This document shows positions 1-48,546 of a DNA stretch of 48,546 nucleotides, piece after piece. The translations under genes were made by a program, and so were the position numbers. The first letter of the stretch is position 1. Each line of letters opens with the position of its first letter. The notes under the pieces were generated by a model, which saw only the letters and a program-made list of their open reading frames with translations, ran no database searches and was not told where the DNA came from. Source of the DNA: an uncultured Caulobacterales bacterium (GTDB taxonomy: Bacteria; Pseudomonadota; Alphaproteobacteria; Caulobacterales; Maricaulaceae); the NCBI GenBank assembly GCA_938001915.1, contig CALLBD010000036.1, positions 1-48,546 of the forward strand, written 5' to 3'.

Positions 1-1
1 T

Positions 2-151
2 GTCAGCCGCCCCGACATGACAGTCTTAGGCTTTGGCCGCCGCAATAAAGACAAATTCCTAACCACCCCGCAAACCTTCTCGCTAGGCTTTGTAGAGACG
101 ACGGAGTATGAAGCGGTTAAGGCCCATATTTCGGGGATAGAGGGAAAGTGA
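2..151 (+). CDS. C-terminal end of an unidentified protein (partial)
   Basis: An open frame runs in from the left window edge and ends at a TGA at 149-151. The visible 49 residues include the stretch VLGFGRRNKDKFLTTPQTF and end in HISGIEGK. Nothing upstream is visible, so neither start nor domain can be defined, and I do not recognise the family. It converges on the HMG-CoA lyase gene, 35 bp away. The frame has no internal stop and its composition matches neighbouring genes, which is why I treat it as the end of a real gene rather than chance. It could also be noncoding. Confidence 0.45.
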   Translation, partial: VSRPDMTVLGFGRRNKDKFLTTPQTFSLGFVETTEYEAVKAHISGIEGK

Positions 152-186
152 ATTTAAAGGCGGGCCACGCCTATCCTTCCCTAAAC

Positions 187-1083
187 CTAGCAAGGAAAAT
201 CACCTGCCGCCGCGAGCATCGACGGGACTTTCGCCCCTAGAAGTGTCTCTAGCCATTTCGCTGTTCCGATAATCCGGTCCAAATCGAGGCCATGCTCGAT
301 GCCTGAGCGGTTCAGTAAATAGAGAACATCTTCAGTCGCGACATTCCCTGTCGCGGCGGGCGCAAAGGGGCAGCCGCCAATACCGCCAATAGACGAGTCA
401 ATGATTGTCGCTCCGGCCTCTATCGCCGCCCAAACATTTGCAATCGCCATGTTCCGCGTATTGTGAAAATGCACCCGTACGGGAATAGGCGCTATAATCT
501 CCTTCGTCTCCTGTACAAGGCGCGACACTTGCGCGGGCACGGCGACGCCGATTGTATCGGCCAAAGCGACTTCGGACGCGCCGCAATCGGCGAGTTGATT
601 GACGATTTCCAAGACATGGCTCTGCGCGACCTCGCCGTCAAAGGGACAGCCAAAGGCCGTGGAAATTGTAACTTGCGCCGTGCGTCCCTCGCCGCGCGCG
701 AGACTGACAATCTCCTTGGCGGTCTCCACCGTTTGCGCGCTTGTTTGATTTTGGTTCTTCAAACCAAACCCATCTGAGGCCACGCAAACCGCGCCAAGTT
801 GGTCGACACCTGCCTCTAAAGCGCGCAATGCGCCGCGTTTATTGAGAGTCAAACCAATGCGGGTAACGCCGTCGATTTGCCCTAATTCGCGGACAACATC
901 TTCGGCATCCGCCATTTGCGGAACGCGTTTTGGATGCACAAAACTGGCAATTTCGATCCGTTTCGCCCCCGCGTCTATTGCGCGGTGAATGAAAGCGACC
1001 TTCTCCTGTGTTGAAACTAAGGTCTTTTCATTTTGCAACCCATCGCGCGGGCCAACCTCGACAATTTCAACGGATTTAGTCAT
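187..1083 (-). CDS. mvaB: Hydroxymethylglutaryl-CoA lyase
   Basis: The 298-residue protein has the length and full motif set of HMG-CoA lyase, which cleaves HMG-CoA to acetoacetate and acetyl-CoA at the end of leucine (and related branched-chain) degradation. Seen: GPRDGLQNE at 11-19 with the catalytic Arg13 and metal ligand Asp14, the metal-binding HFH at 205-207, and the glycine-rich loop GGIGGCPFAPAATGN with catalytic Cys238. The fold is a cytosolic TIM barrel with a divalent cation. It lies 9 bp downstream of the GMC oxidoreductase gene on the same strand, so the two are probably cotranscribed. Other leucine-degradation genes are not in view and may lie left of the window. Confidence 0.95.
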   Translation of the reverse strand: MTKSVEIVEVGPRDGLQNEKTLVSTQEKVAFIHRAIDAGAKRIEIASFVHPKRVPQMADAEDVVRELGQIDGVTRIGLTLNKRGALRALEAGVDQLGAVCVASDGFGLKNQNQTSAQTVETAKEIVSLARGEGRTAQVTISTAFGCPFDGEVAQSHVLEIVNQLADCGASEVALADTIGVAVPAQVSRLVQETKEIIAPIPVRVHFHNTRNMAIANVWAAIEAGATIIDSSIGGIGGCPFAPAATGNVATEDVLYLLNRSGIEHGLDLDRIIGTAKWLETLLGAKVPSMLAAAGDFPC

Positions 1084-1092
1084 AGCCGCCGT

Positions 1093-2712
1093 TTATTCGG
1101 CAGCCGCTGCCATAACAACCGCCGCGTCTTCTTTTATCATATCTGCAGCCTTTTCCGCAATCATGATGGTCGGGGCATTGGTATTGCCAGAAATCACATT
1201 TGGCATAATTGAGGCATCGACCACGCGCAGGCCGTCCAATCCATGAACCCTAAGGCGTTCATCGACCACGGCCATATCATCCGAGCCCATTTTACAAGTT
1301 CCCACAGGGTGATATTGCGTATCGGCACGGGCGCGAATATCGGCTTTGATTTCATCCGTATCGGTTGTTCCCGCGACATAATTCGGCTTACCTTTAATCT
1401 CATCAAAGGCAGGAGACTCCAATATCTGCGTCATCATATGCGCGCCGCGAACAAGTGTATCCATATCGCGCTCATCTTTCAAAAAGGCCGGGTCAATAGC
1501 CGGCGGCGCCTCCGGGTCTGCGCTTTTGAGCCAGAGCGAGCCACGGCTTTTCGGGCGAAGCACACAGACATGGCAGCTATAGCCATGCCCCCAACTTAGC
1601 TTACGTCCATGATCATCAACCATAGCACGCACCATGACGAGCGAGACATCTGGCGAGGGCTCGGAGCGGTCCGTGTAGAGAAAGCCGCCGCTCTCCGCGA
1701 GGTTAGAAGCGAACATGCCTTTCCGCTCTTTACGGTAGCGCAATATATGACCCAACTGACGTAAGTTCCCCAATATAGAGATACCGAAATTATCTTTTAG
1801 CGGCGATTTATACGACATCACATAGTCAATATGATCTTGAAGATTTTCGCCAACGCCAGGCAGATTATGAACCTGCTCAATCCCATGCGGTTCGAGCTTA
1901 TCTTTCGCGCCAATGCCAGAAAGCAAGAGAATTTGAGGTGAGCCAAATGCGCCGCCAGATAGAATGACCTCGCGCACGGCATTAACAGTCTGCGTTTTTT
2001 TATCTGCCTTATATTGCACCCCTACAGCGCGGCCATTTTCGACAATGACCTTCTCCGTGTGCGCGCCTGTAATGACAGTTAGGTTTTTCCGGTCGTCAAT
2101 GGGGTCTAGAAACGCCCGCGCCGTCGACCAACGCTCCCCGTCTTTGTGCGTGACCTCATACATACCGAGGCCTTCTTGCTGCTCGCCGTTGAAATCATCG
2201 GTAAAGGGCAGTTGATTTTGACGTCCCGCTTCGAAAAAGGCTTCATTGACCGCGCCAGGCTCATGCAAGGGCGCAACATTTAGCTCTCCGCCTTGACCGT
2301 GATAGTCATCGCCGCCTGCTTCCCGATGTTCGCTCTTTTTGAAGTATGGCAAGACCTCATCATAGGACCAGCCTTTATTTCCAAGGCGCGCCCATTCGTT
2401 GTAATCCTCTTTATGGCCGCGAATATAGATCATCGCATTCAAGCTGGAGGACCCTCCCAAGACCTTGCCGCGCGGTTGATAGCCTTTTCGGCCATTCAGG
2501 CCTTCTTGCGGCTCAGTCTCAAACCGCCAATTACGTTTTCCTAAAACCATATTCCAAATGGCCGCGCCCGGCGTGAAGACACTCCAGTGCTTATGTGTCC
2601 CGCCCGCTTCCAGCAAACAAACAGACACGTTGGGGTCCTCTGTGAGCCGGTTCGCCAAAACGCAGCCCGCCGACCCTGCGCCAATAATTACATAGTCAAA
2701 TGCCTGTGCCAT
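1093..2712 (-). CDS. GMC family FAD-dependent oxidoreductase (choline/alcohol dehydrogenase-like)
   Basis: At 539 residues this is a typical GMC oxidoreductase. The FAD-binding Rossmann motif [17 protein letters not shown] is near residues 7-23. The GMC signature [14 protein letters not shown] follows. The C-terminal catalytic region has [10 protein letters not shown] (His468) and SGNTNAP (Asn512), the His-Asn pair that abstracts the substrate hydroxyl proton in the family. Members oxidise choline, aliphatic alcohols or polyethylene glycol to aldehydes, and substrate cannot be read from sequence. No signal peptide is visible. It is the first gene of a probable two-gene unit with HMG-CoA lyase, so an alcohol-to-aldehyde step feeding acyl-CoA catabolism is plausible but inferred. 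It could have been named betA or alkJ, but neither is justified here. Confidence 0.9.
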
Positions 2713-2886
2713 AAGTCTTTCCCCTGCTTTTTTTAATATCTATGGCCCCAAATTTGCGGGAGTCAAATTTTACGGTGTTTACGCATGCCTTCAACACTGA
2801 ATGGAGAACGCCCTAAATCGACCTTGGACCCACATTGTTTGCTGGCAACCACTTTACACCTCTGCCTAGCTGCGGCACGTAAAGGT

Positions 2887-3489
2887 ATGGCAACACATGA
2901 CATTATCCATTGGTCACTTTCTCTGCTTATCGGCTATTTGGCGGGCTCCATTCCCTTTGGACTTTTACTCGCAAAAGCCTTTGGCGAGGGCGATATCCGC
3001 AAAATCGGGTCAGGAAATATTGGCGCGACCAACGTGCTGCGGACGGGCCGGAAAGATATCGCAGCTATCACCTTACTCCTCGACGCAGCCAAAGCGGGCG
3101 TCACGGGATGGCTGGTCCAGCATTATTTTGGCGCGCCCTTTGGATATGCCGCTGCCGCCGCCGCTTTAATCGGGCATTGCTATCCAATTTGGCTAAAATT
3201 CAAAGGTGGTAAGGGCGTTGCCACCTTCTTTGGCGGGCTATTTGCGCTGGTTTGGCCGATAGGAATTCTAGCGGCCATTGTGTGGATAGCCACCGCGGTT
3301 CTAACAAAATACTCTTCACTCGGCGCGCTCATTGCTTGCGTGATATGTACGATTGTGAGCCATATCTTTTTTGGACAAGGCCCTAGTGTTATGGTCGGTG
3401 TCATGTCTGTGATCATCCTTTGGCGTCACCGCGACAACATAAATCGCCTGCGCCGAGGGGAAGAATCTAAGATTGGCCAGAAAGGCTAA
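2887..3489 (+). CDS. plsY: Acyl-phosphate glycerol-3-phosphate acyltransferase PlsY
   Basis: PlsY is an inner-membrane enzyme that moves the acyl group from acyl-phosphate to glycerol-3-phosphate, the first step of phospholipid synthesis. Seen: the conserved GSGNIGATNVLR loop, the CYPIWLKFKGGKG segment and several hydrophobic helices, giving 200 residues, the normal length. The frame is open back to an ATG at 2785, but that 34-residue extension lacks family similarity. I therefore start at the ATG at 2887, which follows TAAAGGT. The gene runs directly into dprA, a common alphaproteobacterial pairing. Confidence 0.94.
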   Translation: MATHDIIHWSLSLLIGYLAGSIPFGLLLAKAFGEGDIRKIGSGNIGATNVLRTGRKDIAAITLLLDAAKAGVTGWLVQHYFGAPFGYAAAAAALIGHCYPIWLKFKGGKGVATFFGGLFALVWPIGILAAIVWIATAVLTKYSSLGALIACVICTIVSHIFFGQGPSVMVGVMSVIILWRHRDNINRLRRGEESKIGQKG

Positions 3490-3493
3490 AGCG

Positions 3494-4594
3494 GTGCCGC
3501 GCGAATTAAGCCACACCGAGCGCCGAGACTGGATTCGCCTCATTCGGACGCAGAATGTCGGCCCTGTCTCATTTCGCGACCTCATCAACCGATATGGCGA
3601 TGCGGCCTCCGCGCTGGACGCCTTGCCCTCTCTTATTCGGAAGAAACCTATAAACCCGCCGCGCGCCGACCAAGTCGAAGCCGAAATGGACTATGCGGAC
3701 CAAATGGGTGTTCGCCTGATCTGCGCCGTAGAACCAGATTACCCCGCCTACCTGCGCGCGCTAGATCCACCACCGCCCGTTATTTCGGTGCTAGGAAATA
3801 TTGCAACGCTTCACCAGCCCTGCGTCGCTATCATTGGCTCACGAAATGCCTCTGCAATCGGCCAACGTTTCGCAAATAGTCTCGCGGCCGAACTGGGTCA
3901 GGCGGGCTATGCAGTAGTCTCTGGTCTGGCGCGCGGCATCGATGCGGCAGCCCATACTGGCGCGCTCGCAAGCGGGACTATCGCCGTTTTGGGCGGCGGC
4001 GTGGACCATATATACCCCCGCGAGAATACAGAGCTTCACGCGCAAATCGCGCAGACGGGGGCCATTATTAGTGAAAGCCCAATGGGGTATCGTGCAACGG
4101 CGAGAGATTTCCCGCGTCGCAACCGCATTATTTCGGGTCTATGCCGCGGGGTTATCGTCATTGAAGCGGCGGAACGCTCTGGCACGCTCATCACGGCGCG
4201 ATACGCCCTAGAGCAAAACAGAGAAGTCATGGCGGCGCCAGGCTCGCCGCTAGATCCTCGCACGAAAGGGTGCAACCGCCTTATCCGCCAAGGTGCACAT
4301 CTGATTGAAACGGCCGGCGATGTTATCGCTGTTCTAGAAACTTTAAGGCCACTTGGGTTGGAGGAACCCAAAGATCTCTTTGATGCCCCCCCTTTCGATC
4401 CGATCCGTGCAGAGACTGACATCGCGAAAGCAAAATTACGCGTTCTCGATTTATTATCGCCGACCCCGACGCCGCGGGATGATATCATCCGCGCATCTGG
4501 ATTACCCCTTCCGCTTGTGACGGCTGCATTGCTGGAGATGGAACTAGCTGGAGACGCGCATGTCGAACCCGATGGAAGAATATCCAGAGTTTGA
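3494..4594 (+). CDS. dprA: DNA-processing protein DprA (Smf)
   Basis: DprA binds incoming single-stranded DNA during natural transformation and loads RecA. The central Rossmann-like domain is clear: IGSRNASAIGQRFANSL, then VVSGLARGIDAAAHTGAL, FPRRNRIISGL and GSPLDPRTKGCNRLI. A C-terminal winged-helix-like segment (residues about 310-366) follows. The start is not certain. A TTG at 3473 would overlap plsY by 17 bp. A GTG at 3494, 4 bp past the plsY stop and preceded by AGAAAGG at good spacing, is preferred and gives 366 residues. No other competence genes are in view, and DprA is widespread even in species not known to be transformable. Confidence 0.93.
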   Translation: MPRELSHTERRDWIRLIRTQNVGPVSFRDLINRYGDAASALDALPSLIRKKPINPPRADQVEAEMDYADQMGVRLICAVEPDYPAYLRALDPPPPVISVLGNIATLHQPCVAIIGSRNASAIGQRFANSLAAELGQAGYAVVSGLARGIDAAAHTGALASGTIAVLGGGVDHIYPRENTELHAQIAQTGAIISESPMGYRATARDFPRRNRIISGLCRGVIVIEAAERSGTLITARYALEQNREVMAAPGSPLDPRTKGCNRLIRQGAHLIETAGDVIAVLETLRPLGLEEPKDLFDAPPFDPIRAETDIAKAKLRVLDLLSPTPTPRDDIIRASGLPLPLVTAALLEMELAGDAHVEPDGRISRV

Positions 4595-4634
4595 CATGCG
4601 CGCCCAGGGGTGCCTGTTTTAACGAGGTAAAGCG

Positions 4635-4826
4635 CTAGGTAACGTGTTTTTTTACAACCAAATCAATATCATCTGACAGGGCGCTAAGACCCGAAACATT
4701 GGCAATTGTCTGTAATTCAACCATTAAATCCGTAATATATGTGATTGTTTCAGAAGATCGTTTAAGGCCTTCAACCTCTAATGAGACGGATAAAGTGGGG
4801 TCAGACAAGTCACGTTGCGCATTCAT
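4635..4826 (-). CDS. Small hypothetical protein (63 aa)
   Basis: A 63-residue frame begins MNAQRDLSDPTLSV and ends VVKKHVT. A purine-rich ribosome-binding site (AAAGGAAAG) sits just upstream of the ATG. The sequence is soluble and predicted mostly helical (LKRSSETITYITDLMVELQT), with no membrane segment or known motif. It stands alone between dprA and topA, convergent to dprA and divergent to topA. The clear ribosome-binding site and start support a real gene. I do not recognise a function. Confidence 0.6.
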   Translation of the reverse strand: MNAQRDLSDPTLSVSLEVEGLKRSSETITYITDLMVELQTIANVSGLSALSDDIDLVVKKHVT

Positions 4827-4989
4827 AAAAGCTTTCCTTTACACAATTTATAAGTGTATTTTATGAAAAAACCCTTAAAACTTAAACGCGGCATAAAGTG
4901 ACGATTGCTGATAAGAATTTATTCGCGAGGTTGACTTTATTTAGAGCCTCCCCCAAACGCCGCGCTCTTCACATATATAGAGTATCTCC

Positions 4990-7620
4990 ATGAATCTCGT
5001 TATCGTTGAGTCGCCTGCCAAGGCCAAAACCATCGAAAAATACTTGGGCAAGGATTATAAAGTCCTTGCAAGTTTCGGTCACGTCAGAGACCTGCCGTCA
5101 AAGAATGGCTCTGTCGACCCTGAAAATAATTTTGCGATGAGCTGGTCCGTGGACACACAATCCAAAAAGCGGGTCAAAGACATCCAAACGGCGCTTGGTA
5201 ATGCGGACAAGCTCATTCTCGCAACCGACCCGGATAGAGAAGGCGAAGCAATTTCTTGGCATTTACTCGAAGTGCTTTCGAAGAAAAAAGAATTTAAAGG
5301 CAAACCCGTTGAACGTGTTGTCTTCAACGCTATTACGAAAAAATCCGTTACAGAAGCTATCGCCAATCCACGTCAGCTCGACCAAGAGCTAGTCGATGCC
5401 TATCTGGCACGGCGCGCATTGGACTATCTTGTAGGCTTTACGCTCTCCCCTGTTTTATGGCGTAAACTTCCTGGCGCGCGTTCTGCCGGCCGTGTGCAAT
5501 CCGTTGCTTTGAAGCTGATTACGGAACGCGAGACGGAAATCGAACAATTTGACGCCCGCGAATATTGGTCCGTCGCCGGCCTTATGAGCGCACCAAAAGG
5601 AAATTTCCCGGCCCGCCTTGTATCCCTGAACGGCGAGAAGTTAGATAAGTTCTCACTCAACAATGAAGCGCTCGCAATGAAGGCGAAAGCCGCCGTAACC
5701 TCCGCGAGCCTATCCATCACCAAGGTCGAGGCGAAACCCCTGACCCGCAATCCTTCAGCACCGTTTATGACGTCGACGCTGCAGCAGGAAGCCTCTCGCA
5801 AGCTCGGCTTCTCTGCCACACAAACGATGCAAACCGCGCAGCGCCTTTATGAAGGCGTAGATATTGGCGGTGAGACGACGGGTCTTATTACCTATATGCG
5901 AACCGACGGTATCAGCATGGTCGGCGAAGCCATCAGTGATTGCAGGGCCACCATCCAATCGGAATATGGCGAAAGCTATCTGCCCGCGCAGCACCGCGTA
6001 TATAAAAGCAAAGCTAAAAACGCGCAGGAAGCCCATGAAGCCATCCGCCCAACAGGGTTTGGCCGCACCCCAGAAACGCTCAATCTGTCAGGGGATATGA
6101 AGAAGCTTTATGAGCTAATTTGGAAACGCGCCATGGCGTCCCAAATGGAAGCGGCCAAATTAGAGCGAACAACCATCACGATTGAAGACAATGCCCATAC
6201 GGTTGGCCTCCGCGCCACCGGACAGGTCGTGCGTTTTGACGGTTTCCTGAAGCTCTATGAAGAGACCAAGGCAAAATCAGCGGATGACGACGGCGATGAG
6301 AAAGACACGGATTTGCCAGCTGTCGAGGCAGGCCAGTCCCTCACCGCAAAAGACATTGAAGCCACGCAGCATTTCACGCAGCCCCCGCCGCGTTACTCCG
6401 AGGCCTCTCTTGTTAAGCGCATGGAAGAGCTCGGCATTGGCCGTCCGTCGACCTACGCCTCAATCCTGAAAGTCCTACAGGACCGTGGATATGTGGAGCT
6501 GGACAAGCGCCGCTTTACGCCGTCTGATAAGGGCCGTTTGCTGACCGCTTTTTTGGAAGAGTTTTTCACGAAATATGTCCAATATAATTACACCGCCAAC
6601 CTAGAAGACCAACTCGATAAGGTCTCAGCCGGTGACCTTGATTGGCTAAAGCTCCTCGGTGATTTCTGGAATGAGTTTTCCGCTACGGTTGACGGCACAA
6701 AAGACCTGCGGGTTACCCATGTTTTGGACGCCCTTAATGTCGCGCTAAAAACCATTGTCTTCCCTGAAAAAGAAGACGGCAGCGACCCGCGCAAATGTCC
6801 GAAATGTGACGAAGGTCAGCTCTCTCTGAAACTCGGTAAATTTGGGGCCTTTGTGGGCTGTTCTAATTACCCAGACTGTAAAATGACACGCCCCTTCGGG
6901 AGCGACGAGCAAGAAACAGCCGAAGATGTTATCCTCGGACGGCATCCTGAAACAGAAAAAGACATCGTCCTAAAGACAGGCCGCTTTGGCCCCTATGTTG
7001 AGATGGAAACAGAGAAAAAGCCAAAGCGCACCAGCCTGCCCAAGACATGGCCTTATGATGCGATGGATCTCGAGAAGGGTATTCGCCTCATCAATCTGCC
7101 GCGTAAAATCTGCGCCCATCCCGAAGATGGCAATCAGGTTATCACGGCCCTTGGACGTTTTGGCGCCTATATCAAACACAACACGACCTATGTGAGTTTG
7201 AAAGACCCAGAGGAAATGTTCACCATTGGCCAAAATGACGCCATCGCGCGTATCGCCGATAAACGCGCCAACCCGGGCCGTAGCCGTGGCGGGAAGGTTG
7301 TCAAAGACCTAGGCAAACATCCGAAGACCGAAAAGCCGCTTCAAGTCATGGAAGGCCGCTACGGTGCTTATGTGAAATATGAGAAAATCAACGCCACCAT
7401 TCCAAAAGGTCAAGACCCGCAAGAAGTAACCGTTGAAATGGCGCTACAATATATCGAGGAAAAGCAAGCCAAGACGAAGAAAAAGCCTGCGAAGAAAAAA
7501 GCTGCGGCTAAGAAGAAGCCGGCAGCCAAGAAAAAGGCGCCAGCTAAGAAGAAACCTGCCGTCAAAAAGAAAACGGCAGCTAAAAAACCGGCTGCTGACT
7601 CGTCTGACGAGGCTTTTTAG
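4990..7620 (+). CDS. topA: DNA topoisomerase I
   Basis: Type IA topoisomerase that relaxes negative supercoils through a 5'-phosphotyrosine intermediate. Seen: the TOPRIM domain from the N terminus (VIVESPAKAKTIEKYLG, later TDPDREGEAISWH), and the active site GLITYMRTDGIS with Tyr302. A four-cysteine zinc finger follows (Cys603, Cys606, Cys624, Cys630), then further topoisomerase C-terminal repeats of the form GRFGxYV. The last 50 residues or so form a lysine/alanine-rich tail of KKPAAKK repeats that should bind DNA nonspecifically. The 876-residue length fits alphaproteobacterial TopA. The gene starts at ATG 4990 and is followed 13 bp later by the SUKH gene. Confidence 0.97.
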   Translation: MNLVIVESPAKAKTIEKYLGKDYKVLASFGHVRDLPSKNGSVDPENNFAMSWSVDTQSKKRVKDIQTALGNADKLILATDPDREGEAISWHLLEVLSKKKEFKGKPVERVVFNAITKKSVTEAIANPRQLDQELVDAYLARRALDYLVGFTLSPVLWRKLPGARSAGRVQSVALKLITERETEIEQFDAREYWSVAGLMSAPKGNFPARLVSLNGEKLDKFSLNNEALAMKAKAAVTSASLSITKVEAKPLTRNPSAPFMTSTLQQEASRKLGFSATQTMQTAQRLYEGVDIGGETTGLITYMRTDGISMVGEAISDCRATIQSEYGESYLPAQHRVYKSKAKNAQEAHEAIRPTGFGRTPETLNLSGDMKKLYELIWKRAMASQMEAAKLERTTITIEDNAHTVGLRATGQVVRFDGFLKLYEETKAKSADDDGDEKDTDLPAVEAGQSLTAKDIEATQHFTQPPPRYSEASLVKRMEELGIGRPSTYASILKVLQDRGYVELDKRRFTPSDKGRLLTAFLEEFFTKYVQYNYTANLEDQLDKVSAGDLDWLKLLGDFWNEFSATVDGTKDLRVTHVLDALNVALKTIVFPEKEDGSDPRKCPKCDEGQLSLKLGKFGAFVGCSNYPDCKMTRPFGSDEQETAEDVILGRHPETEKDIVLKTGRFGPYVEMETEKKPKRTSLPKTWPYDAMDLEKGIRLINLPRKICAHPEDGNQVITALGRFGAYIKHNTTYVSLKDPEEMFTIGQNDAIARIADKRANPGRSRGGKVVKDLGKHPKTEKPLQVMEGRYGAYVKYEKINATIPKGQDPQEVTVEMALQYIEEKQAKTKKKPAKKKAAAKKKPAAKKKAPAKKKPAVKKKTAAKKPAADSSDEAF

Positions 7621-7633
7621 GCTGCGGCGAAAT

Positions 7634-8119
7634 ATGGAAAAACCTGCCTATCAAACTCTAATTGAATTTTGGTCTACTATTGATGCAGACATCAATTTTG
7701 GCCCCACTCCGCCCGAAGCAATTTCCGCGTTAGAGGGCAAATATTCTATAAAGCTCCCGCCTGAATTTCGAGAATATCTTTTCAACGTCTGTCCAATTGG
7801 CGTGGATCAGGTGGATAGTGAAATGACCACTTGGTGGGAACTAGATCGTATTAAAAGCCTTAAAGAAGAGTCAGAAGGGCAATTAGGCTACCGCATAAAA
7901 GACCCAATCATCCAGAAAGATGCACGATTTTATATTGTTTTTGCTGATTTCATCTTTTGGGGTTGGGCTTGGGCGATTTGTTGTAAACCCGGCGAGAACT
8001 ATGGCCGTATTTTACAGATGTATGAAACAGAAAATTATGTTTCCAATAGCTTCGGTGATTTTGTGCAATCTTATTTGAAACTCTGGGACAAGGGAATGTT
8101 TCTTTCCAGCATAGAGTAA
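7634..8119 (+). CDS. SMI1/KNR4 (SUKH) family protein
   Basis: The 161-residue protein, starting at ATG 7634, has the SUKH pattern: an N-terminal helix with the glutamate and LP motif (ISALEGKYSIKLPPEFREYL) and the aromatic-rich beta strands that follow (WWELDRIKSL, FWGWAWAICC). In bacteria SUKH proteins are mainly immunity proteins to contact-dependent or polymorphic toxins, and some have housekeeping roles. No toxin gene is adjacent: the neighbours are topA (13 bp upstream) and rnr. It has a lower GC appearance than topA. The frame is open further upstream inside topA, but that part only reads the lysine-rich topA tail in another frame. Confidence 0.75.
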   Translation: MEKPAYQTLIEFWSTIDADINFGPTPPEAISALEGKYSIKLPPEFREYLFNVCPIGVDQVDSEMTTWWELDRIKSLKEESEGQLGYRIKDPIIQKDARFYIVFADFIFWGWAWAICCKPGENYGRILQMYETENYVSNSFGDFVQSYLKLWDKGMFLSSIE

Positions 8120-8191
8120 AAGCGTCCACCGTTAGAAGATGAAAACCTGACCTCACCACCCTCCCTTGACCTTTCGGCTGCATAAGCCGAC

Positions 8192-10435
8192 ATGCGGGCC
8201 ATGAAATTAACCAGAAAAATAATATTGGACGAGGTGAAGACCCGTCCTGATTTTTACGACAATAAAAAACTCGCCCGTGCGCTTGGCGTGAAAGGTGATG
8301 ACCGCCGTGAGCTCAGACAGCTCTTGCGGGCGATGGTCGAGGATGGGGCGCTCAAGAAATCCGACCGCAAGACCTTCCGCGAGGCGGATGCCTTGCCCGG
8401 CGTGATGGTGATTAAAGCCACGCGTCTTGATGATGGCGACCTGATGGGTGAGCCCGAGAATTGGAAAGGCGACGGCGCGCCGCCGCAGCTCCTCATCCGC
8501 GATATGGGATCGCGAGAGAAAAAGCGCGGGAAACGCGACCAACGCGAAACGCTAAAAATTGGCGACCGCGCGCTTTGCCGTATTAAAGTCCGCGAGAACG
8601 GCGAGGCCGTGGCCTCCGTCATGAAAAAGCTGGGCAGCGGGCCTACGGCGCATCTCGGCGTACTCTATCAAGGCGGGCGGGGGTGGCGCATTCAGCCGGT
8701 TTCTAAAAAGGCGCGCCATGACTATAAGCCCTCGAAAATTCCTGAGGGCGCAGAAGATCAAGACCTCGTTTGGTTCCGCTCCTCGCGGCGCAATCAAGGC
8801 GATTTGCGCATTGCAGATATTACGGAAATCATCGGCTCGGCCAAAGGCGGTAAATCCGCGAGCCTGATTAGCTTGCATGAGAATGACATTCGCGTCGCCT
8901 TCCCCGAAAAGGTCATTGAAGAAGCCAAGGCGCTCAAGCTGCCCGAAATCGAAGGCGCACGCGAAGATATTCGCGACCTCCCACTCATCACCATTGACCC
9001 TGTGGATGCTAAAGATTTTGACGATGCCGTCTTCGCCCATCCAGATAAAAATGAGAACAATAAAGGCGGCTGGGTTGTTTGGGTTGCCATCGCCGATGTA
9101 TCAGGCTTTGTGACGCCTGGTTCTGAGCTGGACAAGGAAGCGCGCGAGCGCGGGAACTCTGTCTACCTCCCCGACGTCGTCGTCCCCATGCTACCGCATG
9201 AGCTATCTTCGGACCTCTGTTCCTTGCGCCCCCATGAAGACCGCGCCTGTATGGCGGTACGTATGGTGTTTGATAAAACGGGCACGAAGATAAGGCATAA
9301 ATTCAAACGCGGTATGATGCGCAGCCACGCCCGCCTGACCTATCAACAGGCGCAAGACGCAGCAGACGGTAATGCTGGCGAAGCCGCTGAGCCCGTGCTC
9401 GACATTATCCAAGATATATACGCCGCCTATGCGGTCCTAAAGAAAGGCCGCGACGCGCGCGCGCCGCTTGCGATTGAGCTACCCGAACGCCGTGTCCATA
9501 TTGACGAAGACGGCAAAGTCAGCGGCATTACACTCCGCGATAGATTTGACGCGCATAAACTCATCGAAGAATTTATGGTGCAGGCCAATGTCTGCGCTGC
9601 GGAGAGCTTGGTGGAAAAGAAATCGCCGGGCATTGTCCGCCTGCATGACGCGCCTGATCGCGAGAAGCTACAAGGCCTGGTCGAGTTCCTGCCCGTGCTC
9701 GATTTGAAATTCTCGCTGGGTGAACGCGTGACAACCTCCCGCCTGAACAAGCTCCTCACGCAAGCTAACCAAAAAGACCTCACCGAAACCGTTGGCATGG
9801 CCGTTTTACGCAGCCAGTCCCAAGCCGTATATAGCGCAGACAAAGGGGGGCATTTTGGCTTGAACCTCACCGATTACGCCCATTTCACCTCACCCATTCG
9901 GCGCTATGCGGACCTGATTGTCCACCGCGCGCTCATTAGCGCCTTTGGCTTTGGTGACGACGGCCTAGATAAGGAAAGCACCTCACGCCTGAAAGAGATT
10001 GCGGAACATATCTCTGCGACGGAACGCAAAGCCATGGTGGCGGAACGCGATGCGAAGGATCGCTATATCGCGGCTTATCTGGCGGACCGCGTGGGTGGAG
10101 TCTTCAATGCGCGCATCACGGGCGTAACAAAATTTGGATTATTCATAACACTCGATGAAACGGGCGCAGATGGCCTCATTCCAGCGCGCAATCTGGGATA
10201 TGAATATTTCGCCTATAATGAAAAGAACCGCGCCCTGATCGGTGTTGAAAGCGGTGATACTTATCGCTTCGGCAGACCCATTAAAGCCAAGCTTGAAGAG
10301 GCCACTCCCATAACAGGTGGATTGATCTTTGAGATGGTCAGTAAACCTGAAAAAGGCAAACCACCAAAGAGACATCACCGCAGCGGGGGCGGGCCAAAAT
10401 CACGCGGGGCAACGCATCGACGCAAGCGGCGTTAG
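8192..10435 (+). CDS. rnr: Ribonuclease R
   Basis: Processive 3'-5' exoribonuclease of the RNB family that degrades structured RNA and takes part in rRNA and tmRNA quality control. Domains in order: an N-terminal winged-helix region (about 1-80), cold-shock-like domains, the RNB catalytic domain with the acidic metal site in IDPVDAKDFDDAVFA (about 266-280), and a C-terminal S1 domain (GVFNARITGVTKFGLFITL). A basic, Arg/Gly/Lys-rich tail follows (RHHRSGGGPKSRGATHRRKRR in part). The 747 residues match the family. The first ATG is 8192 and a second in-frame ATG at 8201 is an equally possible start. The gene is followed by a gene-free stretch of about 850 bp carrying element A. Confidence 0.96.
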   Translation: MRAMKLTRKIILDEVKTRPDFYDNKKLARALGVKGDDRRELRQLLRAMVEDGALKKSDRKTFREADALPGVMVIKATRLDDGDLMGEPENWKGDGAPPQLLIRDMGSREKKRGKRDQRETLKIGDRALCRIKVRENGEAVASVMKKLGSGPTAHLGVLYQGGRGWRIQPVSKKARHDYKPSKIPEGAEDQDLVWFRSSRRNQGDLRIADITEIIGSAKGGKSASLISLHENDIRVAFPEKVIEEAKALKLPEIEGAREDIRDLPLITIDPVDAKDFDDAVFAHPDKNENNKGGWVVWVAIADVSGFVTPGSELDKEARERGNSVYLPDVVVPMLPHELSSDLCSLRPHEDRACMAVRMVFDKTGTKIRHKFKRGMMRSHARLTYQQAQDAADGNAGEAAEPVLDIIQDIYAAYAVLKKGRDARAPLAIELPERRVHIDEDGKVSGITLRDRFDAHKLIEEFMVQANVCAAESLVEKKSPGIVRLHDAPDREKLQGLVEFLPVLDLKFSLGERVTTSRLNKLLTQANQKDLTETVGMAVLRSQSQAVYSADKGGHFGLNLTDYAHFTSPIRRYADLIVHRALISAFGFGDDGLDKESTSRLKEIAEHISATERKAMVAERDAKDRYIAAYLADRVGGVFNARITGVTKFGLFITLDETGADGLIPARNLGYEYFAYNEKNRALIGVESGDTYRFGRPIKAKLEEATPITGGLIFEMVSKPEKGKPPKRHHRSGGGPKSRGATHRRKRR

Positions 10436-10666
10436 GACAAGGATTGTCTATTATTTGTGCTCGAAAGCTCCCATCACATCTTATCGCCGTGACTGAACTG
10501 GTTTCGTTGCGTCATTATGAAAGAAGCACTTTAGCGCCACCTATATTTGGAACGTGGGTTAATTGCGGAGCGCCACATCCTCGTCTCAAAATTTCTTTTT
10601 CCTCATTCTGATTGTCAATTTTCCCAGATTTTCCGCAGGTTTCCGGAGATGCATCCTCATTTCAAG
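10436..10666. other. Gene-free stretch between rnr and element A
   Basis: About 230 bp after the rnr stop. I find no frame with a plausible start and ribosome-binding site, no clear Rho-independent terminator and no homology to elements B or C. It may hold a promoter for the RNA of element A, but no convincing -35/-10 pair is visible. Confidence 0.5.
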
Positions 10667-10696
10667 AAAACATAATCCACGCTTTCAAAAGCTGTG
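10667..10696 (+). promoter_or_regulatory. Conserved 30-nt block upstream of RNA A
   Basis: This block begins AAAACATAATCC and ends AAAAGCTGTG. It matches the corresponding block upstream of RNA B at 27 of 30 positions, at exactly the same distance from the scaffold. It could be the promoter of the RNA or the end of a mobile element. No canonical sigma-70 hexamers with 17-bp spacing are visible. Confidence 0.55.
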
Positions 10697-10708
10697 ATAT
10701 ATTGAGCC

Positions 10709-10956
10709 TGTTCTTTCAAACATAGGACAGGTAGACGTCACCTACTGGTTTGAGAGACGGTGGGCCTGAGCATTCAGTGATGACACGCTGGACTGTGCCG
10801 GGGCTTTAGGAGTGAGAGCCGATGCCTAGGGCCAGAGTTGCCCTAACTGGTAGGACAGACGGGCCGCTTCTTCAAAAACCATCGCCGCAGATAGTGCAAT
10901 TTTTGCTCTGCAAAAAATGTACGGTGTGGATTTGGCTGTAAGTCAATTCCACGAGT
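10709..10956 (+). ncRNA. Structured RNA, copy A (scaffold shared with copies B and C)
   Basis: No protein frame explains this segment, and it folds like copies B and C. P1 pairs 10713-10721 (CTTTCAAAC) with 10748-10756 (GTTTGAGAG). P2 pairs 10762-10766 with 10802-10806 around a conserved core (CTGAGC ... TGTGCCGGG). A 7-bp hairpin with a 6-nt loop lies at 10773-10792. Most paired bases differ from copies B and C yet remain paired. Two copy-specific hairpins follow, at 10895-10921 (11 of 12 pairs) and 10927-10951 (10 of 11 pairs). It does not resemble RNase P RNA, tmRNA, 6S or SRP RNA as I know them. A HEARO/omega-RNA assignment is possible but untested. Confidence 0.75.
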
Positions 10957-11051
10957 CTTCGCGTAAAACAAAACTTCTTCTACCCCTTGGTATTCCATCG
11001 GGGAGACACATCTGCGGGCACGTCCTGTTTGATATATAACCTTCGGCTGAC
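10957..11051 (+). repeat. Element A, 3' module, first copy
   Basis: The module runs from CTTCGCGTAAAACA to the hairpin CCTTCGG. It is nearly identical to 25909-26003 on the minus strand and recognisably related to 48101-48183 on the minus strand (shared TTCGCGTAAAACA and TTGGT-CCATCG). It contains a hairpin of CCCCTTGG against CCATCGGGG with a TATT loop. Confidence 0.85.
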
Positions 11052-11210
11052 CTCTCGATAGGCAGTGAGGAATTCAACTTGCCTATAACTCTAACATTGC
11101 ACACCGAACGACTTAGCCGTTCGGCGCTTCGCTGCAATCGACTCACTGGGTCGATTGCGGACGTTTCGCGTCCCTCGGGAAGACACATCTACGGGCACGT
11201 CCTGATTTGA
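11052..11210 (+). repeat. Element A, hairpin region and second, shorter 3' module
   Basis: This part contains a CGAACG/CGTTCG hairpin near 11105-11123 and an 8-bp hairpin of CAATCGAC against GTCGATTG near 11134-11156. A second copy of the 3' module lacks its middle (11163-11210, GTTTCGCGT then TCGGGAAGACACATC). The same order is found in element B. The element ends about 80 bp before the Nudix gene start. No credible protein is encoded. Confidence 0.75.
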
Positions 11211-11289
11211 ATTGAAACCTCAGCGCCCCCGCGATGGCGCGCAGCAGCTTTTGCTTGTTTTCAAATCAGTCAAGCGCCATCACGGCTCC

Positions 11290-12042
11290 ATGTCCGATCC
11301 AATTAAAGATTCTGGCCCTATCCTTGTGGGTAAAATGAAAATCACCGAGAATGAGCGGTCAAAACGAAAAGCTCTAACGCGCGCGCCCAAACCCCGATTG
11401 GCGTCGACCTTGGTTCTGACATGCGGGTCTGGTGAAAATTTGAAAATCCTCATGGGGCAGCGCTCAAACCGACATGATTTCATGCCAAATGTCTATGTAT
11501 TTCCAGGCGGCCGCGTCGACCGTGCGGATAGCTACGCGAAATATGCGGGCCGCCTCTCCGCCCGGACCGAGCGAATATTGGAAGCCGCCTACACCCCCCG
11601 CCGGTCCCAAGCGATTGTCCTAGCCAGCGTAAGGGAGACCTGGGAGGAAACAGGTCTCATGCTGGGCAAACGATCTGACGCCCACCGCAATCTCACCCAT
11701 GCGAGCTATGACGCGTTTCGGGAAACCGGACAGCTGCCCGATTTATCCGGTATTGAAGTCTTTGGCCGCGCGGTGACACCGCCGCACCGCCACAAGCGCT
11801 TTGATGCCTGGTTTTTCGTCAAACAACTCGGGGAAAGTCCGCCGCCGAAGATTTCCGATAGTTCAGAGTTGTTGAATGTGGGCTGGTTCACATTTGATGA
11901 GATTGAAAGCCTCGAGACACAGCGCGCAACCGACATGATGCTGCAAGTCTTGAAGCGCTATCTGAAAGCAGACCGTCCCCCTGAAACCATATTTTACTCC
12001 CGCGCAATCCGAGGTGAGTTCAAAATGCTGCAATTCCCGTAG
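11290..12042 (+). CDS. Nudix hydrolase
   Basis: The protein carries the Nudix signature in the form ASVRETWEETGLMLG, with the REtwEEtG core that binds the metal and hydrolyses a nucleoside diphosphate linked to another moiety. A family-like beta sheet precedes it (YVFPGGRVDRAD). Length from the ATG at 11290 is 250 residues. The frame is open to 11212, but the extra 26 residues begin right at the edge of element A and look noncoding. The C-terminal part with TPPHRHKRFDAWFFVK resembles the CoA-pyrophosphatase-like or NUDT19-like subgroup, so a CoA-ester substrate is a guess. It lies 87 bp upstream of rpmG on the same strand. Confidence 0.88.
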   Translation: MSDPIKDSGPILVGKMKITENERSKRKALTRAPKPRLASTLVLTCGSGENLKILMGQRSNRHDFMPNVYVFPGGRVDRADSYAKYAGRLSARTERILEAAYTPRRSQAIVLASVRETWEETGLMLGKRSDAHRNLTHASYDAFRETGQLPDLSGIEVFGRAVTPPHRHKRFDAWFFVKQLGESPPPKISDSSELLNVGWFTFDEIESLETQRATDMMLQVLKRYLKADRPPETIFYSRAIRGEFKMLQFP

Positions 12043-12129
12043 ATTACTATAGCGGCTATCGGTTGACAGCCGCGCTCGAAGCGCCTATCCGCGCGCAACT
12101 GAATTACTCGAAAATGAGGACTCCCCATC

Positions 12130-12297
12130 ATGGCGAAGCCTACCACAATTAAAATCCGTCTTAACTCGACCGCTGGCACGGGTTATTTTTACGTGACCAA
12201 GAAAAACTCACGCACAATGACTGAGAAAATGGTCAAGAAAAAATACGACCCGGTCGTACGTAAACACGTCGACTTCAAAGAGGGTAAGATCAAGTAA
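12130..12297 (+). CDS. rpmG: 50S ribosomal protein L33
   Basis: A 55-residue basic protein beginning [20 protein letters not shown] and ending FKEGKIK matches bacterial L33 over its full length. It is the form without the CXXC zinc motifs (zinc-independent type). It is a component of the large subunit near the E site. The ATG at 12130 follows a GAGGA element. A strong bidirectional terminator follows 18 bp after the stop and separates it from the convergent pleD gene. Confidence 0.96.
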
Positions 12298-12314
12298 GAT
12301 CGAAAACCAGTATC

Positions 12315-12356
12315 AAAAAAGCCGCCGCTCGTAGACTTACGTGCGGCGGCTTTTTT
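12315..12356. terminator. Bidirectional Rho-independent terminator between rpmG and pleD
   Basis: AAAAAAGCCGCCGC is followed by a loop and then GCGGCGGCTTTTTT. The GC-rich stem has a T run on one side and an A run on the other, so it can end both the rpmG (+) and pleD (-) transcripts. Confidence 0.9.
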
Positions 12357-12369
12357 GTATAAAATGCTT

Positions 12370-13731
12370 CTAAGCCGCTTTGGGAAATTTAGCAGATAGC
12401 GCCTTGTTCCGGCCGCTTTCCTTAGCCTTATATAACGCATCATCCGCCCGTTTGAAAACGTCCCGTAGACTCTCACCCTTTTCGACTTGTGCGACACCCA
12501 CACTGGTCGTAACCTGTAGCGCTTCGCCACCTACGAAGATTGGTGTTCCCGCGATTAAGGCGCGCACGCGGTCAGCAGCTATTAGAGCCTCTTCGACCTT
12601 CGTATCCGGCATCGCAATCATAAACTCTTCACCGCCATAGCGTGCGACAACATCCACCGCTCGCATATTGGTCACCAAACGGGCCGCAACCTCTTTAAGG
12701 ATTTGATCCCCCATATCATGACCTAAAATATCATTGACCCGCTTAAAGTGGTCAATATCAAACACCATCAATGAAAAAGGGGTGCCTTGGGTTTCAAGCT
12801 CCTCAAAGAGCGGCTCCACTGTACGGTCAAAAAACCGGCGGTTACCCAGGGCTGTCAACGGATCTGCCACCACCATTTCTAAGTTTTCGTTAAAATTCTC
12901 ACGTAGCGAGTCCGCATAGAATTTCCGTCGCAACAATGTGGCCACCCGGGCCTTTAATTCTTGGATCTCAACGGGGCGCATGACCGTATCATTAATCCCG
13001 ATATCATAGGCGCGTATGAAACGTGTTTCATCCTCAGGATCGCCAACAACAAGAATTGGAACATCCCGACTTTCTTCATTAAATTTCAAGGACGCGCAGA
13101 CTCGTAAGCCGTCAAAGCTTTCACTCACAAGGCTTACGATAATTGTATCGATTCCTGATTTCGCTAAGCGAATGGCCTTTATGGGATCTTTTTCGATTAT
13201 GATTTGATGTTTTTCACGCAACGGCTTCGCAATTTTTTCTGCATGAAGCGCATGATCTTCGACAAGCAAAATCCGTCCAGATTTTTTCTCCAAGGACTCA
13301 AGTAGCCCGCGCGAGTTGGAGACCGTATGTCCTGTATGACTGAGCAATTGATCCGTGACCATCTTCAAACGCAAGAGAGACCTCACGCGGGCCATCATGT
13401 TGAAATCATCAATAGGCTTTGTAACAAAATCGTCTGCGCCAGCCTCAAGTCCGCGAATTCGGTCTTTTGTTTCTTCCAATACCGTGACCATGATAACAGG
13501 AACATGCCAAGTCGCCGGATTATTTTTGAGCCGTTTGCAGGCTTCAAAACCATCCATACCCGGCATCATGGCATCCATAAGGACGAGGTCCAACCGTTCT
13601 GTTTCGGCCACTTCCAAAGCTTCATATCCCGAACGCGCTGTCAGGACATCATAATATTCTGCCTGAAGCTTTATTTTCAGGAGATGAACATTTGGGGCAA
13701 GATCATCGACTACGAGGATGCGCGCGGACAT
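12370..13731 (-). CDS. pleD: PleD-type response regulator diguanylate cyclase (REC-REC-GGDEF)
   Basis: The 453-residue protein has PleD architecture. The first receiver domain (1-120) has phospho-acceptor Asp53 in LVLMDAMMPGMDG. The second receiver domain (about 152-270) lacks the acceptor Asp (IIVSLVSES). A GGDEF domain has the active motif GGEEF at 366-370 and an RxxD inhibitory site (RAVD, 357-360), implying product inhibition. It makes cyclic di-GMP upon phosphorylation. In Caulobacter PleD drives the swarmer-to-stalked transition under the PleC/DivJ kinases. Its position 16 bp downstream of divK on the same strand matches that system, so transcription from the divK promoter is likely. 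Confidence 0.96.
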   Translation of the reverse strand: MSARILVVDDLAPNVHLLKIKLQAEYYDVLTARSGYEALEVAETERLDLVLMDAMMPGMDGFEACKRLKNNPATWHVPVIMVTVLEETKDRIRGLEAGADDFVTKPIDDFNMMARVRSLLRLKMVTDQLLSHTGHTVSNSRGLLESLEKKSGRILLVEDHALHAEKIAKPLREKHQIIIEKDPIKAIRLAKSGIDTIIVSLVSESFDGLRVCASLKFNEESRDVPILVVGDPEDETRFIRAYDIGINDTVMRPVEIQELKARVATLLRRKFYADSLRENFNENLEMVVADPLTALGNRRFFDRTVEPLFEELETQGTPFSLMVFDIDHFKRVNDILGHDMGDQILKEVAARLVTNMRAVDVVARYGGEEFMIAMPDTKVEEALIAADRVRALIAGTPIFVGGEALQVTTSVGVAQVEKGESLRDVFKRADDALYKAKESGRNKALSAKFPKAA

Positions 13732-13747
13732 GGCGGTCTCCTCTCAA

Positions 13748-14119
13748 CTACGCGGCTTCGGCGAATTTCCGCACTTTAGCGAGGAAAGACGAAACCGTAA
13801 TCGGTTTGGCAATATAGTCTTCACACCCCCCGTCCCGAATACGCTTTTCATCGCCCTTCATGGCGAAAGCCGTGACAGCAATAACGGGAATATTGGCTAA
13901 GGCTTCATCATCCTTAATCCATTTTGTCACTTCTAACCCAGACACTTCTGGAAGCTGAATGTCCATTAGAATTAAGTCGGGGTTGAAACTACGCGCTAAT
14001 GAAATAGCCTTTAAACCCTCGCGAGTCTGTCTCGTCTCATAACCATGAGCTTCTAGAAGATCTGCGAACAACTTCATGTTCAGTTCGTTATCTTCAACAA
14101 TGAGAACTTTTTTCGACAT
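13748..14119 (-). CDS. divK: Single-domain response regulator DivK
   Basis: DivK is a stand-alone receiver protein controlling asymmetric division by acting on DivL/CckA and thereby CtrA. Seen: [20 protein letters not shown] with the acidic pocket, acceptor Asp53 in [13 protein letters not shown], the conserved Thr in AVTAFAM, and the KPI motif. From this ATG it has 123 residues. An ATG four codons upstream (14131) is also possible and has GGGAC close before it. It leads the divK-pleD unit, and a TTAACCAT half-site lies about 130 bp upstream. Confidence 0.95.
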
Positions 14120-14246
14120 TTTTTTCAACATAGTCCCAATTCACCAACTAACAGCACCATCTGATTTGCGGTGCTTGCTCTTGTTCTTACCCGCTGACAC
14201 TGACAGAATATCCTTAAATCTTGGTGTGTAGGCCGGTTACTTGTGG

Positions 14247-14254
14247 TTAACCAT
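14247..14254. promoter_or_regulatory. Possible CtrA half-site upstream of divK
   Basis: TTAACCAT matches the extended half-site of the CtrA consensus. The partner half is imperfect (TTAC, with a 6-bp spacer). divK is a known CtrA target in Caulobacter, which makes the location sensible. An 8-base match can arise by chance. Confidence 0.4.
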
Positions 14255-14296
14255 GATGGCCCAATCACAACACTGTCGCGACGGTTTCCGCATAGA

Positions 14297-14311
14297 GAAC
14301 ATTGCATGAAC
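14297..14311. promoter_or_regulatory. LexA (SOS) box upstream of dinB
   Basis: GAACATTGCATGAAC is GAAC-N7-GAAC, the reverse complement of the alphaproteobacterial LexA operator GTTC-N7-GTTC. It sits 25 bp before the dinB start, where a repressor would block transcription. Confidence 0.85.
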
Positions 14312-14335
14312 AAGTTAACTCTTATATAAGATGAA

Positions 14336-15673
14336 ATGATGACGTCCTGCAGCACAAAAGAAGCACGGCTTTGCCGAGACTGCGGCGCGGAAAATCTTAA
14401 GGCAGACAGTTGTAGCGCCTGTGGGTCTAGCCGTGCAATCGCCCACCCTGACATAAATGCGTTATCCATTGCCCATGTAGATTGTGACGCATTTTATTGC
14501 TCTGTTGAAAAACGCGACAACCCAGACATCCGCGATAAACCCGTCATAGTGGGCGGCGGACGCCGCGGTGTTGTCTCTGCGGCCTGTTATCACGCCCGCG
14601 TCTATGGTGTGCGCTCCGCTATGCCTATGTTCCAAGCGCTAAAACTTTGCCCCCAAGCCGTCGTGGTCAAAGGCAGCCTAGATAAATATGCCTTTGAAGG
14701 CGGGCGTATTCGCAACATGATGCGCGCCCTCACCCCTCTTGTTGAACCCCTGTCGATTGACGAAGCCTTTCTGGATTTGACGGGCACGGATCGCCTTCAT
14801 GGAAAATCGCCCGCACAAAGTCTCATACAGCTTCAGAACGATATTTTGCGAGAGGTTGGGGTCACGGTCTCTATTGGGCTCTCCTATAATAAGTTTCTCG
14901 CGAAAACCGCCTCGGACCTCGACAAGCCAAATGGGTTCGCCATCTTAGGCCGGAAAGATGCACAAGATTTTTTAGACCAACAAACGGTCGGCTTTATTTA
15001 TGGCATTGGCCCTGCTTTTGCCTCGAAGCTCGAAAAAGCGGGATTGCGTAGGATTGCCGACGTCAGGCAACGGTCCGACAAAGATCTCGCCCGGCGCTTT
15101 GGCGATCAAGGCCTGCGGCTGGCGCGGCTCGCGCGCGGCGAAGATCACCGTCCCGTCAATCCCGTCAGTGACCGAAAATCAATCTCGGCAGAAACCACCT
15201 TTAACACCGATTTTTCGGACCTCGAACTGCTTAAGGATAAGCTCTGGCAAGTCTGTTTAAAAACCGCAGACAGGTCGAAAGCCAAAAATCTGGCGGGGCG
15301 GACGGTGACGCTCAAATTGAAATCCGCCCAGTTCAAATCCATCACCCGACGCCGCACGCTGCAACAACCCGTTCAGCTCGCAGATGTCATTTTCTCGGAG
15401 CTCGAGCCGTTATTGGAGGCTGAAGTTGATGGGCATAAAACCTACCGCTTAATCGGCGCGGGTCTCTCAGGTTTAACCGAGCCAGTTGGGGATGTCGCAG
15501 ATATGCTTGACATAAAATCCGCAAAGCGCGGCGCGGCGGAACGCGCCAGCGATATTGCCCGGGCGAAATTTGGATCTGACGCCGTTACAACGGGCCGCGG
15601 CTTGAGATTAAAACAAGCGAGAGCCAAGAATATTGCGGAGAGCCTTCCTAGCAAACCTAAGTTTGAAGAGTAG
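14336..15673 (+). CDS. dinB: DNA polymerase IV (Y-family, error-prone)
   Basis: Translesion polymerase with catalytic carboxylates in AHVDCDAFYCSVEKRD and LSIDEAFLDLTGT. Helix-hairpin-helix and little-finger regions follow, giving 445 residues. The N terminus has a short zinc-ribbon-like extension with two Cys pairs (CRDCG and CSACG) that is usual in alphaproteobacterial DinB. Two adjacent ATGs (14336 and 14339) can serve as start. Expression should be DNA-damage inducible given the LexA box just upstream. The gene overlaps the convergent membrane-protein gene by 17 bp at its end. Confidence 0.95.
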   Translation: MMTSCSTKEARLCRDCGAENLKADSCSACGSSRAIAHPDINALSIAHVDCDAFYCSVEKRDNPDIRDKPVIVGGGRRGVVSAACYHARVYGVRSAMPMFQALKLCPQAVVVKGSLDKYAFEGGRIRNMMRALTPLVEPLSIDEAFLDLTGTDRLHGKSPAQSLIQLQNDILREVGVTVSIGLSYNKFLAKTASDLDKPNGFAILGRKDAQDFLDQQTVGFIYGIGPAFASKLEKAGLRRIADVRQRSDKDLARRFGDQGLRLARLARGEDHRPVNPVSDRKSISAETTFNTDFSDLELLKDKLWQVCLKTADRSKAKNLAGRTVTLKLKSAQFKSITRRRTLQQPVQLADVIFSELEPLLEAEVDGHKTYRLIGAGLSGLTEPVGDVADMLDIKSAKRGAAERASDIARAKFGSDAVTTGRGLRLKQARAKNIAESLPSKPKFEE

Positions 15674-16358
15674 TTTTTGGCGCGCGGCGCCGTTCAATCC
15701 AAGCAATAGCAAGAGCTAAAATCGTATAGGTCGCAACCGCCGACATCCCAAGAGACGGACCACTTAAGGCTGAGGCTGGATCAAAATTACCCGCTTGAAC
15801 CTGAATGCCGGGAGCCGTGATAAAGGCAAATTGGATAAGGCACATAAAAGCAAATAGGCAGGTCAGGGCAACAAGGCTTGAACGTGGACCGGTCGTCACA
15901 CGCACCCAATAGATAAACGCCGCCAATAAAAGCCCGATTTCCAGAGCAAAGGCCATATAGGGCCAATTCCAAACACTTAAGCCAAACTCAATTTGACTCC
16001 CCGGCCAAAGCGGCAAGTCTGGACGATGTACGATGAAATCGAAAATCCAATGAGAAAAAACCAGGCCAAATACCATCCAAAACCCCTTAGCCCCGCTGCT
16101 GGGGTGAAAGAGCTTGAAGAGGAAACCCCCAACAGCCGCCCACCCCAATGACGTTAAAAGACTGTGAGAATACGGGATTGTAAAATAGGGCTCACCGCCA
16201 ATCATGCGCGTGTCACCTTCAATTCCCAATATGGCCAGACAGGCGAATATAATATCCATGAATTGAACCGCAAGAAAGGCTATCCACACAGGCACTAAAA
16301 CGGTGCCTTTGCCGCGCTGCGTGTCCCAGACCGCAGGTGCGTAATGCCCCATAAACAT
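15657..16358 (-). CDS. Multi-pass membrane protein, YdjM-like hydrolase fold
   Basis: The 233-residue protein has about six hydrophobic segments. Polar residues resembling the membrane-bound metal-dependent hydrolase (YdjM) group are seen: an N-terminal GHYAPA, then PYSHSLLTSLGW, and SHWIFDFIVHRPDLP. The repeated His/Asp residues inside or beside membrane helices suggest a metal site. No activity is established for close relatives that I can name. It lies 2 bp downstream of the thioredoxin-like lipoprotein gene on the same strand, so the pair is likely cotranscribed. Confidence 0.7.
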   Translation of the reverse strand: MFMGHYAPAVWDTQRGKGTVLVPVWIAFLAVQFMDIIFACLAILGIEGDTRMIGGEPYFTIPYSHSLLTSLGWAAVGGFLFKLFHPSSGAKGFWMVFGLVFSHWIFDFIVHRPDLPLWPGSQIEFGLSVWNWPYMAFALEIGLLLAAFIYWVRVTTGPRSSLVALTCLFAFMCLIQFAFITAPGIQVQAGNFDPASALSGPSLGMSAVATYTILALAIAWIERRRAPKTTLQT

Positions 16359-16360
16359 CG

Positions 16361-16852
16361 CTAAAGCGCCTTCGCAGCGTCTAAGGCATCTTTAATCTCT
16401 GCTTTTGATCGGCTCGCAGTATTACGCCAAGTCACGGCGGTATCTTTGTTGAGCACCCTGCCATCTGGTGCGACCATAATCAGCGTTGGCGTACCCACAA
16501 TGGAGTCAATTCCGAACCGCTGCGCGATGTCAATATTTCTGTTTTTCTGAGCGACATCGACATAGGTGACGACGAAGTCTCGCGCTAGTAAAGCGGATAT
16601 ATCTTCATCGATTGTAAACCACCCCGCAAGCGCGCGGCTATCATGGCACCAATTCGCCCCCATCGCGACTAGCGTGATTTTATTCTCAGCAGCGCCTCGC
16701 GCAAGCGCGGCATCCACATCAGTTTTTGCATCTCTTGTTTCCTCGAAGAGCAAGGCTTCGGGATGCTCAGCGGCAGAGGCGTCAGGCACAGGCGTGATAG
16801 AGGTGCAGGCCATTGCCAAAATGGAAATCAGAAGAAAGCTTAGATATCTCAT
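16361..16852 (-). CDS. Thioredoxin-fold lipoprotein with a WCHDS site
   Basis: From the ATG at 16852 the protein begins MRYLSFLLISILAMACTS, a short signal with a lipobox ending at Cys16. It should be a periplasm-facing lipoprotein. The body has a thioredoxin fold: LVAMGANWCHDSRALAGWF where the CXXC motif would be, and a cis-Pro loop in VGTPTLIMVAPDGRVL. The site is WCHDS, with only one of the two catalytic cysteines, so ordinary disulfide exchange is unlikely. An upstream ATG (16897) would add 15 residues and bury the signal. Probably cotranscribed with the membrane protein that follows. Confidence 0.8.
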   Translation of the reverse strand: MRYLSFLLISILAMACTSITPVPDASAAEHPEALLFEETRDAKTDVDAALARGAAENKITLVAMGANWCHDSRALAGWFTIDEDISALLARDFVVTYVDVAQKNRNIDIAQRFGIDSIVGTPTLIMVAPDGRVLNKDTAVTWRNTASRSKAEIKDALDAAKAL

Positions 16853-16911
16853 AGCTGCACTTACCACGAAAATCAGTTGCATGCCTAGCGTCTTCACGCT
16901 CTAGATAAAAC

Positions 16912-17574
16912 ATGCCCTTTTTCAAATTTTTTCGCCGTCTAAAAACAAAAGTGCAGCCCATAACGAAAGCTAGGCCAAAGCCACGGATAGTCCCAAGACA
17001 GGCAACCCCTTCCCCCACGCCCCTCATCGACCAACAAGCTAGCCTTGATATTCGGCGATATTTTCACAATGAACGACATTTCCAGTGCTACACAACATGG
17101 TTTGCCTATTGGGGCGGATGGGTTAGCGCAGGTCACTGCCTGACAGAAGCCCAAGACCATTTACCTGAATTTGCAAACGGCTCATATATCAGTAAATGGC
17201 CGGACGGGCTCGACGCCGCTCTAGTGGGCTGTACGCTCCCCAGCGCCCGCCCTCCTGGTCCGGCAATCGGTCAAAATGTCATTCTACTCGGCTATCCCGC
17301 AGGGTCTCGAAATTTGGAAAGCCGAAAAGGCCGCGTTTATTTTGAACGCAGCCCAGGGCAATGGATAGTCCATATTTTCGACCCCGATGAGCCTGTCGTG
17401 ACGGGCATGAGCGGCGGCCCGGTCCTAGATTCCCAGACCCGTAAACCCATAGGTATTACAATTACCCGCAATAGTCCCGCCGATCTTAACAATGATCGAG
17501 ACCCTGACGAAAGCGCGGATTTTATCGCCCTGTCATCTGTATGGGACGCTGTCTCCACTCCGCAGACCGCGTAA
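16912..17574 (+). CDS. Trypsin-like serine protease (S1 fold)
   Basis: The 220-residue protein shows a complete chymotrypsin-type triad in order: His in WVSAGHCL, Asp in WPDGLDAALVGC, and Ser in VVTGMSGGPVLD. The N-terminal 45 residues are basic and proline-rich (FFKFFRRLKTKV), and no clear signal peptide or membrane segment is seen. It may therefore be cytoplasmic or exported by an unrecognised route. It is divergent from the lipoprotein gene (59 bp between starts) and convergent with the MAPEG gene (5 bp). The substrate is unknown, and no PDZ domain is present, so it is not a Deg/HtrA protein. Confidence 0.85.
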   Translation: MPFFKFFRRLKTKVQPITKARPKPRIVPRQATPSPTPLIDQQASLDIRRYFHNERHFQCYTTWFAYWGGWVSAGHCLTEAQDHLPEFANGSYISKWPDGLDAALVGCTLPSARPPGPAIGQNVILLGYPAGSRNLESRKGRVYFERSPGQWIVHIFDPDEPVVTGMSGGPVLDSQTRKPIGITITRNSPADLNNDRDPDESADFIALSSVWDAVSTPQTA

Positions 17575-17579
17575 CGGAT

Positions 17580-17996
17580 CTAAACTAAGATTAGCGCTAC
17601 CATGCCAAACAAAATAAGCGTGGATAGGCTAAACAGGCCAAACCGGACCATAACTTTTCCGGCGCTGACTTGAACGAAACTGTGCAAGACCCGAAGAACC
17701 ACATAGGCCCATGCGGCGTAGTACAATGGCGCTGACATTTGCGCCGTCAGAGCAATATAGAACATCAAAGCATAGAAGATTGTTGGCTGTTCCAACAAAT
17801 GATTATAATTATGCGCTGAGGCTTGAACGGACAGCGGCATCTGCTCTTTCCATTTGCCGTCCGGAGATTTCGCAGAGTCTGGGTCAATTTTAGCGGCCTG
17901 CATGGCGGGTATCCGCCGCGCATACATCAGCACCCATATTAAAAGTGTCCAAATTATAAGGGCCAAAACTGGCGTTAAAAATGATGTTGATGTCAT
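17580..17996 (-). CDS. MAPEG family membrane protein
   Basis: The protein has four predicted membrane helices and MAPEG features: LEQPTIFYALMFYIAL and the AYVVLRVLHSFVQVSAGKV segment. The family includes glutathione S-transferases and leukotriene synthases in eukaryotes; in bacteria its functions are mostly unknown. I start at ATG 17996 (138 residues) because GGGAGAGACGC directly precedes it. A longer frame opens at 18047 but lacks such a site and runs into the csp terminator. Confidence 0.85.
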   Translation of the reverse strand: MTSTSFLTPVLALIIWTLLIWVLMYARRIPAMQAAKIDPDSAKSPDGKWKEQMPLSVQASAHNYNHLLEQPTIFYALMFYIALTAQMSAPLYYAAWAYVVLRVLHSFVQVSAGKVMVRFGLFSLSTLILFGMVALILV

Positions 17997-18031
17997 GCGT
18001 CTCTCCCTGATTTTTGGGTACATTACACCAA

Positions 18032-18063
18032 TAAAAAAAGCCTGCACGAGTTTTTCGTGCAGA
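18032..18063 (-). terminator. Rho-independent terminator of the cold-shock gene
   Basis: On the minus strand, CTGCACGA-AAAAC-TCGTGCAG is followed by GC and a run of seven T. It lies 41 bp past the csp stop. Confidence 0.9.
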
Positions 18064-18103
18064 CCCTCTATTCAGTCTTCAAAGCGAAAGCTTTGAAACA
18101 GCT

Positions 18104-18325
18104 TTACGCCATTGTGATGTTTTCAACCGCAGTCTTACCAGTGCGTTGGTTCACCGCTGTATCGAACATAACTTTGTCACCTTCGTTAAGGCCTTGGATG
18201 CCTGAACGCTGTAGCGCTGTGATGTGGACAAAAACGTCGCCTTCGCCATCATCTGGTTGAACAAAGCCGAAGCCTTTAGTGGTGTTGAAAAATTTGACCG
18301 TACCGGCCTTCATTTCGTCTGACAT
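18104..18325 (-). CDS. cspA: Cold-shock domain protein
   Basis: A 73-residue single OB-fold protein carries the RNP1 motif [11 protein letters not shown] and RNP2 motif VFVHITALQ, which bind single-stranded RNA or DNA. The ATG at 18325 follows AAAGGAA at a proper distance. An upstream in-frame codon at 18340 is less likely. It has its own terminator. Upstream lies about 210 bp of noncoding sequence before the beta-barrel gene, long enough for a structured 5' leader of the type common in csp genes. The exact paralogue cannot be assigned, so the symbol is generic. Confidence 0.93.
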
Positions 18326-18536
18326 GTGTATTCCTTTCACGTCGTCAATGTGCGGACTTCAATGCGAAGCCCGCGGGAGTGTCGAAAAAGGTATGCAATG
18401 CGTACTCAGTGAGGCGTAACAGCGTGTCACGTCAAAGCTGGCCGGGTCGTCAGGCCTGTTCTCGATAGCTGGTCCTATGGGCCTTATAATCGTAAACCGC
18501 AAGTGAACCTTTTCTATCAGCTTTTCGTGCTTCCCC

Positions 18537-19316
18537 CTAAAACTTAAATCTGGTTCCAATGGCAAAGGCTAATCCATCGGGATTATCATCCAAATCTGCT
18601 GAAAATCCGTTACTGCCATCGGCAACAAACTGACGCTCCAGATCTATTCCATAGGTTTTCAAATAGCGGGCTTCCGCGTAAACATCAAAAGCGTCAGATG
18701 CATTCAGCGTAACGCCAATCGTTGAAACAGTCGTTATACCTGTGTCTTGGCCATTCACGGCGAAGGTTGGTGCTGTCGCCACACCATTGTTTGGAAAATA
18801 GGTAACGTTGCTATCAATCACGCCCAAGCCGAGCCCGCCGCCCAAATAAGGCACAATTTTCTGATTCTCTTTCCAGCGAATATCGCTGTAGGAGTTGATA
18901 AGGAAAAAGGTTTGACTTTGTTCACCGCCAAAGGTTTGACTACCGGTGTTAAATTGACCGTCTCCGACATCAGACTCAAAATGACTGACTTCCAATTCCC
19001 ACCGTGGTTGAAATGTTTTAAGAAACTTGAATGGCAGCCGACCGCCTATAGCGCCGCCAAAATACACATCTGAGTCAAGTTCAAATTCGACATTGGCGGG
19101 AGCCCCAGCGGCGCCAGGAACCCCTGTTGCGGGCTCTTGTGTTCCGTCGAAATTCGACGTGAAGGGTGCGGATACACCCACAAACCCACTGACATAAACC
19201 CCAGAACCGTCTGTAGGTGTTCTATCAAATATTCCCGCATGAGCCGGGAGCGCTGATGCGGCCAAAACAGCCGCAGACAGGAACGGAGTTGACAATGAAG
19301 CGAAAATTTTTCTCAT
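18537..19316 (-). CDS. Outer-membrane beta-barrel protein
   Basis: Starting at ATG 19316 the 259-residue product has a signal peptide (MRKIFASLSTPF..., cleavage after AHA near residue 27). Alternating amphipathic strands such as GVYVSGFVGVSAPF, PYLGGGLGLGVID and FDVYAEARYLKTYG follow. It ends in Phe (GTRFKF), the terminal aromatic recognised by the BAM complex. It resembles OmpA/OmpW-type small barrels or acyloxyacyl-like surface proteins, with no clear specific function. A longer frame from 19376 would place residues before the signal and is rejected. A strong hairpin lies 9 bp upstream of the start. Confidence 0.85.
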   Translation of the reverse strand: MRKIFASLSTPFLSAAVLAASALPAHAGIFDRTPTDGSGVYVSGFVGVSAPFTSNFDGTQEPATGVPGAAGAPANVEFELDSDVYFGGAIGGRLPFKFLKTFQPRWELEVSHFESDVGDGQFNTGSQTFGGEQSQTFFLINSYSDIRWKENQKIVPYLGGGLGLGVIDSNVTYFPNNGVATAPTFAVNGQDTGITTVSTIGVTLNASDAFDVYAEARYLKTYGIDLERQFVADGSNGFSADLDDNPDGLAFAIGTRFKF

Positions 19317-19324
19317 GCTAATCT

Positions 19325-19346
19325 CTCTCAGAAGGAATTCTGAGAG
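19325..19346. promoter_or_regulatory. Perfect 9-bp inverted repeat before the barrel-protein start
   Basis: CTCTCAGAA-GGAA-TTCTGAGAG is a perfect 9-bp dyad 8 bp upstream of the ATG on the minus strand. In RNA it would form a hairpin next to, and partly including, the purine-rich ribosome-binding region. In DNA it could be an operator. Confidence 0.6.
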
Positions 19347-19378
19347 GCTCGTAAACAAGGTCACCGCAGTTAACATCT

Positions 19379-19411
19379 AACATCTTATCACCAGACGGTG
19401 AGATGAATGTT
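19379..19411. promoter_or_regulatory. Imperfect dyad in the barrel/luxR divergent region
   Basis: AACATCTTATCACC and GGTGAGATGAATGTT form an imperfect inverted repeat around AGAC. A second short dyad, ACTAT-TGC-ATAGT, lies at 19431-19443. Both lie between two divergent start codons and are candidate binding sites for the adjacent LuxR-type regulator or another factor. Confidence 0.4.
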
Positions 19412-19538
19412 ACTATACGCAATTCACTTTACTATTGCATAGTCAACTTCATCATGCGACGCGCCAGAGACCTAAACGCCTCACTGGGGAATCGAAAATT
19501 CCCAAAGATAAATAGACAATCAGAATAGAGAAACTAAA

Positions 19539-20270
19539 GTGATTGGGCTAGACACGAGTATTTCAAACACCGATTTTCACAATGCCTTGGAGGCTCTATC
19601 CTCAGCGAAAAGTGTCGAGGAGCTCGTGTCTCGAGCCAAATCCATTGCCGCCATCCGCTACGGGAGTTACCACCATATTCCTGCCATGGGCAGTCATGAT
19701 TATGAACGTCTGGGTCATTATTGGTCCGTCGGGCTTAGCGAAGATGTAAAAGCCTATTTCGACTCCAAGGGCTCTAGCTCTGATCCGATCATGAAAACCG
19801 TGCTCTCCGACGCAAGACCATCTTGGTTGTCAAGCATGAAACAGCACAAAAACTTGTCTGATGGCCCGAGCCAAAACCTAATTAACCTCGCCATTGAGAG
19901 AATTGGAGATGGGGTTTTAGCCCCCTTATACGGGCCATTTAACAGGCGTGGATACGCGTTTATCGGCTTTGGGAAACCCCGTGAATTTTTCGAAGATGCG
20001 TTTCTATGGCAACTCCACGCAGTCCTACAAGCGACGCATATCCGATATTGTGTCTTGCTCGAAACTTTAAAATCTCAAATCAACCTCACAAAACGTGAGG
20101 CGGAAGTGGTCGAACTTATCGCATTTGGCAAAACTAATCCAGAAATTGCCCTTATCCTAGGCATAGCCAAAACCACGGTAGCCGGATATGTGAAGCGCGT
20201 TTTTCTTAAATTTGACGCCTCTGACCGTGTCACGGTGGCGTTACGCGCCCAGAGTTTCAGCCTCTATTAA
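19539..20270 (+). CDS. LuxR-family regulator with autoinducer-binding-type N-terminal domain
   Basis: The 243-residue protein has the quorum-sensing LuxR layout. The N-terminal domain (about 15-165) carries conserved Trp/Tyr/Asp positions (YERLGHYWSVGLS), and a C-terminal LuxR helix-turn-helix spans about 180-240 (LTKREAEVVELIAFGKTNPE, then KTTVAGYVKRVFLKF). The start is a GTG at 19539 with only AGAG-rich sequence upstream. No luxI synthase is in the window, so here it is a solo; one could exist elsewhere. It is divergent from the outer-membrane barrel gene, a candidate target. The convergent 122-aa gene overlaps its last 14 bp. Confidence 0.88.
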   Translation: MIGLDTSISNTDFHNALEALSSAKSVEELVSRAKSIAAIRYGSYHHIPAMGSHDYERLGHYWSVGLSEDVKAYFDSKGSSSDPIMKTVLSDARPSWLSSMKQHKNLSDGPSQNLINLAIERIGDGVLAPLYGPFNRRGYAFIGFGKPREFFEDAFLWQLHAVLQATHIRYCVLLETLKSQINLTKREAEVVELIAFGKTNPEIALILGIAKTTVAGYVKRVFLKFDASDRVTVALRAQSFSLY

Positions 20271-20625
20271 TTTCACCGGCGGGCGAACGGCTCTGCATTA
20301 GATGCCGAAATATATTCATCGCTATCAAATCTGCCGGTCTGGACTCCGCCGGTTCTTGCGTAAGGGCGACCCGCTCCCAGAATTGAATCAAATTTCGATA
20401 ATCTTCAGAGGCCTTGAGTGATATTTCCGCAGCGGCATTCAGCAAGCTGGACTCTAGGTCCGATAAAGCAGCCTCCTTTTCCTCAATGCTGTCCCCATTT
20501 GAATTCGCCGCTGGCCGTGTCTCCGCGCAATTCTGCAGCTCGGCTTGAGCGTCAATGTAAAGACTAAGGAGGTCTTGTGTCTTTAGCGTCGCGGGTTTTC
20601 CGGAAAAGTGATTCGCTGGAGTCAT
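20257..20625 (-). CDS. Hypothetical protein (122 aa)
   Basis: A 122-residue, mostly helical, acidic protein (for example SIEEKEAALSDLESSLLNAA) with no membrane segment or recognised motif. It overlaps the luxR gene by 14 bp tail to tail. The frame is uninterrupted and codon use looks coding, but the ribosome-binding site is weak. It resembles phasin-like or other small coiled-coil proteins only in general character, so no function is assigned. Confidence 0.6.
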   Translation of the reverse strand: MTPANHFSGKPATLKTQDLLSLYIDAQAELQNCAETRPAANSNGDSIEEKEAALSDLESSLLNAAAEISLKASEDYRNLIQFWERVALTQEPAESRPADLIAMNIFRHLMQSRSPAGEINRG

Positions 20626-21071
20626 ATCTTTTCATTCTCATTTGAGCCTCACCCTACACCCCAGCGAGCCGAGAGCCTACTAATCATGCCGCAGTGTCAA
20701 AGCATGAGATTGGGAGTGTTCGTTTTTTTTGAGCAACTTGTATAGCCTGCTATCACACCCCTCCATTTATAGGGGGGATATCTGCCTAGATAAATTGCCC
20801 ATAATTGGTATTTCGAAAGTGATTTAGGCCTTCAAAGCTTAGCAAGCACGACCTCAAACCACCATAGTGGTCACTGGCTTCCACACTATTCATTTTTTGA
20901 CCCCTCATAAGCGTTCACGCAGAATTCATGCATCGACACTTGTACTACGTTGACGTGAACGTTAACCGCACATCAATCTGAAATCGGAGTATGTTTAGCT
21001 ATTGCGTCTTCTGTCCTACTTAACACATACTCAAAACTGAATGTTTGGCGCTTTTTACGAGAGGAAACACT
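20626..21071. other. 446-bp gene-free region upstream of the beta-oxidation operon
   Basis: No supported coding frame. It should contain the promoters of the 122-aa gene (leftward) and the thiolase operon (rightward). A TTGACG hexamer at 20950-20955 and the GTGAACGTTAACC segment beside it are the only regulatory-looking sequences I see, and no good -10 element follows at 17 bp. No hairpin-T-run terminator and no RNA gene are recognised. Confidence 0.5.
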
Positions 21072-22280
21072 ATGACCGAAGCCTATATTTATGACGCGGT
21101 TCGCACGCCGCGCGGCAAGGGTAAGTCAGACGGTAGTCTGCACGAAATCACACCTGTTAGCTTAGCAGCGCAGGTCTTAGAAGCCGTTCGGGACCGAAAC
21201 AATGTCGATTCGGCAGAGATAGAAGACATTGCGTTTGGCTGTGTTTCCCCTGTGGGTGAACAAGGCGCAGTCATTACGCGCTCGGCAATCCTCCAAGCCG
21301 GTTACGCGCAAACAACCTCAGGCATCCAAGTCAACCGTTTCTGCGGTTCAGGTCTCGAAGCCTCAAACATAGCCGCGGCTAAAGTCATGGCGGGCGAATG
21401 CGACATGGCCATTGGCGGCGGTGTCGAACACATGTCCCGTGTCCCGATGGGTAGTGACGGTGGCGCGATGGCCACCGATCCTGCTGTAGCCATTGCAAAT
21501 TACTTTGTTCCGCAAGGTGTGTCTGCTGATTTGATTGCAACGAAATATGGTTTCTCAAGAGATGATCTCGATGCCTATGCTGTGGAATCACACAAACGGG
21601 CCGACAAAGCCTGGAAAGAAGGCCGGTTCGACAAGTCCATCATTCCCGTCAAAGACATTCTGGGACTGACCGTTTTGGATAAGGATGAGACCATTCGTCC
21701 AGAGACCAATATGCAAACACTTGGGGCGTTAAATCCCTCTTTCAAAATGATGGGCGAAAACTTCGGCTTCGATAATGTCGCGAATCAACGTTATCCAGAA
21801 ATCGAAAAAATCGACCATCGTCATCATGCTGGTAACTCTTCTGGAATTGTTGACGGCGCAGCAGCCGTTCTCATTGGCAATAAAGAAACAGGCGAGCGCC
21901 TTGGCCTCAAGCCCCGCGCGCGTATCCGCTCTATGGCGTCAATTGGTTCAGAACCCACTATCATGCTGACAGGACCGGAATTTGCGGCGCAAAAGGCATT
22001 GAAACGCGCGGGCATGAACGTCAGTGATATTGACATTTATGAGCTCAACGAAGCTTTTGCAGCGGTTGTTCTGCGGTTCATGCAAGCGTTGGAAATCGAC
22101 CATAGCAACATCAACGTCAATGGCGGCGCGATTGCGATGGGCCATCCGCTTGGCGCAACAGGTGCTATGATCCTTGGCACAATGGTCGACGAGTTAGAGC
22201 GCGCTGACAAAGAGACCTCCCTCGTCACGCTCTGTATTGGCGGCGGAATGGGCACAGCCACAATCATCGAACGCGTCTAA
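21072..22280 (+). CDS. fadA: Acetyl-CoA C-acyltransferase (thiolase)
   Basis: The 402-residue thiolase has the nucleophile Cys91 in [12 protein letters not shown], the catalytic His358 in [13 protein letters not shown], and Cys388 in LCIGGGMG. It performs the final thiolytic step of fatty-acid beta-oxidation, or the reverse condensation. The ATG at 21072 follows GAGAGGAAA, which fixes the start over an upstream in-frame codon at 21045. It is separated by 38 bp from the multifunctional hydratase/dehydrogenase gene, giving a fadAB-type operon. The FadA, FadI and PhaA subtypes are not separable by eye, though the partner gene favours beta-oxidation. Confidence 0.94.
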
Positions 22281-22318
22281 GACGCTCCCCTCTTGGATAT
22301 AAGCGACGGAACAAAATC

Positions 22319-24691
22319 ATGAGCTATAATAATTTCAAACTAGACACGGATGCTGATGGCATTGTGACCATGACTATCGACGTGCCAAACCAAACTATGA
22401 ATGTCTGGACACCCGATTTCATCAATGAGTTCGACACATTTATCGACGACTTTAACTCGAACGACGCCATGAGAGGCCTAGTCGTGACCTCTGGCAAGAA
22501 AAATGCGTTTCTAGCTGGCGCAGATCTGAACATGATGAGCGAGAATAATGCCGCCGGCAAAACGCTCACAATGAAAGATTTCGAAGAGAGCATGAAGCTG
22601 ACCAAAGCCCTGCGCAAAATGGAGAATGGCGGTTGGACAACGCGCCAAATTCAGCGCGAAGGCAAGAAGGCCAAACCTGCCGCAGCGGCCATTGAAGGCC
22701 TCGCGCTCGGCGGCGGTCTCGAAATTTGTCTTGCAACACACCAACGTTTTGTGGCGGATAACCCAAAAATCAAACTCGGCCTTCCCGAAGTCCTCGTTGG
22801 CCTTCTGCCAGGTGCAGGCGGCACGCAGCGCACCATGCGCCTGATGGGCCTTCAGCCTGCCGCCATGATGTGCACACAGGGCAAAAATCTCGACCCGAAA
22901 AAAGCCAAAGCGCAAGGCCTCGTCCATGAGGTTGTCGAAACCGGCACAACAGCGGAAGCCGCGAAAGCCTGGGTCAAAGCCAATATCGAAAAAGGCGTTG
23001 TCGCGCCGTGGGATGTCAAAGGCTTTAAAATTCCAGGCGGCGGCGGCGCTATGAACCCGAAATCCGTTCAGTTCTTTATGGCCTCTGGCGCTATGGCACT
23101 TCAGCAAACGAAGCGAAACTACCCAGCTGTCGAGGCTATCCTGTCTTGCCTTTATGAAGGCTCGATTGTCCCGATGGACACAGCGCTTCGCATTGAGAGC
23201 AAATATATAACCAAGCTCCTCATGGGTGCGACGTCGAAGAATATGATCCGTACGCTGTTCCTCAACAAGAACGCCGCCGATAAGGGCGCGGGCCGTCCTG
23301 AAGGCGTTCCCCCTCAAGACATCAAAAAAGTTGGCGTCCTCGGCTGCGGGTTGATGGGAGCCGGTATCGCTCATGTCACCGCCAAAGCGGGGATGGAAGT
23401 CATCTCCCTCGACCGCAATATGGAAGAGGCGCAAAAGGCCATCGCTTATTCGCAAAAAATCCTCGACAAAAAAGTCAGCCGTGGCCGCATGAGCAAGGAA
23501 GACGCCGAAGCCTTCCTCGCGCGCATCACGCCAACGGATGATTATAGCCTCCTCAAAGATGTCGACCTTGTCATCGAAGCCGTTTTCGAACGCCCCGATG
23601 TCAAAGCCGACGTTATTAAAAAAACGGAAGCTGTGATTGGCAAGGACATTGTCTTTGCGACGAACACATCCACGCTGCCTATTGGCGGTCTGGCGAAACA
23701 TTCAGAGCGCCCCGAGCAATATATCGGTATGCATTTCTTCTCGCCTGTTGATAAAATGCCGCTTCTTGAAATTATCCCGCATGCAGGCACGGGCGACCTC
23801 GCGCTTGCCGCCGCACTGGATTACAATAAGAAAATCCGCAAGACGCCTATCATTGTCAAAGATGTACGCGGCTTCTTCACGAACCAAGTTTTCCCGCCTT
23901 ACATCAATGAGGCGGCGCTTATGGTCACGGAAGGTGTGTCTATGGCGCTCATCGAAAATTGCGCGGCCAATCTCGGCTTGCCGATTGGACCGCTGGCCGT
24001 CTCCGATGATACGACGCTAAAACTCGGTTACGATATCATGAAGTCGACCCAGGAAGAAATGGGCGATAAATATGTCCCAACCGGCGCGGAAGAGTTCATC
24101 GAGAATATGGTCACAAAATGGGATCGTGGCGGACGTCGGCTCGGCGCAGGCTTCTATAATTACGATGAGAACGGCAAACGCCTCGATCTCTGGAAAGGCA
24201 TGACGAAGCACTATCCACTCGCCGAAGTCCAACCTTCCGCCGAGGAAGTCTCGCAGCGCCTGCTTTACTCGCTTGTCGCGCCATCCGCACGGACCTTTGC
24301 AGAGGGCGTCGTGCCTGACCCGCAAAGCGCAGACCTTGGCGCAATCTTCGGACTCGGCTTCCCGCCCTATACAGGCGGGCCGCTCTCTTACATCGACACG
24401 ATTGGCGTTGACGCCTATGTCGCCACGGCGGATATGCTGGCGCAACGTCACGGCGCACGTTTCTCGCCGCCGCAGCTCCTTCGGGATATGGCAAAGTCAG
24501 GTAAGACGTTTTACGCCGACAGCACGCCCTCCGCGCAGAAGACCTACACGAAAAGCGCTCTAAACCGCATGCTTGAAGTCGAAGTCGTCAAAATCGCCAA
24601 TGCCATGGGCATAGCGGCAAGTGTGGACGATTTGAAAGCTGACACAGTCGCAAAAATCTTGGCCGCGCAAACGGGCGCGAAAGCCGCTTAA
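22319..24691 (+). CDS. fadJ: Enoyl-CoA hydratase / 3-hydroxyacyl-CoA dehydrogenase (trifunctional alpha subunit)
   Basis: The 790-residue protein combines an N-terminal crotonase domain (1-about 300) with a 3-hydroxyacyl-CoA dehydrogenase part. In the crotonase domain the two catalytic glutamates are present in GLALGGGLEICLATH and GLPEVLVGLLPGAGG. The NAD-binding domain starts at VGVLGCGLMGAGIAHVTAKA. The dehydrogenase catalytic His lies in GMHFFSPVDKMPLLEI. Together with the upstream thiolase it forms the beta-oxidation complex. A clear terminator lies 26 bp after the stop, so the operon has two genes. FadB versus FadJ naming is uncertain. Confidence 0.94.
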   Translation: MSYNNFKLDTDADGIVTMTIDVPNQTMNVWTPDFINEFDTFIDDFNSNDAMRGLVVTSGKKNAFLAGADLNMMSENNAAGKTLTMKDFEESMKLTKALRKMENGGWTTRQIQREGKKAKPAAAAIEGLALGGGLEICLATHQRFVADNPKIKLGLPEVLVGLLPGAGGTQRTMRLMGLQPAAMMCTQGKNLDPKKAKAQGLVHEVVETGTTAEAAKAWVKANIEKGVVAPWDVKGFKIPGGGGAMNPKSVQFFMASGAMALQQTKRNYPAVEAILSCLYEGSIVPMDTALRIESKYITKLLMGATSKNMIRTLFLNKNAADKGAGRPEGVPPQDIKKVGVLGCGLMGAGIAHVTAKAGMEVISLDRNMEEAQKAIAYSQKILDKKVSRGRMSKEDAEAFLARITPTDDYSLLKDVDLVIEAVFERPDVKADVIKKTEAVIGKDIVFATNTSTLPIGGLAKHSERPEQYIGMHFFSPVDKMPLLEIIPHAGTGDLALAAALDYNKKIRKTPIIVKDVRGFFTNQVFPPYINEAALMVTEGVSMALIENCAANLGLPIGPLAVSDDTTLKLGYDIMKSTQEEMGDKYVPTGAEEFIENMVTKWDRGGRRLGAGFYNYDENGKRLDLWKGMTKHYPLAEVQPSAEEVSQRLLYSLVAPSARTFAEGVVPDPQSADLGAIFGLGFPPYTGGPLSYIDTIGVDAYVATADMLAQRHGARFSPPQLLRDMAKSGKTFYADSTPSAQKTYTKSALNRMLEVEVVKIANAMGIAASVDDLKADTVAKILAAQTGAKAA

Positions 24692-24716
24692 TTTCCGCAG
24701 GCTAAATTGAGATCTG

Positions 24717-24744
24717 AAAGCCTCGCTTCGGCGGGGCTTTTTTA
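24717..24744 (+). terminator. Rho-independent terminator of the thiolase operon
   Basis: AGCCTCGC-TTCG-GCGGGGCT is followed by a run of T. The stem is 8 bp with one G-U pair and a stable TTCG loop. Confidence 0.9.
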
Positions 24745-24780
24745 TTTTTATTCCATGAAAGTCCGACCTATACTGAGGTT

Positions 24781-25617
24781 ATGGCTTTCAAACGAGGAAA
24801 AAATTCGAAGAAAAAATCGAAGACCGTCGACAAAGTCAGGCCCGTCAAAAATCGCAATAGAAAACTGGCCCCAGGACATGTAAAATTTGGGTTGGGCTTG
24901 GACCCCGAAAGGGTTTTGGCAATTGGGGACTCATTGCGCGCCGAGTGGAATTTCTATCCCGACGGGCGCATCTGGATTCAACAAGACACATGGTTCGATG
25001 CGGCAGTTGGGCAAACTATAGTTAGATTTAAACGGAATGACACTCCCGTCAAAGGCTACGCACCTTCAAGAGTGCAAAGTTGTCTGTTTCCAAATGGCGA
25101 AAGAGGCCTTGCAGTCGCGGGGTGCTATCCAGATGACTCGAATAAAGTCGTCTGGCGTAGACCTTCATCTGATCGAGGTCATTGGTGGCCAGGCTCAGTA
25201 AAATTTTCACCTCCAGATGCCATATTTACGGACTATGGCGACCTGCTTCCAATTGAACAAATTACGAAAGATGAAGTTGGTAGTGAAATGCCGAATAACA
25301 TGATCCCTTGGACTGAATTCTTCAACGCCTGCACCAGATCAGAAATTCTAAAATCTAAACTGCGTATTGATACTTATGCGTGGGGCTTTTGGGGATTATT
25401 TATAGATCATGATGTTGTGAAAAAATCGTCAAACAAAAAGGTATATTTCTCAAGTGATAGGGTCATAGGGGAAATCCTTGCGCGCTTGCGTGGATGTGGC
25501 GAGAGATATACGGATTTCTATTTTGGACATGAGGACGGGCTTGGCCCACAACCCACTCAATATGAAAAACGAGAGTTGCTTTTCCTTTTTGATAAATTGG
25601 GGTTTGAGACTGATTAG
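24781..25617 (+). CDS. Unknown 278-residue protein
   Basis: A soluble 278-residue protein begins with a very basic tail (RGKNSKKKSKTVDK, RPVKNRNRK) and continues into a region rich in Trp, Tyr and Asp (WNFYPDGRIWIQQDTWF, WRRPSSDRGHWWPGSVKF). No family, signal or membrane helix is recognised. The ATG at 24781 lies 36 bp past a terminator, so it is probably transcribed alone. Its composition is more A/T-rich than the preceding operon, and it is wedged between that operon and element B, which hints at acquired DNA. The frame is long and clean, so a real gene is likely. Confidence 0.7.
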   Translation: MAFKRGKNSKKKSKTVDKVRPVKNRNRKLAPGHVKFGLGLDPERVLAIGDSLRAEWNFYPDGRIWIQQDTWFDAAVGQTIVRFKRNDTPVKGYAPSRVQSCLFPNGERGLAVAGCYPDDSNKVVWRRPSSDRGHWWPGSVKFSPPDAIFTDYGDLLPIEQITKDEVGSEMPNNMIPWTEFFNACTRSEILKSKLRIDTYAWGFWGLFIDHDVVKKSSNKKVYFSSDRVIGEILARLRGCGERYTDFYFGHEDGLGPQPTQYEKRELLFLFDKLGFETD

Positions 25618-25715
25618 TGTTTAGCCGCTAGTTGGATTTTATCGTTATTTTGTTTGAGAGAATTAAATGAATTGCGACTCAGACATGCGGGAATTCCCAC
25701 TGCCTGCCAAGAGAA

Positions 25716-25779
25716 CAGCCGAAGGTTAGATATCAAACAGGACATGCCCGCAGATGTGTCTTCCCGATGGACGCGAAAC
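25716..25779 (-). repeat. Element B, second (shorter) 3' module
   Basis: On the minus strand it reads GTTTCGCGTCC, CATCGGGAAGACACATC and CAACCTTCGGCTG-like sequence. It is the short form of the module at 25909-26003, lacking its middle part, and matches 11163-11210 in element A. Confidence 0.8.
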
Positions 25780-25908
25780 GCCCGCAATCGACCCAGTGAG
25801 TCGATTGCAGTGTAGCGCCGAACGCTCAGCCGTTCGGTGTGCAGTGTTAGAGATATAGGCATGTTGAATTTTCTGCCGCCTCTGTTGAAACTACGGTTTC
25901 AACTAAGT
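25780..25908 (-). repeat. Element B, hairpin-rich linker
   Basis: Contains three hairpins: 25785-25807 (8-bp stem, CAATCGAC against GTCGATTG), 25818-25837 (7-bp stem, CCGAACG against CGTTCGG) and 25884-25903 (8-bp stem, GTTGAAAC against GTTTCAAC). The linker of element A has the first two in the same order. An 82-residue minus-strand frame (25614-25862) runs through here but is mostly repeat sequence and is not called. Confidence 0.75.
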
Positions 25909-26003
25909 CAGCCGAAGGCTAGATATCAAACAGGACGTGCCCGCAGATGTGTCTTCCCGATGGAATACCAAGGGGTAGAAGAAGATTTGTTTTACGCGAA
26001 GAC
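25909..26003 (-). repeat. Element B, 3' module, first copy
   Basis: Almost identical to 10957-11051 of element A in inverted orientation. On the minus strand it runs from CTTCGCGTAAAACA through CCCCTTGG-TATT-CCATCGGG to the AGCC-TTC-GGCT hairpin. Confidence 0.88.
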
Positions 26004-26266
26004 AAAATGCCAACCCAGTTCCGAAATCGCTTACGCGCTTTCGGTTCCTTGCCATTTGATTATCAATCAAATGGACGGCGTCATCTGCGGCGATGGTTTT
26101 TGATGCAGCGGCCAGTCATAATCCCCACAGGTCATGCCATTAGACAAGGTGGTCGGCTCTCACTCCAAAAGTCCCGGCACACACTCAGCTCTCACACCAA
26201 GTCGCTCAGACCCATCGTCCTTCAGACGGCAAGCGAGGCCTCACCTGTCCTATGTCTGAAAGAACA
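26004..26266 (-). ncRNA. Structured RNA, copy B
   Basis: This is the same scaffold as copy A on the opposite strand. P1 pairs 26254-26262 (CTTTCAGAC on the minus strand) with 26219-26227 (GTCTGAAGG). P2 pairs 26209-26213 with 26169-26173. The 7-bp, 6-nt-loop hairpin is 26183-26202. Copy-specific hairpins are 26052-26074 (perfect 10-bp stem) and 26021-26044 (9 bp around one mismatch, GTAA loop). Their sequences are unrelated to those in copy A although they occupy the same place. No protein frame accounts for it. Confidence 0.75.
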
Positions 26267-26278
26267 CGCCTAGTGTGA

Positions 26279-26308
26279 CACAGCTTTTGGAAGTGAGGAT
26301 TATGTTTT
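26279..26308 (-). promoter_or_regulatory. Conserved 30-nt block upstream of RNA B
   Basis: On the minus strand it matches the block at 10667-10696 at 27 of 30 positions. It is separated from the RNA scaffold by exactly 12 nt, as in copy A, and those 12 nt are not conserved. It could be a promoter or an element end. Confidence 0.55.
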
Positions 26309-26422
26309 TTGATATTTTTACAAAGGTCTGATTTATCTGAATTGTTCAGTACCAAAGCCTGCAATAAAAAGAGGATAGAGCCGCTCGGCGTAAGACTAAG
26401 CGACCCCACATGCGCGCAGAGA

Positions 26423-29400
26423 TTACCTCCGGCGCTCACCTATTTTTTGGGATGGTGTTTCAAGGCTCGACCCATCCAAGCTCTCAATCAATTGTATCAA
26501 TTGAATGAACTCAGCGCGGTAGCCGTTCTCATCTTTGCCCTTAGCCGCCTTCGCGAGCTTTAGGGCGTCTTGATAGCTATAGTCTTCCACCGCCGTATCG
26601 CCGCGGACCTTTTGCCCTACCGCCGCGACAGCCGTCGCAAAGCGCATATCATCACTGGCGCGTTTCAGGCTGCTTTCCTGACGCTTCCCAATCGGGAAAG
26701 TCTGGAGCGTGCTTTTATCCGCATCAGGTAGTTTATGACGAATTTTGACGAAGGCATATTCATCCGAGCCCGTATTTGCGCCCCCTGTATCAGCGGCATA
26801 GCGGAGCTTATCCACGGTTACCGCAGGTGAGCCCACGGGCGTCATCTCATATATCGCGGTGACGCTATGGCCCGCGCCAATCTCGCCCGCATCCACCTTG
26901 TCATTGTTGAAATCCTGACGTTTTAGCGCGCGGGTTTCATAGCCAATGAGACGATATTCCGCGATCTTAGCCGGGTTAAACTCGACTTGGATTTTGACAT
27001 CTTTGGCAATGGTGAACAGTGCGCCGCCCGCTTCATCGGCGAGGACTTTGTTGGCCTCTGCGAGACTATCAATATAGGCGGCCACACCATTTCCATTCTG
27101 CGCAAGGGACTGCATGAGATGATCATTATAATTGCCCATCCCAAAACCGAGCACGGAGAGGAAGATGCCCGTTTTGCGCTTTTTCTGGATGAAGCTTTTC
27201 ATATCATCTGGCGAGGAGAAGCCGACATTAAAGTCACCATCCGTCGCGAGGATAACGCGGTTCACACCTTCATCATCAAAGCTTTCCTGCGCTTTCTGAT
27301 AGGCCAGCTCTAGCCCTGCTGCGCCCGCCGTGGAGCCGCCCGCCCGTAGATTATTCAGGGCTGCTAAAATTTCGGATTTATTTCTGACCTTGGTCGGCTC
27401 TAAAACCGTCCCGCTCGCGCTCGCATAGGCCACAATCGAGACCGTATCGTCTTCATCCAACGTGTTGAGGAGAAGTTTAAAACTATTGATGAGCAGCGGC
27501 AGTTTATTTGCGCTGCGCATCGACCCTGACGTATCAATCAGGAAGACGAGATTGCTGCGTGGCTTTTCAGTCTCTTTCGGGACATAGCCTTTAATCCCAA
27601 TGTGCATCAGCTTTGTGTCTGTATTCCACGGGTTTGGCGTGACCGTCACATTGGCTTTAAACGGCTCATCAGCGGATTTCGGCGCGTCATAGTCATAGGG
27701 GAAATAATTGATCATTTCCTCCAGGCGAATGGCGCTGCGCGGCGGCAATTGCCCGCGATTAATCGACGCCCGTAGGAAAGTGTAAGATGAGGTATCCACG
27801 TCAACCGAGAAGGTAGAGACGGGTTTTTCAGCCACAGGGGTCGGGAGGTTGGCCTTATAGATTTCAAAGGCGTCACGGTTTTCAAATTCGCGCACGATAG
27901 CTCCGTCGTCATCACGGAGGATATATTTTGGCGGGATAGGTTTTTGTACAATTGTGTTGGCATTTAGCGCTTGGCTGCCAGGTTTCCATTCCTCTCTGGC
28001 AGGTTCAACCAATACTCGCTCTGAGCGCGTTTCATATTTCGCAGGAATAACGACAAATTCGGTTTTCGCGTCTTCAATAACAAAGGTCTTAGTGACCTCT
28101 TCAAAGCTACCATCATCGAGCTTGACCTTCACTGTAACATCTTTTGTGACAGCAGGCACAACGCGCTTCTCTGCCCGCGCAGGAGATTTAACAACTTGTT
28201 TCGTGATTGTTTTATATTTCGCCGGAATCATCACGCGACATAGAATTTCGCCTGTTTGAGACACAATCGTCTCGGTTGACTGAACGACCACATTACTCGT
28301 TCCATTAAAGACCGTAAATTGTCCTTGGGTAGATGTGTTTACCTTTCCCGCATTGCCTGCGCTTCCAGGGACGACTTCGAGTGTGAGGCCCGCGATTTTG
28401 TCTGTCTCGGTTGACGGAGCTGGCGCAGCGGTGAAACCGCCGCTTGGTGACCCACCGTTCCTGGGCCGCGACAAAGCCGCGCGCGGATTACCCTGGGCAG
28501 AGCTAATGGCACCGTCCAACCCACCAAGTTGCGGGGCGGGCGGCGAGGTTGGTCTGGAAGGCGCTGCCTGTTGAAACCGTTGTTCACGCGGCTGAGTACC
28601 AGCTTGAGCCTTTGACTTATTCCCACGAACATCGCTCAATAAAGAGTCTACGGAAGTAATCCCGCCTTTGGGCAGCGACGCAGGCGACTTTCCAGCCGTC
28701 ACAACAATTTCATCATGAACCACTGGGTTGGTAGGCTTAGTTGTCGTCCACGGTTGAACTTCCGAAGAAAGAACCTCGGTTGTTCCATCTGCGTTGATTT
28801 GAATGGTTTCTTTGACGGTCTCATAAAGAGGCGGAATGACTCTAAGCTCTTCACCTGCCTGACGAAGTATAACCTGCTCAGGCTTGGACTCATATTCCGC
28901 CGGAACGATCTCGCGTGCATATAAATCACCACCTGTCTTCGGATCTACGCCAGTCTTGACCCATTCGGCGCGCTCCGGTGAAATCTGAGTGCGTCGCTCA
29001 ATCGTGCCATATTGGGCTGGCACATTAACGGCTTCAACGCGGCCCGGTGCTTTCAAAACACGGCGTTCAATCGTCACGATGTTTGATGGCGTTTGATCTA
29101 CTGCCGCTAATCTGCCCTCTTGAGATGTAGGTGGCTTTACGACGTCAATGGCGGGTTCAACCAATTCGGGCGTTGGCGCTTGAGTAGGCGCATCAATCAC
29201 ATCGGGCGCATCCGTAATTTCAGACCCTGCACTTTCACTAATGATGGGCTTGTTATCTTCGGACGTCACGACGACCCGCTCAAGTCCCAACTCATCCATA
29301 TTCGGCAGGACAATCATCGCCGCCATGAGGGCGGCGGCGCAGGTGCCTGCCATCATCATGCTGTGCGGTTTGAAGTTAAATATAGGCTTGCGTTTTTGCA

Positions 29401-29662
29401 TTGTCTCGACCCTTCTGGTTTTCACCTGCACCGTTTTGGTGGGTGTGCCAGTAGGACGCGGCGCATCGGCCAATCCTTGGGAGCCATCGGAAATTTTTTC
29501 TGAATCTGCCGTTTTCGCGCTCACAGTCTCAGCAGCGAACTCCTTATCAAACGCAGCCATAGCGGCGCGCATCCCGCTCTCGCGAGAGGTCCTAGACGGG
29601 CTCAAATTCTGCATTTGCGTAGCCAGCTTATCCGTATCGTCGTTCATGCCATTTTTGCTCAT
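26423..29662 (-). CDS. Membrane-anchored von Willebrand factor A (YfbK-type) protein with repeat region
   Basis: The 1079-residue protein has three parts. A cytoplasmic N-terminal segment (1-100) carries the SRESGMRAAMAAFDKEF motif typical of such proteins. One membrane helix spans about 101-121. A long periplasmic region follows, with at least four related motifs of the type PAxYxT...V..PAR.EW (VPAQYGTIERR, VIPPLYETVKE, IPAKYKTITKQ, IPAKYETRSERV) and a Gly/Pro/Ser-rich linker. The last third is the YfbK-type region with a VWA domain whose MIDAS motif DTSGSM lies near residue 710. The start overlaps the ECF sigma gene stop by 4 bp (translational coupling). The N-terminal domain could act as an anti-sigma factor; this is inferred. 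Confidence 0.88.
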   Translation of the reverse strand: MSKNGMNDDTDKLATQMQNLSPSRTSRESGMRAAMAAFDKEFAAETVSAKTADSEKISDGSQGLADAPRPTGTPTKTVQVKTRRVETMQKRKPIFNFKPHSMMMAGTCAAALMAAMIVLPNMDELGLERVVVTSEDNKPIISESAGSEITDAPDVIDAPTQAPTPELVEPAIDVVKPPTSQEGRLAAVDQTPSNIVTIERRVLKAPGRVEAVNVPAQYGTIERRTQISPERAEWVKTGVDPKTGGDLYAREIVPAEYESKPEQVILRQAGEELRVIPPLYETVKETIQINADGTTEVLSSEVQPWTTTKPTNPVVHDEIVVTAGKSPASLPKGGITSVDSLLSDVRGNKSKAQAGTQPREQRFQQAAPSRPTSPPAPQLGGLDGAISSAQGNPRAALSRPRNGGSPSGGFTAAPAPSTETDKIAGLTLEVVPGSAGNAGKVNTSTQGQFTVFNGTSNVVVQSTETIVSQTGEILCRVMIPAKYKTITKQVVKSPARAEKRVVPAVTKDVTVKVKLDDGSFEEVTKTFVIEDAKTEFVVIPAKYETRSERVLVEPAREEWKPGSQALNANTIVQKPIPPKYILRDDDGAIVREFENRDAFEIYKANLPTPVAEKPVSTFSVDVDTSSYTFLRASINRGQLPPRSAIRLEEMINYFPYDYDAPKSADEPFKANVTVTPNPWNTDTKLMHIGIKGYVPKETEKPRSNLVFLIDTSGSMRSANKLPLLINSFKLLLNTLDEDDTVSIVAYASASGTVLEPTKVRNKSEILAALNNLRAGGSTAGAAGLELAYQKAQESFDDEGVNRVILATDGDFNVGFSSPDDMKSFIQKKRKTGIFLSVLGFGMGNYNDHLMQSLAQNGNGVAAYIDSLAEANKVLADEAGGALFTIAKDVKIQVEFNPAKIAEYRLIGYETRALKRQDFNNDKVDAGEIGAGHSVTAIYEMTPVGSPAVTVDKLRYAADTGGANTGSDEYAFVKIRHKLPDADKSTLQTFPIGKRQESSLKRASDDMRFATAVAAVGQKVRGDTAVEDYSYQDALKLAKAAKGKDENGYRAEFIQLIQLIESLDGSSLETPSQKIGERRR

Positions 29663-30222
29663 GTCAGGGCCTCCTGCCCTAATCCGTTATCTTTTGATGC
29701 GAGTGTTTTTAATCGCCGCCGTATTTCACTCATTCGCCAAGCGACGGTCCCCTCGGCGACGCCTAAAACCTCTGCGGCTTCGGCGAAATTCATTTGCTCC
29801 CCCAGGGTCAGCGCGGCAGTTGCGCGCAAATCAAGCGAGAGCGTTTCCAGCGCACTTTGCAGCCAAGAGAGCCGCCGCTGCGTATCTTCCGCCTCGCCGC
29901 GCGAGAGGCTTTCGACTTCTGCATATCCCGCCGTGGTACGGTTACGCGTGGCCGAGCGGCGCAACGCATCTTTGGCGGCATTCACCGCGATACGGTGCAG
30001 CCAAGAGGTCACTTTTGCCTCGCCGCGCCAACTCCTGAGCTTGGCGGGCAGCCCCGCCCATACCTCTTGCGTGATATCCTCCGCGTCACTTTGGTTTTGC
30101 ACAACACTATAGACCACGCGAAACACGCGATCATAATGCAGGCCCAGAAGCGCGCGAAACGCCTCCGCATCCCCCGAAGCCGCGCGCGACGCCAGCTCCT
30201 CACTGTGAAGTTTTTCATTCAT
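29659..30222 (-). CDS. ECF-type RNA polymerase sigma factor
   Basis: The 187-residue protein has only the region 2 and region 4 domains of sigma-70. Region 2 spans about 15-85 (YDRVFRVVYSVVQNQSDAED, ITQEVWAGLP). Region 4 spans about 125-175 and has a helix-turn-helix (FAEAAEVLGVAEGTVAWRMS). It directs RNA polymerase to a specific promoter set, often its own operon. It is translationally coupled to the VWA membrane protein, an arrangement in which the membrane partner usually controls the sigma factor. The 111-bp upstream region contains no ECF promoter I can call with confidence. Confidence 0.92.
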   Translation of the reverse strand: MNEKLHSEELASRAASGDAEAFRALLGLHYDRVFRVVYSVVQNQSDAEDITQEVWAGLPAKLRSWRGEAKVTSWLHRIAVNAAKDALRRSATRNRTTAGYAEVESLSRGEAEDTQRRLSWLQSALETLSLDLRATAALTLGEQMNFAEAAEVLGVAEGTVAWRMSEIRRRLKTLASKDNGLGQEALT

Positions 30223-30348
30223 TTGCCCATAAGACGTATCTCAATCGGTAATCCTTGGAAATATTTTAAATTTTTTCAGTTTTTGTGAATTTGCTGTTTT
30301 GCCACTTACTATTAGCCGAATTTCAATAGGTTTGTGCCAATAAAGCAT

Positions 30349-30720
30349 ATGGTTTATCTAATTATCGGAATGATCTTAGCTGTTTGGTTCGCAATAGCAG
30401 GCGTCATACGCGTCTTAAAACCCCGTCTTATGTTTTACTTAAACATCTTCCCAATCTTTTTGCTTTTGCAAGTAGGCTTTTGGGCTGGAATGGTCGATGA
30501 GCAATTAGGCTATGAGCACGACTATTGGGCCTATGCGGGAATTGCGAACGGGATAGATTTTTATATATTTCTTTTTATGAAAAACTGGGCACTCTCTATA
30601 TTTGTGATTTGCAGCGCCTTTTTATCTTATGAAATCGCAAAATTCGTAACACGTCGGTACAAGCCCAAACTTAAGCGAAAACGTGAGACCACAGCCGAAT
30701 ATATGCAGAACCTGCCCTGA
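30349..30720 (+). CDS. Small membrane protein (123 aa)
   Basis: Three hydrophobic helices are visible (MVYLIIGMILAVWFAIAGVI; LMFYLNIFPIFLLLQVGFWA; LSIFVICSAFLSYEIAKF). A basic C-terminal tail (RRYKPKLKRKRET) should face the cytoplasm. The ATG at 30349 is preferred; a GTG at 30334 would add five residues. The family is not recognised. It stands alone between the sigma gene (divergent) and the helicase gene (convergent). Confidence 0.65.
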   Translation: MVYLIIGMILAVWFAIAGVIRVLKPRLMFYLNIFPIFLLLQVGFWAGMVDEQLGYEHDYWAYAGIANGIDFYIFLFMKNWALSIFVICSAFLSYEIAKFVTRRYKPKLKRKRETTAEYMQNLP

Positions 30721-30771
30721 GCAGACCAGTTGATAGGGAAAGTAACTTCGGTTTTTGAAAGGCATTTAAAG

Positions 30772-32079
30772 TTACCGACGCATCCCAACATTCACATCTT
30801 CAACTCGTAGCGGCGTCGTAAGAGATAATCCATCCAATGTCCTTGCACGCGAGAGCGCCACATAGGCCTGCCCCATCGCAAAGGCCCCACGTCCCAAATC
30901 AATGCGCACATCATCGAGCGTCAGGCCTTGCGCTTTGTGGATGGTCACGGCCCAGGCCAGAATGAGCGGCATTTGTTGGAAGCTGGCCGTGGTCGTTTCA
31001 ACCATCTTTTGATCAGCCTCGCTCCATTTATAATTAATCATATCCCATTTTTCAGGCTCGATTTTCCGAACCGAGGGACCGCTATCGAAGCGGACGAATA
31101 CCTCTTCGGGCGAGAGATCTACAACGGTCCCGAGAGAGCCATTGACCCAACGTTTCATCGGATCATTGCGCACCGCCATCACCCGCGCACCTTTTTTCAA
31201 CTTGAGTTTTTCTGGCGCGGGCGCACGGTTCGCGGAAAATTTGCCCTTAGTTTCGCAATTATATTCCACCGTTTCGCTGACCAAGGCAGACAGCCCCGAG
31301 ATATTATAGCGATTGGCAATCGCATTGGTCGAGGTCAGCATGACAGGTGTATGCCCTTCGCGGTGCGGTCCCACGCAAGCCTCATTAATTCCCATGACCG
31401 CCTCTTCAACATTACGCGCTACGCGAAGGTTGGAGAGAATTTTGACGAATTCCGCATTGCGCTGACGGTAAACCTTATTGAGTTCAAAATGCACAGGCGG
31501 ATAATTTTCCAGCACATTTGAATTATAGGCGTAAGGCCCAGAATATCCGCGCTGGGCGAGGATTTGATGTTCATGGCGCGGAATGACGGGCGGCAATTGA
31601 AAGAAGTCCCCGACCAGTAAAAGCCGCACCCCACCAAAGGGCTCGCGGCTATCCTGTGCCTTACGCAGCACCAAATCTATGCCGTCCAAGATATCCGCGC
31701 GCAGCATGGAAACTTCGTCGATAATAATCAGGTCGACTTTCTTCCACAGGCGGTTCGTCTTTTGATCGACCAGCGCCGCCGCGTCGATAATTTTAAACGG
31801 AAAGCGGAAGAAAGAATGAATGGTCTGCCCGCCAACATTCAACGCCGCTACGCCGGTCGGCGCGAGGACCACCATATTGGGGATATTACATTGGGTCTGT
31901 ATATATTTGACTAGCGTGGATTTCCCCGTCCCCGCCTCGCCCGTGACAAGGATAGGCGAGCGGTCCTCTGATTCCAGTTGCTCCAGAATATCGCTGACCG
32001 TGGGGTCGCTGGCATAATTTTCGGGGAAATGCGCGCTTAAGGACACCTTAGGCCTTTTTTTCCCAACGTCCGCGCTCAT
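30772..32079 (-). CDS. Pif1/RecD-like superfamily 1B DNA helicase
   Basis: From the ATG at 32079 the protein has 435 residues and the full SF1 helicase set: Walker A in LVTGEAGTGKSTLVKYIQ, the Pif1-type LAPTGVAALNVGGQTIHSFF, Walker B IIIDEVSMLRADILDGID, motif III GDFFQLPPV, and C-terminal motifs TIHKAQGLTLDDV and AYVALSRARTLDGLSL. Such helicases unwind DNA 5' to 3' and resolve G-quadruplexes or R-loops in other organisms. Here the role is inferred. The start lies inside holC (32-bp overlap), so the gene is the last of pepA-holC-helicase and is probably translationally coupled. Confidence 0.9.
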   Translation of the reverse strand: MSADVGKKRPKVSLSAHFPENYASDPTVSDILEQLESEDRSPILVTGEAGTGKSTLVKYIQTQCNIPNMVVLAPTGVAALNVGGQTIHSFFRFPFKIIDAAALVDQKTNRLWKKVDLIIIDEVSMLRADILDGIDLVLRKAQDSREPFGGVRLLLVGDFFQLPPVIPRHEHQILAQRGYSGPYAYNSNVLENYPPVHFELNKVYRQRNAEFVKILSNLRVARNVEEAVMGINEACVGPHREGHTPVMLTSTNAIANRYNISGLSALVSETVEYNCETKGKFSANRAPAPEKLKLKKGARVMAVRNDPMKRWVNGSLGTVVDLSPEEVFVRFDSGPSVRKIEPEKWDMINYKWSEADQKMVETTTASFQQMPLILAWAVTIHKAQGLTLDDVRIDLGRGAFAMGQAYVALSRARTLDGLSLTTPLRVEDVNVGMRR

Positions 32080-32503
32080 CTTGTTGATAATAGGCAAGCT
32101 CCGCGCCTGCGGCTTTAAGGTCTTTCCAACGCCCGCGCTCGCGAGTCACATCTTCTTCGCTGCGGCCATTTATCATGACCATGGCGCGGCTCACACCTTC
32201 CATATCTGTAACGGATGCCCCGCCGAGCAAGAAGACCGCATCAAAGCCTTTGGCGCTCTCTGCGCTCGCGCTCAGCAAGATAGGCTGTAGCTCCGCTTGC
32301 GGTTCATCGTCTCGGCCATGCGGCAGAAAGGCGTCATCTCGAAAGGTCCAAAGAAAGGTGTCCATATCGGCCAGCTCATCTTCGGGCAATTTCACCAAAG
32401 CCCGCCAGCCTTTCTCTAAGGTTTTCTCAAGCAAGCCCGGCAAGACGCCCTCCAGCGTCGAGGCTTCAAGATGATAGAACCAATATTGCGCGGCACTAGC
32501 CAC
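32048..32503 (-). CDS. holC: DNA polymerase III subunit chi
   Basis: A 151-residue protein of the HolC family. It opens YWFYHLEASTLEGVLPGLLE, then KGWRALVKLPED, and has DTFLWTFRDDAFLPHG in the middle. Chi joins the clamp-loader complex to SSB on the lagging strand. The gene begins 2 bp after pepA ends, the pairing common in alphaproteobacteria, and its 3' end overlaps the helicase gene. The 151 residues are normal for this class. Confidence 0.93.
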   Translation of the reverse strand: MASAAQYWFYHLEASTLEGVLPGLLEKTLEKGWRALVKLPEDELADMDTFLWTFRDDAFLPHGRDDEPQAELQPILLSASAESAKGFDAVFLLGGASVTDMEGVSRAMVMINGRSEEDVTRERGRWKDLKAAGAELAYYQQDERGRWEKKA

Positions 32504-32505
32504 AT

Positions 32506-33951
32506 TTAGCCTTCGTGATTATCCGCAATCCAGCGGTTGAGCAGGCGCACACCAAAGCCCGTCCCGAAGGTGGGGTTACGCGCATCTTTGGAATTATTGA
32601 CCATGGCCGTGCCCGCAATATCCAAATGCGCCCAAGGCGTGTCTCTGCCCACAAAACGTTTTAGGAATTGCGCCGCAGTGATGGAGCCCGCCGCACGGCC
32701 ACCTATATTTTTCATATCCGCATTGGGTGAGTTCAAGAGCTTATCATAGGACTCATGCAGCGGTAGACGCCATGCCTTGTCCGTAGAGGTTTCACCCGCA
32801 TCGGCGATTTGTTTCGCAAGATCATCATCTGGCGTGAACAGGCCGCAATATTCATGACCCAACCCAACAATGATAGCACCCGTAAGGGTCGCCAAATCAA
32901 TCATGGCCGCCGGCTTATATTTTGTCACCGCATAGTGAAGCGCGTCGGCCAGCACGAGGCGGCCTTCCGCATCTGTGTTTTGCACTTCGATGGTTTGTCC
33001 CGACATAGAGACAATAATATCACCTGGCAGTTGCGCTTTGCCATCGGGCATATTTTCAACAAGGCCAACGATGCCCACAACATTAGCTTTCGCCTTACGA
33101 GACGCCAGTGCGCACATTGTGCCGACCACCGCGGCGGAGCCCCCCATATCGCCTTTCATATCCCACATATTATTGCCGGGCTTAAGGCTGATGCCGCCCG
33201 TGTCAAAGGTTACGCCTTTACCGACGAGACACGCTGGCGCGGCGCCTTTTTTGCCGCCATTCCAGCGCATCACAACCAATTGGCTCTCGCGCTCAGAGCC
33301 GAGGCCCACACCGAGGAGCGCATGCATGCCGAGCTTATTCAGCTCCGGCTCGCCGAGGACCTCAACCTCGAGACCTAAATCGCGCAGACCTTCGATTCTG
33401 TCTGCATAGGCTTTGGGATAAATTTCATTTGGCGGTGCATTCACGAGGTCACGCGCGAGGACAACGCCGTCACCTGCCGGGCCGTAATAATTATCATAAG
33501 CGGCCTTGGCCGCTTTTGGGTCATCACTGATAATTGTGATGGCACTGAGCGGGTCCTTCTTGGACTTGGTCGCCTTGCTCTTATGCTTATCCCAAATATA
33601 GGCCGCCAAGCGCGCCCCCAAGGCACAGCGCGCCGCATCATCGGCTGTCGCATCCGTTCCGTCCAAATGCACGGTTAGGGACGTTGTGCCACTGCCCCGC
33701 AGCGCTTTGGCTGTTTTCGCTGTCGCCATTTCATAATCGAAAACATCTGCTTCCCCTCGACCTTTAATGAAGACCTGCACACCAGATTCGACATAGGTAT
33801 TGAAGGCATCGGCAGATTTGCCATGGAAATTTGCAGCTTTCGCCGCCGCTTTTACGACATCACTGTCATATGCGTGGTTATCACCACTGTTGGAAATAAC
33901 GAGAGCAGCCCCTGATTTAGCTGCACGGGGAGCGGAAAATGTGACTTTCAT
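32506..33951 (-). CDS. pepA: Leucyl (cytosol) aminopeptidase
   Basis: A 481-residue M17 aminopeptidase with two metal ions. Seen: FDTGGISLKPGNNMWDMKGD with ligands Lys and Asp, and the family signature NTDAEGRLVLADALHY with the Asp/Glu ligands and catalytic Arg. It removes N-terminal residues from peptides; in some bacteria PepA also binds DNA in site-specific recombination. It is divergent from lptF with 117 bp between starts, which should hold promoters for both units. Confidence 0.96.
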   Translation of the reverse strand: MKVTFSAPRAAKSGAALVISNSGDNHAYDSDVVKAAAKAANFHGKSADAFNTYVESGVQVFIKGRGEADVFDYEMATAKTAKALRGSGTTSLTVHLDGTDATADDAARCALGARLAAYIWDKHKSKATKSKKDPLSAITIISDDPKAAKAAYDNYYGPAGDGVVLARDLVNAPPNEIYPKAYADRIEGLRDLGLEVEVLGEPELNKLGMHALLGVGLGSERESQLVVMRWNGGKKGAAPACLVGKGVTFDTGGISLKPGNNMWDMKGDMGGSAAVVGTMCALASRKAKANVVGIVGLVENMPDGKAQLPGDIIVSMSGQTIEVQNTDAEGRLVLADALHYAVTKYKPAAMIDLATLTGAIIVGLGHEYCGLFTPDDDLAKQIADAGETSTDKAWRLPLHESYDKLLNSPNADMKNIGGRAAGSITAAQFLKRFVGRDTPWAHLDIAGTAMVNNSKDARNPTFGTGFGVRLLNRWIADNHEG

Positions 33952-34068
33952 GAAATCGCCTCAAGCTTTGTTTGAAACACTGGTAAAGCAAGCTTTGTCG
34001 CATTAGAAGGGGGCAATCGTCACGAGACGTATTTTTACCACTTTTATGGGACACTGGCGCAAATTTAG

Positions 34069-35229
34069 ATGAAACTCCTTCAGCGCTATATTTTCTCGCA
34101 GGTATTTTTACCCGCAATATTGTCTTTATCGGCACTGGCGGTACTGGCGCTGCTTACGCAATCTCTGCAAACGCTCGATTTGATTGTTGAAAACCGCCAA
34201 AGCGCCGCGACGTTCTTCTATATCACTATCCTCGCTCTCCCGCAGCTGATCGGCATAATCATGCCGTTAGCCGTATTCATGGCCGCAATTTACGCGTTAA
34301 ACCGTATGACGAATGACTCGGAATTAGTCGTCGCCAAAGCCAATGGTGTCTCGCCTTGGGCGATGGGCACCCCTGTGTTGCGCCTTGGTGTCTATGCCTT
34401 GATTTTACATCTTATTATAAACCTGTTGCTGCAACCTTTGGCCTTTCGGCAGATGCGGGCTGAAATCCTCACGGTGAAAACCGATATCGCGAGTCAGATG
34501 GTTCAATCGGGGCGTTTTGTCACGCCAGCTCCGGACTTAACCGTCTATGCCAGGGAGATTCGCACTGACGGTGAGTTACTTGATGTTCTCATTCATGATG
34601 GCCGCGATGCGGAGTCGAAATCGACCCACACAGCCAAGACCGGGCGCCTTCAGCGCTCGGAAAACGCGACCTCTCTCATCCTATTCAATGGGTCTGTTCA
34701 AACGCCCATTGAAGGCGGCGGACTAGATGTCATTGACTTCCAGACATATCAATTGGACCTGTCTGATGTAGTCGCTCTGGACAATGTCCTCCGCCTAAAG
34801 CCCTCTGACAGATTTTTGCACGAATTATTGCGCCCAGATCCGCTCGATTATGTGACCCCTAAATTACGACGGGAGATGACGGCAGAAGGTCATGCGCGCC
34901 TTGCCGCGCCGCTTTGGAATATGGCGCTTGTCTTGATTGCTATGTCTTTTCTACTAAGAGGCCAACATTCAAAGCTGGGACATGGACGCAAAATTGCGAT
35001 TTGCGCCGTGACGGGCTTTGTTTTCCGCCTCATCGGGTTTGCCGCCGCGTCCTCTGCGGAAGGAGACGCCGCCTTAAACCCCATTCAATATGCCATTCCG
35101 CTACTGGTCATACTCGTTTGCATATTCCTTCTGACTCGGCGCAAAAAGACGCGGTTCGGTCAGAAACGCCGACGGAGGTCTTACATCTCAGCGCGGGCCG
35201 ACTATTTAGCGGCAGAGGGGCTCTCATGA
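34069..35229 (+). CDS. lptF: LPS export ABC transporter permease LptF
   Basis: The 386-residue permease begins LQRYIFSQVFLPAILSLSAL. It has six membrane helices (three near each end) with a periplasmic beta-jellyroll-like domain between them (about 110-260). It partners LptG and LptB2 to extract LPS from the inner membrane. The lptG start overlaps its stop as ATGA, so the two subunits are translationally coupled. A start at 34069 is supported by the N-terminal sequence. The last residues are basic (RRKKTRFGQKRRRRS). Confidence 0.95.
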   Translation: MKLLQRYIFSQVFLPAILSLSALAVLALLTQSLQTLDLIVENRQSAATFFYITILALPQLIGIIMPLAVFMAAIYALNRMTNDSELVVAKANGVSPWAMGTPVLRLGVYALILHLIINLLLQPLAFRQMRAEILTVKTDIASQMVQSGRFVTPAPDLTVYAREIRTDGELLDVLIHDGRDAESKSTHTAKTGRLQRSENATSLILFNGSVQTPIEGGGLDVIDFQTYQLDLSDVVALDNVLRLKPSDRFLHELLRPDPLDYVTPKLRREMTAEGHARLAAPLWNMALVLIAMSFLLRGQHSKLGHGRKIAICAVTGFVFRLIGFAAASSAEGDAALNPIQYAIPLLVILVCIFLLTRRKKTRFGQKRRRRSYISARADYLAAEGLS

Positions 35230-36314
35230 GACGCGCAACGCTCTCCCGCTATATTACGGGCCGAGTATTGCGTGGTATTTTACTCGCTTTCCTCATTGTG
35301 ACGGCCATCATCGCCTTGGTCGATTATGTAGAAGCGTCGCGTAATATTGGCGTGGACGGCGATTTATCTCCGCTCGAGCTTCTTATTCTCACGGCTCTCA
35401 AAATTCCCAAATTAATTGAACAAACCATCCCCTTTGTTGTTTTATTTGGCGTTATGGGGGCGTTGTCAGGCATGAATAAGCGCTCTGAGCTAACCGTCAT
35501 GCGGGCGGCGGGCTTGTCGGCTTGGCGGTTCCTGCGCCCCGCAGTTATCGTGACAACCCTCATTGGTGTGTTTTGGTCAACAGTTGTGAACCCCGTCTCA
35601 TCCCTTATGATTGGAGAATATGATGCGCGCGTCGCGGAAATTTCCGGCAGCACCGAGTCGGAGGAAGTCTGGCTGCGCGAGGGCTCTGATTCGAGCCAGC
35701 GTGTTATCCAAGCGAAAAGCTTAGACATTTTTTCCAAACGGCTGACCGATGCCGTCTTTTTTGAAATGGGAATTGAGGCCGATGGCTCGACTGTTTTTGA
35801 ACGCCGTTTCGATGCCAAAACCGCCCTCCTCCAACCCTCTGGTTTTTGGTCCTTAAGAGACGTGATTGAAAATGCCCCTGGCGAGGAAACCCGATTTACC
35901 GATGAACTGACCCTGCCAACAAAAATCGACATTGACGACCTGAAAGAACAGTCGGGCGAACAAATCGCGCCGCCATTTTGGGACATTCCAAGCGCGATTA
36001 AGGCCAATGAAACCGCAGGGTTTTCGGCCCGTCAACTCAGGCTTCAACTGCAAAAATTACTAGCCTTGCCAATTTTGCTGATTGCCATGACTTTCATTGC
36101 AGCGGGTGTGTCTATGCATATGATTAGAAGCGGCGGCACATTGCGCCTACTAATCATGGGGGCAACACTGGGATTTGGTGTCTTTTTCGCCGATAGCGTC
36201 ATTACCGCCTTTGGTGAAACGGCAATCCTGCCCGTTACTTTAGCGGCATGGACCGTTCCGCTTCTGGTTCTCCTGTTGAGCGTCGCGCATTTAGCCCGAA
36301 TTGAGGATGGCTGA
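35226..36314 (+). CDS. lptG: LPS export ABC transporter permease LptG
   Basis: From ATG 35226 the product has 362 residues, begins MRRATLSRYITGRVLRGILL and repeats the LptF layout: helices near 15-120 and 275-360 around a periplasmic domain. The conserved GMNKRSELTVMRAAGLS cytoplasmic loop contacts LptB. The frame is open much further left (34914), but that reads lptF out of frame. It completes the LptFG heterodimer. The next gene is surA, 104 bp on, with no lptD in between. Confidence 0.95.
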   Translation: MRRATLSRYITGRVLRGILLAFLIVTAIIALVDYVEASRNIGVDGDLSPLELLILTALKIPKLIEQTIPFVVLFGVMGALSGMNKRSELTVMRAAGLSAWRFLRPAVIVTTLIGVFWSTVVNPVSSLMIGEYDARVAEISGSTESEEVWLREGSDSSQRVIQAKSLDIFSKRLTDAVFFEMGIEADGSTVFERRFDAKTALLQPSGFWSLRDVIENAPGEETRFTDELTLPTKIDIDDLKEQSGEQIAPPFWDIPSAIKANETAGFSARQLRLQLQKLLALPILLIAMTFIAAGVSMHMIRSGGTLRLLIMGATLGFGVFFADSVITAFGETAILPVTLAAWTVPLLVLLLSVAHLARIEDG

Positions 36315-36418
36315 AGTCTAACGATAGTTTAATTTCCAAACGCGTCGCAGCGTCCTAAACTTGCGACATTAAATCCTTTGGTTATAACGGCCTCAGTCCA
36401 CAACAGAAGACGACAATT

Positions 36419-37648
36419 ATGCGCCTTTTAAAAACGCTTTCCATCGCGACAGCCCTACTCGCAACCTCTGCCCCCTTGCACGCGCAATCGGCGCCGCACG
36501 GGATTGCAGCCGTTGTCAATTCTGACATTGTGACAATCCACGACCTCCGGCAGCGCGTGTTGTTCATGATGGCGACTACAGGGGCGGCAACGGACGAAGC
36601 CAGCATTCAAAGATTGCAACGCCAAGCGCTTCGCAATTTGGTCGATGAACATCTGCAAATGCAGGAATCTGAGAAATATGAGCAAACTATTTCTGATGAG
36701 GAAGTGAATCAAAGCGTAGCGCGTCTGCTCGCCCGCAATGGTGCCGATCCGAATAAACTTGTAGCTGACCTAGCCGCAGCGGGCGTTTCGATTGAAACAT
36801 TGCGTGATCAAATTCGGTCAGAAATTGCCTGGCAGCGCATCGTCAACGGGCTCTATGGCTCTCGCATCCGTATCTCTGACGCGCAGATTGATGAGACTCT
36901 CAATCAGATCACGGCCAATGCCTCTAAGCCAAATTACCAAGTGGCCGAAATTTACATCGAGGCCACACCCGATATCGGCGGAATGCCTGGCGCGATGGAA
37001 GGGGCCAATGCGATGATCTCGCAGCTGAAAGGCGGCGCGCCCTTCTCCCTCTTGGCTCAACAATTTTCTTCGGCAGCCTCAGCCGCGCGCGGCGGTAACG
37101 TGGGCTGGGTCCGGGAGGGTGAACTGCGCCCCGAAATCGATGCCGTGATTACGAAGATGGAGCCGGGCAAAGTCTCGACCCCCATTCAAGTGCCTGGCGG
37201 TGTCTATGTTGTGGCCCTCGTTGATAAGAAAATCTCAGAGGCAGATACGCTTTACAAACTCAAGCAAGTGACCGTTGAAGCAGAAACAGAGGCCGCAAAA
37301 GCCCGGCTTGTTTCTTTGCGCGGCGAACTTCAAAGCTGCGACACGTTAGAGGCAGACACCAAAGCCCTTGAGGGTGTTGAGTCCGCAGATATGGGCGAGC
37401 TAAAATCCTCGGATTTAACGGATGAGATTGTGGCCGCATTGGAAAAAACAGATGTTGGCGAATTATCTGATCCTTTTGAGCGTCCAGACGGCGCGACCTC
37501 TATTATGGTCTGCAAACGCGAGACGACAGGCAGTGATATCCCGACGCGCGACCAGATCGAGGATAGGCTTCTCGATCAGCAATTGGCGCAAGCGTCTAAA
37601 CGCGCGCTTCGTGACCTGCGGCGTCAAGCGACGCTCGTCGTCCGTTAG
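36419..37648 (+). CDS. surA: SurA-type periplasmic chaperone / peptidyl-prolyl isomerase
   Basis: The 409-residue protein has a cleavable signal peptide (MRLLKTLSIATALLATSAPL, cleavage near HAQ). A SurA N-terminal chaperone region follows (IAAVVNSDIVTIHDLRQRV), then a parvulin domain around 175-275 (FSLLAQQFSSAASAARGGNV, then GWVREGEL) and a C-terminal region. SurA escorts outer-membrane proteins to the BAM complex. Only one parvulin domain is evident, as in many alphaproteobacteria. It is followed 11 bp later by pdxA, the usual surA-pdxA-rsmA order. Confidence 0.92.
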   Translation: MRLLKTLSIATALLATSAPLHAQSAPHGIAAVVNSDIVTIHDLRQRVLFMMATTGAATDEASIQRLQRQALRNLVDEHLQMQESEKYEQTISDEEVNQSVARLLARNGADPNKLVADLAAAGVSIETLRDQIRSEIAWQRIVNGLYGSRIRISDAQIDETLNQITANASKPNYQVAEIYIEATPDIGGMPGAMEGANAMISQLKGGAPFSLLAQQFSSAASAARGGNVGWVREGELRPEIDAVITKMEPGKVSTPIQVPGGVYVVALVDKKISEADTLYKLKQVTVEAETEAAKARLVSLRGELQSCDTLEADTKALEGVESADMGELKSSDLTDEIVAALEKTDVGELSDPFERPDGATSIMVCKRETTGSDIPTRDQIEDRLLDQQLAQASKRALRDLRRQATLVVR

Positions 37649-37659
37649 GTATAGGCCAC

Positions 37660-38646
37660 ATGCGCCCATTGGTACTCAGCATGGGCGACCCCGCGGGCAT
37701 AGGCCCCGAAATCACGGTCAAAGCTTGGGAGGCCCTGCGCGCTTCGCCTGAATATACCTTTTGCGTTATCGCGCCCGCTGACATTTTCAGCGAGACACCC
37801 CACCGCATCATATCCGATATTTCGGAAGCCCAAGATATATTCCCCAAAGCTTTGCCGATATTAAAAATAGACGGAACAGCCGTAACTGCGGGAAAGCCGT
37901 CCTCTACTCATGCCACCGCGATTATCGGTAGTATTGAACAAGCTGTTTCCCTGTGCCTCTCAGGAGCTGCAGATGGCGTAGTCACTAACCCCATCGCGAA
38001 ACATGTGCTCTATGAAGCGGGGTTTAAATTTCCGGGCCACACAGAATTTTTGGGCCACCTCAGTGAAAATCGCCCCGCCCCCTATACGGAGGGCCCCGTT
38101 ATGATGCTGGCGGCGCAAAACCTACGGGTTGGGCTCGCCACTGTTCACATGCCATTGAAAACCGCCGCAGAGCAGCTGACACAGGACGGAATTATAAATA
38201 CTGCTAAAGTCATACTCGGCGCCTTGAAATTAGATTTTGGGCTAACATCTCCGCGTTTAGCCTTGACGGGCTTAAACCCTCATGCAGGCGAAGGCGGCGC
38301 GCTCGGCCAAGAAGAAATTGAGATAATCAACCCGGCAGCACAGGCCTTACGCGATGAGGGATTTGACGTCACAGACGCGCAGCCCGCCGATACTTTATTC
38401 CATGCCGAAGCGCGGGAGGGCTATGATGCCGTCTTGGCTATGTATCACGACCAGGGCCTCATCCCTGTCAAAACCCTAGACTTTCATGGCGGCGTCAACA
38501 TCACGCTGGGCCTGCCATTCATCCGTACAAGCCCTGACCACGGCACGGCTTTCGGAATTGCAGGGCGAGGCCTCGCTCGCGCCGACAGCCTAATCGCCGC
38601 CATCAAAAAAGCCCGCGAGATTGCGAATAACCGTTATGGCGCTTGA
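37660..38646 (+). CDS. pdxA: 4-hydroxythreonine-4-phosphate dehydrogenase
   Basis: The 328-residue enzyme oxidises 4-phosphohydroxy-L-threonine in the DXP-dependent pathway to pyridoxal phosphate. Seen: LSMGDPAGIGPEITVKAW at the N terminus, the metal-binding GHTEFLGHL, TGLNPHAGEGGALGQEE and YHDQGLIPVKTL, all family signatures. The length is normal. The stop overlaps the rsmA start by 11 bp, so the two are translationally coupled. Confidence 0.96.
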   Translation: MRPLVLSMGDPAGIGPEITVKAWEALRASPEYTFCVIAPADIFSETPHRIISDISEAQDIFPKALPILKIDGTAVTAGKPSSTHATAIIGSIEQAVSLCLSGAADGVVTNPIAKHVLYEAGFKFPGHTEFLGHLSENRPAPYTEGPVMMLAAQNLRVGLATVHMPLKTAAEQLTQDGIINTAKVILGALKLDFGLTSPRLALTGLNPHAGEGGALGQEEIEIINPAAQALRDEGFDVTDAQPADTLFHAEAREGYDAVLAMYHDQGLIPVKTLDFHGGVNITLGLPFIRTSPDHGTAFGIAGRGLARADSLIAAIKKAREIANNRYGA

Positions 38647-39478
38647 AACCCTTCCCTCACTCTCTGAAACGGTGAAGACCCACGGGCTCGGCGCGAATAA
38701 AAAACTCGGTCAGCATTTCCTCTTGGATATGAACCTGACGGATAAAATAGCGCGTTTAGCCGAACCCCTCGCAGGTCATCACGTCGCGGAAATTGGACCG
38801 GGTCCTGGGGGCCTGACCCGCGCGCTCTTACTGCGCGGCGCAGAGAAACTTATCGCGATTGAAATGGATCAGCGCTTCATTCCTCCCCTCGCCGAAATTG
38901 GAGATGTATCGGGCGGACGCCTAGAAATCGCGCAAGGGGACGCCCTGAAATATGATATAGCCGCGAACCTCCCCGCGCCGCGAAAAATCGTGGCCAATCT
39001 GCCCTATAATGTCGGTACAAAAATGCTGATTAATTGGATTACAGCGTCTCCCATTTTCTGGGAGCAGCTCGTCTTAATGTTCCAATTAGAGGTCGCCCAG
39101 CGCGTTGTCGCACAACCCGGAGAAGCGCATTATGGGCGGCTCGCCGTCCTCTGCCAATCCGTCGCAGAGTGCCGCATGGCTTTCGAAGTCCCTGCCCGCG
39201 CCTTCACGCCGCCGCCCAAAGTCGACAGCGCGGTGGTTGTTTTAGAACCGCTCAAGACGCCCTTTGCAGATTTAAAAACACTAGGGCATGTCACCCAATC
39301 GGCTTTTGGACAAAGACGAAAAATGCTCAGACGGAGCCTTCGCGCTTTGGCGGAAAAATCTGATTTGGTTTTAGAGGATTGGCTAGAAAGCTGCGGCGTA
39401 GATCCAAAAGCCCGCCCAGAAACCTTGCCAGTGTCCGCCTTTCAAGCGCTCGCAGCCAGCCTTCCGACGCGCCGCTAA
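38636..39478 (+). CDS. rsmA: 16S rRNA dimethyladenosine transferase (KsgA)
   Basis: SAM-dependent enzyme that dimethylates two adjacent adenosines in helix 45 of 16S rRNA. Seen: LGQHFLLDMNLTDKIARLA, the SAM-binding VAEIGPGPGGLTRALL, the catalytic NLPYNVGTKML motif, and the C-terminal QRRKMLRRSLRAL region. The ATG at 38636 inside the end of pdxA gives 280 residues; an in-frame TTG at 38621 is less likely. It is convergent with gmk (4 bp between stops). Confidence 0.96.
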   Translation: MALETLPSLSETVKTHGLGANKKLGQHFLLDMNLTDKIARLAEPLAGHHVAEIGPGPGGLTRALLLRGAEKLIAIEMDQRFIPPLAEIGDVSGGRLEIAQGDALKYDIAANLPAPRKIVANLPYNVGTKMLINWITASPIFWEQLVLMFQLEVAQRVVAQPGEAHYGRLAVLCQSVAECRMAFEVPARAFTPPPKVDSAVVVLEPLKTPFADLKTLGHVTQSAFGQRRKMLRRSLRALAEKSDLVLEDWLESCGVDPKARPETLPVSAFQALAASLPTRR

Positions 39479-39482
39479 CAGG

Positions 39483-40142
39483 CTAACCGCCTTCGGTTAA
39501 AGACTTCACAAAACCGCCCAGCCACATCTGACGGCGGCGGCGCATCCGTTCAGATTTCACAATGGTTTTCAGCTCTTCCAGAGCGGTCTCAATATCTTCA
39601 TTTACGATGACGTAATCATATTCTGGCCAATGACTGATTTCAGCTTCGGACTTACTCATACGTTTTGCGATAACGCTGTCACTATCCTGCGCCCGCGTGC
39701 GAAGGCGCTGCTCTAGTTCCCGCATATTTGGTGGTAGAATAAAGATTTTAACGAGATCATCTGCTGCCGCTTGCGTCAGCTGTTGCGCACCTTGCCAATC
39801 AATATCGAAGACGACATCGCGCCCCTTAGACAGAGCCTCTTCCACGGGACCGCGCGGCGTCGCGTAGTAATTATCAAAGACTTTTGCATGCTCTAAAAAC
39901 TCACCGGCCGCCTCGAGTTCGCCGAACCGCGTTTTATCAATGAAGAAATAGTCTTTCCCCTCCACCTCACCTGGGCGCGGCGGACGCGTTGTGGCGGAAA
40001 CGCTCATCGCCATGTCGGGATGGTCGGTCAATAATTGGCGTGTCAGCGTAGTCTTTCCCGCTCCGCTGGGAGAGGACAGAACAACCATTAGCCCCCGTCT
40101 GTCGGATTTTAACACCTCCAAGGCACTTTGTGCATGAGCCAT
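39483..40142 (-). CDS. gmk: Guanylate kinase
   Basis: ATP-dependent GMP to GDP kinase. Seen: P-loop SSPSGAGKTTLTRQLL, the GMP-binding VSATTRPPRPGEVEGKDYFF, and the lid region around RMSKSEAEISHW. The 219 residues are normal. The ATG at 40142 follows a GGGAG site; the GTG one codon earlier is possible. It sits 13 bp after mltG as the last gene of the fab-mltG-gmk run. Confidence 0.96.
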   Translation of the reverse strand: MAHAQSALEVLKSDRRGLMVVLSSPSGAGKTTLTRQLLTDHPDMAMSVSATTRPPRPGEVEGKDYFFIDKTRFGELEAAGEFLEHAKVFDNYYATPRGPVEEALSKGRDVVFDIDWQGAQQLTQAAADDLVKIFILPPNMRELEQRLRTRAQDSDSVIAKRMSKSEAEISHWPEYDYVIVNEDIETALEELKTIVKSERMRRRRQMWLGGFVKSLTEGG

Positions 40143-40155
40143 CACTCAAACTCCC

Positions 40156-41196
40156 TCATCGCAAACCCCGCGCCCTTTGGATTTTCCGCCATTCGGCTAC
40201 ATTGCGTTCATGTTCTCTCAAGGTCTTCGCAAAAGCATGCCCGCCCGTGCCATCGGCCACAAAAAACAGAGCGTCCGTTTCATGCGGATTTAGCACGGCC
40301 AAAATCGCATCTTTCCCGGGGTTACAAATGGGAGTCTTGGGCAAGGCTGGAATTTGATAGGTATTCCAATCCGTTTTACGGTCAATTTCGGAGCGCCTAA
40401 TACGCCGCCCCAAAGGCTCACCCTGCGTAATACCATATATAATTGTTGGATCAGATTGCAGCGGGATGCCTTCACGGAGACGGTTTGTAAACACGCCCGC
40501 GACCATGCCGCGTTCCATGCCAATACCGGTCTCTTTTTCGACAACTGAAGCCAGTATGATGGCCTCTTCCTTCGTCTTCACTGGAATTGTTGGGTCGCGC
40601 GTTTCCCACGCTTCATCGAGGAGCTTTGTCTGCGCTTCCGCCATTTTTTCCAGAAGCTGGGATTGTGACATACCGCGCGGAAAAAGATAAGTCTCGGGCA
40701 ATAACGTCCCTTCGGCGGGAACAGCGGGATTATCATCTTTCAAACTCGGGACACCGTCCAATGACCGCGTAATCATTGCAGAGGTCAATCCTTCCGCCGC
40801 CGTGAAAGAATATAGAATAGCTTTTCCATTGGCTAAACCGTCATAGATGGCGGCCATCGACATGTTTTTTGAGAGATAAAATTCGCCCGCTTTAAAATTG
40901 GCTTCATTGCCGCGAAATTTCGTCACCGCTTTGAACAAAAAGGCACTCTCGATAAATCCATCATCTTCCAATTTTTGCGCGATACGGCTCAGTCCGGCGC
41001 CCCGATCTACCGTGAATGCAATCTGCGCGTCGGGCCCGTTTTGGGCGCGTTCATATTTATAATTTATCGCCGCATATCCCGCGAGCCCTAAGCCGCCAAA
41101 AAACGTAACGAGAGCGGTGATGGCAATGAGCGCCAACATACGCTTGTCACGTTTTGCGAGGCCGGCTTTGGGGGCAGTTTTGACTTCTTGGGCCAC
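40156..41196 (-). CDS. mltG: Endolytic murein transglycosylase MltG
   Basis: The 346-residue inner-membrane protein has one N-terminal helix (about 21-43) and a LysM-like segment (FTVDRGAGLSRIAQKLEDDG). The YceG catalytic domain carries the Glu in ILASVVEKETG and the family segment GIPLQSDPTIIYGI. It cleaves nascent glycan strands and sets their length. The start lies 7 bp downstream of the fabF stop. YicC, which often sits between mltG and gmk in alphaproteobacteria, is absent here. Confidence 0.95.
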   Translation of the reverse strand: MAQEVKTAPKAGLAKRDKRMLALIAITALVTFFGGLGLAGYAAINYKYERAQNGPDAQIAFTVDRGAGLSRIAQKLEDDGFIESAFLFKAVTKFRGNEANFKAGEFYLSKNMSMAAIYDGLANGKAILYSFTAAEGLTSAMITRSLDGVPSLKDDNPAVPAEGTLLPETYLFPRGMSQSQLLEKMAEAQTKLLDEAWETRDPTIPVKTKEEAIILASVVEKETGIGMERGMVAGVFTNRLREGIPLQSDPTIIYGITQGEPLGRRIRRSEIDRKTDWNTYQIPALPKTPICNPGKDAILAVLNPHETDALFFVADGTGGHAFAKTLREHERNVAEWRKIQRARGLR

Positions 41197-41203
41197 GGCC
41201 CCG

Positions 41204-42487
41204 CTATTCCGCTTCGACGAAAATTACGGCCGCATTAGTGCCGCCAAATCCGAAGGAATTAGACATCACAGCTTTCCCGTCAAATGGGACGGCTTTTAAC
41301 GGAACAAGGTCGAGCGCCGTTTCAACATTTGGATTTTCGAGATTTAAGGTTGGCGGCGCCATCTTATCCCGCAGGGCTAGAATGGAGAAAATAGCCTCAA
41401 TCGCACCCGCCGCCCCCAGCAAATGCCCTGTCGCAGATTTGGTTGACGACATTTTGGCTTTTGCGGCATGCTCTCCGAGCAATCGTTCGACAGCGCGGAC
41501 CTCAAGCTCATCGCCCATAGGTGTGGAGGTACCGTGAGCGTTCACATATCCAATATCCGAAGGCTTCAAACCTGACTTCTTGAGGGCCATTCGCATCGCG
41601 CGATAGCCCCCTTCGCCCTCTGGGGCTGGGCTGGTAATATGATGGGCGTCACCCGACAGGCCATAGCCGACACATTCCGCTAGGATATTTGCGCCGCGCG
41701 CTTTGGCGCTCTCATAGTCTTCGAGCACAACAACGCCTGCACCTTCGCCCATTAGAAATCCGTCGCGGCCCTCATCATAGGGACGCGAGGCGGCTTCTGG
41801 CGTGTCGTTATATCCCGTTGTCATGGCGCGGCAGGCGACAAAGCTGCCGATGCCCAAACGCGTAATTGAAGCTTCGCAGCCGCCCGCGAGCATCATATCC
41901 GCATCGCCGCAGGCAATAATTCGGGCCGCATCACCTATAGCGTGCGCCCCGGTCGCGCAGGCCGTAGCAAGTGCGCTATTGGGACCTTTCAACCCGTGCC
42001 GAATTGAAACCTGACCCGAGGGTAAGTTGATGAGCATGGCTGGGATAACAAAAGGGGATAAACGCCTTGGACCGCGATCTCGCAGTAGGATTGACGCATT
42101 ATAGGTCGTATCAATTCCGCCAATGCCAGAGCCAAGGATCACGCCAGCCCGCTCGGCTTGCTCATCGGTTTCGGCTTTCCAGCCCGAATGCGCAATGGCT
42201 TCGTCGGCGGCGGCGATGGCATAAAGTATAAAGTCGTCAATGCGTTTGCGGTCTCGCGCACTCATGACGGCATCGGGGTCAAAGACGCCCTGCATTTCGG
42301 GGGTGCCGCCTGCGCGGCCATCTACCCGTGGAATGACAGCAGCGACCTTGCAGGCAAGATCGCTGACGTCGAAATGTTCTATTTTGGAAGCGCCTGATTT
42401 ACCTGCGAGTATGTTACGCCAGGCCGTCTCGGCACCACAACCGACGGGAGAGACAAGCCCTAAGCCTGTAACAACCACCCGTCTCAT
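41204..42487 (-). CDS. fabF: Beta-ketoacyl-ACP synthase II
   Basis: The 427-residue condensing enzyme has the Cys-His-His triad: Cys in ALATACATGAHAIG, His in YVNAHGTSTPMGD and His in SATGHLLGAAGAIE. It extends acyl-ACP by two carbons, preferring longer and unsaturated chains (FabF rather than FabB from the context after acpP). The start MRRVVVTGLGLVSPVG is family-typical. It lies 12 bp downstream of acpP in the fatty-acid synthesis cluster. Confidence 0.97.
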   Translation of the reverse strand: MRRVVVTGLGLVSPVGCGAETAWRNILAGKSGASKIEHFDVSDLACKVAAVIPRVDGRAGGTPEMQGVFDPDAVMSARDRKRIDDFILYAIAAADEAIAHSGWKAETDEQAERAGVILGSGIGGIDTTYNASILLRDRGPRRLSPFVIPAMLINLPSGQVSIRHGLKGPNSALATACATGAHAIGDAARIIACGDADMMLAGGCEASITRLGIGSFVACRAMTTGYNDTPEAASRPYDEGRDGFLMGEGAGVVVLEDYESAKARGANILAECVGYGLSGDAHHITSPAPEGEGGYRAMRMALKKSGLKPSDIGYVNAHGTSTPMGDELEVRAVERLLGEHAAKAKMSSTKSATGHLLGAAGAIEAIFSILALRDKMAPPTLNLENPNVETALDLVPLKAVPFDGKAVMSNSFGFGGTNAAVIFVEAE

Positions 42488-42499
42488 GGCAAACTCGCT

Positions 42500-42736
42500 C
42501 TAGCCAGCTTTTTCAGAGATGAACTTTACAGCATCGCCAACCGTCTGAATGTGCTCAGCTGCATCATCAGGGATCTCGATGTCGAATTCTTCTTCAAAAG
42601 CCATAACGAGCTCAACCGTGTCGAGTGAGTCAGCGCCCAGATCGTCAATAAAGTGTGCATTCATCGTTACCTTGGCTTCTTCGGCGTCGAGATGCTCCAC
42701 AACCATCTTCTTCACGCGATCAAGTACGTCTGACAT
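42500..42736 (-). CDS. acpP: Acyl carrier protein
   Basis: A 78-residue acidic helical protein with the phosphopantetheine site Ser37 in [15 protein letters not shown]. It carries growing acyl chains for the fab enzymes around it. The ATG at 42736 follows AAAGGAAT. The 179-bp gap upstream (42737-42915) suggests a promoter of its own, as in many bacteria where acpP needs high expression. I cannot pick a single -35/-10 pair with confidence. Confidence 0.97.
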
Positions 42737-42915
42737 ATGTATTCCTTTAGTCTTAGCCGAAGGTAATCTTTCGGCGGTTACGAGCGAGAGATGGGGCAGT
42801 CTACCCCAATTTCAACCCCTCACACCTTGTCGAGGGCGACCTAGCATAGGGATCAAGACGTGCCTAGAGGATTCGTAGCTCTCTTGCAGAGCGAAAAATC
42901 CCGCTATAACCTGTG

Positions 42916-43656
42916 TTAAATCATGGCCATCCCGCCATTGATATGAATTGTTTGTCCCGTGACATAGGCGGCTTCATCGGAGGCCAAATAGAGCGCGCCA
43001 GCGGCGATATCGCTACCCTCTCCCAGCTTCGCGGCAGGGATTCGGGATAAGGTCGCCTCTTTTTGAGCCTCATTAAGCGCATCCGTCATCGGAGACCGGA
43101 TAAATCCGGGCGCAATACAATTGACGGTAATGCCGCGTGAGGCGACTTCTTGCGCGAGGGATTTTGAAAACCCAATCATGCCCGCTTTCGATGCGGCATA
43201 GTTCGTTTGGCCCGGATTACCCGTGACGCCCACGATGGAAGTTATGCCAATAATGCGGCCCGACCGGGCTTTCATCATTGGACGCAAGCAGCCTTTGGCG
43301 AGTCTGAAATAGCTCTCCAAATTGATTTTTATGACGTCGTCAAAATCCGCCTGTTTCATTCGCATCAATAGCCCGTCTTTCGTGATTCCAGCATTGGCAA
43401 TCAAAATATCAAGCGGGCCGCCCAAAGCTTCGGCAGCGTCTTTTGGGAGCGCATCAACAGCCTCGCCATCAGAGAGATTGCAGGCCGTAACAGCGGCGCG
43501 TTCGCCAAGCTCTGCAGCTAAGCTCTCTAATTTCTCAGCACGCGTGCCCGACAGAGCGACATGAGCGCCTTGTTTATGGAGCAGACGCGCGATTTCGCCG
43601 CCCAAACCGCCCGTCGCGCCTGTAACTAGCGCGCGCTTTCCTGTTAAATCAAACAT
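42916..43656 (-). CDS. fabG: 3-oxoacyl-ACP reductase
   Basis: NADPH-dependent short-chain dehydrogenase that reduces 3-ketoacyl-ACP. Seen: the dinucleotide motif ALVTGATGGLGGEIARLL, the NAG motif in ILIANAGITKD, catalytic Ser in IGITSIVGVTG and the YxxxK in NYAASKAGMIG. The ATG at 43656 follows AAAGGATAA, giving 246 residues. The longer frame from 43683 overlaps fabD and is rejected. It starts 4 bp after fabD ends. Confidence 0.96.
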   Translation of the reverse strand: MFDLTGKRALVTGATGGLGGEIARLLHKQGAHVALSGTRAEKLESLAAELGERAAVTACNLSDGEAVDALPKDAAEALGGPLDILIANAGITKDGLLMRMKQADFDDVIKINLESYFRLAKGCLRPMMKARSGRIIGITSIVGVTGNPGQTNYAASKAGMIGFSKSLAQEVASRGITVNCIAPGFIRSPMTDALNEAQKEATLSRIPAAKLGEGSDIAAGALYLASDEAAYVTGQTIHINGGMAMI

Positions 43657-43660
43657 AAAT

Positions 43661-44608
43661 TTATCCTTTAACCTTAGCCGCAAAAGCCTCTAATCCCTCA
43701 GGGCTGTCTAATTGATTACCATCAAGGCCTTTTATAATGCGGCGGAGCATTACGGTGAGAACTTTTCCGCAGCCTGGCTCCGCGAGCGTATCAATACCGC
43801 CGTCACCTGCCATCCATTCTATACTCTCTCGCCAGCGAACGCGGCCTGTTACTTGCTCAACAAGATTATCTCGTAGGACATCTGGATCAGAGACGGGACG
43901 CGCTTGAATATTATTCACCACAGGAACAAGCGGCGGTAACATTGTCTGTTCCTTCAAGGCTACGCGCATAGCCTCCGCGGCGGGTTGCATGAGGTCACAA
44001 TGAAAAGGCGCGGACACGTTGAGCATCATAGCCTTTTTCACACCGGCATCGCGCGCCGCCTGCGCGGCCGCTTCGACAGCAGCTTTTTCTCCTGACAACA
44101 CAATTTGTCCCGTCGCATTATCATTGGCAATTTGGACAATTCCTAATTTCGCGCCTTCCGTGCAAGCCGCTTCGGCATCTTCAACGCTCGCGCCCAATAA
44201 AGCCGCCATCGCGCCGACCCCCACAGGCACAGCCGCTTGCATCGCTTCACCACGGATACGCAAAAGTTTCGCCGTGTCTGAAATCGAAAGCGTTTCAACC
44301 GCCGCCAGTGCCGAATATTCGCCCAGACTATGACCCGCAACGAAAGCCGCATCCGTGACTTTCACGCCAAAATCTGCCTCCAATGCCTTCATTGCTGCCA
44401 GCGAACAGGCCATCAGAGCAGGCTGGGTATTGGACGTTAGTGTTAAATCAGCCTCTGGACCGTTCCACATTAAGTCTGACAAGTTCTGGTCCAAAGCGGA
44501 GTTAACCTCCTCAAACACTCTGCGCGCTGACGGAAATGCGTCAGCCAGAGATTTCCCCATACCAATAAACTGGCTGCCTTGTCCCGGGAATGTGAATGCG
44601 AATGCCAT
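43661..44608 (-). CDS. fabD: Malonyl-CoA:ACP transacylase
   Basis: The 315-residue enzyme loads malonyl onto ACP. Seen: FTFPGQGSQFIGMGKSL at the N terminus, nucleophile Ser in VAGHSLGEYSAL near residue 94, and catalytic His in NVSAPFHCDLM. It heads the fabD-fabG-acpP-fabF cluster. The divergent coiled-coil gene begins 199 bp away, and the shared region contains a CtrA-type site. Confidence 0.97.
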   Translation of the reverse strand: MAFAFTFPGQGSQFIGMGKSLADAFPSARRVFEEVNSALDQNLSDLMWNGPEADLTLTSNTQPALMACSLAAMKALEADFGVKVTDAAFVAGHSLGEYSALAAVETLSISDTAKLLRIRGEAMQAAVPVGVGAMAALLGASVEDAEAACTEGAKLGIVQIANDNATGQIVLSGEKAAVEAAAQAARDAGVKKAMMLNVSAPFHCDLMQPAAEAMRVALKEQTMLPPLVPVVNNIQARPVSDPDVLRDNLVEQVTGRVRWRESIEWMAGDGGIDTLAEPGCGKVLTVMLRRIIKGLDGNQLDSPEGLEAFAAKVKG

Positions 44609-44736
44609 ATGGTCCTCTTGGTTTGCACTCTAACAAGCTAAGCTATCCAACTCTTGCGTCAATGCGTTTTCGGGCGTTTTAGGCAAATTCAAACCGTATT
44701 TTTCGCCGTCAAACCGAGCCGCAAAAAATCAGCCTG

Positions 44737-44751
44737 TTAAACAGCTGTTAA
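44737..44751. promoter_or_regulatory. CtrA-type binding site
   Basis: TTAA-ACAGCTG-TTAA matches the CtrA consensus TTAA-N7-TTAA. The right half continues as TTAACCAT, the preferred extension. It lies 56 bp before the coiled-coil gene start and 129 bp before the fabD start. A third TTAA follows 6 bp on. Confidence 0.7.
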
Positions 44752-44806
44752 CCATCGTTAATTACCAAAACGCTCTAAGGGTAACGTGAAAACTGGGATA
44801 AACAAA

Positions 44807-46501
44807 ATGGCATTTTTCCGAAAGTCGAAGAAGCAGGATGAATCACCACGCCCAGCTCCACCAGAAGGTGAGACTTTGGTAAATCAAGCCAAATGGGACA
44901 AATTAGAGCGTTTGGTCAAAGATCAGACAATCCCTTCAGATACCGATAAAACCGACCCAAGTTCCAGCACAGATGAAATTTTAAACCCTGCATTTGACGC
45001 TCAAGGCTCAACGCAAGATTTAGACGCGCTTTTTCAAGAGCTTGGTGAGAGCGACACTGGGTCGCTACGTTCCGAGCTAGAAATTGACCTCTCCGAAAAT
45101 GCGGACTTTATTGACGTTACGAGACCCGCGACCAAGAGCAAGCCTCGCTCTGATGTGTCTGCAATGATGCCGTCACAGCATTTCGACACGGCGCGAGCAA
45201 ATGAAACGCTCAAGAATACAGACGAACTAACTAGTTTGGACGGGCGCGAAGAAGAGTTTATCCCGCAACACCCACAACCAAATCGTCCCGACCGTGCCGA
45301 CCTTGGCACGATGCGTTTAGATGTTGCGCGGATTTCTGCGGATATACAAAGCGGGGAAGAATTATACCGCCGGGCCCAGAAACGTATCGAAAACCTGACG
45401 AATTTTGTTGAGCGCGCTGAAGTTGACTTCTCAATGCTTAATCGGCTGGAGCCTGAAAACCGCCGTCTGAAAGCGCGCAATCGTACCATTCAGCGCGAAA
45501 TTGAGTCGAATTCTCAAAAAATGAACGTCCTTCGGGCGGATTTGGAAGATCGTGAACTCCGATTAGCCGAAAAGACCCGCATCTATGAAGAGACACTTGC
45601 CAAGCTTTCCGCTGCCAAACGGTCCCTGCAAGAATTTGAACGCGCGCTAGATGAAACCCGGGGAAGCTCTGACCGCAACGCACTTAAATCCGAACGCTTG
45701 CAAACCTCTTTAGACGTAGAGCGCCGCGAAAATGAAGCGCTTCGCGAACGACTCACGGTCACTATCAATGAGATGGAAGCCAAGAAAAACGCTTATATTG
45801 AGGCCAAAAAGGTCGCCGACAGCCTCGCGCAGGATTGCACCGACTTCCGCCACCAGGCTGATAGCGCTGAAAAAGAAGCGGAGAAATTGCGCAAAACGCT
45901 GACCGTGGCGCAAAAACAAAATAACGCCATGAAAGCGGAAATGATTAGCTTGCACGAAGATATACGCGCCTTCAAAACACAATCCGAGTTCTCCATCATC
46001 AGCCGCGAAGACGAAATGTCCGCGTTGCAGCAGCAAGTTAGCCTGCTGAGCAAGCAATTGAACATCAAAGACGAAATTTTACAAAATGCCGCTCGCGACA
46101 TTCAAGAGCTCCGAAAAGTCCGAACGGCTCAGGACCTCGAACGGGAGCGTTTGGAGTCGCAAATAGACGCACAAAGCTACCAATTAGAGCAAGCCAATTC
46201 AGAGCTGTTAAGATCCAAGCAAGACGTTTCAGACCTTGACAAACGTTACCGCGACGTGGCGACGGCCCTTTCGGTAAGACAATCGCGCCTGATGTCGAAT
46301 GAGCCCGCCGTCGCGCCTGATATCCAGCCCCTCCCGCCCCAGTCGATCGCCGAAATAGCGCCCAGAACAGTGACTGAGGTGACGGACACGCCAGAAGAGT
46401 CTCCAGACGCGCCCTCAGAAGCGTCTCAAGAGGCGCTTACCGAGGGCACCATCCAGAACCGCATCACCGATTTCCGCCTCGGGCTTCGCGACGAAATATA
46501 G
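44807..46501 (+). CDS. Large coiled-coil protein of unknown function
   Basis: From the ATG at 44807 the protein has 564 residues. A basic N-terminal tag (MAFFRKSKKQ) and an acidic, disordered region (to about 165) come first. A long heptad-rich coiled coil spans about 170-500 (for example LRADLEDRELRLAEKTRIYE, LRERLTVTINEMEAKKNAYI). A proline-rich linker and a short conserved-looking end (ITDFRLGLRDEI) follow. The overall shape recalls crescentin or other bacterial intermediate-filament-like proteins, but any such protein shares it. The CtrA-type site upstream suggests cell-cycle control. It has its own terminator at the stop. No enzyme domain is seen. Confidence 0.75.
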   Translation: MAFFRKSKKQDESPRPAPPEGETLVNQAKWDKLERLVKDQTIPSDTDKTDPSSSTDEILNPAFDAQGSTQDLDALFQELGESDTGSLRSELEIDLSENADFIDVTRPATKSKPRSDVSAMMPSQHFDTARANETLKNTDELTSLDGREEEFIPQHPQPNRPDRADLGTMRLDVARISADIQSGEELYRRAQKRIENLTNFVERAEVDFSMLNRLEPENRRLKARNRTIQREIESNSQKMNVLRADLEDRELRLAEKTRIYEETLAKLSAAKRSLQEFERALDETRGSSDRNALKSERLQTSLDVERRENEALRERLTVTINEMEAKKNAYIEAKKVADSLAQDCTDFRHQADSAEKEAEKLRKTLTVAQKQNNAMKAEMISLHEDIRAFKTQSEFSIISREDEMSALQQQVSLLSKQLNIKDEILQNAARDIQELRKVRTAQDLERERLESQIDAQSYQLEQANSELLRSKQDVSDLDKRYRDVATALSVRQSRLMSNEPAVAPDIQPLPPQSIAEIAPRTVTEVTDTPEESPDAPSEASQEALTEGTIQNRITDFRLGLRDEI

Positions 46502-46521
46502 CGGCGCAACGCCGCCTTTTT
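46501..46521 (+). terminator. Rho-independent terminator of the coiled-coil gene
   Basis: GCGGCG-CAA-CGCCGC followed by CTTTTTA. The hairpin begins at the last base of the stop codon. Confidence 0.85.
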
Positions 46522-46539
46522 ACAGCTTTTCGCTAGACA

Positions 46540-46615
46540 AAGCGCGCGACATCCCTTAGGCGGCGCGCTTCACCGGGTGACGGTGGAGTCCGGGCTGTTC
46601 CGGATTACTCCATCC
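46540..46615 (+). promoter_or_regulatory. Structured leader of rpsF-rpsR-rplI
   Basis: Two stems are visible in the 178-bp upstream region. The first pairs AAGCGCGC (46540-46547) with GCGCGCTT (46563-46570). The second pairs GGTGGAGT (from 46582) with ACTCCATCC (to 46615) around an inner CCGG/CCGG stem. S6:S18 autoregulatory leaders occur here in many bacteria. The match to that motif is not verified, so this is a candidate only. Confidence 0.45.
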
Positions 46616-46679
46616 ATCAGATGATTGCTCCACCTTCTCGAGCCCATCTGCCGTCATCTCTAGTCTGAAGGACTGTTAA

Positions 46680-47030
46680 ATGTCTCTCTATGAGCATGTC
46701 GTGATTACACGGCCAGACGTATCTTCGAATGCCGTCGAAGAATTCGTCCAAAACCTCGCCTCCAAGATCGAAAATATGGGCGGTACCGTTGAAGGTGCTG
46801 AATATTGGGGTCTGCGCAATTTGGCTTACCGCATGAATAAAAACCGCAAGGCGCATTATTCTCTGCTGAAGGTCAATGCCCATTCTGATGTTATCCATGA
46901 GATCGAGCGGACACACCGCATCAATGAAGATATCTTGCGTTACATGTCGATTCGCGTCGATGAGTTTAACGAAGAGCCTTCCCCTATCCTGAAAAAGCGC
47001 GAAGAGCGTAAGCGTAGAGATCGGACCTAA
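46680..47030 (+). CDS. rpsF: 30S ribosomal protein S6
   Basis: The 116-residue protein begins MSLYEHVVITRPDVSSNAVE and contains the conserved GAEYWGLRNLAYRMNKNRKA. It binds 16S rRNA in the platform together with S18. The C terminus is a basic tail (KKREERKRRDRT). It heads the rpsF-rpsR-rplI operon, with rpsR starting 4 bp downstream. Confidence 0.97.
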   Translation: MSLYEHVVITRPDVSSNAVEEFVQNLASKIENMGGTVEGAEYWGLRNLAYRMNKNRKAHYSLLKVNAHSDVIHEIERTHRINEDILRYMSIRVDEFNEEPSPILKKREERKRRDRT

Positions 47031-47033
47031 ATC

Positions 47034-47297
47034 ATGGCTGCAAAAGACCAAATTAAAATCGAAAACTTGCCGTCGCGCTCGGGCTTCCGCCGCCGCCGCA
47101 AGGTCTGCCCATTTTCTGGCGATAATGGCATTAAGATTGACTATAAAGACCCCAAAATGCTCCAGCGTTATATGTCTGAAAAAGGCAAAATCGCGCCGGC
47201 CCGCATCACGGCGGTTTCTCACAAAAAACAGCGTGAACTGGCCAAAGCCATTAAGCGCGCACGCTTCTTGGGCCTTTTGCCCTATGAAGTGAAGTAA
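47034..47297 (+). CDS. rpsR: 30S ribosomal protein S18
   Basis: The 87-residue basic protein has the S18 core [20 protein letters not shown] and the C-terminal [20 protein letters not shown]. It forms a heterodimer with S6 on the platform. It lies between rpsF and rplI (15 bp to the next start). Confidence 0.97.
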
Positions 47298-47312
47298 GGA
47301 AGGAGAACGACC

Positions 47313-47954
47313 ATGGAAGTGATCCTTCTTGAACGTATCGAAAAGCTTGGCAATATGGGCGACGTTGTGAACGTCAAACCTGGTTTTGGCCGTAACTTCT
47401 TGCTCCCGCAGGAAAAAGCCCTTCGTGCAACGAAAGCCAATCTCGCCCGTTTTGAAGCAGAACGTGAGTATCTCGAGCAGCGCAATGCTGAAAATCGCGA
47501 CAAAGCGGCGACAGATGGCGAGAAACTCGACGGCACAAAAGTTGTCCTCATCCGTAAGGCGGGTGACACAGGGAATCTTTACGGCTCTGTCTCGGCGCGC
47601 GATATTGCGGAAATGCTCGAAGACAAAGGCGTAAAGCGCAATATGATTGTGCTGGAACAACCGATTAAAGCCCTTGGCCTGCATGGCGTGAAAATCAAAC
47701 TTCACCCTGAAGTCATTGTCTCTGTCGAGGTCAATGTCGCCCGCTCTGAAGATGAAGCCGAGCGTCAAGCCAAAGGCGAAGACGTGATTGCCGCAGCAAT
47801 GGCGGAAGAGAAAGCGGATATCGCTGAAGCCAATGCCGAACGCGCCGCCAATGCCGTGTCTATGTTCGAAGGCGACGCACCGGAAGAGTTTACTGCGCCC
47901 GATACGGACGCAGATGACGCGCCCGCTGAAGCCGCGAAAGGTGAAGAAGAGTAA
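47313..47954 (+). CDS. rplI: 50S ribosomal protein L9
   Basis: L9 has an N-terminal rRNA-binding domain ([20 protein letters not shown], then [17 protein letters not shown]), a connecting helix and a C-terminal domain (about 75-150). At 213 residues it carries an acidic, Ala/Glu-rich extension of about 60 residues beyond the usual end ([20 protein letters not shown]), seen in several alphaproteobacteria. GGAAGGAGAACGACC before the ATG is a strong ribosome-binding site. A terminator follows. Confidence 0.97.
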
Positions 47955-47980
47955 ACGCTTTCGCAAAACTAAATCAAAAC

Positions 47981-48017
47981 ACCCGCCCGTGCCAAACCGC
48001 ACGCGGCGGGTTTTTTA
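47981..48017 (+). terminator. Rho-independent terminator of the rpsF operon
   Basis: ACCCGCCCGTGC, a short loop, then GCACGCGGCGGGTTTTTTA: a strong GC stem followed by a T run, 27 bp past the rplI stop. Confidence 0.9.
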
Positions 48018-48047
48018 TTGCGCGCAGATAAAGTGGGCGATTATTTT

Positions 48048-48183
48048 TAGGCATAGCGAAACCCTCACCGCCTCCGTTGAAACTAGGGTTTCGATAGGAG
48101 GTAGCCGACTTTAATAAAACGGGACGGCCCGCGTGATCGATTCCGCGATGGGAACCAAAATAGTTAAAATGTTTTACGCGAAA
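48048..48183 (-). repeat. Element C, 3' module and hairpin
   Basis: On the minus strand it shares TTTCGCGTAAAACA, TTGGT and CCATCG with the modules of A and B, then diverges (module proper 48101-48183). The hairpin of GTTTCAAC against a near-complementary GAAAC arm (48077-48096) and the following GGCAT block align with element B at 25857-25903. No second module is seen; the sequence ends at the rpsF-operon terminator. Confidence 0.7.
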
Positions 48184-48546
48184 TAAATCACGCGGCAGCG
48201 GTTTTTGATACACCGGGCGGGGGTCCCGCAGTTTCACCTTCCGGTCATGCACGCCACAAGGGCCGAAACAGTGGTTAGGTGCTTCTTCCCTACCCATGCG
48301 GGGCGTTTCCTACCACCTCACATGAATCCCACATTGCTGCGGTTCTAACGGCCCCGGTTAAGACAAAGCGGTCGCCTCTCGATGTAAAAGTCCCGGCACA
48401 CACCGAGGAGTCACCCTCAGCCGCTCAGACCCACCGTCTTCCGAACCGGTCAATGCAATTTATCGAAGATAAAATGCAAAGCGTGTTTTTACAAAAAAGC
48501 AAAAACACGAAGCGACGTCTCACCTGTCCTACGCTCGAAAGAACGA
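48184..48546 (-). ncRNA. Structured RNA, copy C (5' end cut by the window edge)
   Basis: P1 pairs 48533-48541 (CTTTCGAGC on the minus strand) with 48438-48446 (GTTCGGAAG). P2 pairs 48428-48432 with 48388-48392. The 7-bp, 6-nt-loop hairpin is 48402-48421. Inside P1 are two extra hairpins, at 48482-48509 and 48455-48477, absent from A and B. Between P2 and the 3' module lies an additional structured segment of roughly 100-150 nt (about 48200-48375) with a GGGCCG/CGGCCC stem. It is the longest of the three copies. A 107-residue frame across this region (47974-48297, minus) is not called because it reads through the RNA and the terminator. Confidence 0.72.

Follow-up and report, generated by a model that had tools for sequence, protein, structure and literature searches.

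A covarying structured RNA with a self-complementary loop occurs in tens of copies in Litorimonas-related bacteria, with a small protein gene beside some copies

Introduction

Why should one elaborately folded RNA stand three times in less than 50 kb of a bacterial genome, and what kind of element would multiply in this way? The question is raised by the contig CALLBD010000036.1 of an uncultured Caulobacterales bacterium (assembly GCA_938001915.1), of which a stretch of 48,546 nt, here called the window, was analysed. A preliminary description, made from the letters of the window, had proposed a three-copy family of large structured RNAs (A, 10709-10956 on the plus strand; B, 26004-26266, and C, 48184-48546, both on the minus strand), in which base changes in the helices around a nearly invariant core were read as selection on RNA structure, and had expected many copies per genome. 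To this the present analysis adds a 3′ part of the RNA, a likely pseudoknot, a self-complementary loop, an adjacent protein gene and a likeness of the copies within each genome.

Results

The three copies and the helices listed for them are present at the proposed places (Table 1); the letters of P1 are those given before, and the central hairpin is the helix that we call P3. The extents proposed for A, B and C were too short, because the RNA runs about 130-150 nt past those 3′ ends and the 3′ strand of P9 lies beyond them in all three copies. The ends listed for copy A mark a conserved extent and are putative as transcript ends. Copy C has no 5′ flank and no upstream block because the contig ends there. 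Past the tails of A and B we also observed a second copy of the RNA 3′ end (query positions 295-341), at 11171-11210 on the plus strand and 25725-25771 on the minus strand, respectively; the piece near A stands behind a palindromic unit, and the extra 3′-end piece also matches on its own at G000:C11:122477.

Table 1. Coordinates of the RNA copies in the window, their parts and the genes next to copy A
Feature	Position	Strand	Basis or remark
rnr (RNase R)	8192-10435
Copy A, promoter-like block	10674-10703	+	AATCC 10674-10678, -10-like TATATT 10698-10703; 118-copy consensus
RNA copy A, GTTCTTTC to conserved tail end	10710-11084	+	R1 match 10710-10808, 102.1 bits; 3′ extent, tail end near 11084, by comparison of copies
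A: P1	10713-10721/10748-10756	+	loop inside contains P9-5′ and hairpin P2
A: P9 5′ strand, AGGACAGG	10724-10731	+	5′ strand of putative pseudoknot
A: P2 hairpin	10730-10748	+	self-complementary loop GACGTC
A: P8 5′ strand	10758-10763	+	partner 10879-10884
A: P4	10764-10766/10802-10804	+	around P3 and core GTGCCGG
A: P3 (central hairpin)	10773-10792	+
A: P10	10808-10814 with 10865-10871	+	closes variable domain
A: P8 3′ strand	10879-10884	+
A: P5	10885-10893/11008-11017	+	insert hairpins within 10879-11017
A: P6	10955-10963/10999-11007	+	loop TAAAAC...GGTATTCC
A: P9 3′ strand	11021-11026	+	CGTCCT
A: 3′ tail	11040-11084	+	hairpin GGCTG..CAGT and end motif CTTGCCT
NUDIX protein	11212-12042
RNA copy B	25857-26265	-	R1 match 26167-26265, 99.8 bits; tail end near 25857 by comparison of copies
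B: P9 3′ strand	25932-25937	-
B: P3 (central hairpin)	26183-26202	-
B: P1	26254-26262/26219-26227	-
B: P2		-	loop AGGCCT
B: -10-like element	26272-26277	-	CACACT
RNA copy C	48049-48544	-	R1 match 48386-48544, 77.6 bits; tail end near 48049 by comparison of copies; P10 domain larger
C: P9 3′ strand	48122-48126	-
C: P3 (central hairpin)	48402-48421	-
C: P1	48533-48541/48438-48446	-
C: P2		-	loop GACGTC
C: hairpin insert	48450-48509	-

Read from 132 distinct copies in 21 genomes, the RNA is roughly 400 nt long and has, from 5′ to 3′, the order P1[P9-5′, P2]-P8-P4[P3]-P10 domain-P8-P5[P6]-P9-3′-tail. The loop of P1 holds GGACAGG and the hairpin P2, and P4 surrounds P3 with the near-invariant TGAGC and GTGCCGG; an A-rich linker stands between the P10 domain and the 3′ strand of P8, P5 encloses P6 with its loop TAAAAC...GGTATTCC, and a GTCC near the 3′ end is complementary to the GGAC within P1. 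The core bases GGACAGG, TGAGC and GTGCCGG are identical across 29 aligned copies, in line with the near-invariance noticed earlier. Many copies carry variable hairpin inserts, often small palindromes, in the regions of P2 and P5 (the insert of C in Table 1 and the P5-side loops of A and B among them), and the exact insert form GCRATTYGCGTWAGCGAAATGC is found in 3 of 280 loci, two of the three being the same copy.

The folding energy of copy A is by itself only mildly unusual (z = -2.38), and the case for the RNA therefore rests on covariation. For the first ~100 nt we used a covariance model, R1, made from 29 copies (11 from the window genome, with A and B included and C left out). Its four helices P1-P4 comprise 23 pairs, and 97.2% of the 654 cells are paired; both-side changes number 118, compared with 31.7 in shuffles, and touch 16 of the 23 pairs, while the covariation score is 0.676, compared with 0.280 after shuffling and 0.074-0.167 with the strands slid. 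A loss of covariation once more copies were aligned had been set beforehand as the test that could overturn the structure, and in this 29-copy alignment covariation is still strong. Pairing reaches 98.5% of cells in P1 (both-side changes in 5 of 9 pairs), 90.6% in P2, 100% in P4 and 99.4% in P3, with both-side changes in each of the latter two, and P3 also pairs in 170 of 174 cells of held-out copies (29 of 37 copies measurable). The remaining helices behave likewise. Among the 118 of 132 copies that entered the test, P8 has 50 both-changed cells versus 4.1 in shuffles (maximum 29), a count that alone is informative for this helix since its 3′ strand was located by a pattern favouring pairing letters (99.0% paired, 94.2% when shuffled), and P10 is 91.5% paired with 150 both-changed cells versus 50.2 (maximum 65). 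P5 (94.0% paired) has 44 both-changed cells versus 13.5 (maximum 23) and P6 (80.6% paired) 99 versus 42.0 (maximum 65), with 128 and 145 of 169 copies and 29 and 89 distinct strand pairs entering the two tests, respectively. Covariation in P1-P4, P8, P10, P5 and P6 bears out the proposal that selection acts on RNA structure.

A pseudoknot P9 between GGAC and GTCC is likely. Its four core pairs are nearly invariant, so the assignment depends on the flanking pair, which forms in 107 of 122 copies compared with 90.1 after shuffling (reached in 0 of 2000 shuffles) and in 60 of 74 distinct cases compared with 49.4 (1 of 2000). After P9, a tail hairpin and a CWTGYCT-like end motif recur by eye in many of 123 copies. 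In many copies, too, the GGTATTCC strand is able to pair with the 3′ strand of P6 (in the alignments viewed, one of them with mis-anchored rows), so that two alternative hairpins may compete in the P6 region.

It is also evident that the apical loop of P2 is self-complementary. An exact six-nt palindrome is present in the P2 region of 109 of 131 copies and is of seven kinds, namely GAGCTC, GACGTC, AGGCCT, AGCGCT, GGCGCC, ACGCGT and, in one copy, the overlapping pair GCGCGC/CGCGCG. Counted over distinct 20-nt segments, which begin ~9 nt early in copies having GGACA inside P1, a palindrome is found in 53 of 61 compared with a shuffle mean of 15.7 (maximum 24), although copies related by descent are not independent in these counts; elsewhere in the same RNA, palindromes occur in 2 of 28 and in 7-15 of 98-106 distinct segments. 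Among the 22 copies without an exact palindrome, 19 have GGGGCCTC and 2 have GACGTT, both self-complementary through G-U only, and the sole exception (L122) lacks any self-complementary hexamer. The same holds in held-out copies (40 fetched, 3 of them previously used, 37 left with 16 distinct segments): 31 of the 37 have an exact palindrome and the other six are self-complementary with G-U (four GGGGCCTC, two GGCGCT). Four loop classes coexist among 29 copies of the window genome (14, 6, 5 and 4 copies). A second occurrence of the loop hexamer within the same RNA is seen in 4 of 101 copies, no more often than for other palindromes (23 of 506 tests), which speaks against an internal partner. 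In HIV-1 RNA, palindromic apical loops of six nt mediate kissing dimers, and in oskar RNA they mediate homodimers (PMC7357161); the P2 loop, with the signature of a kissing-loop dimer, would allow two copies of the RNA to pair. The six-nt self-complementary apical loop is shared with the HIV-1 DIS and the other palindromic kissing loops treated there; the HIV-1 DIS is a mechanistic parallel only and is unrelated to the RNA here.

The expectation of many copies holds, as R1 at E ≤ 1e-3 matches 37 places in the 2.6 Mb window genome (34 pieces by nucleotide search). In a scan with stricter filters, in which the top per-genome counts are at least 29, R1 matched 30 of the 137 genomes of the family and 5 of its 19 genera. 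Within the genus, 12 of 18 genomes have matches and six have none, so that at the genus level the system is dispensable. Across a 385-genome sample of the class (E ≤ 1e-4, stricter filters) the window's own genome was the only one with a match, and an exact pattern gave at least 103 stretches in a species collection of 84,980 genomes, all of them, among the matches listed, in Caulobacterales, Litorimonas or Hellea. Two named isolates carry the RNA: Litorimonas cladophorae KCTC 23968, of the same genus as the window bacterium and placed by the NCBI taxonomy in Maricaulales, Robiginitomaculaceae, and Hellea balneolensis DSM 19091. Direct testing is therefore possible. A number of copies stand at contig ends, as expected of repeats that break assemblies, and counts from draft genomes are therefore lower bounds. 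None of the 4227 families of Rfam 15 matches the window at the gathering cut-off; at E ≤ 5, region A gives weak scores only (16.8 and 16.6 bits), eight further loci give one tRNA outside the RNA, and neither tRNA nor tmRNA was found in the window. The RNA is a covarying structured class with tens of copies and without a match to a known family, and for an RNA of such complexity we consider this number unusual.

In 118 copies the 70 nt ahead of the RNA are alike, with a -10-like element and, near -35, a non-canonical TCC. Counted back from TTCTTT, the consensus has TCC at -35 to -33 (77, 96 and 82%), A at -12 (91%) and T at -8 (92%). The block is promoter-like and may drive transcription of each copy. 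No neighbour is fixed. Among the 86 of 132 copies with enough flank (ORFs chosen by length), the flanking ORFs are oriented ++ in 32, -+ in 22, +- in 16 and -- in 16, so that the next ORF is on the same strand in 54 and on the opposite strand in 32, and the downstream ORFs at 16 inspected loci, with the exception of the MPR proteins described below, show little relation to one another. In a comparison that covers part of the other genomes' copies and has no random-locus baseline, 4 of 29 own copies (L052, L055, L059 and L063) retain both neighbours beside the RNA in other species at 60% identity or more; a further copy (L071) has a both-sided match at 44-51%, and 8 more are one-sided at ≥70% over ≥65 aa, which may be chance (L073, which matches through the MPR protein, and L075, which stands at the start of a contig, are excluded from this count).

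One gene pair is split by a copy. Copy A separates rnr from the gene of a NUDIX protein, and the interval between the rnr stop codon and the first base of NUDIX contains the RNA and measures 777 nt in the window genome and 639 nt in G008, compared with -3 to 40 nt without RNA in eight relatives (G001, G002, G003, G005, G014, G015, G028 and G109). The NUDIX end of each distance is the first base that aligned, which belongs to residue 27-39 in the eight genomes and to residue 1 in the window genome (in G008 it was reset to residue 1), so that the difference is understated. As the two genes are adjacent or overlapping in the eight relatives, the RNA was probably gained at the site of copy A. In G017 the NUDIX gene is 826 nt from rnr with no RNA between, and in G015 an RNA copy stands just before rnr instead; no NUDIX gene was found next to rnr in seven other genomes, and the search of G012 gave no rnr.

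Copies resemble others of the same genome. For 77 of 132 copies the nearest neighbour comes from the same genome, compared with 14.3 under shuffled labels (maximum 27). In 15 pairs of copies at corresponding places, a set that mixes both-sided and one-sided neighbour matches, the positional partner is closer than all other copies of its genome only once. Moreover, copies seem by eye to exchange modules. Sequences that track the genome more than the place show the pattern of concerted evolution, and repeated replacement by new insertions would look similar.

Some copies closely precede a small ORF. By eye, the tails of seven copies (L191, L010, L166, L176, L161, L073 and L095) stand just before an ORF beginning MPR, and six of these ORFs, all but that of L095, align as one family with invariant stretches. 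A profile search found the small protein at 13 places in 8 of 137 family genomes. All eight belong to the 12 genomes of the genus that have the RNA, and the protein is in none of its six RNA-free ones. At 12 of the 13 places the protein gene is 3′ of the RNA, and the 13th is cut by a contig end: at 11 places the RNA 5′ domain lies 242-339 nt upstream of the ORF on the same strand, at L220, near a contig end, the RNA 3′ part and tail fall within the 233 bases before it, and at L217 the contig has 13 bases before the ORF, which starts with the same bases as the L010 ORF and may therefore be the remainder of the L010 gene on another contig. In L095, of genus g2, the RNA precedes a different small protein, beginning MPRR, with one relative in the RNA-bearing genome G048. 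Four of the 12 genus genomes that have the RNA (G002, G003, G010 and G015) gave no match to the small protein in the profile search, nor did either protein query match in other RNA-bearing genera, g2 excepted; the protein may thus be dispensable or too diverged there.

The small protein belongs to no family that we could recognize: no match above cut-off was obtained in Pfam, PHROGs or NCBIfam (the last for three proteins), and below cut-off Pfam gave BRR2_plug only (E = 0.013) and PHROGs one row (E = 0.11). Five PDB sequence matches, all to NPC1 (E 0.29-0.35), are taken as chance. The protein is mildly basic (net charge +6 to +8 in four members), and its AlphaFold model, made with four sequences, is helical and of low confidence (pLDDT 71, pTM 0.26). 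Its place behind the RNA is suggestive of a protein that may bind RNA.

Discussion

With a probability of roughly 0.55, we favour the reading that the family is a trans-acting dimeric RNA with a protein partner. The copies would be stand-alone noncoding RNA genes, each apparently driven by its similar upstream block, and their product a compact pseudoknotted RNA of about 400 nt. Two RNAs that share a loop class would most likely dimerise through P2, and the small protein encoded behind one or two copies would most likely bind them in a ribonucleoprotein. Many copies with a common upstream block and no fixed neighbour favour a dosage-dependent pool, whose RNAs would act in trans under common regulation and not on their neighbours. 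Such a pool would rarely spread to new intergenic sites, and its members would stay alike in any one genome, probably through gene conversion, which would exchange modules as well. A bolder version, which we regard as possible but less likely than not, is that interchangeable loops sort the RNAs of one genome into several dimer classes that pair with their own kind only, forming parallel ribonucleoproteins with a dedicated protein and homogenised by gene conversion like rRNA operons, that is, an RNA self-recognition code.

The copies could also belong to a mobile or selfish RNA element that serves mainly its own spread and is mobilised by the small protein or by a host enzyme, the solo copies being its non-autonomous members, in the style of a REPIN-RAYT or HEARO-like population. 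We hold this to be a plausible but clearly less probable explanation, and it overlaps with the preferred trans-acting pool because a domesticated element could be both. Matches range from 0 to 37 per genome within one genus, a copy was probably gained between rnr and NUDIX (777 and 639 nt with the RNA, -3 to 40 nt without), and the protein stands behind a few copies only, all as a mobile element would have it; a published screen likewise classes motifs with multiple copies per genome, often beside transposases and similar genes, as mobile or repeat candidates (PMC11109978). However, the adjacent protein lacks any match above cut-off in Pfam, PHROGs and NCBIfam, the upstream block is conserved as for a gene, and 4 of 29 own copies keep both neighbours beside the RNA in another species. 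RVT_1, the mark of a group II intron or retron, is found in 4 of the 12 genus genomes that carry the RNA and in 2 of the 6 that do not, and is absent from the window genome (89.65% complete) and from L. cladophorae, both copy-rich, and we reject that candidate. A TnpB-type effector is rejected as well, since PF07282 is found in 0 of 18 genus genomes and in 6 of 14 control genomes; PF14239, for an IscB-type effector, is in 0 of 18 genus genomes and also in no control genome.

Two further explanations concern the loop and the downstream gene. The P2 hexamer is palindromic as DNA too, and the apparent exchange of modules between copies would suit a DNA binding or recombination site in place of an RNA kissing loop. 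Yet seven different sequences serve, they are located in the loop of a covarying hairpin, and 21 of the 22 copies without an exact palindrome (19 GGGGCCTC and 2 GACGTT) are self-complementary only through G-U, L122 being the exception, which makes a site acting as DNA improbable. Least probable of all, and very unlikely in our view, is a cis-acting, riboswitch-like leader of the next gene: the next ORF is indeed on the same strand in 54 of 86 copies, and the protein gene stands closely behind a few, but it is on the opposite strand in 32, the downstream ORFs vary at the 16 loci, and without a consistent same-strand downstream gene a leader of the riboswitch type is disfavoured.

Among known systems, HEARO and the omega RNAs of IscB and TnpB are multi-copy structured RNAs, some beside an ORF and many solo. 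The multi-copy pattern here is similar, but the RNA has no Rfam match and its ORF encodes a small protein. OLE, ROOL and GOLLD are large, elaborate bacterial RNAs of poorly understood function, with kissing loops among their homo-oligomer contacts (PMC12286853). The present RNA is likewise large and elaborate, and its self-complementary loop predicts a dimer; it is shorter, however, lacks an Rfam match, occurs in tens of copies per genome, is adjacent to a protein of no known family, and its loop is a self-complementary hexamer of several kinds. One pattern had 0 exact matches in IMG/VR and the inspected neighbours seem chromosomal, so far giving no link to phages. REPINs are nonautonomous elements duplicated by the RAYT transposase (PMC8049555), and the RNA here shares with that system a long-kept within-genome population and a protein gene in one or few copies. 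In contrast to REPINs, it is long and covarying with an upstream block of its own, and membership in the REPIN-RAYT system is rejected because the associated protein has no match above cut-off in Pfam, PHROGs or NCBIfam, and none to a transposase such as RAYT. In the open-licence literature we found nothing that links Litorimonas or Hellea to a noncoding RNA, nor anything on this RNA class, and the main texts of PMC11109978 and PMC8632094 name neither genus.

REPINs are, to the knowledge of the authors who describe them, the sole such within-genome population in prokaryotes (PMC8049555). If the loops sort the RNAs described here into dimer classes and the protein binds them, these RNAs would form a bacterial system of RNA self-recognition and would be another long-lived sequence population of this kind beside REPINs. 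They may represent a new RNA-protein system in Litorimonas-related marine bacteria.
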